A DNA stretch of 64,000 nt from Anaerolineaceae bacterium. GTDB lineage: Bacteria; Chloroflexota; Anaerolineae; Anaerolineales; Anaerolineaceae. Positions 1 to 64,000 of the stretch are shown here, in pieces. The stretch lies in NCBI GenBank assembly GCA_002702705.1, contig PABH01000069.1:124001-188000 (forward strand). Reading direction: 5' to 3'. A program made the position numbers and the translations under genes. The notes beneath the pieces are model-generated. The model was not told the origin of the DNA and made no database searches. It worked only from the letters and a program-made list of their open reading frames with translations. Position 1 is the stretch's first letter. Every line of letters begins with the position of its first letter.

Positions 1-2778
1 GACAAACTGAACCCGCTCCAAAATGAAACCACCGTCATCCTCAAAGATCCGCAGCGCATTATCCGCCCGGGTGATTATATCCTCGACGAATGGTCGCTGC
101 AGCATGGGTTCACCACCCTGATGTGCACCGGTAACCTGGCTTTGCGCAGCTGGTACGAGAACCTGCGCGGGGACCCGGACATCAAATTGCTGCTGGTAGA
201 CCGCAGCCGGGTGAACGCCAAACGACCGCGTTTGTTTTACCCCGACCTGCAGGCCCAGGCGACACCCCAGACCCAATTGACGATTTCCCTGCGTGATTTT
301 TTAATCGAACAGACCGGTGATGAAAACTGGCCGTTGTTAATCAACCATAACCGCCAAATCTCGGACTTAATGCTGGCCCATTTATCGTCTATCTTAAAAA
401 CGCACCAGGACTTACGGGTTGTTTCCCCCAGCCGTTTCAGCGACCAGGATTTTTATAAGATCCTGTTTGGGGCGATGTTGAAGATCAATCCCTTTGAAAA
501 ACTTTCCCCGGCAAAGGTGCGCAAACTGTGCATCGAACAATCGCGGGCCTTTAAAGAACTGGAAACAATCCTGCCGGCTGATGTCATGGAAACCTTCAGC
601 AGCCTGATCCAACAAACGGAACCCCCCTTTAATTTGCTGCTGGGTGGGGATGCGGTGCAGATTATGCGTGCTTTTAACCTGGCGGCCATCTTACACCAGC
701 ACGGCCTGGATTACAGCCTGATCATCGGCAATCTGGACCCCGTTTTGATGCCCTATCGCGAAATTGACCCGGCCTTCTTAAACCTGGCGATGCAGGATCA
801 GATTGGTGCCGATCCGGATCAGGTTTTGACCGATGTGAAGGATCTCGAAGATCATCTACAACAATCCCCCAAGGCAATTGAAGACCTGTTTAAAAAACAC
901 CTGCAGGTGGAGGATCTGGAGGCGGCTTTTTTGGTTTTAAAGCGGGAAAAACTTTCCGAAATGGTGCGCCGCACCGCCCTCTATAACCTCTATATCGAAC
1001 TTTTCCGCCAGGATCCAAACCTGAAATTCCACAAAAACGTGTTAAAGATTTTAAAAACCCAGGAAAACGATAATACTTTTTTGGTTTTACGACGTCCCAG
1101 CCCGGTTTGGGAAACCTTATTGGAACTGTACCAACACACCATTGATTATTTTTCCGTCCTGGCAAAATTAGGGAAAACCGCCATGGGGATAAAACATACC
1201 CCAGCAGCGCAGCTGGATGTTTTGGATTTTGTTGGTTTTTGGAATAAGGATCAGCTCAACCGGCTTGAATATTACGCTGCCAAAGTAAACCGCCAGATGC
1301 GGGTGGGGGATATCCATCCATTAAAAAAAGAATGTTTCTGGGAAAGCCTGAAAACCCGCTGGGAGGTTGCTCACCAGTACTTAAAAAAATTAAATACGAC
1401 CGGTGATCAAATCCTGGCCCTGCTGGATGCGCGTTTTCAGGATGTTTATCATAAACACTACACGGATTGGATCAAAGATTCAGAAAGCCCGCTTATTTTT
1501 ACGCACCAGTTTTTGGAACGTATTTTCCGTAAATATTGGGACCCCAAGGGTAACCAAAAAGCCTATGTTTTGGTGTTTGATGGCATGCGTACGGATGCCT
1601 GGGATCTCTTCCTGAAACCGGTCTTTGAAACCCGTTTTCAGGTGGTTCAGGAATATCCCGCCTCGGCTATTTTACCGACCGAAACCAATCTGAGCCGCAA
1701 AGCGATCAGCGCGGGTTGTCTGCCGGAAAGTTTTCCGAAATCGACCCGCGAGTCGGCCTTACTGGCAGCCTGGTTGGAAAAAACATTAGGGTATAAGGTT
1801 AAGTTTAACGCCATCAAAGATGACGATACCGAAAACTCGGGTATCACGGTTTGGTACCAATCCGAAAAACTGGATTATATTGTGTTTAACTTCAGTGATG
1901 AAAACCTGCACCATAATAACCAGGAGTTATCGTTAATTTACGAAAGCACGGTTGACCGTATCATTCGGGAAGATGTGCAGGCGGTATTAAGAGACATCCC
2001 CGATAACGCTGTCATTTTTGTCACCAGTGACCACGGTTTTACCACCATGCCGCAAAAAGCAATCCCGGTGCCGGAATCGTTAGCCCCCGGCAACGACACC
2101 AAATATCGTTGCATGCGCGCCCAAGAACGGTTTACCGTCCGTGAAGAGGATGTGATCACATTTGCCGCGGACCAGATGGCCATACCCACCAGCAGTACGG
2201 ATAAACACAGCCCCGATTTCCGGTATGTCATCTTCCCGCGGCCGAATGCGGTTTTCCAGCGATCGACTGGGCGGCACGACCCGGACCGTTATTCGCATGG
2301 CGGCTTGACCATGGCGGAATGCCTGATCCCGATGGTGGTCATTAACGGGAAAGAGAAAAAAGAACCTTTGTTTCAGTTTGACTCGGTTCGGCAGGTGAAC
2401 ATGAGTTACGAAGGGGAAGCGGTTGAACTGGATATCGTGGTGCGCTCCACACAAATGATTGTGCAGGATACCCTGATGACCTTTAGTTTTAACGCCAAAA
2501 ATATGCCGCCGCACCGCGAAGTGATCACCACCCCCAAAAAGCGAATTACCGTGCGCTGGGTGCCGGACCTGCCGCAGATCACCCCCGAGCAACAGCAAAG
2601 CGGGCAGATCGAAATTCCGCTGCTGGTTAAGATGAGTTACCTGGAAAAAAACAAAGAAATTGTATCCACCTACCCGATTACGGTGCGGGTGCGGATCCAG
2701 CAGGATAAACTGCGCCGCAAACTCGATTCCAAATTAGATTTGATGATGGGCAAAATCCCCAAGACATTTAATGGGTAA
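1..2778 (+). CDS. pglZ: BREX alkaline-phosphatase-superfamily protein PglZ (5' end outside window)
   Basis: PglZ is a core BREX phage-defence protein of the alkaline phosphatase superfamily, thought to work with the methyltransferase PglX. The frame is open from base 1 and the residues before the first in-window ATG (121) are coherent protein, so the true start lies upstream. The metal-binding core is visible: VLVFDGMRTDAWD near 1567-1605, a TETNLSRKA segment near 1678, TSDHGFTT near 2020 and YSHGGLTMAE near 2290. This order of metal-site motifs is typical of PglZ. The C-terminus is beta-rich. The gene is followed by a helicase and brxL, which identifies a BREX operon whose brxC and pglX would lie to the left. 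Type 1 and type 4 BREX both place pglZ near brxL, so subtype cannot be decided here. Composition is G+C-richer than the next gene. Confidence 0.9.
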   Translation, partial: DKLNPLQNETTVILKDPQRIIRPGDYILDEWSLQHGFTTLMCTGNLALRSWYENLRGDPDIKLLLVDRSRVNAKRPRLFYPDLQAQATPQTQLTISLRDFLIEQTGDENWPLLINHNRQISDLMLAHLSSILKTHQDLRVVSPSRFSDQDFYKILFGAMLKINPFEKLSPAKVRKLCIEQSRAFKELETILPADVMETFSSLIQQTEPPFNLLLGGDAVQIMRAFNLAAILHQHGLDYSLIIGNLDPVLMPYREIDPAFLNLAMQDQIGADPDQVLTDVKDLEDHLQQSPKAIEDLFKKHLQVEDLEAAFLVLKREKLSEMVRRTALYNLYIELFRQDPNLKFHKNVLKILKTQENDNTFLVLRRPSPVWETLLELYQHTIDYFSVLAKLGKTAMGIKHTPAAQLDVLDFVGFWNKDQLNRLEYYAAKVNRQMRVGDIHPLKKECFWESLKTRWEVAHQYLKKLNTTGDQILALLDARFQDVYHKHYTDWIKDSESPLIFTHQFLERIFRKYWDPKGNQKAYVLVFDGMRTDAWDLFLKPVFETRFQVVQEYPASAILPTETNLSRKAISAGCLPESFPKSTRESALLAAWLEKTLGYKVKFNAIKDDDTENSGITVWYQSEKLDYIVFNFSDENLHHNNQELSLIYESTVDRIIREDVQAVLRDIPDNAVIFVTSDHGFTTMPQKAIPVPESLAPGNDTKYRCMRAQERFTVREEDVITFAADQMAIPTSSTDKHSPDFRYVIFPRPNAVFQRSTGRHDPDRYSHGGLTMAECLIPMVVINGKEKKEPLFQFDSVRQVNMSYEGEAVELDIVVRSTQMIVQDTLMTFSFNAKNMPPHREVITTPKKRITVRWVPDLPQITPEQQQSGQIEIPLLVKMSYLEKNKEIVSTYPITVRVRIQQDKLRRKLDSKLDLMMGKIPKTFNG

Positions 2779-2812
2779 ATCGTAAAAATTAAACTTTTTT
2801 AATTCCATCAAC

Positions 2813-5683
2813 ATGGTAGCAAAAGGAAAAAAACTGAAGTTTCTCATGGAAAAAACCCGAATAGATCAAAATCTAGCATATATCATAGAACTAATTGAAA
2901 CTTGGCCCGATTTTTATGAAAACTCTGATTTTTATATTAACCAACATGTTCCAGATCTTTTAGAAAACCCGAATAAGTGTTCAATGCGTCAAAAGATGTT
3001 ATTTGATTTTATTAAAGACAAAAACAATTTAGGAAATATGCTGCGTGATCAGTACAAACAAAAAGAAAAATTGTTATTGTTAGCAAAAATTACTACTTAT
3101 TTGAATCAGTTTAATTTTGATAAAGCGGATCAATTTTATAAAGAGAACCAAAAAGATATTGCGGGATATGGAAATTTACGTTCATCTGCAATGGAAAAAT
3201 ATCGGGAAAAGATTAAACAAGAACAGCAAGAAAATGTAATACAAATTACTAATGAAATAGAAAGACTGTTACAGCAATTTGATTATTCCGCAGCAGCAAA
3301 AAAATATAATCAAATACAAGATCATTATGCTATAGAATCTTTTAGAAATCTGGTTAAAAAATATAAGCTCCTCGAAGAAAAAGAACATTTAATTGATTTG
3401 ATAAAAATGGAATTAAAAAAGGAGTATTTTCTTAAAGCAGATGAACTTTTTTTAAATTCTGATTTATTATCGCAAGAGGAATATGCTCAAATTAAAAGTA
3501 TATCAATTGAAAAATATATTTTTAATCAATATGGCGTACAGTTAAATGATGAAAAGAATTTTGCATTGGCTTTTCCTGGTGAACAGATTCTTTTATCTGC
3601 GCGAGCTGGCTCCGGCAAGACAACTTTTCTGGCTTGCAAAGCTGGCTTATTAATTGATACTGAAAAAATATTGTCCGATGAAATCATGGTTCTTGCTTTT
3701 AATAAGGATGCTGCAACAGAAATTCAAAATCGAATTAAAAAGAGATTTAAGCAACGTGAATTTGATAATGCAAGAACTTTTCATAGTTTTGCGAAACAAA
3801 TTGTTAAAACGGACAAAGATTTATTGTATGACGATAACGAATCGATCCATACACGGCGGTTATCAAAATATGTTCAATCTATTTTAAAAACAGAAATAAA
3901 AAATCCAGCTTTTATTGAAAAAATGTATCAGTTTTTTAGAAACGAAACACAAGAGATCGCTCAGGCTGGTTTTATGCTTGATGAGGAAGAATATTTTGGT
4001 TATCGAAGAAATTTGAGTTATGTAACACTGAAGGGAGAAAAAGTAAAATCGCTTGGGGAAAAGTATATAGCGGATTATTTATTGGAGCATGGGATCGATT
4101 ATCAATATGAAAAACAGTGGTTGTGGTCTGAGCAGATTTATCGTCCCAATTTTACTATATACCACCACCAAAAAGTTTATGTCCTTGAACATTGGGGGAT
4201 TGATGAGTTCGACCTGAATAAACAGGTGCCTCAAGAATGGACCATCACTTGGGGGGATTATCTTGCTCAGATAATTAAAAAACGAGAATTTATTAAAAGC
4301 AAAAATGCATTCATGATTGAAACATCAATTCGTGATTTAATGTTAGGTAGAGAAACTTTTGAAGGTATCCTTGAAGCACGATTATTAAAATTCGGTTTTG
4401 AAAATAAAAAATTATCGTATGAAGAATTGATCAAACTTGTTAAAGAAAACGATCATACAATAACAAAAATGGCTGGGCTGTTTACTCAATTCATTCAAAA
4501 AGCAAAAAAACTAATGCTCACTGCTTCTGATGTTCAAGGAAAAATCAGCAGTTATCAACCGAAAAGCGAACGCGAGGTAGTTTTCATTGATTTGGCGGCA
4601 AGAATATATATTGAATATGAATGTCTATTAAATAAAGATACAAAAATGAATTTTGATGATTTGATTGTTGAGGCGATTGAAAAAATTCATGATACAAAAG
4701 GGGAATGCGAAATTTGGATTGGGCATATGAATCGAAGACCAATTAAAATAAATAGTTTAAAATGGCTGTTAATTGATGAATATCAGGATTTTTCCAAGTT
4801 GTTCTATGAATTAATCCACGCATTACAAATATACAATCCGGATTTAAAAATAATATGTGTTGGTGATGATTGGCAGGCTATCAATGGTTTTGCCGGTTCA
4901 GATTTATTCTACTTCAAACAGTTTCAAAGCATTTTTAAAAAAGGCAAAATCCTTAATTTATCAACAAATTTCCGAAGTCTATCCAAAATTGTGAATTCAG
5001 GAAATGAACTGATGAAAGGAAAAGGAACACCTGCAAAAGCCTTAAATGAAAATATCGGGGGCGAGGTCTTTATCCGGTGTATGGATGAGGTGGAATTAGA
5101 AATTCGAAATAGGAATGTAGACACGGATCAGTATCGGTTTGATCAGCGATTTTTATTTTCAGATGAAAATAACGGTAGAGGCAAACCGAATTACAATAAA
5201 ATAATTGCAGCCAAGTATCTAAAAAGCTGCTATGAAATTATTTTGGAACCAAAAAACCATAATAAATCAATTGCAATATTAAATCGGACAAATTATATTG
5301 ACGGAATAAAGTTGCGTGAATTTAAAAATCAACTACTTGGTTGTTTTTCAAATTCCGCTATAGAGCAATGTGGAAATTTATCGGATAGAATTGATATTAA
5401 TACTGCTCACAAATATAAAGGGTTAGAATCGGATGTGGTTATTATCCTAAATGTAACAGATGGGGCATTTCCCCTGATTCATCCTGATAATGAGTTGTTT
5501 GCGATTTTTGGTAAAACAGGTGAAGATGTATACGCGGAAGAAAAACGATTGTTTTATGTTGCGTTAACCAGAGCTAAAGAAAGAGTATATTTGATTACAG
5601 AAAAGGAACGAGAATCAGTGTTCCTTAACAATCTTTCGATTTATGAATCGTTTTTAGATTATGAAGAAGATTTGCCATTTTAA
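2813..5683 (+). CDS. UvrD-like SF1A helicase with inserted nuclease-like domain, inside BREX operon
   Basis: A 956-residue SF1A DNA helicase. The first ~240 residues are charged and probably helical. Walker A is AGSGKTTF near residue 263; later motifs are LLIDEYQDF (Walker B), GDDWQAINGF, NFRS, TAHKYKGLESD and FYVALTRAKERV. Between motifs I and II sits a segment like the restriction-endonuclease-fold insertion of helicase IV-type proteins: LGEKYIADYLLEHGIDY, then YRPNFTIY and YVLEHWGIDEFD. The usual PDF aspartate reads Asn (PNF), so this nuclease site may be inactive. The gene lies between pglZ (34-bp gap) and brxL (27-bp gap) on the same strand but is much more A+T-rich than either, which suggests a later insertion. 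No clear Shine-Dalgarno precedes ATG 2813; ATG 2846 is an alternative start. Confidence 0.85.
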   Translation: MVAKGKKLKFLMEKTRIDQNLAYIIELIETWPDFYENSDFYINQHVPDLLENPNKCSMRQKMLFDFIKDKNNLGNMLRDQYKQKEKLLLLAKITTYLNQFNFDKADQFYKENQKDIAGYGNLRSSAMEKYREKIKQEQQENVIQITNEIERLLQQFDYSAAAKKYNQIQDHYAIESFRNLVKKYKLLEEKEHLIDLIKMELKKEYFLKADELFLNSDLLSQEEYAQIKSISIEKYIFNQYGVQLNDEKNFALAFPGEQILLSARAGSGKTTFLACKAGLLIDTEKILSDEIMVLAFNKDAATEIQNRIKKRFKQREFDNARTFHSFAKQIVKTDKDLLYDDNESIHTRRLSKYVQSILKTEIKNPAFIEKMYQFFRNETQEIAQAGFMLDEEEYFGYRRNLSYVTLKGEKVKSLGEKYIADYLLEHGIDYQYEKQWLWSEQIYRPNFTIYHHQKVYVLEHWGIDEFDLNKQVPQEWTITWGDYLAQIIKKREFIKSKNAFMIETSIRDLMLGRETFEGILEARLLKFGFENKKLSYEELIKLVKENDHTITKMAGLFTQFIQKAKKLMLTASDVQGKISSYQPKSEREVVFIDLAARIYIEYECLLNKDTKMNFDDLIVEAIEKIHDTKGECEIWIGHMNRRPIKINSLKWLLIDEYQDFSKLFYELIHALQIYNPDLKIICVGDDWQAINGFAGSDLFYFKQFQSIFKKGKILNLSTNFRSLSKIVNSGNELMKGKGTPAKALNENIGGEVFIRCMDEVELEIRNRNVDTDQYRFDQRFLFSDENNGRGKPNYNKIIAAKYLKSCYEIILEPKNHNKSIAILNRTNYIDGIKLREFKNQLLGCFSNSAIEQCGNLSDRIDINTAHKYKGLESDVVIILNVTDGAFPLIHPDNELFAIFGKTGEDVYAEEKRLFYVALTRAKERVYLITEKERESVFLNNLSIYESFLDYEEDLPF

Positions 5684-5710
5684 CATACAGGTTAATTGAA
5701 AGCAGGTAAT

Positions 5711-7741
5711 ATGAATCAGCGTTTTAAAGAAATCTTTAGCGGAAAAATTGTCAATAAAAAACTAACCTTTAACACCGGGATGGATGAATTCCCGCGCTAT
5801 GTGTTGGAATATTTAATTGATAATTACTGTCAGGAAGAGACCTTTAAAGAAGATTTTGCCCTGGTGAAAAAACGGTTGCGTGAAAACTTTGTGCACGGCG
5901 CGGAAGCGGAACGGATTCGCTCCCATATCCGTGAAAACCGAGAACATACCCTCATCGCCAGCATGGAAGCGCGATTGTTGGAAACCGAAGATAAGTATTG
6001 GGCCAGTATTGGAGCGATCAATGAGAGTTTTGTCAATATTCCCGATCAAATCGTAAAACAGTATCCCATGTTACTGGCTGGTGGCATGTGGGGGACCATA
6101 TCCCTGGTATACGATGAAAGTGAAGTGCATAATAAAAAAATCCGGCCTTTTAAAGTGGAGGAATTTACCCCTTTCCAAATTTCGATGATTGATATTCATG
6201 AATTTATTGAAAAACGGAAACAATTTTCTTCACAAGAATGGCTCGATATCCTGATTAATTCCTTTGGTTTGAATCCGGATAAACTGAGCAAACGCGAGAA
6301 ATTATTATTCATCAGCCGGGCGATTCCACTGGTGGAAGCCAACCATAACCTGATAGAGTTAGGCCCGCGTGAAACTGGTAAGACTTACCTCTATCGAAAT
6401 ATATCCTATTACACCCATGTGCTTTCGGGCGGCAAAGCCACCCCGGCCAGTTTATTTATCAATAATAATAATGGGCAGGTTGGTCTGGTTGGAACCCGGG
6501 AAGCGATTGTGTTTGATGAAATCGCCAATACCGATTTTACCGATCCGAAGGCAATGGTCAGCATTATGCAGGGGTATATGCAGGATGCCAAATTCAGCCG
6601 TGGTAAGAAGGAAATCCTGGCGTTTGGGTCAATTGTCATGGTTGGAAACCTGGATGTGCAGAATGGCCAGCCCCATGAATCCTATTACCATCTCTTTCAA
6701 CCCTTGCCTGAATTTTTGCAGGTGGAAGCCCTGATCGATCGGCTACATTATTATTTGCCGGGGTGGGAAATGCCAAAGATCACACCCCAGTCTTCCAGCC
6801 AGGATTATGGGTTTATTTCGGACTATTTTTGTGAAATCATGCATGAATTACGCCGGGTTGAATTGATGGAGCCAATTAAGAATCGTTTTGAATTACTGGA
6901 CAGCTCGGATTTTGGCATTGGGTTAACCACCCGTGATTATCGTGCCATTCACAAAAACCTGTCCGGTCTGGTACGATTAATGGCTCCGCACGGGGAAATA
7001 ACGGATGAAGAATTGGAAGATTTGCTTTTAATCGCCATCGAAGGCCGGCAGCGGGTGCGGGATCAACTGCACCTGATGGCCCCCGGTGAATACGCCCCGA
7101 TTGTGATCAGTGCACGGATCAAATCCACTGGCAAAGTCGTGACACCCACTTTAATGGAAAACAGTCGAAAACGGACCACGTTGTTAGCCATGACACCTCA
7201 GGTGGGGGAAGTGATTGGATTGGCAGTGGCTGGTGAGCAAGGAGTTATTTTACAATTTGAGATGCAGGCCTCCAAAGGGCATGGGCGCATTTTACCTTTG
7301 GGATCAATCCAGCGGGTGATGCGCGAATCCATCGAAGCCGCTGCGCAGTATATTCGAACCCATGCCACCGAAGTTGGTTTGTCTGCAGATTGGGGTGAAA
7401 ATTTTGATATTGCTGTCCTGGCGACCATGATGGGCATTCCCAAAGAAGGTCCATCGGCGGGGATCACGATCGTGACCGGGATTGTTTCGGCGTTAACCGA
7501 AAGACCGGTGCGTAATGACGTCGCTCTGACGGGAGAAATCACGATTATGGGGAAAGTATTGCCGGTAGGTGGCATTCAACCCAAACTCATGGCCGCCATT
7601 GATGCCGGGTTAAGTTTGGTGATCTTACCGGAAGCCAACCGTAGTGATGTGGAGCAACTGCCGGATTACATTCAGAATAAAATCGAAATCGCGTTTGTTT
7701 CTTCAATCCAAGAGGTGCTGGAGAAGGCGTTGGTTTCGTAA
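5711..7741 (+). CDS. brxL: BREX Lon-like AAA+ protein BrxL
   Basis: BrxL is the AAA+/Lon-like protein of BREX systems. From ATG 5711 (676 residues) the AAA+ Walker A is GPRETGKT (218-225), followed by a Walker B-like IVFDEIAN. The C-terminal Lon-type protease fold has the catalytic dyad as EGPSAG (Ser ~582) and GIQPK (Lys ~625), spaced 43 residues apart as in Lon. ATG 5711 follows an AGCAGGTAAT stretch that can serve as a weak ribosome site; a TTG at 5696 is in frame but has none. The gene ends the BREX operon. Known BrxL proteins form DNA-binding ring assemblies; whether the Lon site is used here cannot be told from sequence. Confidence 0.93.
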
Positions 7742-7803
7742 GCTTCAAACGAATAGTAAGAATTTCAAAAAATAACGGAACAATATGGTGTTCATGTTGT
7801 TTA

Positions 7804-7998
7804 ATGATTGCTGTTAGGGTGTTTGTTGTTGCTCTTATCGAGAGAGTAAGAAACAGTCATGGAAGTTTAAGAGATACCCGGTTTGACAATGATTCGGATT
7901 GGAAAAGTTACCATTCCCGTATTGAAGACAAGGAAATCAAAGAACGATACATCTATATGGATGCGGATGACTATTATGATCATCTGGTAGAAAATTAA
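7804..7998 (+). CDS. small hypothetical protein
   Basis: A possible 64-residue protein between brxL and the J-domain-like gene. The second half is very acidic and hydrophilic (KERYIYMDADDYYDHLVEN), which looks like real protein, while the N-terminal hydrophobic stretch (AVRVFVVALIERV) is less convincing. No clear Shine-Dalgarno precedes the ATG. It could be the C-terminal remnant of a larger decayed gene. Not recognised. Confidence 0.35.
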   Translation: MIAVRVFVVALIERVRNSHGSLRDTRFDNDSDWKSYHSRIEDKEIKERYIYMDADDYYDHLVEN

Positions 7999-8035
7999 AG
8001 GCTCACTGCATTTCTTGTAGCATTACAGAGGATTC

Positions 8036-8875
8036 ATGAAAAATAAAGAAAAGCATGTTTTTATAAAAAAAGAGTTACCAAACCAAGACCTAATTCTTTC
8101 ATTTGACTTCGAATTGGAAGAACTAAAACGAAAAATTAATATATTAATGGATCGTTTAACTGAAGAGGAATTATCCCTAATTTCTTTGGAAATTGAACTT
8201 TCAGCTTTTGAAAAAATTTATATTTCTGAATTAGGACATTTAATTGCAGAATTAGATCTTTTGGATGCAAAAATTTTGGAATTATTATCTACACTCTATC
8301 CATCCCGTGATAATTTAAGAAATAAAGCTTCAAAAGCACACCAAAAGGCAAAGATTTCGGGAGAAGAAGTAAAAAAAGAACCAGAAAATTATAAAAGTGA
8401 TAAAAAATTTTTACCCTCAGAGTCTTTAAAATCCCTTTACAGAGAAGTAGCAAAACGGATTCATCCGGATTTTTCAATAAATGACGAGGATTGTGAATTA
8501 AGAACCCTCATGATGATAGAAGCGAACAAAGCTTTTGAAAATATCGATGAAAACAAATTAAAGGAATTATTAATTGATAGCGAAACATTCAACAAGACCT
8601 CCATGATTGAAAAATTGGAAATAGAGATCGATAGGTTGAAGAGGAAAATCATTCAAATTGAACACCAAATAAAAATTTTGATTGAGAAACAAATGGTTAT
8701 AAAATCCTCAGATCTTTATAGTCTTAAATTGAAGGTCGCCAATGCTAATGATAACGGAATCAATTTATTAAAAAAAATGGGCGAACATCTAAAAAATCAA
8801 ATCGAAGATAAAAAAAAGATATACCGTGACTTGTTAAAAAAATTTACTGATGAAGATAGAAGTTATCATTTATAA
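8036..8875 (+). CDS. coiled-coil protein with J-domain-like (HPD) motif
   Basis: A 279-residue, A+T-rich, highly charged protein. Long stretches at both ends have helix/coiled-coil character (ELKRKINILMDRL; EIDRLKRKIIQIEHQIKIL). The middle carries SLKSLYREVAKRIHPDFS followed by MMIEANKAFENI. That is the helix II-HPD-helix III pattern of DnaJ J-domains, which stimulate Hsp70 ATPase activity. No glycine-rich or zinc-finger DnaJ regions are present, so this is at most a J-domain co-chaperone, not DnaJ itself. It is the first of three same-strand genes (J-like, WD40, TPR) carrying protein-interaction folds. Its role is unknown; a defence-associated scaffold is only an inference from location. Confidence 0.65.
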   Translation: MKNKEKHVFIKKELPNQDLILSFDFELEELKRKINILMDRLTEEELSLISLEIELSAFEKIYISELGHLIAELDLLDAKILELLSTLYPSRDNLRNKASKAHQKAKISGEEVKKEPENYKSDKKFLPSESLKSLYREVAKRIHPDFSINDEDCELRTLMMIEANKAFENIDENKLKELLIDSETFNKTSMIEKLEIEIDRLKRKIIQIEHQIKILIEKQMVIKSSDLYSLKLKVANANDNGINLLKKMGEHLKNQIEDKKKIYRDLLKKFTDEDRSYHL

Positions 8876-8954
8876 ATTAACATATCCATGCAAGAAGGAA
8901 GTAAAAAATCTTTTTAGTAAACATACGATTATCTTAAATAGGAGAAAGGGTTTT

Positions 8955-9977
8955 ATGGAAGCCAATAATAAAAATATTACAAGAGTTAATAATAACGAGT
9001 TAGGACTTAAAAAACAAATAGCGAATCGAGGATTATCTTTGATTGGTGAGTTAGATTTATTAGGCCAATCCACGAATTCAATTGTTCAATTGTGTGATCC
9101 TAAAGAATATAAACCTTATTCTTATGATATAAATTCATCTCATACAAAAATTTTGGCTGGTTGTAAAGACGGAACCATGATTTACTGGGATATTGTGAAT
9201 GGAACCGAAATATTTTTGGGGAAGGCGCATAAATTAAAAATAAGGTCTATTTCAATTTCTCCAAATGAAAGATTTGCATTAAGTACGGGTGATGATCAAC
9301 AGATAATTTTATGGAACCTGGAAACAATGAACCAAGAATTAGTCTTTTCCAGTGGGGGGCAAAATATACAAAAAATAATATTTTCTGAGGATAATCGATA
9401 TGCAATTACTGGTAGTTTATTTGGGTTGATTCAATTATGGGATCTGGAATCAGGGAAAGAATTCAATCGATTTGGGTATCCAACTTTTCCGAATGATGAT
9501 TGTGCATTTATCGGGATGTCATTATTTGATAATGGAAATTTACTGGTAGCCTGTGGAGATTTTACGGGAGTATCTATCTGGAGTATGCCTGATGGCCGTT
9601 ATATTGGCGTGTGTGATGATTGCCATGACAATTTGGTTTGGAATGCAAGGTTTGCTAATAACACTAAATTATTGGCCACCTGTAGTCGGGATCATAAAAT
9701 TGGATTTTGGGATATTTCTAAAGGCAAATTATTGGATTGGTTATACGGACATTCGTCTGATGTAATTGATATTTCATTTCCAAATAGTGGTAGATTCTTT
9801 TTATCTGGAGGATTGGATAAAAGGGTTTGTTTATGGGATTTAAAATCACTGAAACAAATAAATGCTTACGATGGATTTCCTAATGGTGTATCAAGAGTAT
9901 TCTTTCATAATGATGACAAAAGTGCTCTGGTTTGCTTATTTGATGAAGGAGTATATCGTTGGAAGTTTAGTGATTAA
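8955..9977 (+). CDS. WD40 repeat protein
   Basis: A protein of about 340 residues built almost entirely of WD40 repeats. Repeat-ending signatures in order are GTMIYWDI, QQIILWNLE, GLIQLWDLE, TGVSIWSMP, HKIGFWDIS and KRVCLWDLK. Six clear blades plus a divergent first or last one would close a seven-bladed propeller. ATG 8955 is preferred because AGGAGAAAGGG lies just upstream; an earlier ATG at 8850 would overlap the preceding gene and lacks this site. No catalytic domain is visible, so it probably serves as a binding platform. It sits between the J-domain-like gene and the TPR gene on the same strand, suggesting a shared function. Confidence 0.85.
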   Translation: MEANNKNITRVNNNELGLKKQIANRGLSLIGELDLLGQSTNSIVQLCDPKEYKPYSYDINSSHTKILAGCKDGTMIYWDIVNGTEIFLGKAHKLKIRSISISPNERFALSTGDDQQIILWNLETMNQELVFSSGGQNIQKIIFSEDNRYAITGSLFGLIQLWDLESGKEFNRFGYPTFPNDDCAFIGMSLFDNGNLLVACGDFTGVSIWSMPDGRYIGVCDDCHDNLVWNARFANNTKLLATCSRDHKIGFWDISKGKLLDWLYGHSSDVIDISFPNSGRFFLSGGLDKRVCLWDLKSLKQINAYDGFPNGVSRVFFHNDDKSALVCLFDEGVYRWKFSD

Positions 9978-10119
9978 GGGAGATTATGAATTAATTTTCC
10001 ACAAATTTAATTACTACAATTTTTGTAACCATATCAATATTTTTATAAATGAATGATCGTACATTGTTTATCCAATTTGGAAACTTTAAAATAAAACAAA
10101 TTCATAATTTTGAGGCAAA

Positions 10120-11028
10120 ATGCAAAAAAACATAAATGCGAACATAACAGATTTTTTATCAATGGATGAATTTATTTCATATAGTCAAGAGTTGTATCAT
10201 ATTAATGAAGAGGCCATTGAATTGGCAAAACAAAATAATTTAGAAATTGCTCTTCAAATACTTCATAAACTGACATTATTAAATCCAAATTCTTATATAG
10301 GCTGGTTCAATAAGGGGTTGTGTTTTGCACGAATGGGGAATCTACAAGAATCTTGGGATTGCTTTAACAAAACAATTCAAATTGACAACTCCGAGCCTTT
10401 GGCTTGGTATAACAAGGCGGTAATTGAATGTTTCTTGCGTTTAAATGGAAAACGTTCTTTCATGAAATTTTTTGAACTTGATTATTTGGATGAATACCAA
10501 GAATTAATTTCAAGATCAACAAATTTCTTAAGAGAATTAGAAGTTCTGTTTTCTCCTCAACAACCTGAAAAACGTTTCGGTTTGCCTGAAAGTGATCAAA
10601 GGTATGGGACAGATGGCACACCATCTATTGTAAGTTTCAGAACTGCAACCGAAAAGCAAATATTTCATAGAGAAAACTATAAGGAAATTCTTGCTAATAA
10701 TAAAGATGAAAATTTCTTTAATCAAAATTTTCTAAATTCATTGAAAGAACAATTTGAAGTTGGTCCAAAACTAATGGGGGATATGGCAAATTTCCAAAGA
10801 CTGATCCATTTAAAAAAAATGGAAATTTATCTAACAATTACAGAATGTAATCTTGAAGATAGACTTGGGCGACGATTATTTAAATTTAAAAACTATGAGT
10901 ATCATCAAGTATTAGATATGACTGAATATGAATTTGAGGAGAAATTCCATGAAATTCAGACAGATGTGATAGAAGAAATGCATAAAAATATGTTAACTAT
11001 GAATAACCAATGGAGAAATTTTTCCTAA
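10120..11028 (+). CDS. TPR-repeat protein
   Basis: A 302-residue protein. Residues ~25-100 contain two tetratricopeptide repeats: AIELAKQNNLEIALQIL...NPNSYIGWFNKG, then CFARMGNLQESWDCF...NSEPLAWYNKA. The rest is hydrophilic and unrecognised, with a helical, charged C-terminal third. It is the last of three plus-strand genes before the convergent minus-strand helicase operon. A 142-bp A+T-rich gap separates it from the WD40 gene, so cotranscription is plausible but unproven. No signal peptide is seen; a cytoplasmic interaction protein is likely. Confidence 0.65.
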   Translation: MQKNINANITDFLSMDEFISYSQELYHINEEAIELAKQNNLEIALQILHKLTLLNPNSYIGWFNKGLCFARMGNLQESWDCFNKTIQIDNSEPLAWYNKAVIECFLRLNGKRSFMKFFELDYLDEYQELISRSTNFLRELEVLFSPQQPEKRFGLPESDQRYGTDGTPSIVSFRTATEKQIFHRENYKEILANNKDENFFNQNFLNSLKEQFEVGPKLMGDMANFQRLIHLKKMEIYLTITECNLEDRLGRRLFKFKNYEYHQVLDMTEYEFEEKFHEIQTDVIEEMHKNMLTMNNQWRNFS

Positions 11029-11136
11029 ATAATCATTGATTGATCACCTTTCTGTTCTTGGAAGTAATTTAGCTAACATATTTTAAATGAAAGAAACATT
11101 TTGATTAAATTTGTAGTTTTGAGTATTGTGAAGATA

Positions 11137-14100
11137 TTAATAAAAAGCTTTTGTTACCATCTCTAAAAACTCTTTTGCTTTTCCGCGTTTTAATTGATCG
11201 TGATAAACTTGATTTCGATAATTCCTTAGACATTCATAACAACTGGTTTCTGGTCCACAACAATCTTTTTTTACACGGTCGTAAGCGGTGATTAAGGTTT
11301 CTTTTAGGTGATTTCCGATATGAGCAACATGCCCAGCACCGCCGGGAACGTCATCGTATAAAATAAAGGAAGGGATTTCTGAATTGTTGGCATAATGCAT
11401 TGTCCCATTTATATCGTCTCTGCGGATGCCAACTGCTTCACTAGCACCCTCTAAGATTGCATAAAGGACTGATAACCATGTTTCTTCTTCGACATGGTGT
11501 GATTTTGGATTTATTTGCAGTTCCAACACATCGGTCATAAATTGATGCCCTAGTGATAGCATTTCGATTTTTCCGCGACATTCATTTTTTGTTTTTGGAT
11601 TTTTATGGTTTGAGGATTTTTTTCCAAATAACGGTGGAGCAGCAAAGCCGCAAATTGAACATACGCGGTATCCTTGCCCGCCCATTCCTTTATTAATTAC
11701 AACAATATGTCCAAATGGTGAACACAGCTTCTTGATTTCAATAGATGAACTGGATAATTTCTCATCAAGTGTTAGACTGAAATTCTGAACTATCTCTTTT
11801 CCAGGTGTTTTGTATTCTCCAAAATGAATGATTGTGGAATAAAAACGTTTGGGTCGGCTGTCACCAACATGCCCAATTTGATCAGAATCAGCAATAAAAC
11901 CAAATCGCGGAATGATAAAATTTCCACGGTTCCGTCGTTGTTTTGTATTGATACTATTACCACAAGCAGCACAAATGCTCGTACTATTTTCGGTTTCTTC
12001 TATCCTGGAATAGGTAAATCTTTTACAATGTGGACATTCAGAAAAATAAAATTTGTCCAACTCTTTTTTGGGTGGTTTGTATATACCAGCACTGGTCCAA
12101 ACTCTTTTAGCGGCAACAATACTGTTTCCAGGGGCATATTCTCCGATAGCGATCCGCAAATCTCGATCCAATTCAACTTGTTTTGCTTCCGGGATATGGA
12201 TATGAGTTGTCCGTAACGGAACAACATCCGTTGGAAATCCGTACTTTGGCAAGATATTATGTGACCCAAGGAAGCCAAATAGATGTAAATTTTCTAAGGT
12301 GACCAAGGTTTTTTGCAACTGGTCGGCTAATTTGTATTGTTTTTCTCTCGAGGCAATTTCGATTTCTTGGTTTATTAATGCAAAATCGCTGATCACTTCT
12401 TCAATCGTTCGGTCTAAAGCTGGATCAATCTCTTCGTTAGGAAATGGGTTTAGTACCTGGTCAAAAGTTAGGTGTTCAACCCACCCCCAATTACTTAGGT
12501 CAAAATTTTTATGAAGTTTTTCCGGAATAACGCGATATAAAGAATCTTGAACTGTTTTTGGCCGGCTTTGTAAAAATTTTTGAAAAATCTCAATGCCTGG
12601 CGGTGTTATTGTTTCCGTATCAGCTTGTTTTTTTCCAAAAAAGAAATCCCATACCCGACTGTAATCATGATTATACGAATCTACTGCCCAACGGAAAAAA
12701 CTGGCAAATAAAACGGAATGGACATGACGCCGAATGATTTTCTCATTTTGTAAACTGACGATGGGTGGTGGCATCAATCCGGAAACCATTTTCTTGGGGT
12801 TTTCGTAATACATTAAGTCGTGTGACCTACGTTGGGCGAAAGTAAGTGTAAATGCTGCGGAATCGGTTCGGCGACCTGCACGACCGGCTCTTTGAACGTA
12901 ATTGGCTGTGGTTGGAGGCATGTTACGCAACACAACAGCCTGTAATTCGCCAACGTCGACGCCTAACTCAAAAGTAGTTGAACAACTAAGTACGTTTGTT
13001 TCCCCCGTAATGAAAGATTGTTGTTTGGTTAATGCGGAATTCTGAGTCCATTGGGCAGTGTGCTCTTCGGTTTTCATCGGGATTGGATTTAGATTTTGAT
13101 AAAGGTTACGATAATGGTTATTGGTCCAATATGGCGATGAAGGATTAAAAACTTCAAGTTCCCCATCACAGTTAAAAGTTGGGCACACTTGATGCACATT
13201 ATATGAACTGATATTGTTACATTTATTGCATCGATAAACGATTTCATCATTATCTTCGACTAAAGGGATAATATTCCACGCTTGATAATTGATTTGGTAT
13301 GGAGCATTAACTTGTTTTTTGACAAACATATCTTTCCATGCACGAGATGTTGTGATTTCTCGCCAAATACCTTTTAATGCTTCAAGAGATACGGATCTCA
13401 AATCACCTTTATCCATTTCCGGATATTTAGAAAAAAGTATTTTTTCAAGAATGTCGAGACGTCGATTAGATCCCTTTTTAGGAACCCATGAAAATATGTG
13501 CTTTTTGGTTTGTGGGTCGGATTCATTTACGTAGAATTCAAAATTTCTTGGTTCAAATTCTTGGCTGGTTGGGTCTACTTGGTCAGGGAATAAAACCGCG
13601 CCTTGTTGTCGTAAACTATCTAAAAGAAGAGCGGTTAAGTTCCAAGCTTCTTCTTTTGAAAAATTCCAGGGTGGTGCAGCCAATGCTGAGGAAAGCTTCC
13701 ATGATGGATGGTGCCGAAGTTTAAATTTAACTAATCCAACACCTTCTAAACTAATTTGGCGATCGAGCGCGATCAACTCTTGCATTAACCAAGTTTTTAC
13801 AATTTTATTTCTGGCTACATAGGTATCATTAAAATCAAAGATATCCAATTTTTCGGCGCGTTTTTTTAAAGAGGGGGTTATATCATCAACTGTATAAAGG
13901 CCAGCACGTGCATCTTCATCACTTAATAACGATTTAATAATTAATCTACGACGAAATAAACGTTGATAAGTTCCTTCGAGATAAGGAGCAAAAAAAGCAG
14001 CATCTTGACGACTGTCAGAAAAAGTGAGTAATTTTCTGCCTTCACCAGGGAGTTCTCGTTGAAATTCATGTGTGTCAGGGGGGATTTGTTGGTACAAGGC

Positions 14101-16092
14101 AGTAGCTAAAACAGAGACAGGGGCATCCTGACCAGTAAGAAAACGGTAAACGATACCACGATTACTTCTGGCACCACAAGAAACACATTTTTTTAGGGTA
14201 TTTGTATCTCGAGATACTTTGATATCGTAAAGCAGAATTTTTGGTGTTTCAATAGAACAATCACAAAATTGTTTTGAGGCTTGTCCTTCATATAAATTCC
14301 CGCAGCCAGTACATATTGTATACTTTTCATGTTTTTCAGCAGTGATCTCAGTAGATCCACTGATAACATCTTCATCTTCATTTTCTTCAGCAATTTGTTC
14401 CCCGAGATAATAAAAATGTGTATCCGTACTTTCAAGATCTTTAAGATTTGTTTCATAAGGCAATAATTTTAATTCGTGATCTTCTTCGATATTTCCAAGA
14501 ATATAAAATGATCCACATCGGATGCAGGTCATCACTTCAAAAACCGGGGATTGACAGTGAGGGCATTCTGTATGTCTTTTTAGAAAAATTCTAGACTCGT
14601 CTTTTGGGTGTTTGTGGTGGTTGAGGCAAATAAATGCTCCTTCCAGCGCACGAGCAAATAAATGGTATCTGGCAGGTAATAAGGATGCGCTTTCATCAAT
14701 TGGTTTTGCTTTGCCTGCCAGGTTAACCAGACTAATCAGCGGTTCAATTGGTTCGTCTTCACCCGGAAAAATTTGTGGGGCTATCTCATTAAGGAATTGA
14801 GATTCTTCTTCTAAATGTTTTTTTAGTGTCGCTAAACTTTGATTTTCTCGTAATAGTTCAAATAAGAAGCGGTTTATGGTTAAGTCCGAATTGCTTGCTC
14901 CAGCAAAATTAGCAGCTTTTTTAATGATAAAGTCTGGTACTGAGTGTTTTTTACATATTGATATAAAATTACTTATCGTATCAGCAGGATTTGATTCTTT
15001 CTCTAAAAATTTATTTATTTCAATAAATACGGAGGGTGATTTAACAGTCCAAGTTTTTTGCCCATAATGATAAGGTAAACGTGTTGCCTTGACCACATCC
15101 TGTTGGGTTGAGTCTTTTTGGTTCCAGGAAAAAGGTTCACTAAATAGTGTGGATGCAAATTGAACAACTTCCGGGAAATCCTGTTCCCCACGACCAAGGG
15201 TTGCACTGGTTGCAATGGCTTGAATTGTTTGATTATGGTGTAATACACGATCTTTTACGCGGCGCAAAAGCATGGCGATTTCCATGCCCATTGCTCCGTT
15301 ATAAATATGAGCTTCATCAATAACAATAAATTTCCAATGATTTGCGGTTTCGCCGTCAAAAAAAGCGTTATCTGCTGGTCTCAAAAGCAAAAATTCCAAC
15401 ATGGCATAATTGGTCACCAATAAATGAGGTGGGGTTTTTTGCATGCGCATTCGGCTTAAGGTTTCGTTTTCTAGAATTTCTTCATCTGGAAACTGTTCAT
15501 AAAACTTTTTAATTGCAGCATCTTCATTAGTTTCCGTATCGCCAATATAACGTCCAAAAGTGATTTGAGGATAATTCTTTAAGATCTTACGAAGACGTTT
15601 CATTTGATCGTTTGCTAGGGCATTCATAGGGTATAACAATAAAGCTCTTACACCAGGTTGGTAAAGGGTTCCAGCGTCTTCTTCTTCAAGTAAATGATTT
15701 AAAATTGGAATTAAGAATGTTTCCGTTTTACCGGAACCCGTTCCGGTTGTTACCACGGTATTCCGTTTATATTTTGCGATTTTTTCAATGGCCTGATCTT
15801 GATGTTTATAGAGTGTTCTTTCAAACGGTAAAGCAGGGTTACATAATTTTTCAAATCTTTTATTCAAAATTCCTTGTTGTATAAGCGTTTGAATACTTCT
15901 ACCCTTTTCAAACTCAGGCGTTGCTTCTAAAAGGGGTCCTTTAACCAACATATTAGTAGTTTCCAATTCACCCCATAGGTTCTGGCGTAAGTTTTCTTCT
16001 TGAACCGGAAATAAGGTTTTTAAATAACGAAGATAATTTTCACGGATTAAATTTGTTGTTTGTAGTGGATGTAAAGGTTGTTGTTTTTTCAT
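11137..16092 (-). CDS. giant DEAH-box SF2 helicase with C-terminal DUF1998 domain (DruE-like)
   Basis: A 1651-residue SF2 helicase. Walker A is TGTGSGKT (116-123), the DEAH box is VIDEAHIYNG (~259-262), followed by AIATSATLGRG. The second RecA domain has CSTTFELGVDVGELQ and QRAGRAGRRTDS. Several CxxC pairs (HTECPHCQSP, CTGCGNLY, CNKCNNIS, CPHCKRF, CAACGN) suggest zinc ribbons. The end carries the DUF1998 cysteine cluster CCGPETSCYECLRNYRNQ, as in MrfA-like helicases and Druantia DruE. AAAGGAATT precedes the ATG, which overlaps the upstream stop by 4 nt. Length, architecture and a single giant upstream partner fit DruE of type III Druantia. The DpdJ-like DUF1998 helicases are an alternative. 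Confidence 0.85.
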   Translation of the reverse strand: MKKQQPLHPLQTTNLIRENYLRYLKTLFPVQEENLRQNLWGELETTNMLVKGPLLEATPEFEKGRSIQTLIQQGILNKRFEKLCNPALPFERTLYKHQDQAIEKIAKYKRNTVVTTGTGSGKTETFLIPILNHLLEEEDAGTLYQPGVRALLLYPMNALANDQMKRLRKILKNYPQITFGRYIGDTETNEDAAIKKFYEQFPDEEILENETLSRMRMQKTPPHLLVTNYAMLEFLLLRPADNAFFDGETANHWKFIVIDEAHIYNGAMGMEIAMLLRRVKDRVLHHNQTIQAIATSATLGRGEQDFPEVVQFASTLFSEPFSWNQKDSTQQDVVKATRLPYHYGQKTWTVKSPSVFIEINKFLEKESNPADTISNFISICKKHSVPDFIIKKAANFAGASNSDLTINRFLFELLRENQSLATLKKHLEEESQFLNEIAPQIFPGEDEPIEPLISLVNLAGKAKPIDESASLLPARYHLFARALEGAFICLNHHKHPKDESRIFLKRHTECPHCQSPVFEVMTCIRCGSFYILGNIEEDHELKLLPYETNLKDLESTDTHFYYLGEQIAEENEDEDVISGSTEITAEKHEKYTICTGCGNLYEGQASKQFCDCSIETPKILLYDIKVSRDTNTLKKCVSCGARSNRGIVYRFLTGQDAPVSVLATALYQQIPPDTHEFQRELPGEGRKLLTFSDSRQDAAFFAPYLEGTYQRLFRRRLIIKSLLSDEDARAGLYTVDDITPSLKKRAEKLDIFDFNDTYVARNKIVKTWLMQELIALDRQISLEGVGLVKFKLRHHPSWKLSSALAAPPWNFSKEEAWNLTALLLDSLRQQGAVLFPDQVDPTSQEFEPRNFEFYVNESDPQTKKHIFSWVPKKGSNRRLDILEKILFSKYPEMDKGDLRSVSLEALKGIWREITTSRAWKDMFVKKQVNAPYQINYQAWNIIPLVEDNDEIVYRCNKCNNISSYNVHQVCPTFNCDGELEVFNPSSPYWTNNHYRNLYQNLNPIPMKTEEHTAQWTQNSALTKQQSFITGETNVLSCSTTFELGVDVGELQAVVLRNMPPTTANYVQRAGRAGRRTDSAAFTLTFAQRRSHDLMYYENPKKMVSGLMPPPIVSLQNEKIIRRHVHSVLFASFFRWAVDSYNHDYSRVWDFFFGKKQADTETITPPGIEIFQKFLQSRPKTVQDSLYRVIPEKLHKNFDLSNWGWVEHLTFDQVLNPFPNEEIDPALDRTIEEVISDFALINQEIEIASREKQYKLADQLQKTLVTLENLHLFGFLGSHNILPKYGFPTDVVPLRTTHIHIPEAKQVELDRDLRIAIGEYAPGNSIVAAKRVWTSAGIYKPPKKELDKFYFSECPHCKRFTYSRIEETENSTSICAACGNSINTKQRRNRGNFIIPRFGFIADSDQIGHVGDSRPKRFYSTIIHFGEYKTPGKEIVQNFSLTLDEKLSSSSIEIKKLCSPFGHIVVINKGMGGQGYRVCSICGFAAPPLFGKKSSNHKNPKTKNECRGKIEMLSLGHQFMTDVLELQINPKSHHVEEETWLSVLYAILEGASEAVGIRRDDINGTMHYANNSEIPSFILYDDVPGGAGHVAHIGNHLKETLITAYDRVKKDCCGPETSCYECLRNYRNQVYHDQLKRGKAKEFLEMVTKAFY

Positions 16093-19000
16093 AATTCCTT
16101 TCCGGTGTGTTTGTTTTGATAATTAAATTCCAATTTTTTTAGTTCAATTGTATTCTTGGGCGGGAAAATTGGATAAGGATCCTTTCCCGGATGGTACTCA
16201 GATATGTGGTTAATAAATAAATTTCTATAAGTGGTTGCAAATTCATTGCAATAAGAACAGATCAGCAATCTGTTTTTTCCTGGAAAATGGATGGTGTTTT
16301 TAACCATATCAACTTCTGCAATTTCGTAATTTTTATTCCTAATACCAAGCATTTCTCGTTCATGCATTAATAAATGAATTCGATAAATATCTTCACCCTC
16401 AAAAAAAGAATTGACTGGTTCTTTATTTATCTTATTTATTATTTGGTCAATTCTTCCCCAGCCTGCATTGGTTAAAACCCAGGTACCAATTTTTACTTCT
16501 TGTAGCCCGGTATAAGGATTGTATTTTTCAAGTTGATACCTAAGGTTTTTGACCGATTCAGGATTAATTTGTAATGACTCAAGTAGGTTTCGGTGATCGT
16601 AAAGGTGATGAAGTGTTTCATGGTTCGGAAATATCCCATTTTCCCACGCATTAATAATCGCCTTGATAGCGCGATTTTTATCTTGATCCAATAGCTGGAT
16701 AGCTGCTAGATTTCTATATTTTGGTGATGGAAAGTTTAATAGTAGCTGACAACTCATTAACGAAAGGTCGTTAGGTTTGGGTAGATAAGATAAATATTTG
16801 TTTAATTCATCGATCTCTACAAATTCATAATTTGAGAAATTCAATAATTTTTGAATTGAAAGTGGAGAATTTAATGCATTAGAAAATGCGTGTTTGATTG
16901 ACTCGTCTTTTGTTAGTTCTATTTGTTCAAAGAGTACCCGAAATGTGACTAGGTCAATATCTTGTATGTGGTCGATACAAAACAATAATTGCTTGAGGTC
17001 AGGACTCTTTTCATAATCCTCTTTTTGAGTTAAGTAAATTTCAAGATGATCTTGAATAGAAAGTTGATTTGGATATTTATTGAGTTCTATAAGGCGACTT
17101 ATTGGTTCTTTAAACTTAAGGCGATAATGTTCACCTTTAATATTATTAAAAATCTCATCCGAATTTTCTTCTGTTATCCAAGGATCATAGATGTCAAAAT
17201 GTAATTTATATAAACTGCCAGTGAGTTTTTCTTTTGGAATGGTTAATTGACAGGTTTCAACAGCGCTGTCTGGAATATACTCCTTATGTGCTTTTAACCA
17301 AGGTTGACAAATCGATTTAATGTATAAAATTCGGTTGCAGAAATGAAAATTTTCAACCCAATGAAGTGTAAGGTTATAACTTTCTCCAGAATCAAAAACT
17401 TCATAATTTGTGATATTGATATCTAATTTTTTGGAAATACTAATTAATGGCAATATTTTTTCTTGTAAAGTTTGGGGGTTATTTTTTATTCGTAATTTTA
17501 CGCGGATAGAAGGAGTTGTAGATAAGCGGATTAGGTCATGTAAAAATGAAAGGTCAATTCGCCAAAACCTTTTTTTCTGTTTGTTTGATTGTGGTGCTTT
17601 TATTAACCTTGATTCAGTTAATGCTTGTCCACTAACATCAATAACCTCCAGGTTTATTTCCGGATTATCTTCGTTTTCTGATGGATAATCTAGAATCATA
17701 AATGGTGTGATTTCACCTTCTAATAAATGCATCGGTATTTGAAAAGGTGTATTATGCCAGGATTCATCAACAACATGACCAACTACCAGTTGCCAGCGAA
17801 CTCTTTTTATGAGAACAGAAAATTTCTGGGTTATTAATCTACTCATTTCATCTTGATGTGTATAAAGCAAATCCAATTTTACGTTATCAGGACCATATTG
17901 GCTTTCATATTTTCCTCCTCCAAGCGGTATGAGGGAATTACATGTTTTTTCCATTGGTCTAATTTGATCTTGATTGGAAACATGTAGATAGGTCGAAATT
18001 ATTGGAGAAGTAAAATTTTCTGTTGGAAAATGTAGTTTTTCATTTCCAAAAATCTTTAAATCTGAAAAAATTGTGAGATTAAAATCTGCATCCATACCCA
18101 GAGGACCGCGAACATGAATATGGAATTGACCAAAAGGATTTTTTCCTAAAAGATCTTCGTGATTGAGATTTAGAATAATCCCATTGTTGTTTGAATTGCG
18201 TATAGCAGAATTGTTTATTGTATTTAACGGTTGTTCTGCCTTCATAATTAAAGTGCTATTTTCACCAGGAATAATCGAAATTATCCATAAATCTTTTTGA
18301 TCCTCATATACATGAATTGGAATAAATAATTCGGGTGCCATACCCAGGTAAATCGGATCTCCATTCTCATTTAACACTGTGTTGTAAGGGAAACCACCAA
18401 TCAGTTTGGGTTGGGGAATGTTGTCAAGAGCCTTAAACTGGATATTAATATTTTTATTATCGTTTTGTAAAATGAATCCCTGTAATTCTGATAAATCCCA
18501 ACACTCGCTAATAAATTCTTCAAATTCTCCAAATAAATCTGGGAATTCTTCGATAATAATTCCTTTTTCTAATGCGGTATCTAAGATTATATGATTTGGT
18601 CGAACAACCCAAATTTCACGATTAGAAAATTCACGTAGCAAAGTAGCTGGGTCTCGATCCGGATTGAATAATAAGTAGGGATTCTGTTCATTAATTCCAA
18701 TAAAATTCCAAGTATAATCTCGATTATCTATATGGAATTTTATTGTGTAATGATTTGAAACTTTATCAAGTCGGTAGAGAATTTCACTGGTTTGTAAATA
18801 ATCTCCAAAATCACGAACTCTTGTTTTTACTTGTTCGATTTTATTTTCATCATAAAGAATTTCCCAATAAATATTATCTGAATTAAACGTTTGAAATTTT
18901 TGTTCAGGTAATCGAAAAAATAATCCTAAACCCCAAGGATCATAACAAAAATCAGGTTTGACAAGCTTGGTAGTTGATTTTTGGTGTTTATTCAAAATTA

Positions 19001-20069
19001 AGCCAGGGTTATTTTTTGTCCATTCATAAAAGAAACTAACAATATGTGGAGGTAAACCAATTTGTTCCGGTGTATAAACTGTTTTATCCTTTAGCCATGA
19101 TATAGCCATTCTTTTTGCCCGGTGTAAACCATCCACCGCTGTTTGACCGCCATATTCAAGAAAATATTGGATTGGTTTATCTGTTGTATGTTTCACGCTA
19201 TTACTTTCCAATAACTCTTCAATCAGGGTTTCACCTTCAAGTCCAGCATATTCTGGGCGGTGAATACTGGGAATTATCACGTATTGAAAGTAATCAGGTA
19301 GACAATGAATCGGAATACCACAATGTAATGCCATCGGGGTCACATAACGCATGGATTTTTCTTGAAGATTTGGAAACCGAGGAAAACCAAATTGATTTAA
19401 TAATTTTTCGAAAGTTGGCCCTAGATTATTTGGAGAGTTTAATCCTAATTTTTCATTAATTTCAGGCCATATTCCCTTTTCATCATAATGATAAATCGTC
19501 ATTCCAACTAAAAATACGAGAAATGTAGATGGAAACTCTACAGCTATGATTTCTAATCCATCTTTTTTGGTACAGGTGTAGAAATAAGATTTTAGATCGT
19601 TGCCGATTTGATAAATCAATTCTTTCGACAGATCAACCTCACCAATTAAACGAACTTTGGATAATTTTTTCTTAAGTTCATTTTCGCGGTCAAATAATAT
19701 CGTTTCTTTGTCGAAGTCTTTAATTGATCTTTTTGGTTGAGTTCGGGTGTTAATTTTTGTTTGATTTCGGAGTGAATTCGTAAGTGACTTTGTTTCGAAA
19801 GTTGAGTTGATTGTTTTTTGTTTTTTCTTTTTTGGGATTAAATCTTTTTCTTCTAAGAAAGTATGATAATTTTCATTTAAGATATTAATCTCATTATCAT
19901 TAAGGTAAGGAAATGTAGCTTCATCGCCTAAGATTTTTAAGCACATAATTTTTTTATGTAAATCTAGTGCAGTTTGTACTCCATTAGATTTTAACTTTGT
20001 TGAAAGATTGGTGTTTTCTATTACTGTACTTAAATTTGTATTTTCAAGAATCTTGAAGAAATCTGACAT
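16089..20069 (-). CDS. large partner of the DUF1998 helicase (DruH-like candidate)
   Basis: A protein of about 1326 residues directly upstream of, and overlapping by 4 nt, the giant helicase; the two form one operon. No enzymatic motif is recognised. It starts with a short tandem repeat (ENTNLSTVIENTNLST), then a basic linker (KKKKQKT) and a mostly beta-rich body. Near the C-terminus a CSYCNEF...HISEYHP stretch looks like a C2H2-type zinc finger. ATG 20069 (MSDFFKIL) has GGGG about 9 nt upstream and is preferred to TTG 20105. Type III Druantia consists of DruH plus DruE, so operon structure and size make this a DruH candidate, but I do not recognise its family from sequence alone. Confidence 0.6.
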   Translation of the reverse strand: MSDFFKILENTNLSTVIENTNLSTKLKSNGVQTALDLHKKIMCLKILGDEATFPYLNDNEINILNENYHTFLEEKDLIPKKKKQKTINSTFETKSLTNSLRNQTKINTRTQPKRSIKDFDKETILFDRENELKKKLSKVRLIGEVDLSKELIYQIGNDLKSYFYTCTKKDGLEIIAVEFPSTFLVFLVGMTIYHYDEKGIWPEINEKLGLNSPNNLGPTFEKLLNQFGFPRFPNLQEKSMRYVTPMALHCGIPIHCLPDYFQYVIIPSIHRPEYAGLEGETLIEELLESNSVKHTTDKPIQYFLEYGGQTAVDGLHRAKRMAISWLKDKTVYTPEQIGLPPHIVSFFYEWTKNNPGLILNKHQKSTTKLVKPDFCYDPWGLGLFFRLPEQKFQTFNSDNIYWEILYDENKIEQVKTRVRDFGDYLQTSEILYRLDKVSNHYTIKFHIDNRDYTWNFIGINEQNPYLLFNPDRDPATLLREFSNREIWVVRPNHIILDTALEKGIIIEEFPDLFGEFEEFISECWDLSELQGFILQNDNKNINIQFKALDNIPQPKLIGGFPYNTVLNENGDPIYLGMAPELFIPIHVYEDQKDLWIISIIPGENSTLIMKAEQPLNTINNSAIRNSNNNGIILNLNHEDLLGKNPFGQFHIHVRGPLGMDADFNLTIFSDLKIFGNEKLHFPTENFTSPIISTYLHVSNQDQIRPMEKTCNSLIPLGGGKYESQYGPDNVKLDLLYTHQDEMSRLITQKFSVLIKRVRWQLVVGHVVDESWHNTPFQIPMHLLEGEITPFMILDYPSENEDNPEINLEVIDVSGQALTESRLIKAPQSNKQKKRFWRIDLSFLHDLIRLSTTPSIRVKLRIKNNPQTLQEKILPLISISKKLDINITNYEVFDSGESYNLTLHWVENFHFCNRILYIKSICQPWLKAHKEYIPDSAVETCQLTIPKEKLTGSLYKLHFDIYDPWITEENSDEIFNNIKGEHYRLKFKEPISRLIELNKYPNQLSIQDHLEIYLTQKEDYEKSPDLKQLLFCIDHIQDIDLVTFRVLFEQIELTKDESIKHAFSNALNSPLSIQKLLNFSNYEFVEIDELNKYLSYLPKPNDLSLMSCQLLLNFPSPKYRNLAAIQLLDQDKNRAIKAIINAWENGIFPNHETLHHLYDHRNLLESLQINPESVKNLRYQLEKYNPYTGLQEVKIGTWVLTNAGWGRIDQIINKINKEPVNSFFEGEDIYRIHLLMHEREMLGIRNKNYEIAEVDMVKNTIHFPGKNRLLICSYCNEFATTYRNLFINHISEYHPGKDPYPIFPPKNTIELKKLEFNYQNKHTGKEL

Positions 20070-20431
20070 TGATAAAACCCCATTTACTTTTCGATTTTTA
20101 TACAATTAAGGTAAATGATCTGATAATAATCACATAGGTATACCGAATGATTGGGATTAAAAAACCCCCAAATGATTATCTAATTTTACCGCAATATCAG
20201 TAAATTTATGGCTTTAGAAAATGAATATTGTAAGAATCGGAGTAAAAAACGTGTAAATAAACAGTAGTTATTCTCAATATTTAAAATTTTTTCGGTGTAA
20301 AATGATATAGAAAGTCGGGTTAGTCATTCAACCATAAAAAAAATTTGTTTTAGTAAGTTAAATTCAATTTTTCTTAATCATTTTTCAAGAATGATATGTT
20401 TTATTTCCTTCAAAATTTTCAGGAGTAATCA
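20070..20431. promoter_or_regulatory. divergent A+T-rich promoter region
   Basis: About 360 bp between the divergent giant-partner gene and the RelE/UvrD-fusion gene. It is very A+T-rich and must hold promoters in both directions. AGGAG at 20421 serves the right-hand gene. No convincing operator palindrome was seen. Confidence 0.4.
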
Positions 20432-22549
20432 ATGACATATTTTTTGGCCATGAAAAGGTCGTTTTTAAATGATTTTTCTCGTTTGGATAAAAATCTTCAG
20501 AAGAGGATAATAACATCTATTTCAGAGTTAGAAAAAAACCCTGGAGAACAGCGTGGAGACACCATTAAAAAATTGATTCATCATGACAAACTATGGCGAT
20601 ATCGAATAGGGGATTATAGAATGATTTATGCTTTTTACCCTAGGCGTGAAGTAATTCAACTTTTGGGAATTGCTCCAAGAGGTGAAGTTTATGAACGGTT
20701 TAATTATCATCCCGATTCACCAGCATATGAAAATTACAGTGCATTGGTTGAACAAGCTTTAGACCCTGACGAGGAAACACCACTGGAATGGGTGGATTAC
20801 CTGCAAAAATTGGAAAAAGCTGAACAGACTGATCAAAGCCAAACCTTGCCGTATCGCCTTTCAAAAAAACAATTATTAGAATGGTATATTCCAGAGGAGT
20901 TTCACATTCTGTTAGGCCAATGCGAAACGGAAGACCAATTAATGAATTGCGAAATACCACAATCGGTGATATTTAAAATAATGGGACATATATACCCAAG
21001 TTCGATCGAAACTGTTTCGCAAGAGCCAAATTATGTTTTGAAAAAACCAGAAGATTTAGAAAAATATGCGAAAGGGGACCTAAAAGAATTTTTGCTTCTT
21101 TTAGATGCGGATCAAGAACGATTTGTTGATTTTAGTTTAAGTGGTCCAACATTAGTAAAGGGTGGTCCCGGTTCAGGAAAATCCACAGTTGCGCTTTATC
21201 GCGTAAGAAAACTGGCAGAAAAGAAATTAATTAACGGTGATATGCCGCGTATCTTGTTTACAACGTATACCAACACCCTTGTTGAATTTTCCCGGCAATT
21301 GCTAGATCGATTAATGGAAGATCTTCCAGTAGAGCTCAACATTTCAACTGTTGATCGGTTGGCTATGGAAATAGTGACACAACTTGAGGGAAATCCAATA
21401 ATCGTAGAAAAATTGGATTTAAGGTATGCCTTAATTGGAGCGAAAACCTTTTATCAAAATATATCTGCCCAAGACTTGGATAAAAAATTTATTCAAACAG
21501 TTCTAAATGATATCCCTGAAGACTATCTTTGGGATGAATTCAATTGGGTACTTGATGGTATGATGGTTCCAAACTTGGCAGCGTATTTAAGGGTGGATCG
21601 TAGTGGAAGGGGAATTAAATTTGATCAAAAAACACGGATGGCAATTTGGCGCATTTATGAATATATCAATAAATACCTATCCGAACTTGGAAAGATCACA
21701 TGGGGAGGATTAAGGAAAAAAGCACTTCGTTATGTGCACAATGGACAATGGGAAAATAAAGGAAATCAAAAATATGATTATGTTCTAATTGATGAAGCCC
21801 AAGATCTGACTCCAGCTGCCTTATCCTTATGTGTCGAACTGTGCAAATCGCCGACAGGGTTATTCTTAACTGCTGATGCTTCTCAATCTTTATATAATCG
21901 TGGTTTTGTCTGGAAAAACGTCCATCAATCACTAAGAGTTACAGGAAGAACCAGGATTTTAAAAAGAAATTATAGAACAACTCGTCAAATTACGGTGGCA
22001 GCGAGTGATATTATTAAAAATTTTGGAGCAGGAGATGAGGAGGTTTTAGCCCAGACATATGTACATGTTGGACAAAAACCGACATATTACAGTGCAAAAA
22101 ACGAACAGGATATGTATATATGGCTCGCAGAGGCAATATCTAAAGCGGCTCAGGAATTACATTTACCGTTGGGTTCAGCTGCTATTTTAACAACAACAAA
22201 CGAATTAGCAAAAGAGATAGCATTACAACTGACCACATTAGGGTTGGATACAAAATATATGACAGGAAAGGATCTTGACTTAGAATCACCAAAAGTTAAA
22301 TCTTTGACAATTCATAGTTGCAAAGGATTGGAGTTTCCTATTGTCGGAATTCCATTTTTAGAAGAAGGAATATTACCTCGAAAATTAAATGATTCGAATG
22401 ATGACTTACTAAAACATCTTCAACATGAACGACGTAAATTGTATGTTGCTTGTACACGTGCAATGCGTAGATTAGTTATTACTGGACGTGAGGAATATAA
22501 GTCACAATTCTTAAAAGATTTAAGTTTTGACCGTTGGAAAATTGAGTAA
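20432..22549 (+). CDS. RelE/ParE-like domain fused to UvrD-type SF1 helicase
   Basis: A 705-residue two-part protein. Residues 1-90 match the RelE/ParE toxin fold: FLNDFSRLDKNLQKRI, KLIHHDKLWRYRIGDYRMIY and VIQLLGIAPRGEVYERF. These are the helical hairpin, core strands and Arg-rich strand of RelE toxins. The helicase follows: Walker A GGPGSGKS (244-251), VLIDEAQDLTP, TADASQSLYNRG, KRNYRTT, IHSCKGLEFP and LYVACTRAMRRL. A LRVDRSGRGIKF motif recurs in the NERD-like helicase at 29309-31336. The start has AGGAG 7 nt upstream. An HNH nuclease gene follows on the same strand. The RelE unit may cleave RNA, bind DNA or act as an interaction domain; activity cannot be read from sequence. Confidence 0.85.
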   Translation: MTYFLAMKRSFLNDFSRLDKNLQKRIITSISELEKNPGEQRGDTIKKLIHHDKLWRYRIGDYRMIYAFYPRREVIQLLGIAPRGEVYERFNYHPDSPAYENYSALVEQALDPDEETPLEWVDYLQKLEKAEQTDQSQTLPYRLSKKQLLEWYIPEEFHILLGQCETEDQLMNCEIPQSVIFKIMGHIYPSSIETVSQEPNYVLKKPEDLEKYAKGDLKEFLLLLDADQERFVDFSLSGPTLVKGGPGSGKSTVALYRVRKLAEKKLINGDMPRILFTTYTNTLVEFSRQLLDRLMEDLPVELNISTVDRLAMEIVTQLEGNPIIVEKLDLRYALIGAKTFYQNISAQDLDKKFIQTVLNDIPEDYLWDEFNWVLDGMMVPNLAAYLRVDRSGRGIKFDQKTRMAIWRIYEYINKYLSELGKITWGGLRKKALRYVHNGQWENKGNQKYDYVLIDEAQDLTPAALSLCVELCKSPTGLFLTADASQSLYNRGFVWKNVHQSLRVTGRTRILKRNYRTTRQITVAASDIIKNFGAGDEEVLAQTYVHVGQKPTYYSAKNEQDMYIWLAEAISKAAQELHLPLGSAAILTTTNELAKEIALQLTTLGLDTKYMTGKDLDLESPKVKSLTIHSCKGLEFPIVGIPFLEEGILPRKLNDSNDDLLKHLQHERRKLYVACTRAMRRLVITGREEYKSQFLKDLSFDRWKIE

Positions 22550-22648
22550 AATCTCAAAAATTATCCAATTGCATCAAATAACTATTGGGTTTTGAATTTA
22601 CGATTTTAAATTCTGGGAAAATCCCTCGCTAAAAAACAGGAAATTATA

Positions 22649-23578
22649 ATGGAATCCAACAATGACAAGATTGAGCTGCTTATTAAAAAAATAAAATTTG
22701 CCCCAAACAGAGAGTGGGTGAATTTATATTTTGACTTGGTTAAACGTGTTCTTGATATAACTGGCTTAAAAAATCACGACCCGAGATTAGTAATGTCTTT
22801 ACCCCGATATAGTAAAGATTGGTATTTTCCAGTATCAATTAACCACCGATATGTTGTCGCCCTTGGTAAAAAGAAAGAAGATGAAAAAACCAATTTTTAT
22901 GTTGGTTTAATTTTTAATTTTTTAGCACGAGAAATTTCTCAATTGCAAAATAGTTTCGAATGGCAATTTTCAAACCTGCCTGGCGAGATTTCCGAACCGC
23001 CATATTTTATTAGATTTTCAAAATTTCCTGAATTACTCTATTGGCTAGAAACATCAGAAGAGGTTTTTCATAGTTGGAGTGAAGCATTATTAGCTGAAGT
23101 TAGAAGAGCTAAATCATCTTCGTATAGAAAATCTCATGAAGAGATTATGTATAAAATGACGGTAGATGTGAATTTCAGAGCAAAAATCTTAGATCTTGCT
23201 TTCCCAGATAGTAGCCCCAGTTTGGAATTATTGCCTGAACAAATCAATAATCCTCAAGAATTTTATGAGGGTGTATCCCAACAAATTGCAGTAAATATTT
23301 ATGAACGAAATCCTGTTGCCGGAGCAACCTGTATTGAACATTACGGTGCAAAATGTATTGTATGTGGTTTTAATTTTCAAGATAAATATGGTGATATTGG
23401 GAAAGATTTTATTCATATTCATCACACAAAACCCCTGAGTGAAATTGGCGCGGATTATATCCTTGACCCAATAAAAGATTTACGACCAGTTTGTCCTAAC
23501 TGCCATACCATGCTTCATCAGCGAAAGCCAACATTGAACATAAATGAACTTCAGTCAAAATTAAAAACAAATAATTGA
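22649..23578 (+). CDS. HNH endonuclease (McrA-like C-terminal domain)
   Basis: A 309-residue protein ending in a clear HNH nuclease: CIVCGFNFQDKYG, IHIHHTKPLSE, then LRPVCPNCHTMLHQR. This gives the CxxC...HHxxPL...CxxCHxxxH zinc and metal-binding pattern of McrA-like restriction nucleases. The N-terminal 200 residues are an unrecognised module that may recognise modified or foreign DNA. It starts 100 bp after the RelE/UvrD helicase on the same strand, with an AGGAAATTATA stretch before ATG. A helicase plus HNH nuclease pair is a plausible restriction or defence unit. Confidence 0.85.
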   Translation: MESNNDKIELLIKKIKFAPNREWVNLYFDLVKRVLDITGLKNHDPRLVMSLPRYSKDWYFPVSINHRYVVALGKKKEDEKTNFYVGLIFNFLAREISQLQNSFEWQFSNLPGEISEPPYFIRFSKFPELLYWLETSEEVFHSWSEALLAEVRRAKSSSYRKSHEEIMYKMTVDVNFRAKILDLAFPDSSPSLELLPEQINNPQEFYEGVSQQIAVNIYERNPVAGATCIEHYGAKCIVCGFNFQDKYGDIGKDFIHIHHTKPLSEIGADYILDPIKDLRPVCPNCHTMLHQRKPTLNINELQSKLKTNN

Positions 23579-23767
23579 CTATGTGTCTTGTCCATTTTTA
23601 AATTTTGAAATAATTCCACTGGTAATTAAAAATTTGAATCATCCGAAAGTTTAGCATTTTCCATAGTTTATACTTTTTGAAATTTCCCCAACTTTAGTTA
23701 TATAATTTTTCAGCTCGAGAATAAAATGAATCGGAATCATATAGACAATACAACAATGGAGGGTAAG

Positions 23768-24271
23768 ATGATAGACCACGCACAATACTTAGACGATTTG
23801 GTTGACCAAGCGAATGCAAATGATCCAACAATGGATGGATGGGGCATGTACTTTTATTGTGATGTCGGGGCTGCCTGTGGCGGTGGCCAGGGCGGTTTTT
23901 ATTGGTTCGCAAACAAAGCAGAGCTGTTGGAAATGGCGAAATATGTTTCGTGGATCTTTCCTCCTTTTCAAGGAGATAATGATCTTGAATTACTAGAAGA
24001 AAATCATGAACTGATTCAGCGAGTGATTTCAGATGAAATTACGCTGGAAGATGCTCGCATTAAGTTAAACGAAGCCCTGGCAGGATTAATTCAAGTAAGC
24101 TGGTGGGGTCGTGTTCCAGAACTCCTCGATGGAGATGGGGAAGAACTGAAAGTTATTCGCAGTTATTACTGGTCTCAATTTGCGGAGGAGGTGGAAGATG
24201 AGGACAATTTCACACCCATTCCACCAGACCACCAGGTAGAATTTTTAAAATTTGTAAAAGAATTTGTTTAA
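23768..24271 (+). CDS. hypothetical acidic protein
   Basis: A 167-residue acidic protein of unknown family. ATG 23768 is chosen because GGAGGGTAAG lies immediately upstream; an earlier ATG at 23726 has no such site. A GWGMYFYCDVGAACGGGQGG stretch near the N-terminus is distinctive. The C-terminus is rich in Asp and Glu. Its composition is less A+T-rich than that of the HNH gene before it, and it has its own terminator, so it may be an independent gene rather than part of the helicase-HNH unit. Confidence 0.6.
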   Translation: MIDHAQYLDDLVDQANANDPTMDGWGMYFYCDVGAACGGGQGGFYWFANKAELLEMAKYVSWIFPPFQGDNDLELLEENHELIQRVISDEITLEDARIKLNEALAGLIQVSWWGRVPELLDGDGEELKVIRSYYWSQFAEEVEDEDNFTPIPPDHQVEFLKFVKEFV

Positions 24272-24298
24272 TAAACCAAGGATTGAACGGTTTAAGCC

Positions 24299-24326
24299 CC
24301 GAAGCCTTTTAAAGTTTCGGTTTTTT
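24299..24326 (+). terminator. rho-independent terminator
   Basis: CCGAAGC and GTTTCGG can form a 7-bp stem with one G-U pair and an 8-nt loop, followed by six T. It lies 27 bp after the stop of the acidic hypothetical gene. Confidence 0.7.
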
Positions 24327-24351
24327 CATTTTTACGAAAGAGACTTGAATA

Positions 24352-25512
24352 TTATTTTGAAAAATTGAATCTTTGCTTAAATTTTGATAGTTCAGGCGGC
24401 AATTGAACAATTTTTTCACCATCAACCGTTGTGACCTGAATTTCGTTTTCATCCAGATAAAAACCCAATTTTTTGTTCATCTCATTTTCAGGTAGATTTA
24501 AAAGTTGGGATAGTTCTGTGTGGGTGATGGAATCGGATAACCATAACTTGCGGAAAAACAGCTCATCTGAGTTTAACCCTGCGCACATCATTCGTAATGT
24601 GTTGTCAAAAGGTTCATTTTTTGGATCTTTTGTCTGCGCAACGACGCCTTTTTGGATGGTATTTTTCATCCAGACTGGCAGCTCCAGCCATTGCTCTGCA
24701 GGTAAGAGCTCTGCTAATGATTGTAAAGCCGGGTTGTTTTTGGATAAGGGGCGCCATCCTAATGATTCCTTATCATCCAAATCTTCTGTTCCTTGAGCAA
24801 TATGGAATATATCGATTCCATATGTATTCGTTTGAGAAGCCGCTGCTTTTTTACTTTGATTTTTTATCCAAACCTGGGCAAGTTCGTTGCGCCATTCAAA
24901 GGTATCTCCAGCCAGAAAATCGACCTGGCAATCCGGATAGAGTGCCAGCAATAACCCCAGTGCTAATCGATGTGTGCTGCCGGTTACATAAGCATCGTCC
25001 AGAACAAGGATGGAAGCAGGGCTTTTTCCGGAAAAACGATTTCGGATTAGCTCATCTAATGTGTTTAACCAATCATATTGTGTTTTCAACCAGGCCAGAA
25101 AAAAACCACATTCGATGGTGCTGGAATAATCAGGGACAAACGGGTGTGTATGGATGAAGGGTAATCCCTCTCGTGCTGATTCGTAACGCCGTATTTTTTC
25201 GGTGCCGAGATTCACGACCAATACAGGTGGTAGATTTCGTTGGTGAGTAAGTTGCCATAATGCTTCAACCGCCCAAAGGACCCCAATTCCGCCGTGGCCT
25301 AACACCAAAATCAAATCGGGCTGAAGTTTTTTTATGTGTTTACTTCCAGTTTTACCCAATTCATATAGGCCTCTTAAAGCATCTTGATAGTTTTTATTCC
25401 ATTCTTTGTTGTTGAATCTTGTTTTTACAGCTTTCAATGTTTTTTCCAATGCAGAGTTCTTTTTTCTAATCTTACCATCAGAATCTTTTAAGAAATGCGG
25501 GTTTTTCCGCAT
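24352..25512 (-). CDS. phosphoribosyltransferase-like protein
   Basis: A 386-residue protein with a type I phosphoribosyltransferase-like core. LILVLGHGGIGVLWAVEAL (67-85) and PPVLVVNLG (95-103) are the hydrophobic strands. ILVLDDAYVTGST (168-180) matches the PRPP-binding loop signature (hydrophobic-DD-x3-TGST). The C-terminal 100 residues are separate and include a possible winged helix (TELSQLLNLPENEM). It is transcribed divergently from the ubiquitin-like/DUF4132 pair, sharing a 238-bp control region. Similar domains occur in bacterial conflict cassettes; the substrate cannot be predicted. Confidence 0.6.
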   Translation of the reverse strand: MRKNPHFLKDSDGKIRKKNSALEKTLKAVKTRFNNKEWNKNYQDALRGLYELGKTGSKHIKKLQPDLILVLGHGGIGVLWAVEALWQLTHQRNLPPVLVVNLGTEKIRRYESAREGLPFIHTHPFVPDYSSTIECGFFLAWLKTQYDWLNTLDELIRNRFSGKSPASILVLDDAYVTGSTHRLALGLLLALYPDCQVDFLAGDTFEWRNELAQVWIKNQSKKAAASQTNTYGIDIFHIAQGTEDLDDKESLGWRPLSKNNPALQSLAELLPAEQWLELPVWMKNTIQKGVVAQTKDPKNEPFDNTLRMMCAGLNSDELFFRKLWLSDSITHTELSQLLNLPENEMNKKLGFYLDENEIQVTTVDGEKIVQLPPELSKFKQRFNFSK

Positions 25513-25635
25513 AACAGAGCAACCTGTATCGTGTAACCTTATTCCTGATTGATCGTGATTTAGTGGAAAAGGAAATCCTGTGTGAGCGGTATGTTAATCT
25601 TAATCCATTTCCATTTTTACGAAAAATTTAGATCT

Positions 25636-25672
25636 GTTTGGCTTGGTGGTTAATGCCAAACTTTACTATACT
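25636..25672 (+). promoter_or_regulatory. candidate promoter with overlapping inverted repeat
   Basis: TTGGTG (25643-25648) and TATACT (25667-25672) are spaced 18 nt as a sigma70-type promoter towards the ubiquitin-like gene. GTTTGGC (25636-25642) and GCCAAAC (25655-25661) form a 7-bp inverted repeat across the -35 box and spacer, a reasonable repressor site. This sits in the divergent gap, so a bound protein could affect both directions. Confidence 0.45.
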
Positions 25673-25750
25673 TAAGATATCCGATCCTGCTTAAAAAGCG
25701 CTTTAAAATAACCAGAAAAAATATTTATAGAGGGGGATTATCGGGAATTT

Positions 25751-26176
25751 ATGGAAACAACCTTAATGATCGAAGCCCAAACCGTTGGAAAAAACAAAAA
25801 GCAATCCCCGATTTGGGTGTTAAATTTAAATACAATTTCACAAACATATACCTTACAAGAAATGATTAAAATGATCGTACATGAAGAGGTAACCCACCTT
25901 CAATCTCAGCAGTCCCAAAATCATTTGTCCCCAGTCCGAACGTCTGCAGAAATTGAGGTGATGCATAAAACAGGTATGGTGCATTTTGATGATAAAACAA
26001 AAAATCCCATTTTGGATCTTGATGATGCAGTTGCCAAAGCGATCCAGGCTTTCGAAAATAGCATGTTTTATGTTTTTGTGAATGAAAGACAAATCCACGC
26101 ACTTTCTGAAGAAATAAAATTGATTGATAAAAATAAAATTGTTTTTATTCGTTTTGTTCCCTTAGTTGGAGGTTGA
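25751..26176 (+). CDS. MoaD/ThiS-like ubiquitin-fold protein with C-terminal Gly-Gly
   Basis: A 141-residue protein. The C-terminal part reads FYVFVNERQIHALSEEI then NKIVFIRFVPLVGG. This matches the last two strands and tail of MoaD/ThiS beta-grasp proteins, which end in PPVxGG and are activated at the C-terminal glycine by E1-like adenylation. The N-terminal WVLNLNTISQTYTLQEMIKMI fits the first hairpin and helix. About 60 residues are inserted between them, so it is longer than MoaD or ThiS (usually 65-90). The stop is 5 nt before the DUF4132 gene's likely GTG start. The Gly-Gly codons (GGAGGT) also form that gene's Shine-Dalgarno, so selection for a ribosome site could contribute to the motif. 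No E1-like or JAB peptidase gene is adjacent. Confidence 0.65.
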   Translation: METTLMIEAQTVGKNKKQSPIWVLNLNTISQTYTLQEMIKMIVHEEVTHLQSQQSQNHLSPVRTSAEIEVMHKTGMVHFDDKTKNPILDLDDAVAKAIQAFENSMFYVFVNERQIHALSEEIKLIDKNKIVFIRFVPLVGG

Positions 26177-26181
26177 TTATT

Positions 26182-28935
26182 GTGGCCAATATAGATATAG
26201 ATAAAATATTACCGGTAATTCAAAACGAGAATTCCTCTCAGGAGGAACTTTTTGATTGTTGTAAAGAAATCTTCTACTCTCATCATTATGGTAAATCTTA
26301 TAAAAATGTTTATAAATATGAAGATCTTCCAGAGGTTTTACAAAATAGTATTCTATTTGACCGGTTGGAAGCTTTATATCCAATTGCCGATGATTATCCG
26401 GATGTTTTTATGGGGAAAGAAAATCCAGATGAACCAATGGATGCTTGCAAAACCGTTGTCGCAAACTGGTTGTCAATGCTGCACGGTTCCCGTTCTTTTG
26501 AACGGATAACACCTTATCTACCAGAAATGAGTCACAAATTTAAGTATTGGTTGGTTTCGGATAAATTACTTTACAATCATAAACCTCGTTATTCAAAGGC
26601 TGAAACTCAGTCTCTGTTGTCCTGTATTAGTTCCCATATTGATTATTCTCTCCTCGATTCCTTAACTCGTTGTAAGTTTAAAGAAAAAGACATCTTGGTG
26701 ATAGAAGATAATCTTTTGGTGGACAAAAAACATCAAGATTCGTTTGTGCTGAACATTTATCTCCAATTGAACGATGATGAATTGGCGAATGTATTACGTC
26801 GCTTTGTTAATGCCAAAACAAGAAAAAAACGTTTAACCGCTCTAGATTTGATGCAAAAATGTAAACAGAAAAAACGTTTAACCGACCTTTGTGATGAACT
26901 TCAAACACAGTACAAAAAAAGAACCAATCTTCTGGATATTGAAAAACACCTGTTGGGTATTGAATCTCCCATGGTTTTATTAGGCCAGAATAAAGTAAAT
27001 GGTGTTGAAAATTTATTTTTATTACTGGCTGGTTTAGGAAAACATAAACTGGTCAATAGTTCCGCAGACAATTTCCCTGCCAGGTATAGTGAAAAAATTT
27101 TTTATTGCAAACCTTTCAAAAGTGATACGAAGGAAGTCTTTCAAAAACATGCACTTGAATTGCAGCTTTCTGAAGAGCGATTTTTAGAACTTGGTTTTTT
27201 TGCAGAACAATGGTGGAAATATATCGATTACGTTTTGGGTTGGAAAGGGTACCTGAACGCGATGCAGTGGTTTGATAGCCCATTCGAAATGCGTAATCAG
27301 TTTAATGAAATATATCAGGAATTGGGAGAAGAGAGATGGCAAAAAATGCTAAAAATTGATTCTCAAGACCCTGAAAGTCAACTTTCGGTGCTTACGGATA
27401 TATTTTTAGGCAATCTCTCGTTTGATACTTTTCTGGAAAGACTTAAAGAAATTTCCCCTATCGATTATACAACCAGGAGAAAAATATTTTATTATTTAGG
27501 AACTATTCCTTTACCAAAAGGGAATAATCGACAGGCGGAACTGCTTTACCGGTACCAATGTTTTCAAGATATTTTTCGCGTTGCCGGTAACAATGAAAAT
27601 GATAAAAATTGTATTCAGGAAGCAATCTTAATGCTTGTAGATGAAGCTGGATTTTTTGATTTGGAAGCTTTCCAGTTTTTTATGGAAAAGGAAATTGTTA
27701 AGGATTTAAAAGACAGAGTCGTAGAAGTCGCATTCGATGAATATAAATTACGGTTATCTTTAAACCCAATTGGTGAACCTGTTTTTGAGGTCATCAAAAA
27801 TGGCGCAGTAAAACGAAGTTTACCGAAGGCTTTAAAAGATCACCCGCAGGTGAAGCATTTTAAAGAGCGAGTCAAACAAATCAAAAAAATGACCACGCGC
27901 CTGCGGCGCTTTTTGGAAACTGCCATGTGCAGTGAGAGAACATTTTCTCCCCAGATTTTAAATTCATTTTGTGAAAATCCGGTTTTAAAAATACTGTTGG
28001 AACAGGTTGTTTTTCACAATTCTCGTCTGATGGGGTATCCCATAAATAACGGCAAAGCTTTGTTTACGTTGGATGGGGAAGAAGTGGCGCTGCGAGAAGG
28101 GGAGGTGCTGCAAATTACCCACCCTTGTGAAATGTTAAAGCGGGGAGATTGGTTTCGTTGGCAAGCGGAATGTTTCGCCCATGAACGTGTGCAGCCATTT
28201 AAACAAATCTTCCGTGAAGTTTATACAGTAACCGAGGCTGAAATTAATGAAGAAGCCGAATCCTTACGTTTTTATAACTTGCCGATTGAAGCGGGCAATG
28301 CGGTCGGGCTGTTCAGGGCAAGAGGATGGAATGTTGATGCAGATTCTGATCAAATTGCTTTTGCTTCTAAATATATTAACCATTATTCACTTTATGCAAA
28401 ATCTGACACAGTTCTTTATTTATACCTGGCTACTTCAGTCGAAACGACCTTTGAAAACATATATTTTGTGGATTTTAAAAGCAATAGAATCCCACTGCAA
28501 GACATTCCGCCGCTCATCTTCAGTGAAACCATGCGCGATATTGACCTGGTGGTTAGTAAAGCATACGTTGGTGAAACATCATGGGAACAATCTACCACGA
28601 CCAAAGAAAGTCGGGCGTTATTGATCAATGAAACCTGCCGGCTGCTCGATATTAAAAATGTTAAAACTGATGACGGTTTTGCCTGGATATCGGGTAAATT
28701 GGGCAGTTACAAGGTGCATTTGGGAAGTGGATCGGTTCACCAACAGCCAGGAAATTATCTGTGTATCATTCCTGATCCAAAAGTCAAAAATACTAATATA
28801 TATCTGCCCTTTGTTGATAAGGACATGGTCAGTGCTATCATCCTTTCGAAAGTATTATTGTTGGCAAACGATGAAACAATCACCGACCCGGTAATCTTAA
28901 GTCAACTTCGACCACCAGATTTAATGATTTTCTGA
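26182..28935 (+). CDS. DUF4132 family protein
   Basis: A protein of about 917 residues. The C-terminal third shows the DUF4132 signature seen in MolR/YehI-type proteins: QPFKQIFREVYTVTEAE, RFYNLPIEAG, a short FRARGW and VDADSDQIAF. The first 500 residues are helical and repeat-like, without recognised catalytic motifs. GTG 26182 is chosen because GGAGG (26168-26172) lies 9 nt upstream; TTG 26173 would sit directly on that site. The gene is coupled to the ubiquitin-like gene before it. DUF4132 has no established biochemical activity; here it is a natural candidate partner or target of the Gly-Gly protein. Confidence 0.75.
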   Translation: MANIDIDKILPVIQNENSSQEELFDCCKEIFYSHHYGKSYKNVYKYEDLPEVLQNSILFDRLEALYPIADDYPDVFMGKENPDEPMDACKTVVANWLSMLHGSRSFERITPYLPEMSHKFKYWLVSDKLLYNHKPRYSKAETQSLLSCISSHIDYSLLDSLTRCKFKEKDILVIEDNLLVDKKHQDSFVLNIYLQLNDDELANVLRRFVNAKTRKKRLTALDLMQKCKQKKRLTDLCDELQTQYKKRTNLLDIEKHLLGIESPMVLLGQNKVNGVENLFLLLAGLGKHKLVNSSADNFPARYSEKIFYCKPFKSDTKEVFQKHALELQLSEERFLELGFFAEQWWKYIDYVLGWKGYLNAMQWFDSPFEMRNQFNEIYQELGEERWQKMLKIDSQDPESQLSVLTDIFLGNLSFDTFLERLKEISPIDYTTRRKIFYYLGTIPLPKGNNRQAELLYRYQCFQDIFRVAGNNENDKNCIQEAILMLVDEAGFFDLEAFQFFMEKEIVKDLKDRVVEVAFDEYKLRLSLNPIGEPVFEVIKNGAVKRSLPKALKDHPQVKHFKERVKQIKKMTTRLRRFLETAMCSERTFSPQILNSFCENPVLKILLEQVVFHNSRLMGYPINNGKALFTLDGEEVALREGEVLQITHPCEMLKRGDWFRWQAECFAHERVQPFKQIFREVYTVTEAEINEEAESLRFYNLPIEAGNAVGLFRARGWNVDADSDQIAFASKYINHYSLYAKSDTVLYLYLATSVETTFENIYFVDFKSNRIPLQDIPPLIFSETMRDIDLVVSKAYVGETSWEQSTTTKESRALLINETCRLLDIKNVKTDDGFAWISGKLGSYKVHLGSGSVHQQPGNYLCIIPDPKVKNTNIYLPFVDKDMVSAIILSKVLLLANDETITDPVILSQLRPPDLMIF

Positions 28936-29308
28936 CCTTGCGAAAAAAAACGTTTCCATTATATTTAGGGTAAGTAATATCCTATCATATGATGGTTTTT
29001 ACGCCCCCCCCCTTTGATTTTTGGTAAAAACCCTCTATTTGGGAGGGAAAGCGCAAAATAAAAAATGGTGGGAGAAAATGCTCAATTTTGACAGTATTTT
29101 TGGAAATTAATGAAGAAAAAACCGCTAAAATGACATCCTTATCCCGTAAAACACCATGTTTTTACCACAAGAGTGAGGGGGCTCAAAAGTGCTGTCGGAA
29201 TCACTAACATTCGCGATGGGTGCGAAGCACACGGAGCACTCTTCGAGCCCGCGTTGCCCCGTAAACAGGGTGCTCCGCGAGGAATTAAGTTGGTAGTGTA
29301 ATACAAAA
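28936..29308. other. noncoding stretch with hairpins and a C9 tract
   Basis: No credible gene. GGTTTTTAC (28994-29002) and GTAAAAACC (29024-29032) are a perfect 9-bp inverted repeat whose loop contains nine consecutive C. CCCTC/GAGGG (29031-29047) follows. Further right, CGGAGCAC and GTGCTCCG near 29229-29276 form another 8-bp inverted repeat. The region separates convergent genes, so termination or past insertion are possible roles. Confidence 0.4.
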
Positions 29309-31336
29309 TTACTTGCCACTTTGAATCTTTATAACCTGCTGTAACAATTCCGGTAGGTCACCTACATAGGTAAACACCAATCGCTGGCCAGCACGAGTTG
29401 CAGCCATGTAAATCTTTCTTGTATTATCTCGGATGACTTCTTCACGTTCTTCGTCAGATAACCGTAAGGATTGCTCCTGCTCAAATAATTCGCGAAGACC
29501 CACCAAAAAAACAATTGGGCTTTCCAAGCCAGCACCTGCATTTAAGGTGGTGACACGCACATAATTGCCAGGGTAGGTGTCTTTTGGGTCCATTGCTGTG
29601 CTCCTGGTATTTCGTTGGTTGATCGCTTTGATTAATGCATCTACGCCATTACCATTGGCATGCAACAACAAAAGGTCTCTCCGTGGACAACCATTGCTGA
29701 GAAAATTTTCGACTTCATTTGCAACACGAGCAATTTCATCCTGAGCACTATCCAGAGGAATGATCTGCGGTACTACACCATTTGGCATATTTAATAGATC
29801 CGGAGCCAGGATATCCTCATCCTTTTCCTCATCTAATCGCAATCGATAAAAGAGGGTTGCAAATTGCAATATCTCATGGGTTGTGCGATAACTATGCTTT
29901 AACTTATAGGTGCGACCACGCGCATCTAAACCGAGGCTTTTCCATGAAGTTTTTCTCCCAAGAAATCCCTGAGTTGGGTCGGCAACCAAAAACAGATGCG
30001 GGTTTTGTGGTTTTAACACACTTTGAATCAGATTGATCCAGATAGGCGCAAAAAACTGAGCTTCATCAATCAATACAACATCGTATTGTGGCAAGGAAAT
30101 ATCCCCGGATCTAGAGAGATGCCATATCTGCTGCGGTACGTCGCCCCAGTCACAGTTTTTTGCATCCTGTAATAAGTTCTGGTACATTTGCATGGCAATC
30201 CACATGCGTTTACGCTGTTCAGCTGTGAGACCAAACCCACGTCCACGCCGATCGACATTTAGATATTCGATCTCATTCATTGGAAGTTGGTCTTTTACCC
30301 AGTCAATTTCACCTTGAAGCATATATTCGTTGATCGAAGAACCCTTTAAGGTTGTTTGCCAGGCTTTACGAATTAATTCAACACGCTTTTTTAAAGGAAG
30401 TGGATCTTTCCAACCACCTGCCGTAGTCGATGAATTCAATTGTGTTTTACACCATCCAAAAAATGTATTCCAGGTGATATTGTTTGCCTTTTTTCCTTCT
30501 AACCGTTCAAATCGGCTTTCCAGGTCAAAACGTAACGGCCGGTTGTGGGTAAGAACCAAGTAACGCTTATCAGGATAGAATTGATATAACAAACGCAAAC
30601 GGTAAAGAAGAATTAATGTTTTTCCCGATCCAGCTACTCCATTGATGATATTTAACCGAAAATCACTACCCAAATTTTGCCCATCTGTTTCCAATGCGAG
30701 ATCAAGTTTTACAGCTTTTTCTTGATCATAATCGAGTAAGTAGTTGGTTAGTCCGGCTTTCAGACGCCGTGGATCGGACATACGAACCGTCATATCTTCC
30801 GGTACAACCACTTCAGGTGTAAAAATTTGTCGGATCTTCTCCAATGAGCGCGGATCGGGAATCTCCGGAAGTAAAAAATCTAACCAGTTGATATTCGAAT
30901 CAGATTGTAAAATCTCTTTTCCGACCCACTGTGGTTCGCCTTCTTCGCGTTTTAGGCGACTTTCCAATATATGTTTGTGGCTGATATTTGGAAAAATCAC
31001 CAGTGTTTCCAGTGGGTAATTGGCAGGCAAATCCAATTTAATTTTAAAGGAAGAGAACATAACTGATTCAGCTACCCCCAATGGTGGACGCTCCTCCTCT
31101 GGGATTAACAACATCTGTGCAGCAATACTTGTCTGGGCAGTGGTGGAACCACTTACCTTGATAAGTAATACTTTTCCTTCTTTGGTGATCATCAAAAAAT
31201 CGGGCGTATCAGGCTCCCAAGGTGCCAAGTGATGCCAGATATAAAAATCATTTGGCAAGTTTTTTAAGGCGCGAAAGGTTCGGTGCACCTCACTCGGTAT
31301 GGATTGTGGTAAAACATCCGGAAGTATATGCGCCAT
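29309..31336 (-). CDS. UvrD-type SF1 helicase with degenerate NERD-like N-terminus
   Basis: A protein of about 675 residues. The N-terminus contains PDFLMITKEGKVLLIKVSG, which resembles the NERD nuclease-related core (DF...vlEvKg) but lacks the expected Glu and Lys, so it is probably inactive or a binding fold. Helicase motifs: Walker A GVAGSGKT (~233-240), VVLIDEAQFF, VADPTQGF, KHSYRTTHE, TTLNAGAGLESP and IYMAATRAGQRL. LNVDRRGRGFGL is nearly the same motif as in the RelE-fused helicase at 20432-22549. ATG 31336 follows the stop of the upstream helicase by one base (TAACATG), showing tight coupling; ATG 31384 is in frame but would overlap that gene. Confidence 0.8.
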   Translation of the reverse strand: MAHILPDVLPQSIPSEVHRTFRALKNLPNDFYIWHHLAPWEPDTPDFLMITKEGKVLLIKVSGSTTAQTSIAAQMLLIPEEERPPLGVAESVMFSSFKIKLDLPANYPLETLVIFPNISHKHILESRLKREEGEPQWVGKEILQSDSNINWLDFLLPEIPDPRSLEKIRQIFTPEVVVPEDMTVRMSDPRRLKAGLTNYLLDYDQEKAVKLDLALETDGQNLGSDFRLNIINGVAGSGKTLILLYRLRLLYQFYPDKRYLVLTHNRPLRFDLESRFERLEGKKANNITWNTFFGWCKTQLNSSTTAGGWKDPLPLKKRVELIRKAWQTTLKGSSINEYMLQGEIDWVKDQLPMNEIEYLNVDRRGRGFGLTAEQRKRMWIAMQMYQNLLQDAKNCDWGDVPQQIWHLSRSGDISLPQYDVVLIDEAQFFAPIWINLIQSVLKPQNPHLFLVADPTQGFLGRKTSWKSLGLDARGRTYKLKHSYRTTHEILQFATLFYRLRLDEEKDEDILAPDLLNMPNGVVPQIIPLDSAQDEIARVANEVENFLSNGCPRRDLLLLHANGNGVDALIKAINQRNTRSTAMDPKDTYPGNYVRVTTLNAGAGLESPIVFLVGLRELFEQEQSLRLSDEEREEVIRDNTRKIYMAATRAGQRLVFTYVGDLPELLQQVIKIQSGK

Positions 31337-31337
31337 G

Positions 31338-33080
31338 TTAAACCAGGGAACCATCCGGTAATGTGATAAACAAACAATGGTCAATCAGATCGCGCAGCAT
31401 GTTAATAGTATCCGTCTGATTGGCATCATAACGATCAGCATCAAGCATGTGATGGCTGCCAATCAGGATCAATTTGGTGCGCGGGCGGGTGACGGCCACA
31501 TTTAATCGCTGTGGTTGAAAGAGAAAATCTGCCACTTGTGCAGCAAACGCAGGGCTGGCTGTTGCAAAAGAAACCAATACCACTTCACGTTCCTGTCCTT
31601 GCATACGCTCCACAGTATCCACCACAACTTCTTTCCAAATCTGATCATCCTGAACAGTACGTCGCAGCAGACTGCGGATCAGTCGGCTCTGTGCCCTATA
31701 TGGCACCACGACCCCGATTTCATCTGTAGGGATACCGTGGGTCAACAAGGCAATAATTAATTCGACAACGGTTTCTGCTTCCGTACGGCTGCGAATGGTC
31801 GTGTTACGGTGACATAGATCTAAAAAAACGGCTGGCGAATTGGGATCAAGTACAAAATCCCAAGAGGTTGATTGGTTAGAAAGTTGGAGACGCCGGACCG
31901 CAGCATCTGGGCTTGATTTTAAAATATTCTGATAAAATGTTTTGCTTGGCCAATCCGAGAGAATATCGTTCAACCGATACGTAATATTAAGCATGGTTTC
32001 ATTACCCCGCTCGGAAAGATAAGCAAAAATGGATGCTTTTGATATTTCTTCTTCTACAAAGGTTGTGATTGGCGGTAGTTGATTTTCGTCTCCGATAAAA
32101 ATGTACTTATTTCCTGCAAGCATTCCCATGATCGCCAATGGCAGAGTCACTTGAGAAGCCTCGTCAAAAATGACCACATCAAATTCGACATTTGATAAAC
32201 GTTGTGATTGCAGGGAAAAAGGCGTAGCGCCAACCACATAACCACCAGAAAGATTCCCAAATTCTGAAACATCAAAGTTTGAAAAATTGGGCACTACCAG
32301 ATCAACAGCATGTTTTTCATCTCCAATTTTACAAACAGCCAGGGTATCATCCAGACTTGCGATTTTGTTTAATGCATTATGTATGGCGCGATGGGTCAAC
32401 GCAGTGACCAAAACACGCTGACCATCTGCCACTAATAATCTGGTCAGATGTGCCAGCATAAAAGTTTTTCCCGAACCGGGTGGTCCCTGAATGAGGTGTA
32501 ATAAATCGACCGCATAAGCCTGGGCAATCGCTTCTACCTGGCTGGGATTCAAGCCGCTATCGGCTAATTGATTAACAACACGATCATAACGCGCATAATC
32601 CAGTTGAGGAACGAGCGACCCAAGAAGTAATGGCAGAATAGTATTTCGTCCACGCAGCGAATCGGCTGCCATGTCCAGCGCCGAAAGATAAAAAGCACTG
32701 GAATCAAACCAATCCTGATCGGCAATCCAACCATTCGGCTCTGATACCAGGAAAAATTGATTTCCCTTAATAATATTGGCTTCAAGTTCGGTTTCGCCAT
32801 CATATTGCAGCTCAATATGCAGTGCGTTTGGATCCTTTGGATTGCCGCGGTGCAAAACAAGCAAATCTCCCTCACGAAAACGCGAGTCATTTGTCTTACA
32901 GAACAATTGAATTATTCCGTCGTTTATCTTTCCTGAACGTATTCCTTCGATTGCCCATCCTTTGACAACACGTTCTCCTAATGGATGTGACCATTGTTTT
33001 TCCAGGGCAGAAAATTGGTGTTCAGCCTCAGATTGCACAAAATGACGCAAGCGTTGTAGCAACTGTGATGAGGACGACAT
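31338..33080 (-). CDS. Upf1/Dna2-like SF1B helicase
   Basis: A 580-residue helicase of the AAA_11/AAA_12 (Dna2/Nam7) type. The first ~180 residues are an unrecognised beta-rich module. Motifs: Walker A GPPGSGKT (199-206), VVIFDEASQVTLPLA, GDENQLPP, TVERMQGQEREVV and LNVAVTRPRTKLI. GGAGAAATATA ATG gives a good start. It is translationally coupled to the NERD-like UvrD helicase downstream, so the two SF1 helicases are likely to act together. No nuclease domain is seen in this protein. The pair stands at the edge of the defence island. Confidence 0.85.
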   Translation of the reverse strand: MSSSSQLLQRLRHFVQSEAEHQFSALEKQWSHPLGERVVKGWAIEGIRSGKINDGIIQLFCKTNDSRFREGDLLVLHRGNPKDPNALHIELQYDGETELEANIIKGNQFFLVSEPNGWIADQDWFDSSAFYLSALDMAADSLRGRNTILPLLLGSLVPQLDYARYDRVVNQLADSGLNPSQVEAIAQAYAVDLLHLIQGPPGSGKTFMLAHLTRLLVADGQRVLVTALTHRAIHNALNKIASLDDTLAVCKIGDEKHAVDLVVPNFSNFDVSEFGNLSGGYVVGATPFSLQSQRLSNVEFDVVIFDEASQVTLPLAIMGMLAGNKYIFIGDENQLPPITTFVEEEISKASIFAYLSERGNETMLNITYRLNDILSDWPSKTFYQNILKSSPDAAVRRLQLSNQSTSWDFVLDPNSPAVFLDLCHRNTTIRSRTEAETVVELIIALLTHGIPTDEIGVVVPYRAQSRLIRSLLRRTVQDDQIWKEVVVDTVERMQGQEREVVLVSFATASPAFAAQVADFLFQPQRLNVAVTRPRTKLILIGSHHMLDADRYDANQTDTINMLRDLIDHCLFITLPDGSLV

Positions 33081-33274
33081 TATATTTCTCCATATTGGAT
33101 GGGGTTTTTATAAATTGCACCCCTAAAATTTACTTTTCGTTTTTTGATTATATCATCAGGGAAGAAATATAAATGAATGTATGGGGAATGGAATTTCTGG
33201 AAGTTTTATGGAATTAATAAGAGACTTGGCAGTCGAGGACTTATGGTACTATAAAATTGACCAAGGAGAATATC

Positions 33275-33589
33275 ATGTCAATTCAAAAAGTAACCGGTTA
33301 TTTGTTTCTTAATGAATACCCCGAAGTTCCAGCTTCTGAATTCCCAACCAAAATGGATTGTGTTGGTTATACCTACATGTCGATGGTGCAGCTGTGCAAT
33401 ATTTCCGAGGCGTTCGGTAATGGAAGGTCTTCTGCTTGTAATGCCTTTGGTGGGGACAATGGTGCCATACCTGTTCAAGCAGACCGGCAAACATGGGTGT
33501 GGAATCAGTCAGGTCACAGCAGAAAGAAATTCGTCAAGATTAGAGCGGTATTGAAATACTTTGAGGAAGTCGGGCTTGATTGGAAGTAA
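33275..33589 (+). CDS. small hypothetical protein
   Basis: A 104-residue protein of unknown family. ATG 33275 is chosen because AAGGAGAATATC precedes it; TTG 33257 is in frame but has no ribosome site. The sequence is polar with several aromatic residues (TYMSMVQLCN, TWVWNQSGHSRKKF). No signal peptide or membrane segment is seen. It stands alone between two minus-strand operons. Confidence 0.55.
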   Translation: MSIQKVTGYLFLNEYPEVPASEFPTKMDCVGYTYMSMVQLCNISEAFGNGRSSACNAFGGDNGAIPVQADRQTWVWNQSGHSRKKFVKIRAVLKYFEEVGLDWK

Positions 33590-33811
33590 AAAACACGTTT
33601 TATTCTCTGTCATATTATCATTGATATCAATAACCGTACAACTGGTTTTTAATCTAATTAAAGGAAAATCACACACAGTTTTCTCGAACCGAGGGGAAAA
33701 CACGCTGACTATGTACTCAACAAAACAAATAGTATGACCGAAACCAAGTTGGTGTATGGGTACTTTAAGTTTGAGAAATCATAAGAATAAAAAATAACAC
33801 CCCGCAAGAAA

Positions 33812-33850
33812 CAAAAAATCAGGCTGAATTATACTCAGCCTGATTTTTTG
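33812..33850. terminator. bidirectional rho-independent terminator
   Basis: A perfect 16-bp stem: left arm 33812-33827 and right arm 33835-33850, with loop ATTATAC. The core is ATCAGGCTGA/TCAGCCTGAT flanked by six A on the left and six T on the right, so it works in both directions. It begins directly after the minus-strand stop at 33851 and also ends plus-strand transcripts. Confidence 0.9.
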
Positions 33851-36800
33851 TTATATTCCAAATCCCATCTGACCCTCCGGGACTATCTCCTTTCGTTTCG
33901 GTCTGCTTAAAACGATGGTTTTTTGGTTAATCCATTCATCCCAGGTCAACGTCTTAGTGCCAGGAACAATGACGGCACTCGGTAAAGTTAAACTACCAAG
34001 TGGGTTATGACTAACCTGCAAATCATCCGCAAACAAGGTCTGCAAATCAGAGAGCTTTGCCCCATCTAACACGTCACGGGCTAGTTGAGTCAGGAAGTCA
34101 CCTTCCTCTTCCGGAACGATGGCACCACCGACTTCATCACCATATACCAATTGAGCAGCTTTCATTTTTCTGCCCATCAGTGCCAAGGCGGTTGCTTCCA
34201 TGGTTGTGTTGTAAACCGAAAAAATCGCTTTAACTGGCTTGGTTTGACCCAAACGCCATACGCGCCGGACACTTTGCCATAACGTATAGAGCGAATATTC
34301 GATCTCAAAAAATACAACGGTTGAGAATTGCACCAGGTCGAGACCCGTCTCCACAAGCCGAGGGTTACAGATCAAAACATCGATGGAGTTCACACGTTTG
34401 GCGATCCATTCTTCGCGTTTTCGCGGGTTTACATTACCGCCCAAGATGGAAACTCTCAGTCCATTGGCTTGCAGCGGCATCATTACCCGGTCTTGTATAT
34501 CGCGGGTGCCGGTTTGTCGTACGTAGATCAGCACTTTGCGCCCTTGCTGCTTTTCGATTTTGCAGAAATCAGCCAGCCAACTTTCTTTTGGTAACCACTT
34601 GCAGCCATTCGGGTTACTCGAAGAGTACCCCGTGGGTATTGCCGGTAGATCCATTAGCGGCACTTTTCGCACGGACTTCCCATCCTCGCTATTTATTTCA
34701 TCCACAATTACAACCTCATCCCGAAACGCAGAATTTGGTCTCGCGAGACTCCATTGCAGCCAGGAGGAGAGATAACGGCCGGATTGGACTGCTAGTTGTT
34801 TGAGACTGTTATTCATGCTGTGGTACTGCTGTCCCTGATCATCGAGCATATCCAGGGTTACCACCTCTTCTTTGTAAGAAGGCATTGCCATGTTCAGATC
34901 CTTCAAACTCAGGAAGATTGTTGTATCCAACAACCGGCTGACGATCGCCGGGCTCACACCAGGTTGTTCTTTTGCCTGATTGCGGTAACGCCGGTTGCCA
35001 GTGTAAACGCCATCCTCGTCAGCATCATCATATCGTCTTCGCCTGGTAGTTTCTAACACACCATACAATCGCGCCCAACGTTTCTCATCATGAAATGCGA
35101 AGTCGCGTCGAACGCCTTGGTTCAGACGATGCAGCAGCCAGAAAATCGACGTTGATTTCCCACCGAAGAATGTACCGGTGAGGGTTAACGTCCACTTCAC
35201 AGCGGTAACCAATTGATGAAACGCTACACCGCGATCTGATGACTTGGATTTAAACTGATGCACCTCATCTGCGATTAACAACTTGAAAGCACCTTTGGCA
35301 TGTTTGGCGATGTACTCCGAGATACTATGGCGTCTTGCTCCATAGAATTCAAACAAAGGTGTCCCACAAGGACGAGAGCTCCAGATTGGGTCACCGTTGG
35401 CGTCCTGTTTAGCCTTTTCGTCTGTTTCCAACTCCCATCCGGGAATACGATTGTGGCAAAACTGGCGTTTATCGGCAAATGTTGTTGCTTCAGTCACGGG
35501 AATGATAAATCCGTCCTTTTCGGACATTAGCACTTTACCACATCCAGGACAGGCGCAGGCATCTACGATCTTACCAGTTAGTGGATCCCTCGCTTTTCGG
35601 GTGATTACCGCAGGTTGCCACCTTGTTCCGAACTTCGCAGAGGTGTGAGCTATAACCGCCACCCATTTGGGTTGTGAACCTCCTGTTCTTTTTGCTGTTT
35701 CACTCGCCTGGTGATATTGATCAAGGAAATCACGCACATCATTTACATCATAAGCTTCATTGCTGTTACGCCCAATCCGGCGCAGTTCACGCGCATGAGC
35801 CCCTGGGATCACCTCTTCGATCTCGCGGATCCATTTGGGTACCAGATGCGGCGGGCAAAGTACAATTGCCGGATAGGCATCTAGCAGCTCAATCACGCCG
35901 GTGGAAATTGTCGTTTTGCCGGTTCCCATCTCTGCCTGGCAGTTGGCTACGCTGTTCTTACGAATAGAGCGTGCAAGCGCTGCCGCAGCATGTCGCTGTG
36001 TAGGTAATAATCCTGCCCGTTCTTGACCCGGCAGCGGTTTCCGCTGTGTGCCAAGCTTATCCAGTATTGCGATCTCCTTCTGTGATGGGTCAAGATTGTA
36101 GAGCGGTTTGTAGGTTTCCAGAACATGGGTTGCGATCTTCTCACCATGAGCTTTCATGAACTCCGAGAGGCCTTTTACGTCCTGGATCACCTGAATACCA
36201 TCCTGCTTCAGGACTGCAACGGTTGTTACAAAGCGGTCTTTATAAGTTTCAACGACGGTATTTGAGTCTTTGGCATCTGGCTGCTCAGTCTTCTCGATTA
36301 CTTTGATTACCCGGCCCTTGATTAGCATCGGCTTACCCTCTTCATCGGTTAATCGTACCGTGCCCATCATGCCAGAGGCCATGAGCATAGCGATATGCCC
36401 TTTTTTTAAGGGCATGACCGGCTGGGAGAGCTGAGCTAACCCTCGTTTTGGGTGAATCAAATCCAGCCATTCGCTGGTTCGGTGAATGCCTGCTTCAATC
36501 GTGGCTTCAACCACTTCCTCCGGTTCCCAATCCGTGCGCTTGAACACAATCGCTTTGCCATTTGCCGCACGTGTTGGCGCGGGTTGCAGCTCATAGATCG
36601 GTTCATTAGCAGGTCTGATGGCTTCCAATTCAGTGGTAGCCAGACCTTGCAGGGAAAGTACCTCCTTATCAGTTGGTGGTTGGTAGAGTTTGCGTTTGTA
36701 TCCCAATACCACCACTTGTTTGTATTTCTCATACAAGCCATCAGGAAAACGATAGACTGAGATGGCTTCGTAATGTCCTGTCAGCAAACGAGCGACTTCC

Positions 36801-37249
36801 ACCACACCCAGGATTTTTTGAGGGACGATATAGGTCAGTAAGCCACCTCGCATCAGCTTGGATGTGGTTGTTTTGAGGAAACCCCACTCCAATCTTTTGC
36901 TTGTCCCACTGCTTTGTGTGGGGTGACCTTCAAACCGGTCAAACTCGTAAGGTGGGTTCAGGTAGAGCCAGGAAACACTTTCGTCGCTCAGTGTGCAAGC
37001 CTGCCAGGGAGCCTGGTAGACTTTATCCATCACATTTTGCGCCTTCTCAGCTCGGTCTGGAGAGAGTTCTACACCCCAGGTTTCGCAGTTAAGGGCTTTT
37101 CCCAGGATGGAAACGGCTTTTCCTTCTCCTGCACATGGATCAAATAACCGCCCTGAATCGATAGGCGGCTTCAAGTAGGTTTGAATGATTTCAACTACTG
37201 GTTCATCTGTGGGGTAATACCCCATTTTTTCAATTGCTGGTGGACGCAT
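33851..37249 (-). CDS. DUF6094-like DNA methyltransferase fused to SNF2-type helicase
   Basis: A 1132-residue fusion. Residues 1-200 are a SAM-dependent N6-adenine-type methyltransferase: FDPCAGEGKAVSIL (motif I) and LYLNPPYEFDRF (catalytic NPPY). This fits the DUF6094 family found on mobile elements. The C-terminal two thirds are an SF2/SNF2-like helicase: EMGTGKTTIS (Walker A), IADEVHQF (DEVH), TLTGTFFGG, then VETGLDLVQFSTV and SVRRVWRLGQTKPV. A CACPGCGKV...CHNRI...CGTPL segment suggests a zinc site. AAAGGAG precedes ATG. No cognate nuclease is adjacent, so it may protect or process element DNA rather than restrict. Confidence 0.85.
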   Translation of the reverse strand: MRPPAIEKMGYYPTDEPVVEIIQTYLKPPIDSGRLFDPCAGEGKAVSILGKALNCETWGVELSPDRAEKAQNVMDKVYQAPWQACTLSDESVSWLYLNPPYEFDRFEGHPTQSSGTSKRLEWGFLKTTTSKLMRGGLLTYIVPQKILGVVEVARLLTGHYEAISVYRFPDGLYEKYKQVVVLGYKRKLYQPPTDKEVLSLQGLATTELEAIRPANEPIYELQPAPTRAANGKAIVFKRTDWEPEEVVEATIEAGIHRTSEWLDLIHPKRGLAQLSQPVMPLKKGHIAMLMASGMMGTVRLTDEEGKPMLIKGRVIKVIEKTEQPDAKDSNTVVETYKDRFVTTVAVLKQDGIQVIQDVKGLSEFMKAHGEKIATHVLETYKPLYNLDPSQKEIAILDKLGTQRKPLPGQERAGLLPTQRHAAAALARSIRKNSVANCQAEMGTGKTTISTGVIELLDAYPAIVLCPPHLVPKWIREIEEVIPGAHARELRRIGRNSNEAYDVNDVRDFLDQYHQASETAKRTGGSQPKWVAVIAHTSAKFGTRWQPAVITRKARDPLTGKIVDACACPGCGKVLMSEKDGFIIPVTEATTFADKRQFCHNRIPGWELETDEKAKQDANGDPIWSSRPCGTPLFEFYGARRHSISEYIAKHAKGAFKLLIADEVHQFKSKSSDRGVAFHQLVTAVKWTLTLTGTFFGGKSTSIFWLLHRLNQGVRRDFAFHDEKRWARLYGVLETTRRRRYDDADEDGVYTGNRRYRNQAKEQPGVSPAIVSRLLDTTIFLSLKDLNMAMPSYKEEVVTLDMLDDQGQQYHSMNNSLKQLAVQSGRYLSSWLQWSLARPNSAFRDEVVIVDEINSEDGKSVRKVPLMDLPAIPTGYSSSNPNGCKWLPKESWLADFCKIEKQQGRKVLIYVRQTGTRDIQDRVMMPLQANGLRVSILGGNVNPRKREEWIAKRVNSIDVLICNPRLVETGLDLVQFSTVVFFEIEYSLYTLWQSVRRVWRLGQTKPVKAIFSVYNTTMEATALALMGRKMKAAQLVYGDEVGGAIVPEEEGDFLTQLARDVLDGAKLSDLQTLFADDLQVSHNPLGSLTLPSAVIVPGTKTLTWDEWINQKTIVLSRPKRKEIVPEGQMGFGI

Positions 37250-37386
37250 TGTTCACTCCTTTGGAACAATCCGCACAAAGTGCAGAGGTTTGTATGAAAT
37301 TATTTCCCCGTTGGAGATGCGTCTAACCCCTTGAGGGGAAAACGGGCCCCCTCCGGGGTGAAATTAGTAGTAATTTACAAGTTGGT

Positions 37387-38454
37387 TTAGACTGTTAGTG
37401 AGATTTCCTCCAGTGTAAACAATTCAGAAAGAAATTCTTTCCAGTCAGCTTGCAGGTCGATACTGGCTCCCAGGACACAGTCTCCTCCAACAACCAGGTT
37501 TTGGACCAAATTGTGGTTTCGTGCATGGTGCCAAAGTGTTGCAGCCCATTCGTCTAGAATGGGTACTTCCAAGGCTTCTTTGATCCGGTCGACAAAAAGT
37601 TGGATCAAAGTACCTCGAGGATCTGGTGTTTCTCGGAACACGAGCAGAAACGTTCGTTGGTCTTCGGGTTCCCATTTGCTTGATAAAGCCAGCCGTGATA
37701 CAAAACCAACATGATGGCTGGTATATTCTGGCATGGCTAACCAAGCTTGTTCATATTTTTCGGTGGGCAGTAGAGTAATATCACTCATACCATCTTGTGA
37801 CATTTGTAGTTGTTTTCCGCACATGAGTGTTGCCCGCAGCGAATCCAGACTGGTCTTGTAACCGACCATACCGATGTATGCCAAATTGTGGTCGCTGTCA
37901 TAGGCATAACCAGTGACATGTGCCAGGGCTTGCCCATTGCGTAACTTTGGAACCGCTTCAGAAAAAAGCCGGTCGCTTGGTTGAACAATTATATTTTCCG
38001 ATATTGAGATTTTCCAAATAACAACCCCTGCATTTATCCTCGTGAGTTCTTCATTTATCTCTCTAAGCACCTCGTATAACCCCTTCCAGGGTTGCACACC
38101 AGTGAATGTTATGTGAGTTTCACCGTTTTGGATCGTAATTCGGCGACCCTGAATATCTAGGTTGGCTTCAGCCAACATTAAAGGACGATAATTAACCAAT
38201 GCGGACGGTAATTTTTCTCCAGGTATTGCGATAAACAGGTATGCACCAAGTTCTGAGTTGTAATTTAAGTAACCGGCTTTCCCAACTTTATAATCATATG
38301 GGTATGTCGCCCGGGATAGATCCCGACCCAAATCATCTCGGGTTGGGAGTCCACTACCATCTTTGTAAGCAGAAATCACAATATTCCCTTCCCTTTGTTT
38401 GGCGATAATCTGTTTCACTTTATCGCGCAGATAGACGTCCTCATAATCATTCAT
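37387..38454 (-). CDS. hypothetical mobile-element protein
   Basis: A 355-residue protein of unknown family. ATG 38454 has a perfect AAGGAGGAATAT site; longer readings do not. It is mixed alpha/beta with no catalytic or membrane motif I can recognise. The run LGRDLSRATYPYDY near residue 35 and PWKGLYEVLREINEEL near 115 are its most distinctive parts. It is in series with the other minus-strand maintenance genes and is 137 bp upstream of the methyltransferase-helicase gene. Confidence 0.65.
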   Translation of the reverse strand: MNDYEDVYLRDKVKQIIAKQREGNIVISAYKDGSGLPTRDDLGRDLSRATYPYDYKVGKAGYLNYNSELGAYLFIAIPGEKLPSALVNYRPLMLAEANLDIQGRRITIQNGETHITFTGVQPWKGLYEVLREINEELTRINAGVVIWKISISENIIVQPSDRLFSEAVPKLRNGQALAHVTGYAYDSDHNLAYIGMVGYKTSLDSLRATLMCGKQLQMSQDGMSDITLLPTEKYEQAWLAMPEYTSHHVGFVSRLALSSKWEPEDQRTFLLVFRETPDPRGTLIQLFVDRIKEALEVPILDEWAATLWHHARNHNLVQNLVVGGDCVLGASIDLQADWKEFLSELFTLEEISLTV

Positions 38455-38540
38455 ATATTCCTCCTTGTAAAATTTTGTTAGTGAAGTTACGCAAAACCGC
38501 AGGATGTTCAAATCCTGCGGTTAATCAAAGTTCGAAGAGG

Positions 38541-38966
38541 TTAAAAATTGGTTAAAGTATCATCACTGTTTGCCCAATACCCTTCGTCATCCCCCAAACG
38601 AGAAGCATTTTCGTATTGCTCTGTTAAGGATCCTTCATCGTCTTCCATATCCGGTGGTTCGAGTAAAGCTCGGATGGTTGGATGTGCATTGGTGAGTAGG
38701 CGAATGTAGGTTTGCCATGGCAAGGGTTTTTCATTTACCAACGATGTTTGGATACTTTGGATTAAATCAACCAGACAATTCTCGTCTAATCGGTCCGCTG
38801 TTAATCCATAATCAACGAGGGTATGTGCGAAAACCTCAGCTACCTGTCCCCAAGTGATCATTAATGCCGGGGACTCTAACTGAAACCCTGCCTGAACAAG
38901 TATTTTGGATACTTCAAAACCATTTTCTAAATATTCAAGTTCTTGTAAAGATAGTAATTCTTTCAT
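38541..38966 (-). CDS. hypothetical acidic protein
   Basis: A 141-residue acidic protein with AAGGAGAAGCAA before the ATG. The C-terminal 40 residues are rich in Asp and Glu (PPDMEDDEGSL) and likely disordered. No known family recognised. It lies between the radC gene and the 355-residue unknown gene on the same strand, probably cotranscribed with both. Confidence 0.6.
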   Translation of the reverse strand: MKELLSLQELEYLENGFEVSKILVQAGFQLESPALMITWGQVAEVFAHTLVDYGLTADRLDENCLVDLIQSIQTSLVNEKPLPWQTYIRLLTNAHPTIRALLEPPDMEDDEGSLTEQYENASRLGDDEGYWANSDDTLTNF

Positions 38967-38985
38967 TTGCTTCTCCTTGTATTAA

Positions 38986-39702
38986 TCAGAAACCCAAGCC
39001 TTTTTCCTTCAGGGATACCCACCGTGATAACCCAATCACCAAGTGATCCAGGACGGAAATATCCAATAATTTTCCAGCCTGAACAATGGCGCGAGTTACA
39101 TTGATGTCTTCTGAACTTGGACTTGGATCACCTGATGGGTGATTATGTGCTGCCACTATTGCGGCCGCATTACGTTGCAGGGCAGGTTTGAACAATTCTC
39201 CAATCCGAATCATGGAGGAATTGAGCGAGCCATGATAAACCTCAACCACATCCAACACACGATTGCGTGTGTCGAGAGGCATGATTACCATGTATTCCTG
39301 TTCCCGATGTGCTAATATAGGCAGCAGAATTTTGGCTGCATCACTTGGTGAATTGATACTTGGGCGTTCATCTTCTGGTTGAAGCAGTTTACGCCCTAAT
39401 GCCAGAGAGGCTTTAAGACGCAAAGCAGTCAATTGACTAATGCCGGGTATTTTGGCAATTTCATTTAGATGTGCCTGGGCTATCTTTTGGATGGTACCAA
39501 ACTCAGCCAATAATTGTTCTGCGTATTCAATTTGGTTAGAACCACCGATAATAACTGCCAATAATTCAGCCAGACTGCACGCATCGGAATCTTTAGCGAC
39601 ACGAAAAGCCGGTTGTTCTCGAATTGGTAAATGTTTCAGTCGTGGCAGGTTATAAGGGTTAGTCTGTGTGTTATTGATCAGGTGTGGTTGCAGGGCATTC
39701 AT
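38986..39702 (-). CDS. radC: RadC/JAB-domain family protein
   Basis: A 238-residue RadC family protein. A helix-hairpin-helix region (AKIPGISQLTALRLKASL) precedes the JAB/MPN metalloprotease-like domain with AAIVAAHNHPSGDPSPSSED, holding the HxHxnD zinc signature. RadC proteins are common on plasmids, ICEs and phages, often near ssb; their biochemical role is still unsettled. ATG 39702 (MNALQPHL) has GGAGACAGAT upstream and is preferred to ATG 39714. Confidence 0.9.
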   Translation of the reverse strand: MNALQPHLINNTQTNPYNLPRLKHLPIREQPAFRVAKDSDACSLAELLAVIIGGSNQIEYAEQLLAEFGTIQKIAQAHLNEIAKIPGISQLTALRLKASLALGRKLLQPEDERPSINSPSDAAKILLPILAHREQEYMVIMPLDTRNRVLDVVEVYHGSLNSSMIRIGELFKPALQRNAAAIVAAHNHPSGDPSPSSEDINVTRAIVQAGKLLDISVLDHLVIGLSRWVSLKEKGLGF

Positions 39703-39773
39703 ATCTGTCTCCATTAAAAGAGGGGACAGATCACCTTAAGAGGGGTCTGCCCCCTCTGTGAGGGTGGTTTAGA

Positions 39774-40346
39774 TTAATTTCTTGGATCGTAACCAGTGGT
39801 TAAGAAAACTTGTTGATGGATTCTTTCACACGTTTCCCAGGTCATTAATTCATCTCGTCGGACGCCCGGATAACCGGGAGCTGGTGGGAATAACCACGGA
39901 TTTTTTAAAAATTGTTTTCTGATGCGCTCTGTCTTGACTTGTAAAAAATGTGATAATCCACCACTAGAACAGCGCCATCCTAAATCTCGTGTGATTTTCC
40001 CATCCCAATTTGTGTCACGATATGTTTTTTCGCCACAAATAGGACAGGGGGGTAAGCCGCTTGGATCGGGAGCACGTGCACCACCGGCTTGTAGATAAAG
40101 CCGGACTGCATCAATCGCCTCACAAAAAGGTGCTCCACAGGAACACTCCTTGTTTTTATTAACACGATGAATTCGATGATGGTGGTCTGTACCTAAATCC
40201 ACATGATATTCACAGCCTCTGATCAACACACACGGTGCTGTAACAGGGAGCGTTTCTCTGAGCTTAAAGTTGTTGGGTTTTTTCATGTTTAATAAATCGC
40301 GATTTTTAGAATTGGTTGTTCTACTCGGAGAAAGTTCTGTCTTCAT
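39774..40346 (-). CDS. zinc-ribbon/SWIM-like protein
   Basis: A 190-residue protein with two metal-binding segments. HRVNKNKECSCGAPFCEAID resembles a SWIM-type CxCx4C finger. CPICGEKTYRDTNWDG with WRCSSGGLSHF is a zinc-ribbon-like part. ATG 40346 follows GGAGGGAGCGT; the gene overlaps the preceding one by 26 bp. The composition and neighbours (ssb, radC) suggest a nucleic-acid-binding role on the element. No enzymatic domain seen. Confidence 0.6.
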   Translation of the reverse strand: MKTELSPSRTTNSKNRDLLNMKKPNNFKLRETLPVTAPCVLIRGCEYHVDLGTDHHHRIHRVNKNKECSCGAPFCEAIDAVRLYLQAGGARAPDPSGLPPCPICGEKTYRDTNWDGKITRDLGWRCSSGGLSHFLQVKTERIRKQFLKNPWLFPPAPGYPGVRRDELMTWETCERIHQQVFLTTGYDPRN

Positions 40347-40641
40347 ACGCTCCCTCCAAAAAATAATCTGATGAATATATCGGGGTCGGGTTTGGGTGAT
40401 TATTGGGAACCTCAAATTCCTTTTCGGGGTCATTCTCTATCCGGATGTTTTGTAAACTCGGAATAAAAACAATTGAGGAATTTTCTTGAAATGGTCCGCC
40501 ATGACTGATTTTTTGAAATGGCTTTAAACCATTTAAGGCTTGTACCCAAACGGTCCCTGCCCGCGGTCCTGCCTCTAGGATTTCTACCGAGATGGTGGTT
40601 TTTCCATAGCAGGTGTTAATGGTGATTTCTGCTTTAATCAT
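40321..40641 (-). CDS. hypothetical small protein
   Basis: A 106-residue protein starting at ATG 40641 with AGGAGAAAAT upstream. The first half is beta-rich (KAEITINTCYGKTTISVEIL, then GTVWVQALNGLKPF), the end polar. Unknown family. It is the gene after ssb and overlaps the zinc-ribbon gene by 26 bp, so the two are likely cotranslated. Confidence 0.55.
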   Translation of the reverse strand: MIKAEITINTCYGKTTISVEILEAGPRAGTVWVQALNGLKPFQKISHGGPFQENSSIVFIPSLQNIRIENDPEKEFEVPNNHPNPTPIYSSDYFLEGAYEDRTFSE

Positions 40642-40730
40642 ATTTTCTCCTGTGGGTTTTCTTAAATAAGAAAAGGACATGTGCTAAAACCATGTCCTTT
40701 GTTGTGATTCTCCGATTGATACAAATGATC

Positions 40731-41156
40731 TTAAAATTCGATATCCTCAATTTCCGGATTGTGTGTTGATTCGTTAGCTTCCTCGCTGGTTGTATCGTTC
40801 CAGCCATGAGCATCACGCCCAGAAAGGAAACGCACAGTGGAAGCGGTTACCTCATAAGAAGCATGGATTTGTCCGTCCTTTTTCCAAAGGAAAGGACCAC
40901 CGGTCTTTGGATCAGGTGTGAGACGTCCTTCAACAAAAACTTTACTGCCTTTACGTAGGTTATTAAAACAGGGTTCAGCTTGTTTTCCCCATACGGTCAC
41001 CCGGAACCATGTGGTTTCTTTTACTACTTGCCCGGATGAGTCGCGGTAACGTCGATTTGTAGCTACCGACATCGTAGTTACTGGATGTCCACCAGGGGTA
41101 AAGCGTTTTTCCGGGTCTTTTCCTAAGTTGCCAATCAGGATAATTGTCTGGTACAT
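40731..41156 (-). CDS. ssb: single-stranded DNA-binding protein
   Basis: A 141-residue SSB. The OB-fold is clear from MYQTIILIGNLGKDPEKRF, TTWFRVTVWGKQAE and KGSKVFVEGRLTPD. The acidic tail ends in IEDIEF, close to the DDIPF tip by which bacterial SSBs bind partner proteins, with Glu in place of Pro. It coats ssDNA during replication, repair or transfer. The ATG lacks a good ribosome site and lies inside a short upstream ORF (41135-41224), so translation may be coupled. The copy is probably element-encoded. Confidence 0.9.
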   Translation of the reverse strand: MYQTIILIGNLGKDPEKRFTPGGHPVTTMSVATNRRYRDSSGQVVKETTWFRVTVWGKQAEPCFNNLRKGSKVFVEGRLTPDPKTGGPFLWKKDGQIHASYEVTASTVRFLSGRDAHGWNDTTSEEANESTHNPEIEDIEF

Positions 41157-41224
41157 ATGATTTTTGCTTTCAGAATGATGGTATTACCTGTGATTTTTCT
41201 AAAATATTTTCTAGTTTTATCCAT
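41135..41224 (-). CDS. possible 29-residue leader ORF overlapping ssb start
   Basis: ATG 41224 is preceded by AAGGAGATTT, a far better ribosome site than that of ssb. The ORF runs 29 basic codons (starts MDKTRKYFRKITG) and stops 19 bp inside ssb, in another frame. Such a layout allows translational coupling or leader control of SSB. The short length makes it tentative. Confidence 0.4.
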   Translation of the reverse strand: MDKTRKYFRKITGNTIILKAKIICTRQLS

Positions 41225-41278
41225 AAATCTCCTTGTAGTAGGTTATCCAACGTTTATCTTAAAAACGATTAATATATT

Positions 41279-41299
41279 TGCCTTTTTCAGAAAAAGGCA
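41279..41299. terminator. short perfect hairpin
   Basis: TGCCTTTTT (41279-41287) and AAAAAGGCA (41291-41299) pair perfectly around a 3-nt loop. Its A/T arms could act as a weak terminator or structured leader element upstream of ssb. Confidence 0.45.
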
Positions 41300-41313
41300 T
41301 CCAAGGTAAAAAA

Positions 41314-41406
41314 CTACCCATAAAAAAAGTAGGGCAGTAAACACCAAAGGAGAAGTGATTGTTTCTCTTTTCGTGTTTACCACACTAAAAAAAGTAGTAT
41401 GGGTAG
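41314..41406. repeat. imperfect long inverted repeat with internal direct repeat
   Basis: CTACCCATA (41314-41322) pairs with TATGGGTAG (41398-41406), and inside it GTAAACAC (41337-41344) pairs with GTGTTTAC (41373-41380). TAAAAAAAGTAG occurs directly at 41321 and 41386, and a further CTACCCAT lies at 41424. This lies in the noncoding gap between the OB-fold gene and ssb. Confidence 0.55.
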
Positions 41407-41515
41407 ACCAGGATGTTTTTGACCTACCCATCATTTCAGTATATTTTCATTTAATATGAACCTCTTTTTTTAAGTGCCGAATGGAGGTTTTTTTGTAAGG
41501 TTCAAGAATTAAAAT

Positions 41516-41597
41516 AAGGAGGATCCACCACAAATAAAATTTGTGGTTGGTTGGATCACTCACCAATGGTGAGGTGAACCAATCAGTGATCCTCCTT
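41516..41597. repeat. nested hairpins with alternative pairings
   Basis: Outer arms AAGGAGGATC (41516-41525) and GATCCTCCTT (41588-41597) are a perfect 10-bp inverted repeat. Inside are CCACAAAT/ATTTGTGG (41528-41546, AAA loop) and CTCACC/GGTGAG (41559-41573, loop AAT region). GGATCACT (41553-41560) can also pair with AGTGATCC (41585-41592), excluding the outer stem. Both strands thus carry AAGGAGG in the stem. An attenuator, origin or recombination site are possible. Confidence 0.6.
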
Positions 41598-41759
41598 GTG
41601 AATCTAAACCGGAAGAAGTTCCTTTTCCTGAATACAATCGGTTTTGTAGTTTAGTAGGTTTCTCGTTTGTTTACAGGGGGTTGATCCTGGATTTTAACAA
41701 AAACATGAGAAAAAATTAAATTGTGTCAGGAATTTTTTATGATGCCTGGTAGTTGATCA

Positions 41760-42245
41760 TTAGGCATCTAAGGTTTCTTCTGGTTCAGTGATTCTTAATG
41801 GGCTGGTATTGTTCTCTTTATGTGACTTCTTTTCAGTATGTGGTCCTGTATCTAGCACGATAATACGTTGACTGACCACTTCGACGATGTTTCGGTCAAT
41901 TAGAATTTGATCTTTTTTTCGATCAGTGCCTTTGATTTCAACAATAAAGTCTTGAGTGGACTTTACCTTCCGGGCCTTGTTGATAAATTCTTCCAGGCTT
42001 TCCCGGAAATCTCTAGATTGCAGGAAGCCATGTATTCGCAATCGCATACCACGGTGAATCTGAATTAATCCATTGGCCCCACCGTTTACCCGGATATTAA
42101 CATAATCCCCGGCGTCCCTTTCCATATCTAATTTTTTGGTTGGTAAATCATTGTCTCGATAGATCACAACTCGGAAAAACAAATCCTCCATATATTTCCA
42201 TGGATTTCGCACAACGATTCCTTCTAAAATAACTTCATTAATCAA
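41760..42245 (-). CDS. OB-fold (SSB-like) protein
   Basis: A protein of about 161 residues whose first 100 form an OB-fold like SSB or PriB: NEVILEGIVVRNPW, FFRVVIYRDND, GDYVNIRVNGGANG and MRLRIHGFLQSRDF. The remainder is charged. AAGGAGGTCAA lies directly before TTG 42245, giving an unusual start; ATG 42272 upstream is an alternative with weaker site. A conserved hairpin leader (42290-42390) precedes the gene, so this start must lie after 42290. Likely a second ssDNA-binding protein of the element. Confidence 0.6.
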   Translation of the reverse strand: MINEVILEGIVVRNPWKYMEDLFFRVVIYRDNDLPTKKLDMERDAGDYVNIRVNGGANGLIQIHRGMRLRIHGFLQSRDFRESLEEFINKARKVKSTQDFIVEIKGTDRKKDQILIDRNIVEVVSQRIIVLDTGPHTEKKSHKENNTSPLRITEPEETLDA

Positions 42246-42289
42246 TTGACCTCCTTGTATCTGTTCCCTCATAGTAGAGGGATTTAAAC

Positions 42290-42390
42290 AAAAAACCGGA
42301 CAAGATACCAAAGTAGGAATTGTCCGGCCAACGATAGAAGAAAAATTATTCAGTTATGAAGAGTATAGCAATCTCCAAGGCTTTATCCAA
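42290..42390 (-). promoter_or_regulatory. promoter plus conserved hairpin-terminator leader, copy 1
   Basis: On the minus strand TTGGAT (42390-42385), 17 nt and TATACT (42367-42362) form a promoter. About 27 nt later comes ATCGTTGG and a perfect 8-bp stem CCGGACAA/TTGTCCGG (42327-42320 and 42303-42296) followed by six T. The same arrangement occurs at 44147-44243 and 56935-57049. The OB-fold gene starts ~45 bp further on. The layout fits transcription attenuation. Confidence 0.6.
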
Positions 42391-42442
42391 GATGGCCAAA
42401 TATGTTTATGGGTGATGTTACGCCTTGAATATTTAATGAATA

Positions 42443-42877
42443 TCAGTGGGTAATTGCTCGGAGTTTTGCGATACCAGTTTGCGTTACAAGAATTCTAGGG
42501 ACCACCGATGGAAACAAAACTGACAAATCTGCTGACACACCAACCTGGATGGAATTGTCTCCGCTGTTGACATGAATTTCCGTAACAAATGCATGAACAC
42601 CTTTGGCAGAAAGATTGGCTGTGTTAGCGGTTACATAGGATTGGATGTTACCCCAGGTCTTTGCAGTGGGTACTAGATTGCCAGTATCCTGAAAAACTTG
42701 CTGATTTATCTCAGCAGATGCAGCGACGGCTGCTGCGTCTGCCGCTTTTTGCACCTCTGCAATCGCGTAAAAATATCTTCCTAATTCAATCGATAACGCC
42801 AATGTCGGTACCATCACAAGACCGATAAACATTGCCCAGAAGGTCATAGAATACGCACGCCGATCACGTAGCAGCAT
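42443..42877 (-). CDS. TadG-like pilus assembly protein
   Basis: A 144-residue protein with one N-terminal membrane helix (MTFWAMFIGLVMVPTLALSI) followed by EVQKAADAAAVAASAEI, the alanine-rich segment typical of TadG/TadE-like pseudopilins. ATG 42877 overlaps the TadE stop by one base (TAATG) and has GGAGG upstream. It is shorter than full TadG (usually over 400 residues) and lacks a von Willebrand domain. It ends a short operon with tadE and flp. Confidence 0.75.
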   Translation of the reverse strand: MLLRDRRAYSMTFWAMFIGLVMVPTLALSIELGRYFYAIAEVQKAADAAAVAASAEINQQVFQDTGNLVPTAKTWGNIQSYVTANTANLSAKGVHAFVTEIHVNSGDNSIQVGVSADLSVLFPSVVPRILVTQTGIAKLRAITH

Positions 42878-43287
42878 TACCAACCCTCCTGACGAAACGT
42901 CGAATCTGCACGAACCATAAATGTCTGCCCGGGTAATCCAGGAAACAGGCCGGTCAAGGGAGCCATGAAGTTAGGAACACTGCCGCTGACCTGAATTTTA
43001 AGGATACTACCTGCGCTGCCTCCAGGAGCTAAAACAGTAACAGATGGATTTTCCAGAATACCCGCTTCTGTGATAGCAGACCTTGCGCCACTGATCGCAT
43101 AACAAGCCGGGCATTGTTGGGCTACACTTCCCATGCGTGCGCCATGCCTGGCCGCTGCTTGAACTGCTTGCTGAGCATAAACCAGCATGCCCAAATTTAC
43201 GATGGCTAACATCACAAGGATCGCGATTGGGGTGGTGATGGCAGCCTCTAACAGTTCCATTCCGCGGTTGTCTTTTAGAAAATTCAT
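42877..43287 (-). CDS. TadE-like pseudopilin
   Basis: A 136-residue TadE family protein. It begins MNFLKDNRGMELLEAAI, with a Gly and +5 Glu prepilin peptidase site, then a membrane helix (AILVMLAIVNLGMLVY) and AVQAAARHGARMGS. TadE pseudopilins support Flp pilus assembly at the inner membrane. GGAGGACT precedes ATG. Two CxxC-like cysteines (QQCPACYA) near residue 60 are unusual. It lies between the Flp pilin and the TadG-like gene. Confidence 0.85.
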   Translation of the reverse strand: MNFLKDNRGMELLEAAITTPIAILVMLAIVNLGMLVYAQQAVQAAARHGARMGSVAQQCPACYAISGARSAITEAGILENPSVTVLAPGGSAGSILKIQVSGSVPNFMAPLTGLFPGLPGQTFMVRADSTFRQEGW

Positions 43288-43349
43288 AGTCCTCCAATTT
43301 GATAAAACATACTACCAGTTCCTCCTTAACAGGCAGAAATTTGATCTGG

Positions 43350-43496
43350 CTAAATCCTGCTAGCGATATCGGTCACAATAGTGGCAATATTTTGCCCGAG
43401 CAGACGATACGCACCGTAACTAACTAGGACAACAACTGCAATGATCAAAGCGACCTCGGTCGACTCGATTCCCCGGTTATCTTTTAGAAAACGCAA
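43350..43496 (-). CDS. flp: Flp-type pilin subunit (48 residues, TTG start)
   Basis: A 48-residue Flp/Fap pilin easily missed because of its size and TTG start. It starts MRFLKDNRGIESTEVALIIA; cleavage after the Gly would leave a mature pilin with Glu at +5 and a hydrophobic N-terminal helix, the Flp hallmark. AAAGGAGGTGATTGGCT is a near-perfect ribosome site before TTG 43496. The same FLKDNRG leader is found in the TadE-like gene just downstream. It is the likely structural subunit of the first Tad module. Confidence 0.85.
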   Translation of the reverse strand: MRFLKDNRGIESTEVALIIAVVVLVSYGAYRLLGQNIATIVTDIASRI

Positions 43497-43582
43497 AGCC
43501 AATCACCTCCTTTCAGTTACGAAGTCCTGCGTACAGGTTTGTTACACACAACATGAATAAAATGTCCACTGATGCGGAATCA

Positions 43583-44104
43583 TCAAACTTTTCCCAAGAA
43601 GCAGGAGAAATATAGATAGACAACAAACAACAAGGTTCCACAGAATATTGAAGCAACAAAAGGAATCTCTCTCTTCTTTTGTAGGCTAGCAATTACTCCC
43701 TGGACACCTCCAACAACGGATATAGGGATTAGGACAGCAGGATTACCAATCACCAGCGTGGTGGCGATTAAGAGTTTAACATCCGCACCACCGAGAGCTC
43801 CAAATTCCCAGAGCAACCAGCTCACTAAAATAATCAGACAAATCCATGCTGCGGTAGGCTGGAAAATCGCAGAAAACAAGGAGAAGAATAAAACGAAAGT
43901 CAGACGTTTCTCTCTTGGGTCAAAGTCTGCTACGAGGGTCAAAGCGATGGTTAGTAGCACGGGAGCCCACAATCCTATGAACAACGCATATACGCCGCTA
44001 CCAACCAGTCCTCCTACTGTTAATGACATCGGAACTTCACGGTCACGCAGATCATAAATCGTGCAGGCAAAAAACAAGGCTAATAATGCAATGCTTGTGA
44101 TCAG
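43583..44104 (-). CDS. A24 prepilin peptidase (CTG start likely)
   Basis: A polytopic membrane peptidase of about 173 residues. The first catalytic Asp is in CTIYDLRDREVPMSL and the second in ALGGADVKLL (GxGD-like GGAD). Several hydrophobic helices surround them. It processes Flp and TadE leader peptides. No ATG lies before the first Asp; CTG 44104 is in frame with AAGGAG 6 nt upstream and gives a proper first helix (ITSIALLALFFA), so a CTG start is inferred. A shared hairpin leader lies upstream. A second such gene is at 47285-47848. Confidence 0.8.
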   Translation of the reverse strand: MITSIALLALFFACTIYDLRDREVPMSLTVGGLVGSGVYALFIGLWAPVLLTIALTLVADFDPREKRLTFVLFFSLFSAIFQPTAAWICLIILVSWLLWEFGALGGADVKLLIATTLVIGNPAVLIPISVVGGVQGVIASLQKKREIPFVASIFCGTLLFVVYLYFSCFLGKV

Positions 44105-44146
44105 GAGGTGCTCCTTCCCATTCTGTTATGAATGGAGTGATTAGAT

Positions 44147-44243
44147 AAAAAAAGCCGGACAGAATCCCAGGAGGTTCTTTCCGACCAACGATTAATAAAT
44201 GATTGTCTAACTCTAATTATAGTAATGGAATGGAGTTATCCAA
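44147..44243 (-). promoter_or_regulatory. promoter plus conserved hairpin-terminator leader, copy 2
   Basis: On the minus strand TTGGAT (44243-44238), 16 nt and TATAAT (44221-44216) form a good promoter. ATCGTTGG and a GTCGGAAAGAA/TTCTGTCCGGC stem (44154-44185) follow about 24 nt later, then seven T. The prepilin peptidase start is about 45 bp further. Matches copies at 42290 and 56935. Confidence 0.65.
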
Positions 44244-44298
44244 GGTGGGAACAAAGGTGAAAAACGGTACTCCTAGTAAATCCGATTTGCCACAGATT

Positions 44299-44490
44299 TC
44301 ATACAACATTTGCGATATCTAACCCGATAATAATATTTTTGGACTCCTGAGCATACTGGAAGGAAATGGTTGCGCCATCTTTGGTATGTTGATAGCCTTT
44401 TTCTTGGTGGAAAAAATCTCGGATTTGTCTAACGCTGAATTTTTGGAACATATCTTTTTCAAATGCGAGAGCAGTCAATTTTGATGCCAT
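44299..44490 (-). CDS. small hypothetical protein
   Basis: A 63-residue protein after the methyltransferase gene. The sequence (TALAFEKDMFQKFSVRQI, then GATISFQYAQESKNIIIGL) looks like a real folded fragment, but no family is recognised. Ribosome site is weak (AGGTGA 14 nt before ATG 44490). It lies 55 bp upstream of the promoter of the peptidase operon. Confidence 0.45.
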   Translation of the reverse strand: MASKLTALAFEKDMFQKFSVRQIRDFFHQEKGYQHTKDGATISFQYAQESKNIIIGLDIANVV

Positions 44491-44519
44491 GTAAAATTGC
44501 AATCACCTGTATTGTGCGA

Positions 44520-45329
44520 TCAGACTTTTTGTAATAAGAAGTTCTGGTAGACAATATCGCCGGTTTGGAATCCTTTGTAAATCCATGTGTCTTTATTCCC
44601 GGCAAATTCCCGCAGCAATTTGTGCAGCATTTTCGGAACACCGCGCTGGATATGCGCGAACCGGCGGCCATGGTCAGCGTCCAGAGCTTTGATCACATTG
44701 GGAGTTATGTTCTCATGAGTGATACGGCGCATCCCGGTCTGTTCAAGTTGTTCTTTAAGCTCATCGAGTTGTTCAAGGTTACGAAAGTCTGCAAACATGA
44801 AATATCCACCCGGTTTCAAGACACGCTTAACCTGCGCAAGGAAATCCGACATGGATCCATAACAATGGGATGATTCCACATTCAGGACAATATCGAAACT
44901 CTGGTCGTTAAAAGGGAGACTTTCGGCGTCGCCTGGTACAAAACTCAGTCCTTTGACGCAATAATGTTCTTGGCACAGGTTCACGGCATTGTCGGAATAA
45001 TCCACACCGACAACGCATGCTGGATCAAGGTAGCGTTTGATGTAATCCGCTCCACCACCCCGTCCACTACCCACTTCCAGTAGCTTAAGTCCGCGTAATT
45101 CTACTGCACTTGCAATGTAATGATACAACTGGATGCAGTAGCGGTTTATCTCATCATCCGCATGCAAAACTAACTCTGCAGTTGTACTATCCGGGGCATA
45201 TCCATAGTTCATGAATGTCCAATCTCGCTTTCTATAGCCATACGCCATAAGCTGGTACATTTGTTTACGAGAAGATTTTCTGAATCCTGGAAAAAGATCA
45301 CACAATTTTGTATAAGACTTAGCTAACAT
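44520..45329 (-). CDS. class I SAM-dependent methyltransferase (Rv2952-like)
   Basis: A 269-residue methyltransferase. Motif I is LLEVGSGRGGGADYIKRYL, followed by GVDYSDNAVNLC, FVPGDAESLPFNDQSFD and LKPGGYFMFADFR. FMNYGYAPDS before motif I and NVESSHCYGSM after it are characteristic of mycobacterial phthiotriolone-type O-methyltransferases (Rv2952) and relatives acting on lipids or polyketides. ATG 45329 has AGGAGAATT upstream. No lipid or polyketide genes are nearby, so the substrate is unknown; it looks like cargo between the Tad genes and the decayed gene to its right. Confidence 0.8.
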   Translation of the reverse strand: MLAKSYTKLCDLFPGFRKSSRKQMYQLMAYGYRKRDWTFMNYGYAPDSTTAELVLHADDEINRYCIQLYHYIASAVELRGLKLLEVGSGRGGGADYIKRYLDPACVVGVDYSDNAVNLCQEHYCVKGLSFVPGDAESLPFNDQSFDIVLNVESSHCYGSMSDFLAQVKRVLKPGGYFMFADFRNLEQLDELKEQLEQTGMRRITHENITPNVIKALDADHGRRFAHIQRGVPKMLHKLLREFAGNKDTWIYKGFQTGDIVYQNFLLQKV

Positions 45330-45525
45330 AATTCTCCTGATATTTGAAGCCTTTGGATTCCCATGGGTACGGTAGAAAATGGGAACGCTGTTCATTAATT
45401 TTAATTAGTCATTCCTGATTTCTACGTTGCCTTAAAATAATCCTCATTTTTTATTATACAGTTGTAAAAAATTTATATATCTATTATTGTCCAGAAGTGA
45501 TAATTGTGCTTCGAATGAATAGGGA

Positions 45526-45936
45526 TCATTCACCCCGAATGTTCATCTCTTCAACTTTGTCAACGGCATCTACGTTTTTACCAAAAATCCAAAAATGACC
45601 GGGATGGTATTTGTCAGGATTCGGACCAGATGAATAATCTGCGATGGCAACCTAAAGAATTATTTCGTCTCGTAATCTGGCATTAATTCCGAATTCCCTA
45701 AGTGATTGGACGTTTTTTTGATGTTCTTTAACAAAATAGTGACTCTGACCCTTGATTTCCTTAAATTCTTTCAGGAAATCAAGGATTTAACGGCGCAGTT
45801 CTTCTTCTGAAAAACCTTCCATGTACGCCTCAGTTATTTGTTTATCAAAGGACTGTTCTTGGTGGTTCAAATAATATATTTGATGCCAATATTTATCAAT
45901 TGATATATATTGATTGGCTAAAACAACTTCATAATT
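45526..45936 (-). pseudogene. decayed ORF with two in-frame stops
   Basis: One continuous minus-strand frame from 45936 to the stop at 45526 reads as good protein (YISIDKYWHQIYYLNHQEQ, YMEGFSEEELRR, ILDFLKEFKEIKGQSHY, VAIADYSSGPNPDKYHPGHF) but is broken by a TAA after ELRR and a TAG before VAIADY. No start codon is visible upstream because the frame runs into the end of the fic gene. The family is not recognised. Recent inactivation fits the preserved frame. Confidence 0.6.
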
Positions 45937-47060
45937 TCATCCGCCTGGAATATTCGATTTCTTGTGTATCCGGTAATTTCTCGAAGTATCCCAGCTTTTT
46001 CAAATTTTGAAAGATAAGCTGTGGCAGTTTTAAAAGGAATACCCAAACCATCTGATGCCTGTCGGGCTGAGAGGATTGGACGAGAGAATAGATAATCTAC
46101 TACTTCTTCCATACGTTTAGAATTGCGGTCTTTATCGATTATGGGTTGGTAGGCATTCCGTATTTCTCGCAATCGCTCCATTCGATATACACCATCACGG
46201 GCTTGTTCACTGACACCTCGCAGAAAGAAACGCAACCAAGCCTCCCATGCTCCTTGTTGAGAGACATCCAGGAGAAGATCATAATACTGCTGCCGATAAC
46301 GTTCGATATACACGCTGAGATTGAGCAACGGCTGTGGTAACAATCCCCACTCACACAACAGGAGCACAATCAGAAGTCTGCCGACCCTGCCATTCCCGTC
46401 CAAAAATGGATGAATAGCTTCAAATTGATAGTGGATCATTCCAGCCCGAATAAGTGTAGGAATCTCAGTGTCAATATGTATGAATTTCTCCAGGTCATTG
46501 AGCGCCTGGTGCATCATATCTACTGGGGGAGGAACAAAAGGCGCGGAGGAAGGTGTGCAGCCTATCGGCCCAATCCAATTTTGGCTTCGCCGAAATTCAC
46601 CTGGTGTTAAGGTTCCACCTCGAACATTTTCCATCAACTTTTCGTGCAATTCACGGATCAGACGTAGACTGATGGGTAATGTTTTCAGACGGTCGAGCCC
46701 ATAGTCTGTTGCTCTTACATAGTTGTAGACTTCACGTACATCATCAGTTCTTTCAAAGAAAGAAAGTTGGGAGGTTTCATATGTGTAAAGATCTACCAAA
46801 GATGCACGTGTTCCTTCAATGCGGGAAGAAATAACCGCTTCATTTCGGATGAAAGGCTGTATCAGAAGTCGTGGAAAAGGGAAAGTGCTAACCAGAGCAG
46901 CCAGCCGACTGAGTTCTCGTTCTGCTTCGGACAAGGTTGATACCAGTGATACTGACCAGGAGATATTTGGTGGTAAAGGGTTAGGGAGGAAAGCCCAGAA
47001 ACCCGTCGGGGTGAGAATAACTTTCCCTGCGTCCTGGCTGCTAAAATCTTTTGGATTCAT
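45918..47060 (-). CDS. Fic domain protein with N-terminal inhibitory helix and C-terminal winged helix
   Basis: A 380-residue Fic protein. The active-site loop is HPFLDGNGRVGR (217-228), matching HPFxxGNGRxxR. SSRIEGTR (78-85) is the inhibitory (S/T)xxxE(G/N) motif placed N-terminally, as in class II Fic proteins. The last 60 residues (LGIPFKTATAYLSKFEKAGI) look like a winged helix, as in solo Fic/HTH proteins. Fic enzymes usually AMPylate proteins. A 15-bp palindrome lies upstream, making autoregulation plausible. The stop overlaps the decayed ORF. No separate antitoxin gene is needed with this internal motif. Confidence 0.9.
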   Translation of the reverse strand: MNPKDFSSQDAGKVILTPTGFWAFLPNPLPPNISWSVSLVSTLSEAERELSRLAALVSTFPFPRLLIQPFIRNEAVISSRIEGTRASLVDLYTYETSQLSFFERTDDVREVYNYVRATDYGLDRLKTLPISLRLIRELHEKLMENVRGGTLTPGEFRRSQNWIGPIGCTPSSAPFVPPPVDMMHQALNDLEKFIHIDTEIPTLIRAGMIHYQFEAIHPFLDGNGRVGRLLIVLLLCEWGLLPQPLLNLSVYIERYRQQYYDLLLDVSQQGAWEAWLRFFLRGVSEQARDGVYRMERLREIRNAYQPIIDKDRNSKRMEEVVDYLFSRPILSARQASDGLGIPFKTATAYLSKFEKAGILREITGYTRNRIFQADEIMKLF

Positions 47061-47085
47061 TTAGTATTCCTAATCATAACTTAAT

Positions 47086-47161
47086 GTGTAAATATAGCAT
47101 ATTTATATTATCACTTAATGCAACAAGTGTAAATATGGATTTCACGTATTTACACTTGTTG
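47086..47161. promoter_or_regulatory. operator-like palindrome upstream of fic
   Basis: A perfect 15-bp inverted repeat (47121-47135 and 47147-47161, 11-nt spacer) with core GTGTAAATA/TATTTACAC. A third GTGTAAATA stands at 47086-47094, nearer the fic start, beside A+T-rich -10-like sequence. Three half-sites suggest cooperative repressor binding, perhaps by the Fic protein's own winged helix. Confidence 0.6.
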
Positions 47162-47189
47162 TAATTTATATTCAGGATCACGTTTGAAT

Positions 47190-47236
47190 AAAAAAAGACC
47201 CACCTCGGTGCGCACGCTAATAGAGGCGTGATGGGT
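47190..47236 (-). terminator. rho-independent terminator after second peptidase
   Basis: On the minus strand GCGTG/CACGC and ACCCA/TGGGT arms form a compound stem with an inner CACC/GGTG hairpin, followed by a run of six or seven T. It lies ~50 bp beyond the stop of the prepilin peptidase at 47285 and would end the second Tad operon. Confidence 0.6.
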
Positions 47237-47284
47237 ACCGTTAATCTCAATTATAATGTCTTTCGATTGCTGAATACTATGTAA

Positions 47285-47848
47285 TCAAGCTAAAAAATGG
47301 ATGATCTGAAATGGGATTACCGTAAATAAAATTAATGGTATGCTGGGAATTTTATGCAAACAAACCGTGTTTTCCTTGACCTTAGATCTTATTGCCAGCC
47401 CTATGGTTGCAATCACATGGACAATCAAAAAAGTTAGAATAAAAGTGATTTCTGGATAGATCAAGATTAAAGTTATAGCAGCAACTGCATCTGCTCCACC
47501 CCACCACTTCAACTCCCAAGCAGCCCAAAAGCCGATAATTGACAAAGCCGTAATGGGGGATGCTTGAATAGAAAAAATTGCTCCAAGGAATAACAACGGA
47601 AACCAGGTTTTTATCCGAACAATTTCTTTCCAGCCAATGATTTGAGAGATTCTTTCTCGCTCACTTACGGTCGCAACCAAGCCAGCGAGTAAAACGAATA
47701 ACCAGTCTCCCTGCCAGATCCGATAAACCCCCGCTCCGAATAGTGGAATAATTACCCAGGCACTATGGGGAATTTCATTTTTGCGAATATCAAACCAGGA
47801 AATGATCCCCAACCAGATAATCACAAGACCAAATATAATCCAATTCAT
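47285..47848 (-). CDS. second A24 prepilin peptidase
   Basis: A 187-residue polytopic membrane protein. The two aspartates are in WFDIRKNEIPHSAW and WWGGADAVAAITL. AGGAGACATTTC precedes ATG. It is the last gene of the long second Tad operon and presumably processes that operon's own small pilins, while the copy at 43583 serves the first module. The sequence differs enough from the first copy that it is not a recent duplication. Confidence 0.85.
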   Translation of the reverse strand: MNWIIFGLVIIWLGIISWFDIRKNEIPHSAWVIIPLFGAGVYRIWQGDWLFVLLAGLVATVSERERISQIIGWKEIVRIKTWFPLLFLGAIFSIQASPITALSIIGFWAAWELKWWGGADAVAAITLILIYPEITFILTFLIVHVIATIGLAIRSKVKENTVCLHKIPSIPLILFTVIPFQIIHFLA

Positions 47849-47862
47849 GAAATGTCTCCTAT

Positions 47863-48831
47863 CTATGGCTTAATCTGTTCTTCAATTCGGCGGATATACG
47901 CTGCTCCACTGGTACACCCGCTGGAAAAATTGGACGCGATGGCACCCCAGCTATTTGGATTTTTTGTTTTTCTCAGAGCTTGATAGACACATCCGGCTCC
48001 GGCATGGTAATTAGCAAGAACCAAACGCCAATAATCGTCATAACTTAATAAACTAGCTGGCGATTTCCCTGTTACCATCGTTATAATCCGGGCAGATTGT
48101 AAACAGCTTGCATTGAGGGTCTCGGTTAAAACTTGCACCGCTTGTTTTCCTTTTTCGAGATCAACCCCTCCCTGGCAATTCGGGCACATGGCATCAATCT
48201 CTCTTAATACCATTCCTCTTAATAGATTTTGGGTTGAAGGTTCCAGAAACAGATATTGTGCGGCACATCCATTCTCCCCAAATGCTTTTTGGCAGATGCT
48301 CTGAAAATAGGCTGGACGCCACATCAAAACAAGATCAGCTCCGTATCCAGTCATCTGACCTAACCCTATTTCACCCAATCTCCAATTCGCCCCAGGCCAG
48401 AATTGCGATTCAACTGCGATAACAGCTTTCACGACTTTCGGTGGTAATTCAGTAGATTGGGAAGCCGAAAGAATAACTGCATCATATTGGTTCTGCCAGG
48501 CTATCACATGATCCGTGGTTAGCTCCACCCCGCAACCATTCGCGGAACCATCCGGATTTAAGCCGTTGGACGGACAGGTTGAGCCATCAACCAGCCCCGA
48601 TGAAAGAAGCTCCGCAGCCAAAATATCATAACGGTTTGTGGTTGTTAGATCTGTATTTTCTTCGGCTGCCATCAACCAATCGGAAACCGAATCTGGGGTA
48701 AGACCATATGCTGCTTGGCAAGTTCCCTCGGATTCTGCTTTCACCGGTAAGCTATTCCAACTGGCAGAAATCATTACCGTAAGGATGATCAACAGGATGC
48801 GGATTAGGGACGACCATGAACGGGATGCCAT
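47863..48831 (-). CDS. secreted lytic transglycosylase-like protein
   Basis: A 322-residue exported protein with signal peptide (LIRILLIILTVMISASWNSLPVKA). VVKAVIAVESQFWPGAN holds the catalytic Glu followed by Ser, and GEIGLGQMTGYGA is the SLT motif II; YHAGAGCVYQAL near the end is the third motif. Such enzymes cut peptidoglycan to let pili or secretion machines through. ATG 48831 has GGGAGGTGGC upstream. The gene overlaps the upstream Ig-like gene by 28 bp and is 14 bp from the peptidase gene. Confidence 0.8.
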   Translation of the reverse strand: MASRSWSSLIRILLIILTVMISASWNSLPVKAESEGTCQAAYGLTPDSVSDWLMAAEENTDLTTTNRYDILAAELLSSGLVDGSTCPSNGLNPDGSANGCGVELTTDHVIAWQNQYDAVILSASQSTELPPKVVKAVIAVESQFWPGANWRLGEIGLGQMTGYGADLVLMWRPAYFQSICQKAFGENGCAAQYLFLEPSTQNLLRGMVLREIDAMCPNCQGGVDLEKGKQAVQVLTETLNASCLQSARIITMVTGKSPASLLSYDDYWRLVLANYHAGAGCVYQALRKTKNPNSWGAIASNFSSGCTSGAAYIRRIEEQIKP

Positions 48832-50618
48832 GCCACCTCCCATATTACACTGGGTGTCTGATAGGTCTGGCCGGAACTATCTTGCAATTCAGCCCAGGCA
48901 GTCCAGATGCCTTCTTCGGTTGTTCCAAAGTTAATAACTCCTGAATTTTCAGGGGTTGCAGACCAGGTTGGTCCACTCCGGTTGAGGGAAACCACACTTC
49001 CGGAAGGCGCACGAACTCGGACTACGATTAAATATGGCGGCGTGCCGCCTGTTACTACCCCAGTTAAAGTTTGAGCAGGTTGTTCAATATTGGACGCAAA
49101 CAATACCAAACGAGCATAAGTTACTGATACTGTTCCCCGTAACGGTGCAAAAACAAAAACAGTAACGGAATCGCTTGAAGTTTCATACAGATTCGAACAG
49201 GTAATTGTGTAGGTGTGAGTTCCAATACCGGCGCCACCTAGGAAGCGATTTCCGGACACGGATACGCTTCCGGTCCAATTTCCATCGGAACTCATAGCAG
49301 AACAACTGGTCGCATTCTGGCTGCTCCAACTTAAGGTATAGTCCGCAGGAGATACTAACGTAAGAGGACCATCTGAATTGTTAACCTTTAAATCCACTGT
49401 AGGTGGATTATAGACAAAAACTGTTACGCTATCCGACGCAGACCCAATCGGATTGGTACAGGTTAGTGTGTATGTATAAGTCCCGATCGTGATACCGTTA
49501 TAGTTTCTGGTGTTATTTCGGTTTTTACTTCCGGTCCAACTGCCTGAAGCAATACAGGTATCCGCATTGGTCGATGTCCAACTCAAGGTATATTGGGCAG
49601 GAGAAGTTAAGCGGATTGTTCCATCCTGGTTATTGACCTTTAAATCTACACTGGGGGGAAGGGAACAACGAATGGTTTTATTGGTTCCCGACAGATCAAA
49701 CCAGGAGGTATTATAGGGGTTTTGCCCCTGCACACGAATTGTGTGTTGAACATTAGGAGAGATCAATCCCCATAAATTTTGATTAAATCCACACGTGCCG
49801 CCTGTGCAAATGCTGGTTAGATCAGAACGGTATTGATTGGCTACCCCGCTGGTTACTACAATACCATCAACGAGAACCCGATAATTAATATCCAACCCAG
49901 GAGCGTCATCTTGCATTACCCAACCAAAAGCTCTGCATTGGGATTGGGAAACAGTTCCAGATGGTCCATCGTGATACCCAGTAAAAGTGTCTCGATATGC
50001 CCAAACTAACACAAAATCTTCAAAATCGTGGTCATATCCGCCGTTGCTGTTATCCTCATCCCAATCTCCCCAGCATTGCGGAGTACCGATGATTGTATCT
50101 CCCGAGGTCTGAAAGGCAGTCATCAGGCTGCTAAAATCCCTTCCACCCTCACTGGGGTCATAATTCGGCGTACGAAAATAGCTTGGGCAAAAATAATCAT
50201 GGTGGGGCGTTTTCCAACCCACATGAGGATTGGCACAGCCGCCGGATCCGCAGTTGCCGCCATAACAATCACACCCACGGATCTGGATCGTCTCGCCAGC
50301 AGCCACTGTAATCGGGGTGAGCACAGCCTGGTTGTTAATGACATCCATATAAGTGCAGTTTTGACCTACCCTGCAGCCATTGCGGATAAAGTAATAGCGT
50401 GAAAAATACCCGGGTGAGCCTGATGTAATGACGTTCCATAAAACAATTTTTCCAGCTCTGGGAAACGTGATTGAAACCGGATTTGCATTATACGCAACAA
50501 TGGGATGTCCATAATTTGCAAATGCCGAGATCGTGATTGCCAATCCAATAACAATTGCCAGGAAAATTCCCAAGAAAGTTTTTTTATGTATTAAAAGATT
50601 GGATAAAAAAATTTTCAT
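48804..50618 (-). CDS. secreted protein with tandem Ig/PKD-like repeats
   Basis: A 604-residue secreted protein. ATG 50618 overlaps the upstream stop (ATGA) and starts a signal peptide (TFLGIFLAIVIGLAITISAFA). Two tandem repeats of ~90 residues each begin VDLKVNN and end DSVTVFV; they are beta-sandwich (Ig/PKD-like) modules. A cysteine-rich N-terminal domain includes GCDCYGGNCGSGGC and DEDNSNGGYDHDFEDF, which may bind calcium. A further sandwich domain follows at the C-terminus. Its place inside a Tad operon suggests a pilus-tip or surface adhesin. Confidence 0.65.
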   Translation of the reverse strand: MKIFLSNLLIHKKTFLGIFLAIVIGLAITISAFANYGHPIVAYNANPVSITFPRAGKIVLWNVITSGSPGYFSRYYFIRNGCRVGQNCTYMDVINNQAVLTPITVAAGETIQIRGCDCYGGNCGSGGCANPHVGWKTPHHDYFCPSYFRTPNYDPSEGGRDFSSLMTAFQTSGDTIIGTPQCWGDWDEDNSNGGYDHDFEDFVLVWAYRDTFTGYHDGPSGTVSQSQCRAFGWVMQDDAPGLDINYRVLVDGIVVTSGVANQYRSDLTSICTGGTCGFNQNLWGLISPNVQHTIRVQGQNPYNTSWFDLSGTNKTIRCSLPPSVDLKVNNQDGTIRLTSPAQYTLSWTSTNADTCIASGSWTGSKNRNNTRNYNGITIGTYTYTLTCTNPIGSASDSVTVFVYNPPTVDLKVNNSDGPLTLVSPADYTLSWSSQNATSCSAMSSDGNWTGSVSVSGNRFLGGAGIGTHTYTITCSNLYETSSDSVTVFVFAPLRGTVSVTYARLVLFASNIEQPAQTLTGVVTGGTPPYLIVVRVRAPSGSVVSLNRSGPTWSATPENSGVINFGTTEEGIWTAWAELQDSSGQTYQTPSVIWEVAWHPVHGRP

Positions 50619-51193
50619 TGCACAACTCCAGCTGAAGCAAATACCCGCACTTCTTTTAAACCAATTCCGAAGATATCTAAAATTGTCCACTCCACCGGAA
50701 CTTCCAGGTAGACTCCCACGGCGGGTTCATCACTGGACCAATCACCTAAGGCCTGTCCCATACGGACGGGATACGGAGGAAATCCGGAAACCGTGCCTCC
50801 AAAAGAGTCTGGTAATACCCGGATTGAAACGGCATATCCGGAAATTCCACGGGTCTGCATGGCGGATGTAATTACATTTTGAGCTTCAATGTTGGCTGCT
50901 GTTGAATCTAATTTAATATAACCAGTATCAAGCACAGCGCTCCAATTTCGCCCAAGGGATACGCCTGCGAGAGCAGCTTCTTGTGCAACCGAATAGGTCC
51001 AATTGCGAGCTGCGTATAGCCGATAGATATCTACCAATCCAGCGGCAATGATCACCAGAACCAAAACGGTTAACAGTCCCCATACCGCAGACTGCGCTTT
51101 GCGATCCAAAATCATCCCGTTACTACGAATCGTTTTTTGTGGGGTAGGGGGCACCTGTTTTTGAATAGTTGGTGTATAAAAGAATGGAGTCAT
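50615..51193 (-). CDS. TadE/TadG-like membrane pseudopilin
   Basis: A 192-residue protein. After a short polar lead (KQVPPTPQKTIRSNG) comes a single membrane helix (AVWGLLTVLVLVIIAAGLVDI) and a SVAQEAALAGVSLGR segment like the QAADAAALA region of TadG. Starts and stops overlap both neighbours by 4 nt (ATGA), so the four genes from tadE to the Ig-like protein are strictly coupled. A minor pseudopilin role is likely. Confidence 0.7.
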   Translation of the reverse strand: MTPFFYTPTIQKQVPPTPQKTIRSNGMILDRKAQSAVWGLLTVLVLVIIAAGLVDIYRLYAARNWTYSVAQEAALAGVSLGRNWSAVLDTGYIKLDSTAANIEAQNVITSAMQTRGISGYAVSIRVLPDSFGGTVSGFPPYPVRMGQALGDWSSDEPAVGVYLEVPVEWTILDIFGIGLKEVRVFASAGVVQ

Positions 51194-51633
51194 GGGTACC
51201 GCTCAACAATTCCCCAGTGTTGAACCCGGATCGTCATGGCAGGTTCAGAAAGAAACGGAATATCAGCCTGGAATGGCGCGGAAGCCTCTAGGATAAAGGT
51301 TGTTCCAAATGGACAACCTGACAGCCAGGCAGAGCTGCGCAGCGTTCCAGCGGTATCAAAAACCTGAAGGTTCGTGGTCACATCCCCGCCCATAATGTTC
51401 TGGTTGGTTCCGTCTTGGATTATGTCTTTAGCATAGTTCCATTGAGAAGGATCCAGACTCAGAGCACGAACAGCAGCGCCGGTACTGCTATCCAACGCCT
51501 GCCGAATCGCCACACCTCTGCTGAGTTCAAAGCCACCAAAGGTTACTAAAACAAGAATCATTAGAACCAGCAAAGATTCAATCACTGCCTGTCCACGCTG
51601 GTTTTGCTTAAGACCCGATTTCAGCGTTGACAT
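51190..51633 (-). CDS. TadE-like pseudopilin
   Basis: A 147-residue TadE family protein: QNQRGQAVIESLLVLMILV gives the Gly/+5 Glu peptidase site and hydrophobic helix, then GVAIRQALDSSTGAAVRALS. The ATG at 51633 lies within the end of the small pilin gene (26-bp overlap). It is the second TadE-like gene in the window. Confidence 0.8.
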   Translation of the reverse strand: MSTLKSGLKQNQRGQAVIESLLVLMILVLVTFGGFELSRGVAIRQALDSSTGAAVRALSLDPSQWNYAKDIIQDGTNQNIMGGDVTTNLQVFDTAGTLRSSAWLSGCPFGTTFILEASAPFQADIPFLSEPAMTIRVQHWGIVERYP

Positions 51634-51754
51634 CATTAAACTTGATCCTTAAAGTTGAAAAAACTTCCCAGAGTGCGCCGCCAACCAGAGTTATAAAAAT
51701 TGCCAGGACAACAATATACTCAACAACACTCTGCCCATTTCGATCAGTTAACAT
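51608..51754 (-). CDS. Flp-like small pilin
   Basis: A 48-residue pilin starting at ATG 51754 with AGAGAGGAAAATAT upstream. MLTDRNGQSVVEYIVVLAIF shows the class III site: cleavage after Gly, Glu at +5 followed by Tyr (the Flp EY motif), then a membrane helix. The C-terminus overlaps the TadE-like gene. It is the best candidate for the major pilin of the second module. Confidence 0.85.
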   Translation of the reverse strand: MLTDRNGQSVVEYIVVLAIFITLVGGALWEVFSTLRIKFNDVNAEIGS

Positions 51755-51873
51755 ATATTTTCCTCTCTTTGGAAACCCCGCCGTTAATTTGCGGAGGAAA
51801 TGTTTTGATAATCGAACGTTGTGGCGGCATGGTTTCCAGGCAGAAACCATGCCGCCAGGTTCAAATACACGGA

Positions 51874-52044
51874 TTATGGATGTGCGGCAGGCACAGCGAT
51901 ACTGTTGATCCAATTCGCAATACTGCTGCCCTGAGTACCGATATTACTCAGGATGGCCCAAATAGCTACCGCGCCTAATACAACGGCAATTGCCAGAACT
52001 ACCACAAATTGTGGAATTTCAGATGCTTTTTTATCAAACAACAT
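51874..52044 (-). CDS. second Flp-like small pilin
   Basis: A 56-residue protein starting at ATG 52044 with AAGGAGTTCGTTT upstream. The helix (QFVVVLAIAVVLGAVAIWAIL) and short polar tail resemble Flp, but the leader (LFDKKASEIPQ) lacks the Gly before the helix, so processing is uncertain. It is separated from the next pilin by 120 bp containing a CATGGTTTC/GAAACCATG palindrome near 51830-51850, perhaps an RNA hairpin raising pilin expression. Confidence 0.65.
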   Translation of the reverse strand: MLFDKKASEIPQFVVVLAIAVVLGAVAIWAILSNIGTQGSSIANWINSIAVPAAHP

Positions 52045-52117
52045 AAACGAACTCCTTATCCCTTTTGGGATTATAAAAAAATAGATTTGACCATCCCTAC
52101 CGCAAAACGATGGGGGA

Positions 52118-52954
52118 TTAAAACCCACCGCCAATCGACACCCCGGAGAGGGTTTTCAGGATGCGATCAACGAGCGGGTAAAACAACAGGATAACGATTG
52201 GACCGAGAAGAAATGGCATAGCCAGCAGGGTGATACGCAGAGGCAAGCGCTGCATCTGTTCTTCTGACTGGTAACCAATCTCTTCGTTTAATTCCGCGAT
52301 GACACTGGTTATTGCCTGATCAACATCGGAGACACCGCCGGATTGCTGGGCAGCCTGAACTCGCTGCGCAACACGTTGTAACTGCTGGGATTTTAAATCC
52401 TCTGCAAGTTGGTTAAGAAGATCGATACCACTGCGAGCAGAACTCCCTTTTAACCGTCTTTTCATGCTTTCGTAAACAACTGAAGTTTCCACAGTGGTTT
52501 TTGCCAGGCTTTCCAATCCAAGCAAAAGGGATCCTTGAAGGCTCATATGCAGACGCACGTCGATCAGGAATTGCCGAATTTGTCCTACCATAAATCGTTT
52601 GTGCTGATGGATCAGATAACGTTTGATCAACCACACCAAACCTGGTAAAACCAGGAAACCGAGTTTGATCGTGGGAAGGTGCGGACCCAGAATTACCAGT
52701 AAGACCAGTCCTATCAAGGCAGCAACCGCATAGCAGGTATTCCAGGGAATATTCCCAAATCCCAGCAGTAATTCTTCGGTTTTTTTCTCTTCGTTTTGAC
52801 GATTGTTGTCAAGCCCAAGGGCGTGTAAACGTCCACGCTGAACCGGGCGATAAAACCTCCTTCCAATTTCATAAATGATTGATATGACCGTATTCGTAAT
52901 CATGCCCACGCCGATTGCCAGGCCAAAACCTACCACCAGAGAAAAGGATTCCAT
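52118..52954 (-). CDS. TadC-like inner-membrane platform protein
   Basis: A 278-residue type II secretion F-domain protein. Membrane helices at both ends (CYAVAALIGLVLLVIL; LRITLLAMPFLLGPIVILLFYPL) flank a cytoplasmic domain with QIRQFLIDVRLHM and GVSDVDQAITSVIAEL. With TadB it forms the pilus platform on which TadA acts. GGGGAGGTCTAAAA precedes ATG, 2 bp after the tadB stop. Confidence 0.85.
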   Translation of the reverse strand: MESFSLVVGFGLAIGVGMITNTVISIIYEIGRRFYRPVQRGRLHALGLDNNRQNEEKKTEELLLGFGNIPWNTCYAVAALIGLVLLVILGPHLPTIKLGFLVLPGLVWLIKRYLIHQHKRFMVGQIRQFLIDVRLHMSLQGSLLLGLESLAKTTVETSVVYESMKRRLKGSSARSGIDLLNQLAEDLKSQQLQRVAQRVQAAQQSGGVSDVDQAITSVIAELNEEIGYQSEEQMQRLPLRITLLAMPFLLGPIVILLFYPLVDRILKTLSGVSIGGGF

Positions 52955-52956
52955 TT

Positions 52957-53841
52957 TTAGACCTCCCCAAAAGTGAGTTGGTAAACTTCATACTCAAAAT
53001 ATAGGCTAGCCAACACAACCCCACAGATCATGACGACCAGCATTACCCGATGCGAGATATCTTGCAGGAAAAAATCACGCCAGGCAGGAGCCAGCACCAC
53101 AAATGAAATTGAAGCAGCAACGACACCTTGCAATAGCCGAATCGTTCCGCGCACCAGCGATAGTGTTTGGTGAGTCTTGGAACGCAGCAGTTTCTGGCGG
53201 TGCGCCTCCTGTTCAAGTGAGACAAGTAAAGCTTCCTGGATTTCTTCGGTCAGCTGTGCGTTATTTGCGATTAGGGCAGACAGTCTGGAAGTGACGTTGC
53301 CAGGCATGCCCTTTAAAGCCTGTGCCGCCTGGGCAGGCGGTTGATGCATTCTTAAGCGGCTCGCAACCTGCTCAATGGCATGTTTCATCACACCGATTGG
53401 CAGTTTGACTTGTGTCAAGGCGTTCAAAAGAGAGTGATCCACGCTCATCAAAGACCGGATTTGTAAAGCGACGGCTTCCGCATCTTCATTAATTTGCGCC
53501 CTTTCAACCTGCTTTTGTTGAAAGTTAACCCAACTCAGGACGATCAAACCAATCACCAGTGCAATCGGGGAAAGCATAAAATCATGGACTGCAAATGCTA
53601 AAACCGGTGTGGTAACCAACAAAGTTAGCCTTTTCCAATCTAACTCAGTATTCGCCTGATAAGGTTTTTCTTGAATGACACCCATAGCCCGCAGCCGACG
53701 TCCTGCCCAGGAGACAAAGGTTTTGCGCCAGGTTTTAACAACAATTTCAACGCTTGTTATTAGAAAGTTGTAGAACGTCAGAAAAACGCCGCCGGTCAGA
53801 ATGACCGTTCCGGCATCAATTAAAAGCCGAAATAGACTCAT
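52957..53841 (-). CDS. TadB-like inner-membrane platform protein
   Basis: A 294-residue GspF/TadB-like protein. ATG 53841 overlaps the upstream stop (ATGA) and has GGAGGAATTGG upstream. An N-terminal helix (TVILTGGVFLTFYNFLI) is followed by LRSMMSVDHSLLNALTQV-like GspF core and two C-terminal membrane helices (VVAASISFVVLAPAW; VMLVVMICGVVLASLYF). It pairs with the TadC gene 3 bp away. Confidence 0.8.
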   Translation of the reverse strand: MSLFRLLIDAGTVILTGGVFLTFYNFLITSVEIVVKTWRKTFVSWAGRRLRAMGVIQEKPYQANTELDWKRLTLLVTTPVLAFAVHDFMLSPIALVIGLIVLSWVNFQQKQVERAQINEDAEAVALQIRSLMSVDHSLLNALTQVKLPIGVMKHAIEQVASRLRMHQPPAQAAQALKGMPGNVTSRLSALIANNAQLTEEIQEALLVSLEQEAHRQKLLRSKTHQTLSLVRGTIRLLQGVVAASISFVVLAPAWRDFFLQDISHRVMLVVMICGVVLASLYFEYEVYQLTFGEV

Positions 53842-54212
53842 TCCAATTCCTCCTGAGAAAACTCTTCGAGATCTGGGCTGGTCCAGTATCCATACGAAGG
53901 AATTGAAAACCCCAATGCCCTGCATGTTTTTTCAACCACTTTACCTGTAACACCATATAATCTGGCGATTTGAGAAATTGGCATTTCCCAAACCAGTTGG
54001 TGCAGTTGTTCCGGATCAAATTCAAATGTCTGGGAGGCCGTTCTTCGCCGACTATTGGTATCAGAATCGCGCCGGTTTTTTTGAGACGGAGGAACTTGGA
54101 AGGGTAATCCACAATGTGGACAATACAAAATGGGGGAACTTTTCCGAAAATAATGTGCCGGTTTTGTAATGGGCTGAATGCTGCGGTTGGTATCACTGGG
54201 CTCCATGTTCAC
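53838..54212 (-). CDS. zinc-finger and HTH protein with GYW motif
   Basis: A 124-residue protein. YCPHCGLPFQVP near residue 30 is a half zinc ribbon. The C-terminus (LVWEMPISQIARLYGVTG, then KTCRALGFSIPSYGYW) matches a widespread small HTH module ending in IP...GYW. It overlaps both neighbours by 4 nt inside the Tad operon, between the membrane-anchored protein and TadB, so it may regulate this operon. DNA binding is inferred from the fold only. Confidence 0.65.
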   Translation of the reverse strand: MNMEPSDTNRSIQPITKPAHYFRKSSPILYCPHCGLPFQVPPSQKNRRDSDTNSRRRTASQTFEFDPEQLHQLVWEMPISQIARLYGVTGKVVEKTCRALGFSIPSYGYWTSPDLEEFSQEELE

Positions 54213-54871
54213 CTCTGATGGATTAATAAAGAAAGTTCCTGAGACTCTTCTTCAGAAATAATTTGCCAGCATAAAAAGCCATATGCAGGATAGGTTGGAG
54301 GTTCCCAGCCATAACGGATAAACCCGTTGGATAGGCCGGTACCCTGATCATCAAGCACAATCATGGTGTCGATCATCTGCGCCAGATGGCAATAATCCGA
54401 TTCACAATCCTCCCAGTAGACTCCATTCTGGGCAACATAATCGCCCTTCAATTGGACACCAATCACCTGTCCTTCCCGAATGGCATGGGAAGTGAGAGAG
54501 TAAGTCGGCTTCCCCCCGAATTGGATTTCAGTAGCTGCCCAGGTAAAACTTAGGTCTCCATCTGCTTCAAGGTAGTAGACTTTCACCAGGCTGATGGGTT
54601 GAATCAAATCAATTTGTTTGGTTTCTCCAGCCACCCCGTAAAATCGCCAGGTTCGTTCCTCACGGATAAAACGCAGTCCTTGCCAAGGTGCATGGCGTAA
54701 TTTATTTTCGATTTCCTGGTTTTTTTGATTTACATCCTCAGAAACCTCAACCTTTATAGATGTTGGATCTACCTTCATAACAGCATTATGGTTGACCAGA
54801 ACAAAAACCAGATAACTAGCTAATAAAAGTAAAAATACACCCGCTAAGATCCACTTTAAGAAGCGGTTCAT
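54209..54871 (-). CDS. membrane-anchored hypothetical protein
   Basis: A 220-residue protein with an N-terminal anchor (ILAGVFLLLLASYLVFVLV) and an extracytoplasmic beta-rich domain. Two cysteines (DCESDYCHLA) may form a disulphide. Overlaps with the ATPase gene before (4 nt) and HTH gene after (4 nt) show operon membership. No family recognised; a periplasmic assembly factor for the pilus is an inference from location. Confidence 0.6.
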   Translation of the reverse strand: MNRFLKWILAGVFLLLLASYLVFVLVNHNAVMKVDPTSIKVEVSEDVNQKNQEIENKLRHAPWQGLRFIREERTWRFYGVAGETKQIDLIQPISLVKVYYLEADGDLSFTWAATEIQFGGKPTYSLTSHAIREGQVIGVQLKGDYVAQNGVYWEDCESDYCHLAQMIDTMIVLDDQGTGLSNGFIRYGWEPPTYPAYGFLCWQIISEEESQELSLLIHQR

Positions 54872-56223
54872 TTTATTTCCTCCATCTGTTGATAAACCTG
54901 CTCAAAGATAGGCGTATTCTGTTCGCCCTCAGCTCGGTAGAGATAGTTCAAACGATAGTTCCCATTCGCATCAATCCCCTGGATGGTGGCAATCGCCTGT
55001 AACGTACGCTGAACTCTTCCAAAGTGGTTAACCCTCCCCATCAAAGCGACAACGTCCAAACCCATCGCGACCATCGAGCGTATAGCTGCCAAACCCAATT
55101 CCGGAGCAGATGCCAACGCTAACTGTTCCAAGCGCATTAATGCTTCTTCTATTGTGCCACCGTGAATGGTGGTTAAAGCTTTACGTCCAAGACAGGTTGC
55201 TTTTAAGAATTGCAAGGCTTCATTCCCTACGACCTCACCCACCAGAATGGCAGCGGGATTCATGCGGGTGTAGATGATGTTTAAGACCCAATCCAATGTC
55301 ACCCCTGGTGTACCTTGCGGCAGTTCAGCTGGAGCAACCGTACGTAATAAAAAGGGGTGTTGGATTTCCAACTCACGAAAGGTTTCCAGCGCAGCAATTG
55401 GTGCAGAAATTGGCAAGAAACCTGAGAGGGCATTCAGCAAAGTTGTTTTACCTGACCCCATTTCGCCAGCGATCATCAGGCTGCCGGATAAAGTAGAGAC
55501 CATCCAAGCTAAGAATCGATCCGGTGTGTCCTGCAGCGACTGGATCCGTTGTGTTTGTTCGGATTTCACACCGTTTTCCGTTGTATTGGCAAAGATTTGG
55601 AAAAGATCGGTTGAAGATGTTTCAAGTTTGGCAAATGTGCCGGTCCGTTCCATCTCTTCCAGCGTTCGAACCCGTCGTCCGAAGGTGCGGATATTTATCG
55701 CTGTTCCTTCTGTGGATAGACGTGGCACGATAGCCGTAAACCGTTCCCCGCCAGGCAGGTCAACGAGGACGGCAGGTCGATCTCCTCTTAAGGTTGCGCC
55801 ACCTTGATCCGCAACATGCACAGCTAGATTTTCAAAGTAGCTGTCATCTGCCAGCTTTCCCATGTGATGGAAGCTCCCGTCATATTCTACTGCCACAACC
55901 CCATTACGGACAAAAATTTCCTCAACAAAGGGATCACGCAGGAGTTGATCGAGCAACCCTACGCCGGACAAAGCATCTGTAATGATTTGTGCGTTGCGAT
56001 TGATTGCAGTGAGGTTCTCGCCCTCATCAATCAGGATGGAGCGTACTTCATCAAAAAAACTGCGACGTTTTTCTGGATCCGTTTCGCGCCAATTGGGTGG
56101 ATTAATCCCACGCAGGACCAGTTCCTCACGCACCCGATCAATCAGTAATAGATCAGATTGGCTTAATGGTTGAATCCTTGGCGGAGCTGAGGGGTGAATT
56201 AAGGAATTGCCAGTGTTGTCCAT
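54868..56223 (-). CDS. tadA: TadA/CpaF-type secretion ATPase
   Basis: A 451-residue hexameric secretion ATPase. Walker A is GEMGSGKTTLLNAL, the Walker B/Asp-box equivalent is AILVGEVVGNEALQ, and the His-box is ALTTIHGGTIEEAL. GGERFTAIVPRLSTEG is the conserved N-terminal part of CpaF. It powers Flp pilus extension. The usual GE(I/M)RD reads GEVVG, an atypical Walker B environment. It overlaps the CpaB gene by 25 bp. It is the only TadA in the window, although there are two TadB/TadC sets. Confidence 0.9.
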   Translation of the reverse strand: MDNTGNSLIHPSAPPRIQPLSQSDLLLIDRVREELVLRGINPPNWRETDPEKRRSFFDEVRSILIDEGENLTAINRNAQIITDALSGVGLLDQLLRDPFVEEIFVRNGVVAVEYDGSFHHMGKLADDSYFENLAVHVADQGGATLRGDRPAVLVDLPGGERFTAIVPRLSTEGTAINIRTFGRRVRTLEEMERTGTFAKLETSSTDLFQIFANTTENGVKSEQTQRIQSLQDTPDRFLAWMVSTLSGSLMIAGEMGSGKTTLLNALSGFLPISAPIAALETFRELEIQHPFLLRTVAPAELPQGTPGVTLDWVLNIIYTRMNPAAILVGEVVGNEALQFLKATCLGRKALTTIHGGTIEEALMRLEQLALASAPELGLAAIRSMVAMGLDVVALMGRVNHFGRVQRTLQAIATIQGIDANGNYRLNYLYRAEGEQNTPIFEQVYQQMEEIK

Positions 56224-56909
56224 AATAAACTACCTTGTTTTTTGCTTGCTGCAATGGCATTAAGAATTAAATCCACATCTTCAGGTTTTACAGCCAGTGT
56301 TAGGATCTGTACCTGTTCGTTTTGAGGGCTTCCACCAAATACTGAGTTATCTTCATGATTCTGAATGGATTCAGCGGTTACACCTTGAGCATTACGCACA
56401 TCCACTACCAGAACTTTGTCTGCAATGAGTTCTACTTTAAAAGCAGGTGGATCACTGACATTAAAACCCGACTTGTCCGAGTCCACATCCTTGGGTTGCA
56501 CCTGGTAGATATTTACACGTTCCCCGATCCGGATTTGTCCACCGACCGCAGAAACAGGTTCAACCGGGACGGACAAAACTTCATAGTCAGCATCCGCCAG
56601 GCGGAACCGTACGACAGGCACCGCATTCGCCTGAGCGACAGGTAGATCTGCTGGTAGCGAGACCGTACTGATCTTTCCACTCAAATCCTGAAGGGACTGG
56701 TAATAAGGTAAAGCTTCCATCGTGCGCGGCATCTCCCGCATTTGGAACATGTCTGCATTAAGAACGGTATAAGCTGAGATAGCGCTGATCGGTACAGGCA
56801 CCTGGTAAGTAGATACTTGTTTGAGATACAAATTGCGACCGTAGAATCCTGCTCCCAAGGCCAGTGCGATGGCGATCAAACCAATAATGAATTGGGTCAG
56901 ACGGTTCAT
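56199..56909 (-). CDS. CpaB/RcpC-like pilus assembly protein
   Basis: A 236-residue protein with an N-terminal anchor (FIIGLIAIALALGAGFYG) and SAF-like domain (VPVPISAISAYTVLNADMFQ). The later part (VPVEPVSAVGGQIRIGERVNIY and LTLAVKPEDVDLILNA) is the RcpC/CpaB domain. AAGGAGTAAGAC precedes ATG. It is the first gene of the second Tad operon, immediately downstream of the shared hairpin leader. Confidence 0.85.
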   Translation of the reverse strand: MNRLTQFIIGLIAIALALGAGFYGRNLYLKQVSTYQVPVPISAISAYTVLNADMFQMREMPRTMEALPYYQSLQDLSGKISTVSLPADLPVAQANAVPVVRFRLADADYEVLSVPVEPVSAVGGQIRIGERVNIYQVQPKDVDSDKSGFNVSDPPAFKVELIADKVLVVDVRNAQGVTAESIQNHEDNSVFGGSPQNEQVQILTLAVKPEDVDLILNAIAASKKQGSLLWTTLAIP

Positions 56910-56934
56910 GTCTTACTCCTTAATTGGAATTAAA

Positions 56935-57049
56935 TAAAAAGCCGAACAAATTACCCTGAAGGTTTTGTCCGGCCAACGATTGAATGGAATAAAAAGAATA
57001 TTCGGCTGTTTACTATTATCAGTTTATCAGTCTGGGAAGCCTTATCCTA
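56935..57049 (-). promoter_or_regulatory. conserved hairpin-terminator leader, copy 3
   Basis: On the minus strand ATCGTTGG and a long GCCGGACAAAACC/GGTAATTTGTTCGGC stem (56941-56973) are followed by five T, ~30 bp before the cpaB ATG. TAGGAT at 57049-57044 corresponds to the TTGGAT of the other copies, but the -10 is weaker (GATAAA at 15 nt). It heads the second Tad operon. Confidence 0.55.
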
Positions 57050-57289
57050 GGGGGAAACAGCGGTTTTTAAATTCCTCCGAAAAGCTAAGGATTCAGATTT
57101 GACGAACTGCTGTGCCGTTCCCACTATGCCGACCGAGCAATATACATTTGAAAGCTTAGCCATAGTTGTGGCTATAAATACAAAACGATTAATTGATTGG
57201 CTAAATGAGGTGCTTACTTACTTTGCCCGTTATTCTCGTTTTATCCTAATTCTGCCGGATGCCTGATGTAAGTCTAGATTTTCGAACTA

Positions 57290-57715
57290 ATGATTACCCA
57301 TCATTCAGCTCAACCATATCTATGGGGATCAACTGATCTGTTATTGTATCATTTCCCAATTCGCTACGATTGCTGCGTGCTGTCCCAGCATTTTACTCCG
57401 CTACCAATGGTTGCAACACACGAGTGATTTGATCCACCACCTACAGAAGTTACTCCGATACCCAAGCCAACAACATTCACAGGGATAGCGAGACACAGTA
57501 GTGCTGTCACCCAATTTGTCAACACCATTTATCCCCTAACATTTCAACCCGATAGTATCGGTTAGGATGCAGGTGTGGTCGTATCCCGTGTCTATAACCA
57601 TTATGCCACCGCTAAGTTCTACGACATCTACAGGGGTTGACCGCTCCATAAATGTGCCGTCCCCTAACTGATCAGTATTATTTTTTCCTCACCATTTTAC
57701 TCTACCAGCATCCAT
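57290..57715 (-). pseudogene. decayed RCC1-repeat protein gene
   Basis: Minus-strand translation recovers RCC1-type repeats: GKNNTDQLGDGTF, STPVDVVELSGGI, GYDHTCILTDTIGLKC, then LGDSTTVSRYP and, after a frameshift, IPVNVVGLGIGV, GGGSNHSCVATIGSGVKCW, and after another shift ELGNDTITDQLIPIDMVEL. Expected CWG motifs carry stop codons (TGG-TGA, TGT-TAG). At least three repeats, two frameshifts and several stops make it a pseudogene. RCC1 propellers are usually secreted or regulatory binding proteins. Confidence 0.75.
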
Positions 57716-57741
57716 TAATATCCCTTGTAATTTTGACTTAT

Positions 57742-57780
57742 ATATAGGATAATAGACATAAAGTGTCTATTATCCTATAT
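57742..57780 (+). promoter_or_regulatory. palindromic operator overlapping abiEi start
   Basis: A perfect 17-bp inverted repeat (57742-57758 and 57764-57780, spacer TAAAG). Its right arm runs into the ATG at 57779. No Shine-Dalgarno is present, so the mRNA may be leaderless or nearly so. AbiEi antitoxins are known to repress their own promoter by binding inverted repeats. Confidence 0.75.
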
Positions 57781-58435
57781 GAAACAAAAAATCCTTTCCT
57801 CACTTGATTCTTTTCCATACTTCACCACGGAAGCAATAAAACAACTTCTTGGTGATGAATCTATTGCAGCCGGTACCATTCAAACTGCACTTTACCGATG
57901 GATGAAAGCCGGGCAAATTATCCAGTTAAAAAAGGGCTTTTATATGACGCGCCGTTTTTATGAAAACCACCGCTCAGATGTCGGGTTTGCGCCTATGGTA
58001 AGCGCCATTTTGATCCCCCAGTCGTATCTATCACTAGAGTATATCCTTCAGCGCAATGCCATTCTCACAGAAATGACTTATCCGGTATCCGCGGTTACGC
58101 TGAAGCAAACCCGCGTATTTGAAAACAAACCAGGAACTTTTACCTACCGCAATATCAAAGCGGATCTCTATCTGGGTTTTACAATAACGGATTATTTAGG
58201 GATTCCCATAAACCAGGCAACGGTAGCAAAGGCTCTGTTTGATTTTCTCTATTTACGACCTTGGAAGGGCAGCAGACGGTTGGCCAGCTATGACCTGGCA
58301 GAAGATCTGCGCCTTAACCTGGAGGACTTTTTAGAAGAAGACAAGGATGAGTTTGCAACCTTCGTTGGGATGAGTAAAAGTAGAAAGATGGACCAGATTT
58401 TAAAAAACTTGAGGAAAACAGTATGGCGACTTTAA
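57779..58435 (+). CDS. abiEi: AbiEi-like type IV antitoxin/transcriptional repressor
   Basis: A 218-residue protein. The N-terminal winged helix (FTTEAIKQLL...GTIQTALYRWMKAGQI, LKKGFYMTRRF) is the AbiEi_4-type DNA-binding domain; the rest (QSYLSLEYILQRNAIL, YRNIKADLYLGF, ATVAKALFDFLYL) is the AbiEi antitoxin domain. It neutralises AbiEii and represses the operon. A 17-bp palindrome sits on its start. It overlaps the toxin gene by 13 bp. Confidence 0.85.
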   Translation: MKQKILSSLDSFPYFTTEAIKQLLGDESIAAGTIQTALYRWMKAGQIIQLKKGFYMTRRFYENHRSDVGFAPMVSAILIPQSYLSLEYILQRNAILTEMTYPVSAVTLKQTRVFENKPGTFTYRNIKADLYLGFTITDYLGIPINQATVAKALFDFLYLRPWKGSRRLASYDLAEDLRLNLEDFLEEDKDEFATFVGMSKSRKMDQILKNLRKTVWRL

Positions 58436-59256
58436 TCCAATCAATGCAAAACGTACTATCTCAGATAGATCCCTTGTTGGCAAATGAAACCAAGCGGGTG
58501 ATTCTTAAGGAATTTCTGCAAGCCTATACCCTAGATTTTCTTTACAACCATCCATTCTATCGGACGCTCAATTTTTATGGTGGTACCTGTCTGCACGTGA
58601 TCTATGGACTAAACCGGCTCTCAGAAGATATCGATCTGGATAACAGTAATGGTGTTGAATTGAATAATCTTGAAACGGATCTATTGACATTCTATCGTTC
58701 CACCATTGGATATACCGATGTAACAGCCAAAACCCAGATTGGTGAATGGGGTGTCCGGCGAACGACCTTAAAATTCCCTGTTCTTTATGCTTTAGGATTG
58801 ACCTCCCATGCTAATGAACCACTGCATTTGAAAGTGGAAGTCAGCCAGCACAAGCAAATTTCCATTGTGCGTCGAACGCCAATATTGCTTTTTGGCAGAA
58901 GTTTTGTGGCCGCGCATTTTTCGTTGGAAACGATGATGGCAGGGAAGATGTTGGCTTGCCTGGAACGCAACTTTCAGAAAGGTGAAGGAGCCACAATCAA
59001 AGGTCGTGATTTTTACGACTTGCTCTGGTTCATGCAGCAGAAAATTCAGCCATTAGAAGAAAAGCTGGCAAAAGACAGCCGCCAGCCCTACACCGTTCAA
59101 ACTTCGATGGAAATATTGAGCGATAAGATTGCAGGATTGAAAATATCTGACTTAGCAGAGGATCTGCTGCCATTGTTTGAACAGCGATCTTTCATTGAGG
59201 CCTGGTTGGAAGGGTTTAAGGAAAATTTCAGAGAGTATGTGAAGAATTATTTATAA
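58423..59256 (+). CDS. abiEii: AbiEii-like nucleotidyltransferase toxin
   Basis: A 277-residue nucleotidyltransferase. FYGGTCLHVIYG with LSEDIDLD is the GSX10DXD-like active site of the DUF1814/AbiEii family; LKVEVSQHK supplies the third acidic strand, and GRDFYDLLWFM the conserved C-terminal helix. Family members block growth by adding nucleotides to tRNA acceptor ends, and AbiE systems give abortive phage resistance. Overlap with abiEi indicates coupled translation. Confidence 0.9.
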   Translation: MATLIQSMQNVLSQIDPLLANETKRVILKEFLQAYTLDFLYNHPFYRTLNFYGGTCLHVIYGLNRLSEDIDLDNSNGVELNNLETDLLTFYRSTIGYTDVTAKTQIGEWGVRRTTLKFPVLYALGLTSHANEPLHLKVEVSQHKQISIVRRTPILLFGRSFVAAHFSLETMMAGKMLACLERNFQKGEGATIKGRDFYDLLWFMQQKIQPLEEKLAKDSRQPYTVQTSMEILSDKIAGLKISDLAEDLLPLFEQRSFIEAWLEGFKENFREYVKNYL

Positions 59257-59339
59257 TCAAAAAGAAGCATTTATCCGAAGCTTGCGAATTATACTGAAGC
59301 AAGAGCCATAAAGGGAAAATATCTCGTATGAGTATAATA

Positions 59340-59486
59340 TGAACCTTGAGACAATCGAGCATTTGAGAAAATATTTTTAGCCTTCGCCATGGCAATACGT
59401 TGGAAGTGCGTTTTAGCTAATCCAACATAGCGAGATTGACGAAGCCCAAATTTCCAAACACCTTGTGAAATCGCACCCTCCACTGT
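59340..59486 (-). pseudogene. IS1182-type transposase C-terminal remnant
   Basis: Minus-strand frame 59483 reads EGAISQGVWKFGLRQSRY then VGLAKTHFQRIAMAKAKNIF, closely matching the C-terminus of IS1182-family DDE transposases (EGtiSQgvr.fGLRrsRY.GLaKThLQ). Only ~45 codons remain. Its inner edge abuts the truncated toxin at 59488, so the element probably inserted in, or recombined through, the toxin gene. Confidence 0.7.
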
Positions 59487-59487
59487 T

Positions 59488-59595
59488 TATTACTTCAAAA
59501 AACAAGATGGTGAAATCTGGTTGTAAACGATCTATAGTAAAAGTGAAACAGAAAATATACCAGTTCATATCTTGCGGAAGAGTTTCAGAGGAAAT
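59488..59595 (+). pseudogene. RelE-family toxin C-terminal remnant
   Basis: Reading from 59488 gives YYFKKQDGEIWL, a TAA stop, then TIYSKSETENIPVHIL. This is the C-terminal strand pair of RelE/HigB-type toxins (iwLLtiYsKsekenIP). The N-terminal half is missing, replaced by the transposase remnant. The intact NadS-like antitoxin follows at once. Confidence 0.7.
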
Positions 59596-59600
59596 TCAAA

Positions 59601-59888
59601 ATGTCTAAACGTGATATTGGTTGGGAAATACTGGATGGAATTCAAGAGATCAAGGCGTTCAAAGCGGGTCGAGGCGACTTACGCACCCACTCATTAAAAG
59701 AACCTGCATCCCCGCAAGTGATTCGTGCCAAACTTAATTTATCCCAGTCCGCATTTGCAGGTTTAATGGGCGTTAGCTTACGAACCATTCAAGATTGGGA
59801 ACAAGGTCGACGTAAACCCAGCGGTCCTGCAGAAGCATTGTTACGCATCGCAGATCAAAAACCTGAGGTATTTTTAGAACTGGTATAA
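59601..59888 (+). CDS. orphan NadS-like XRE antitoxin
   Basis: A 95-residue helix-turn-helix protein. VIRAKLNLSQSAFAGLMGVS with LRTIQDWEQGRRKPSGPA is the XRE/HTH_3 fold typical of NadS and HigA-type antitoxins, and VIRAK is a usual feature of the NadS group. The ORF is intact but its RelE toxin upstream is truncated, so it is an orphan. It may persist as a regulator or protect against other toxins. Confidence 0.8.
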   Translation: MSKRDIGWEILDGIQEIKAFKAGRGDLRTHSLKEPASPQVIRAKLNLSQSAFAGLMGVSLRTIQDWEQGRRKPSGPAEALLRIADQKPEVFLELV

Positions 59889-59928
59889 ACCTTCCTCTCC
59901 TTATTCCAGAATTTGATCTCGGTTGGTC

Positions 59929-60018
59929 GTGATCGTTGAATACTCCCAAGGAAAGATGTTCATCCGTTTCATAGGTACTCACGCTGAATATGACCGAATT
60001 GATGCCACAAGCATTTAA
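59929..60018 (+). pseudogene. HigB toxin C-terminal remnant
   Basis: The frame from 59929 reads VIVEYSQGKMFIRFIGTH then AEYDRIDATSI and stops at 60018, 17 bp before higA. IRFIGTHAEYDxIDA is the C-terminal signature of HigB toxins. About 70 N-terminal residues are missing, so the toxin is dead. Confidence 0.8.
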
Positions 60019-60035
60019 AAACAAGGATTTTATCT

Positions 60036-60404
60036 ATGGAAATCAAACCATTACGAACCGAAGCAGATTATGAAGCTGCCCTGGCCGAAGTCGAACAATT
60101 GTGGGGATCTGAACCCGGTACACCTGATGGGGATCGCTTTGAGGTGCTGTTTATTTTGGTTGAGGCATATGAAGAAAAGCATTATCCTATCCTTCCGCCC
60201 GATCCGGTTGAAGCGATCAAGTATTTTATGGAAAGCCGGGGATTAGACCGGCGAGATTTGGAACAATACATCGGACCGAGTGGGCGAGTCTCTGAGGTAT
60301 TAAACCGAAAACGACCGCTAACCCTGACGATGATCCGAAAATTGAATGTGGGGTTGGGGATTCCGGCAGAGATTTTAATTCAAAGCCCAACGCACAGCGA
60401 ATGA
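60036..60404 (+). CDS. higA: orphan HigA-type antitoxin
   Basis: A 122-residue COG5499-type HigA. IKPLRTEADYEAALAEVEQL is the characteristic N-terminus, then EAYEEKHYPILPPDPVEAI and an HTH (RDLEQYIGPSGRVSEVLNRK). It normally binds HigB and the operon promoter. Its toxin survives only as a fragment at 59929-60018. The gene is intact and probably still expressed. Confidence 0.85.
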   Translation: MEIKPLRTEADYEAALAEVEQLWGSEPGTPDGDRFEVLFILVEAYEEKHYPILPPDPVEAIKYFMESRGLDRRDLEQYIGPSGRVSEVLNRKRPLTLTMIRKLNVGLGIPAEILIQSPTHSE

Positions 60405-60514
60405 CAGAAAAAATGGTTTTTTAGATAAAAAATAAAATTGCTACTTTACCTTACAATCATCTCCAATAAGATTCAACCTCTTAAGGGAACTATCGATTTA
60501 GGTGAAGGTGATAC

Positions 60515-61525
60515 CTATCGGGATAATTTCTTTTTTCCCTTCCAACCCTTATAAATAAGTTCCAGTATTGGATCTGCTAAACGCGGGTCAGAGGATTGTG
60601 CCCAGGTTTCGTTGTAGGGAAGCACAACAGATACGCCCGTTTCTGTGCGATCAGCCAAAGATTTGGTCATGTTTAATACTAAGTGGGAAGGTTCTGATAC
60701 TTCACTCATTAAACGCCGGGCTTGCATAAGCGCATCATCGCGGGGAGAAGTAACCACCAGGTTCACCTGCCCGGGCTTATTTTTCGAAACTTCTGCAAAA
60801 AGAGGATGTCCGGGAAAACAATCCACCACAAAAAGTGTGTGTTTGCGCTGGATATCTGCCAGTAAATCACGAACCCCTTGTGGATCCTCATTCTCGCGCA
60901 GCACCCCTTGCGGGCATAAAACCGCGATTGTACGACCATCCATTGGAAACAGACTGACGCCATTCCAAAGAGCAGGTTCTGACTTATGCGTGGCAATGCT
61001 GAAGAACTCAGGTAAGTCAGGGGAAATGCGAGCATGCAGAGCGCTTCCACCCATACTGAGTTCAAGCAAAGCTGCTGGAAGCCCGGTATTTTTTACGAAA
61101 CGTTTGCATATAGCCATCGCCAGGGTTGTTTTGCCCACCCCGCCAGACCAATTCACCATGTTAATTTGCCGCGCAGGTAAAAACGCAACCTGCTTGGCAC
61201 TGGTCAGGCGTGCGCGTCCAAGCCATTCAGCCGGTTCTTTTACGAATTCTTCTTGGGAGACGACTGGAATACCGCTTTTATCCAGCGTACTCTGAAGTAC
61301 CTCACTGGATACATCTCCAAGGGAAATTAAATCTCCAAGGATAACCAGTTGGGCTCCGGATAAATTCTGTAAAACCCCCTGTGTCGTGAAAGCCTCTCGA
61401 ACGATGAGGTCACTATTTTGAGAAAGTGTTTCTAACACGGCTTTTTCCGGTTGATGGGCTCCTAACAAAACAACAAGTGATGAACTTCGATCCAACTTAA
61501 AAGAATTGCCAAAACTAAATTTCAT
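60515..61525 (-). CDS. TadZ/CpaE-like MinD/ParA ATPase
   Basis: A 336-residue protein. The N-terminal ~110 residues are receiver-like (LVVLLGAHQPEKAVLETL). The ATPase begins at NMVNWSGGVGKTTLAMAICK, a deviant Walker A without the first Lys, followed by FVVDCFPGHPLF and NLVVTSPRDDALMQARRL. Such proteins position the Tad machine at the pole. A start overlap of 11 bp with the preceding membrane gene places it in the third Tad operon. Confidence 0.8.
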   Translation of the reverse strand: MKFSFGNSFKLDRSSSLVVLLGAHQPEKAVLETLSQNSDLIVREAFTTQGVLQNLSGAQLVILGDLISLGDVSSEVLQSTLDKSGIPVVSQEEFVKEPAEWLGRARLTSAKQVAFLPARQINMVNWSGGVGKTTLAMAICKRFVKNTGLPAALLELSMGGSALHARISPDLPEFFSIATHKSEPALWNGVSLFPMDGRTIAVLCPQGVLRENEDPQGVRDLLADIQRKHTLFVVDCFPGHPLFAEVSKNKPGQVNLVVTSPRDDALMQARRLMSEVSEPSHLVLNMTKSLADRTETGVSVVLPYNETWAQSSDPRLADPILELIYKGWKGKKKLSR

Positions 61526-61877
61526 TTTTATACTCCTCTCCTTTTTTGTTTGTTATTGGTTGGGATGTATCCGCATAAATTGCCAGGAGTACGGCAAAGA
61601 CCAAAAGGATAGCGGACATAATCGTTAGCATGCTGCCAGGAAGTGAACTACTTCCCAACATGAAATAGATCAGAGAAAAGCCGCTGACACCGACAATTCC
61701 TATGGAACGAGGCCACATTGCGAAACCCCTTTTAAAGGGTTGATTGGTCAAAATGGCAGAAAAAACGACGCTAAATACAGCTAATCCAATCAATTCACCC
61801 TGGACGTTAAAAGATTTCATTAAAAGAGAACTGCCGATGGCTAAACCAAAGCACATGTTTGAAAGATTTTTTGTCAT
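61515..61877 (-). CDS. small polytopic membrane protein
   Basis: A 120-residue protein with three or four hydrophobic helices (ELIGLAVFSVVFSAIL; SIGIVGVSGFSLIYFML; MLTIMSAILLVFAVLLAIY) and a charged C-terminal tail. No family recognised. It lies between the ICMT-like gene and the TadZ gene with only 4 bp to the former and an 11-bp overlap with the latter. Confidence 0.65.
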   Translation of the reverse strand: MTKNLSNMCFGLAIGSSLLMKSFNVQGELIGLAVFSVVFSAILTNQPFKRGFAMWPRSIGIVGVSGFSLIYFMLGSSSLPGSMLTIMSAILLVFAVLLAIYADTSQPITNKKGEEYKNEI

Positions 61878-61881
61878 TTTT

Positions 61882-62487
61882 TCACCACAATCCTGGTATT
61901 AATCGCCAGGGAACGATCTGCACATAACATGAATAACCGTCAATCATTTTTTCTTCCCTGAGGATGCGCCAACATTGGATAAAGACCAGAGCCAGAGACA
62001 AGATGATTCCGGCAAAAAAATTTTGTGAACTAAAAACCATGCCCACACGAAAAACCAGTTCTCCCAGATACATAGGATGACGCAGGTATTGATAAGGCCC
62101 GTGACTGGTAAGGCCTCGATCAGCGGGAGCGACTCCAAAACGCGGACCCAGTGTGATCAGCGACCATAAAACCAGGGTGTATCCTGCCAATGCAGGTACG
62201 AGAAGGTACCACTCGTTGTGAATGGTGGTTGTAAATGTGGGCAGGAATGCAGCAATCATCCCAAGCCACAAACCGATACGATCATAGTTTTTGGCCGGTC
62301 TGCGTCGGGCATAAAAGAGTGTTAATAGTCCGTTATGGATGAAATACAGCCAGGATAAGATGGAAGGGTGCTGCCAAGCTGCCACACCAGAAAGGATTGT
62401 GGCAAAAAGGAAAAAACTAAATCCAGTTAGGTTTCGCAGCCGATCAGAATGTCTCCGGAAAAAATGGTTGAGGTTTGCAAGCATCAC
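61882..62487 (-). CDS. ICMT/PEMT-like membrane methyltransferase
   Basis: A 201-residue membrane protein. GLTSHGPYQYLRHPMYLGEL is the SAM-binding RHPxY signature of isoprenylcysteine carboxyl methyltransferase and phospholipid N-methyltransferase families, followed by a helix and a YCSYVQIVPWRL-like tail (REEKMIDGYSCYVQIV). In bacteria these act on lipids or small molecules. Overlap with the TadC gene (4 nt) embeds it in the third Tad operon, an unusual location that hints at modification of a pilus or membrane component. Confidence 0.8.
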   Translation of the reverse strand: MMLANLNHFFRRHSDRLRNLTGFSFFLFATILSGVAAWQHPSILSWLYFIHNGLLTLFYARRRPAKNYDRIGLWLGMIAAFLPTFTTTIHNEWYLLVPALAGYTLVLWSLITLGPRFGVAPADRGLTSHGPYQYLRHPMYLGELVFRVGMVFSSQNFFAGIILSLALVFIQCWRILREEKMIDGYSCYVQIVPWRLIPGLW

Positions 62488-63374
62488 ATTGCCCCCAGGT
62501 TCTGCACAATTGGCCAGCCAATAACAGCCATAATGGTTACAAGGAATGGCAGGAAGTAAAAAACCACCATCGGGATAACCAATTCGGATCCTACTTTTTC
62601 TGCACGCTGCTCAGCACTGCCAATATAATCGGCTGCAATACTGGTAGCCAGTTGTCCCATTAATTCCTGTTGGGCGGTGCCGCGCCGGATGAACTCAAGC
62701 TGCACAGACATGCCGATCAATTCCGGGAGTTGTGATTCCTGAGCTTCGCGCTGCATTTGCTCGATCAGATCACGACCTTGCGCCATCTGAAGCACCCAGC
62801 TTATCCATTTCCCGACTAGGCTTTGTGATTCGGATTTTCCCTGAACGGAGTGAAAGGGAGCAGCAGTACGGCGCAGGGCTTCTTCCATTGATATGTTGGC
62901 GGACATTTGGGCTGAAACCAGCTGCACATATTCCGGAAGCTGCGCGATGAACCGGCGGCGATATCGACGGGCAACCCCGCCCATCGACATGGCAGGATAT
63001 TGAAATCCAATCAAACCACCTACCAGTGCAAATACCGGTTCTGCGGTGGTCACCATCCCCAATCCAAAACCAGCTACCGCTAAAGCTATTCGGAGAGAGG
63101 TGAATTGCACTTCATTCCAATCCATCCAGCGATCCCCCATATGTGCCCAGTACAAATCAGAGCGTGTTTTTCGGAGAAAGTCAGCCGGAATCCATTTGGA
63201 GACAGGTTTGTCGAGCGGAGATAGGGATTTTCGCCACCCAGTCAGGATGACACCATCTGCTGGTGTAAGAATTTCGGATAGTTTACCAGTTGGCGCAGCT
63301 GGAGCTAGTTCAAGTGTCAGGTAAATAACCAATGCAAAAACTGCGATACCTGTGAGATAAATTAGGGCTGTCAT
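62484..63374 (-). CDS. second TadC-like platform protein
   Basis: A 296-residue GspF-domain protein. N-terminal helix (GIAVFALVIYLTLELAPA), membrane pair (LRIALAVAGFGLGMVTTAEPVFALVGG region), cytoplasmic GspF core (FIAQLPEYVQLVSAQMSAN; MQREAQESQLPELIGMS) and a C-terminal helix (LVIPMVVFYFLPFLVTIM). Distinct in sequence from the TadC at 52118. It directly follows a TadB-like gene with no gap. Confidence 0.8.
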   Translation of the reverse strand: MTALIYLTGIAVFALVIYLTLELAPAAPTGKLSEILTPADGVILTGWRKSLSPLDKPVSKWIPADFLRKTRSDLYWAHMGDRWMDWNEVQFTSLRIALAVAGFGLGMVTTAEPVFALVGGLIGFQYPAMSMGGVARRYRRRFIAQLPEYVQLVSAQMSANISMEEALRRTAAPFHSVQGKSESQSLVGKWISWVLQMAQGRDLIEQMQREAQESQLPELIGMSVQLEFIRRGTAQQELMGQLATSIAADYIGSAEQRAEKVGSELVIPMVVFYFLPFLVTIMAVIGWPIVQNLGAM

Positions 63375-64000
63375 CTACACCGCCTCCATAATCATTGAGC
63401 GCATAATGAAATACCCGCCGACCATAGCTGCCATTGTCACACCAATCACAATTTGCACTGGTAATGCAACTAAAGAGGAACGCACCATCGGGTCCTGGCT
63501 AAGATAAATCAAGATAAAAATCAGGACGGCTGGCAGAACTTTGGCAGAGACCAGCGAATCGCCAGCTTTTGCCTGAGCACGATTACGAGCAATCAGGATT
63601 TGCTGAACCCGGCTGGAGATATCCATAAGAACGCCTGTATAAGCACGTCCACCAGCTTCGGTATAACCTTCCAGGAGTTGAGCAAGATTTGCCAGAGATA
63701 CCGAAGGGCTTCGTGATGCCAGACCTCGCAGGGCTTCAACCCGATCTTTGATACGCATCTCGGAAGCGGTTAATATAAATTCCGGAGTCAAGGGGTTTTT
63801 CTTTTCCATCTCCAACGACTCGCCAACTTGTTGTAGGACATCTGGCACGGAACCACCTGCCAGCAACCCGGCAGCAGTGCGGCCAATGGCGATTGGAAGC
63901 AGTTGATCGATATTACGACCACGGCTTTTCACCCGATCATTTAACCATGCACCAGGAATGTAAAAAACGATCCCGCCGATGACAATCGCGGGCAAGCCAG
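63375..64000 (-). CDS. second TadB-like platform protein (5' end outside window)
   Basis: At least 208 residues of a GspF/TadB-like protein; the frame stays open to the window edge, so the N-terminus is missing. RNIDQLLPIAIGRTAAGL, MRIKDRVEALRGLASR and GGRAYTGVLMDISSRVQ form the cytoplasmic core; LVALPVQIVIGVTMAAMVGG is the last membrane helix. It is immediately upstream of the second TadC. Confidence 0.8.
   Translation of the reverse strand, partial: GLPAIVIGGIVFYIPGAWLNDRVKSRGRNIDQLLPIAIGRTAAGLLAGGSVPDVLQQVGESLEMEKKNPLTPEFILTASEMRIKDRVEALRGLASRSPSVSLANLAQLLEGYTEAGGRAYTGVLMDISSRVQQILIARNRAQAKAGDSLVSAKVLPAVLIFILIYLSQDPMVRSSLVALPVQIVIGVTMAAMVGGYFIMRSMIMEAV

Follow-up and report, generated by a model that had tools for sequence, protein, structure and literature searches.

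The noncoding gap at positions 41157-41759 of the window, a 64,000-nucleotide stretch of an Anaerolineaceae contig, belongs, with a probability that we put at about two in three, to a family of structured, cis-acting leader RNAs that control DNA-processing genes. It is a divergent copy of a leader of 400-700 nt that lies between an OB-fold-like gene and a downstream operon, and the carriers of homologous leaders are related integrative elements of Anaerolineae. Across this family, a conserved and covarying structure lies in the gene sense upstream of a ribosome-binding site (RBS), occurs before more than one gene, and keeps its place between the OB-fold-like gene and an operon that includes Rad52-like, ssb and RadC genes. 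If confirmed, these leaders would constitute an RNA family whose short core module stands in front of several genes within a single mobile element, would offer a handle on the timing of the single-strand DNA machinery in Anaerolineae elements, and would provide a clean test case for RNA versus single-stranded DNA (ssDNA) function of structured regions beside ssb genes. To our knowledge, the regulation of mobile elements has been little studied in this phylum.

The gap and the element that carries it

The preliminary description of this DNA, made from the letters alone, reported a noncoding gap between an OB-fold gene and ssb, and this stands: the ORF list of the window has no ORF of at least 80 aa in the gap, which contains most of a 29-codon ORF (Table 1). 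The genes around the gap are all on the minus strand. The ssb product matches Pfam SSB at 8.4e-28, and 3′ of ssb follow two genes without a Pfam match, RadC, two more without a match, and a DUF6094 methylase/helicase gene. A Pfam search with the product of the OB-fold-like gene gave no match, and its name rests on the preliminary description and a sequence pattern only. The AlphaFold model of this protein was poor (pLDDT 47), a Foldseek search gave no significant match (best E 0.56), profile comparison with SSB yielded a probability of only 0.5 percent over 15 columns, and comparison with PDB sequences gave nothing convincing. A dispersed repeat or MITE was rejected because the gap is single-copy in its own genome, the other 28 matches being short, with E of at least 0.475.

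Judged by shared genes, the element spans about 85 kb (window 1-64000; contig C71, approximately 102.8-188.3 kb). Counterparts of its backbone are found in another element of this genome and in an element of G494, with protein identities mostly of 70-90%. The element encodes two tyrosine integrases, assigned by Pfam on the G494 homologues, as well as Tad/type II secretion-like genes, a transglycosylase, ssb and RadC, and carries defence-like cargo that includes PglZ and large helicases. An AbiEi/AbiEii-like toxin-antitoxin pair lies beside the Tad gene cluster at 57779-59256 of the window.

A leader family in Anaerolineae elements

The OB-like protein is present in 14 of 61 related genomes (its own included), and in 26 of the 147 genomes of the family; among named genomes, it was found at 35 loci, most of which bear the label Anaerolineae, Chloroflexi or that of a genus such as Levilinea, Leptolinea, Ornatilinea, Flexilinea or Bellilinea. 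A search of plasmids, phages and viral contigs gave no match. Pieces of the element also occur in four MAG records (L045, L054, L069, L079) labelled Bacteroidota, Caldisericales, Atribacteria and Micrarchaeota, and these labels of other phyla are possibly binning errors.

The usual gene order is the OB-like gene, a noncoding leader of approximately 400-700 nt, a Rad52-like gene, ssb, and the same downstream genes. The Rad52-like protein of locus L027 matches Rad52/Rad22 in Pfam at 5.1e-16, and the Rad52-like query matches 3′ of the leader in 27 of 29 cases (L075 and L077 in part only). A tblastn search of the window for this gene at E 1 gave no match; here, the Rad52-like gene is gone while the leader remains, now in front of the 29-codon ORF that overlaps ssb. 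The leader is retained where the next gene differs, which is ssb in the window and p119 in L037/L066 (G005:C71), a related element without Rad52-like and ssb matches, in which the leader directly precedes p119.

We collected 32 distinct stretches between the OB-like gene and the next gene, window included. L043 was skipped for its length, loci where the contig ended before the next gene gave none, and many of the collected loci represent the same genomes seen in two collections. Exclusion of L041 and L042 (long gaps) and L051 (an insertion inside P6) from most counts leaves 29 leaders, window included. When the gap itself was used as a DNA query, no related leader was found in the 61 genomes at E 0.01, and there was one 34-base match (G017, E 0.007); the gap is too divergent for a DNA-level search to find the leaders.

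The alignment of 22 leaders, including the window, has in common the blocks P1, P2, linker, P4, P5, P6, P7, AACGYYGG repeats and RBS. In the family, the arms of the P2 junction are AAGGAGGAUC/GAUCCUCCUU (in alignment form GGAGGATCAC/GTGATCCTCC, followed by a T run), the linker consensus is GCACYUUAAYAAACARCC, and P4 ends in GGTTCATAT. In the distant loci L041, L042 and L043, the linker is preserved with no more than 2 changes, and a P2-like stem with a T run is present in L041 and L043 as well. The linker copy of the window is too divergent for the strict linker pattern, the window copy of P2 hairpin A aligns poorly with those of the relatives, and the P1 hairpin of the relatives is not clear there.

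Table 1. Features of the gap and its flanking genes, in window coordinates
Feature	Position	Strand	Support or remark
ssb	40731..41156	-	Pfam SSB
29-codon ORF, in the place of the relatives' Rad52-like gene	41135..41224	-	overlaps ssb start
RBS and ATG, AAGGAGATTTATG	41222..41234	-	
AACGTTGG repeat	41247..41254	-	single pattern copy in window
10-bp hairpin with 1-nt loop, in the place of the relatives' weak hairpin P8	41279..41299	-	
Degenerate first repeat copy, ACCTTGGA	41300-41307	-	
P7, CTGCCC/GGGTAG, alternative pairing of the P6 3′ strand	41314..41337	-	partner permutation tests
P6 hairpin, covarying core	41330..41387	-	covariation; model R1, built without the window, matches 41305-41403
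P5 hairpin, ATGGGTAGGTCA/TGGTCTACCCAT	41399..41431	-	hairpin score at least 11 here in 25 of 28 leaders
P4 stem, TGAACCT/AGGTTCA, within conserved AGGTTCATAT	41457..41504	-	leader alignment
Linker motif, GAACCTTACAAAAAAACC in the window, GCACYTTAAYAAACARCC in the alignment of relatives	41486..41503	-	leader alignment
P2 domain, junction closed by AAGGAGGATC/GATCCTCCTT (41588-41597 with 41516-41525)	41516..41597	-	aligned with 17 relatives
P2 hairpin B	41528-41546	-	inside P2 junction
P2 hairpin A	41547-41582	-	inside P2
OB-fold-like gene	41760..42260	-	directly upstream at 20 of 22 linker-pattern matches in the family

Some leaders depart from the common arrangement. The L033/L058 leader has neither the 3′ half of P4 nor P5, which suggests that these are dispensable modules. 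In the Flexilinea flocculi leader (L051:6480-8436), an insertion of about 1.3 kb interrupts P6; it has CCGCCCTAAAGGGCGG-like ends, and we take it to be of the IS200/IS605 type.

The strict linker pattern occurs at 22 places in 17 of the 147 family genomes; judged by coordinates, 20 of these places are just downstream of an OB-like match, and one is at a contig end. Such adjacency, along with the persistence of the leader when the downstream gene changes, would fit a trans-acting structured RNA that is a partner of the OB-fold-like protein and not a cis-regulator. We consider this unlikely given the stand-alone modules that precede RBS/ATG sites with no OB-like gene beside them, and the complementarity between P2 and the RBS (both described below). 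The remaining linker-pattern match of the 22, in G467, looks like chance. Among 396 genomes of the class, 3 have a match, two of which were taken as chance on inspection by eye, being located in sigma-factor-like coding sequence. None of 39 linker matches in viral contigs is accompanied by other leader features.

Covariation, the folded strand and known structured regions

The gap folds better than 20 of 20 dinucleotide shuffles on both strands, with z-scores for the two strands of -4.1 and -4.9 in one run and -5.8 and -6.3 in another, the strand opposite to the gene sense folding slightly better. RadC coding sequence served as the control, with three genes folded on both strands; of the six z-scores, five were between -0.61 and +1.05, and one was -3.79.

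The inverted repeats that had been described in the gap fared differently. The 82-bp set of nested hairpins corresponds to the P2 domain, the arms of which are perfect over 10 bp. The supposed 9-bp perfect hairpin exists but is a 10-bp one with a 1-nt loop (Table 1); taken alone, it is no better than local shuffles, 12 of 40 of which reach its score, and P8 was dropped as a conserved hairpin, its conservation not being established. The 93-bp inverted repeat (41314-41406) does have 9-bp arms, but their pairing is not conserved: over 15 leaders, the own partner is no better than permuted ones (1174/5000), and a conserved 93-bp helix was rejected on this test. The conserved part within this repeat is the enclosed hairpin P6.

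Across 28 leaders, 93.6% of 560 P6 cells are paired versus 78.2% in shuffles, with none of 500 shuffles reaching the observed value, and 36-48% in slid versions; 14 of the 20 pairs have two-sided changes. This set comprises the 29 leaders less L067, which was missed by the text pattern and is found by the model described below at 25 bits. When 29 P6 copies were taken without the window (14 from representative leaders and 15 stand-alone), two-sided changes were present in 16 of 22 pairs, and a hand-chosen subset of 11 pairs was 93.7% paired versus 84.8%, with 0/500 on four measures and 8/500 on a fifth. Comparison of the P2 domain in 18 leaders gives 32 pairs, of which 10 show two-sided changes; no such change is seen in its ten outer pairs, which therefore say little on covariation. 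The P5 hairpin, to which L058 (deleted), L075 and L077 are the exceptions, differs in sequence between groups of leaders, but many of the leaders are close relatives.

From 27 leaders, the window left out, we built a covariance model of P6/P7 (R1), which matches the window at 41403-41305 on the minus strand, that is, in the gene sense, at 43.2 bits and an E-value of about 1.6e-11 that is only rough owing to short calibration; the next-best match in the window lies at the same position on the opposite strand, with 13.4 bits. This recovery and the compensatory changes in P6 and P5 argue against a double-stranded DNA operator array, or a chance-rich intergenic region, with no RNA role; the AACGYYGG repeats could serve as DNA sites for proteins, and we leave this reading only a very slight chance. 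Folding, covariation and comparison with related elements had been proposed as checks in the preliminary description, with a lack of conserved structure as the adverse outcome; what they show is a structure that is conserved in related elements and covaries in P6.

Wobble pairs bear on which strand is folded. In 15 core leaders, the pairs common to the folds of both strands include 28 G-U cells versus 4 A-C cells (19 versus 4 pair types), and the same comparison in 21 leaders gives a weak 12 versus 6. The G-U:A-C differences among common pairs are small in A2 (21:10), A3 (5:2) and A5 (29:21), and a crude stem count in 18 leaders, chance stems included, gives equality (33:33). The consensus energy for sense versus antisense is -20.1 versus -14.2 in A2, -36.8 versus -32.4 in A3 and -27.4 versus -7.5 in A5. 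Measured against shuffles, folding gains more on the sense strand for 11 of 16 leaders and more on the antisense strand for the other 5, one of which is the window. These comparisons favour, rather than prove, the gene-sense strand as the folded RNA, and we infer that the leader is part of the operon transcript and acts as gene-sense RNA.

Alternatively, the gap could be an ssDNA promoter or priming site of the Frpo/ssi kind in a leading region, where the incoming strand would fold and transcription by RNA polymerase would begin on the hairpin, giving early expression of ssb. The ssb, RadC and helicase genes downstream of the gap would be in keeping with this, as would the folded region upstream of ssb in the window, given that PMC11541004 reports Frpo sequences directly 5′ of SSB genes. 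However, a search with the sigma-70 consensus only found no gene-sense promoter hexamers in the window gap, no sigma-70-like pair was found in the L027 leader, and the stand-alone leader of L031 has one such site (9/12) where the chance level is 0.9. Furthermore, where the wobble pairs are informative, they indicate folding of the gene-sense strand, whereas the folded strand of Frpo would presumably be the template, and no relaxase was found among the element proteins scanned, a subset of all. On balance, the ssDNA promoter appears improbable.

At the gathering level, Rfam gave no match in the window or ten related loci, and a known RNA was rejected on this basis; at the E-value level, the only matches were far below the cut-offs of the respective families. 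A tRNA search of the window found none, and the literature searched contained no report of this leader RNA. The leaders are a probable RNA family without an Rfam match. GOLLD and ROOL, the large ornate bacterial RNAs, are likewise long, multi-domain and found in mobile DNA; the leader differs from them in lacking an Rfam match, in lying directly upstream of an RBS and in having a short stand-alone module. The radC RNA motif, which sits upstream of mobile-element genes, is a candidate cis-regulatory RNA like the leader; its family, RF01754, gave no match in the window or ten related loci. In PMC2864571, this motif is listed for Proteobacteria, and STAXI is described as a pseudoknot that occurs in two or, usually, three repeats and often has UUCG loops, for which the authors also weighed RNA against ssDNA. 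Like the leader, STAXI is structured and located near ssb and other DNA-handling genes; as characterized there, it is set apart from the multi-domain leader with its stand-alone P6/P7 modules, and the STAXI covariance model of Rfam gave no gathering-level match in the window or ten related loci.

Recurrence of the 3′ module and candidate switching

The P6-P7-RBS module also occurs alone, upstream of other genes of these elements. Further R1 copies lie upstream of the p374 gene, the homologue of window 37387-38511, at L027, L031, L034, L035, L037, L038, L055, L200 and L218, and before other RBS/ATG sites at L075, L077, L213 (twice), L214 and L215. Two AACGTTGG repeats are present in eight of the nine p374 copies and none in that of L038, and the six stand-alone copies not associated with p374 have no such repeat. 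The p374 gene of the window closely follows p141, and an unfiltered model search finds no copy there.

R1 matches are present in 29 of 147 family genomes at E of at most 0.01, in 14 of 251 genomes of the order at 0.001, and in 3 of 301 genomes of the phylum at 0.0001, own genome included. In G621, from another family of the order, the OB-like gene, leader, Rad52-like gene, ssb and RadC occur together, and a second contig has an R1 copy after another RadC-like gene. By score only, the match in G690, which may be the genome of L076, is strong, and those in G447, G452, G487, G022, G627, G659 and G839 are weak. The weak matches L216, a plain palindrome, and L217, which looks like one, were put down to chance by eye.

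The preliminary description had suggested an origin of replication or transfer, or an elaborate attenuator. It is the regulatory half of this suggestion that is favoured, by a structure that precedes the RBS and start codon in gene sense and by the recurrence of the 3′ module before other genes; no test points to an origin. A replication or transfer origin (sso, oriT or similar), located by chance between genes for two ssDNA-binding-like proteins, would agree with the placement and the dense inverted repeats, and the AACGYYGG repeats could be iteron-like. We nevertheless regard it as very unlikely because, in the copies examined, the module recurs before several genes, in gene sense, and is followed by an RBS and ATG.

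Several features of the leader are switch-like. The GYYCTG 3′ strand of P6 is also able to pair downstream, in P7. In a permutation of partners among 33 non-redundant copies, with relatedness ignored, the own P7 partner exceeds permuted ones (3/2000 for Watson-Crick pairs, 2/2000 with G-U), and the upstream P6 pairing under the same scheme gives 57/2000 and 0/2000, respectively; single P7 helices are short and mostly not significant. In 16 leaders, P2 fits its own RBS better than the P2 of other leaders do (3/5000, versus 772/5000 for a control region, relatedness again ignored), the own fit being above the mean of the others in only 11 of the 16. The stand-alone modules are without P2, so a P2-RBS switch cannot be the common mechanism. 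The motif [AC]ACGYYGG follows P6 59 times in 43 module copies, against 0.38 expected from base shuffles, and is found twice or more in 26 of the 43 and once in the window. In core relatives, P2 is terminator-like, with a U run (TTTTTGTTT) after it. This feature is degraded in the window, where a terminator scanner finds none; the scanner, with its loop limit of 8, omits P2 of L027 too.

For the leader as a cis-acting regulator, we propose that helices would be exchanged, the outer helix of P6 against P7 and the P2 arm between its own partner and the RBS, and that this exchange would set an open or closed RBS or transcription read-through. The trigger would probably be a nucleic-acid-binding protein encoded by the element, with the OB-fold-like protein and SSB as possible candidates and the AACGYYGG repeats or the linker as its target. 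More broadly, and as a rather doubtful extension, the DNA-processing genes may form an RNA regulon that shares the P6/P7 switch, often with AACGYYGG, and senses free element-encoded ssDNA-binding protein, such that expression would follow the presence of single-stranded element DNA in transfer or replication. The stand-alone P6 modules of L213, L215, L214 and L227 precede genes without an assigned function and could extend the set of controlled genes.
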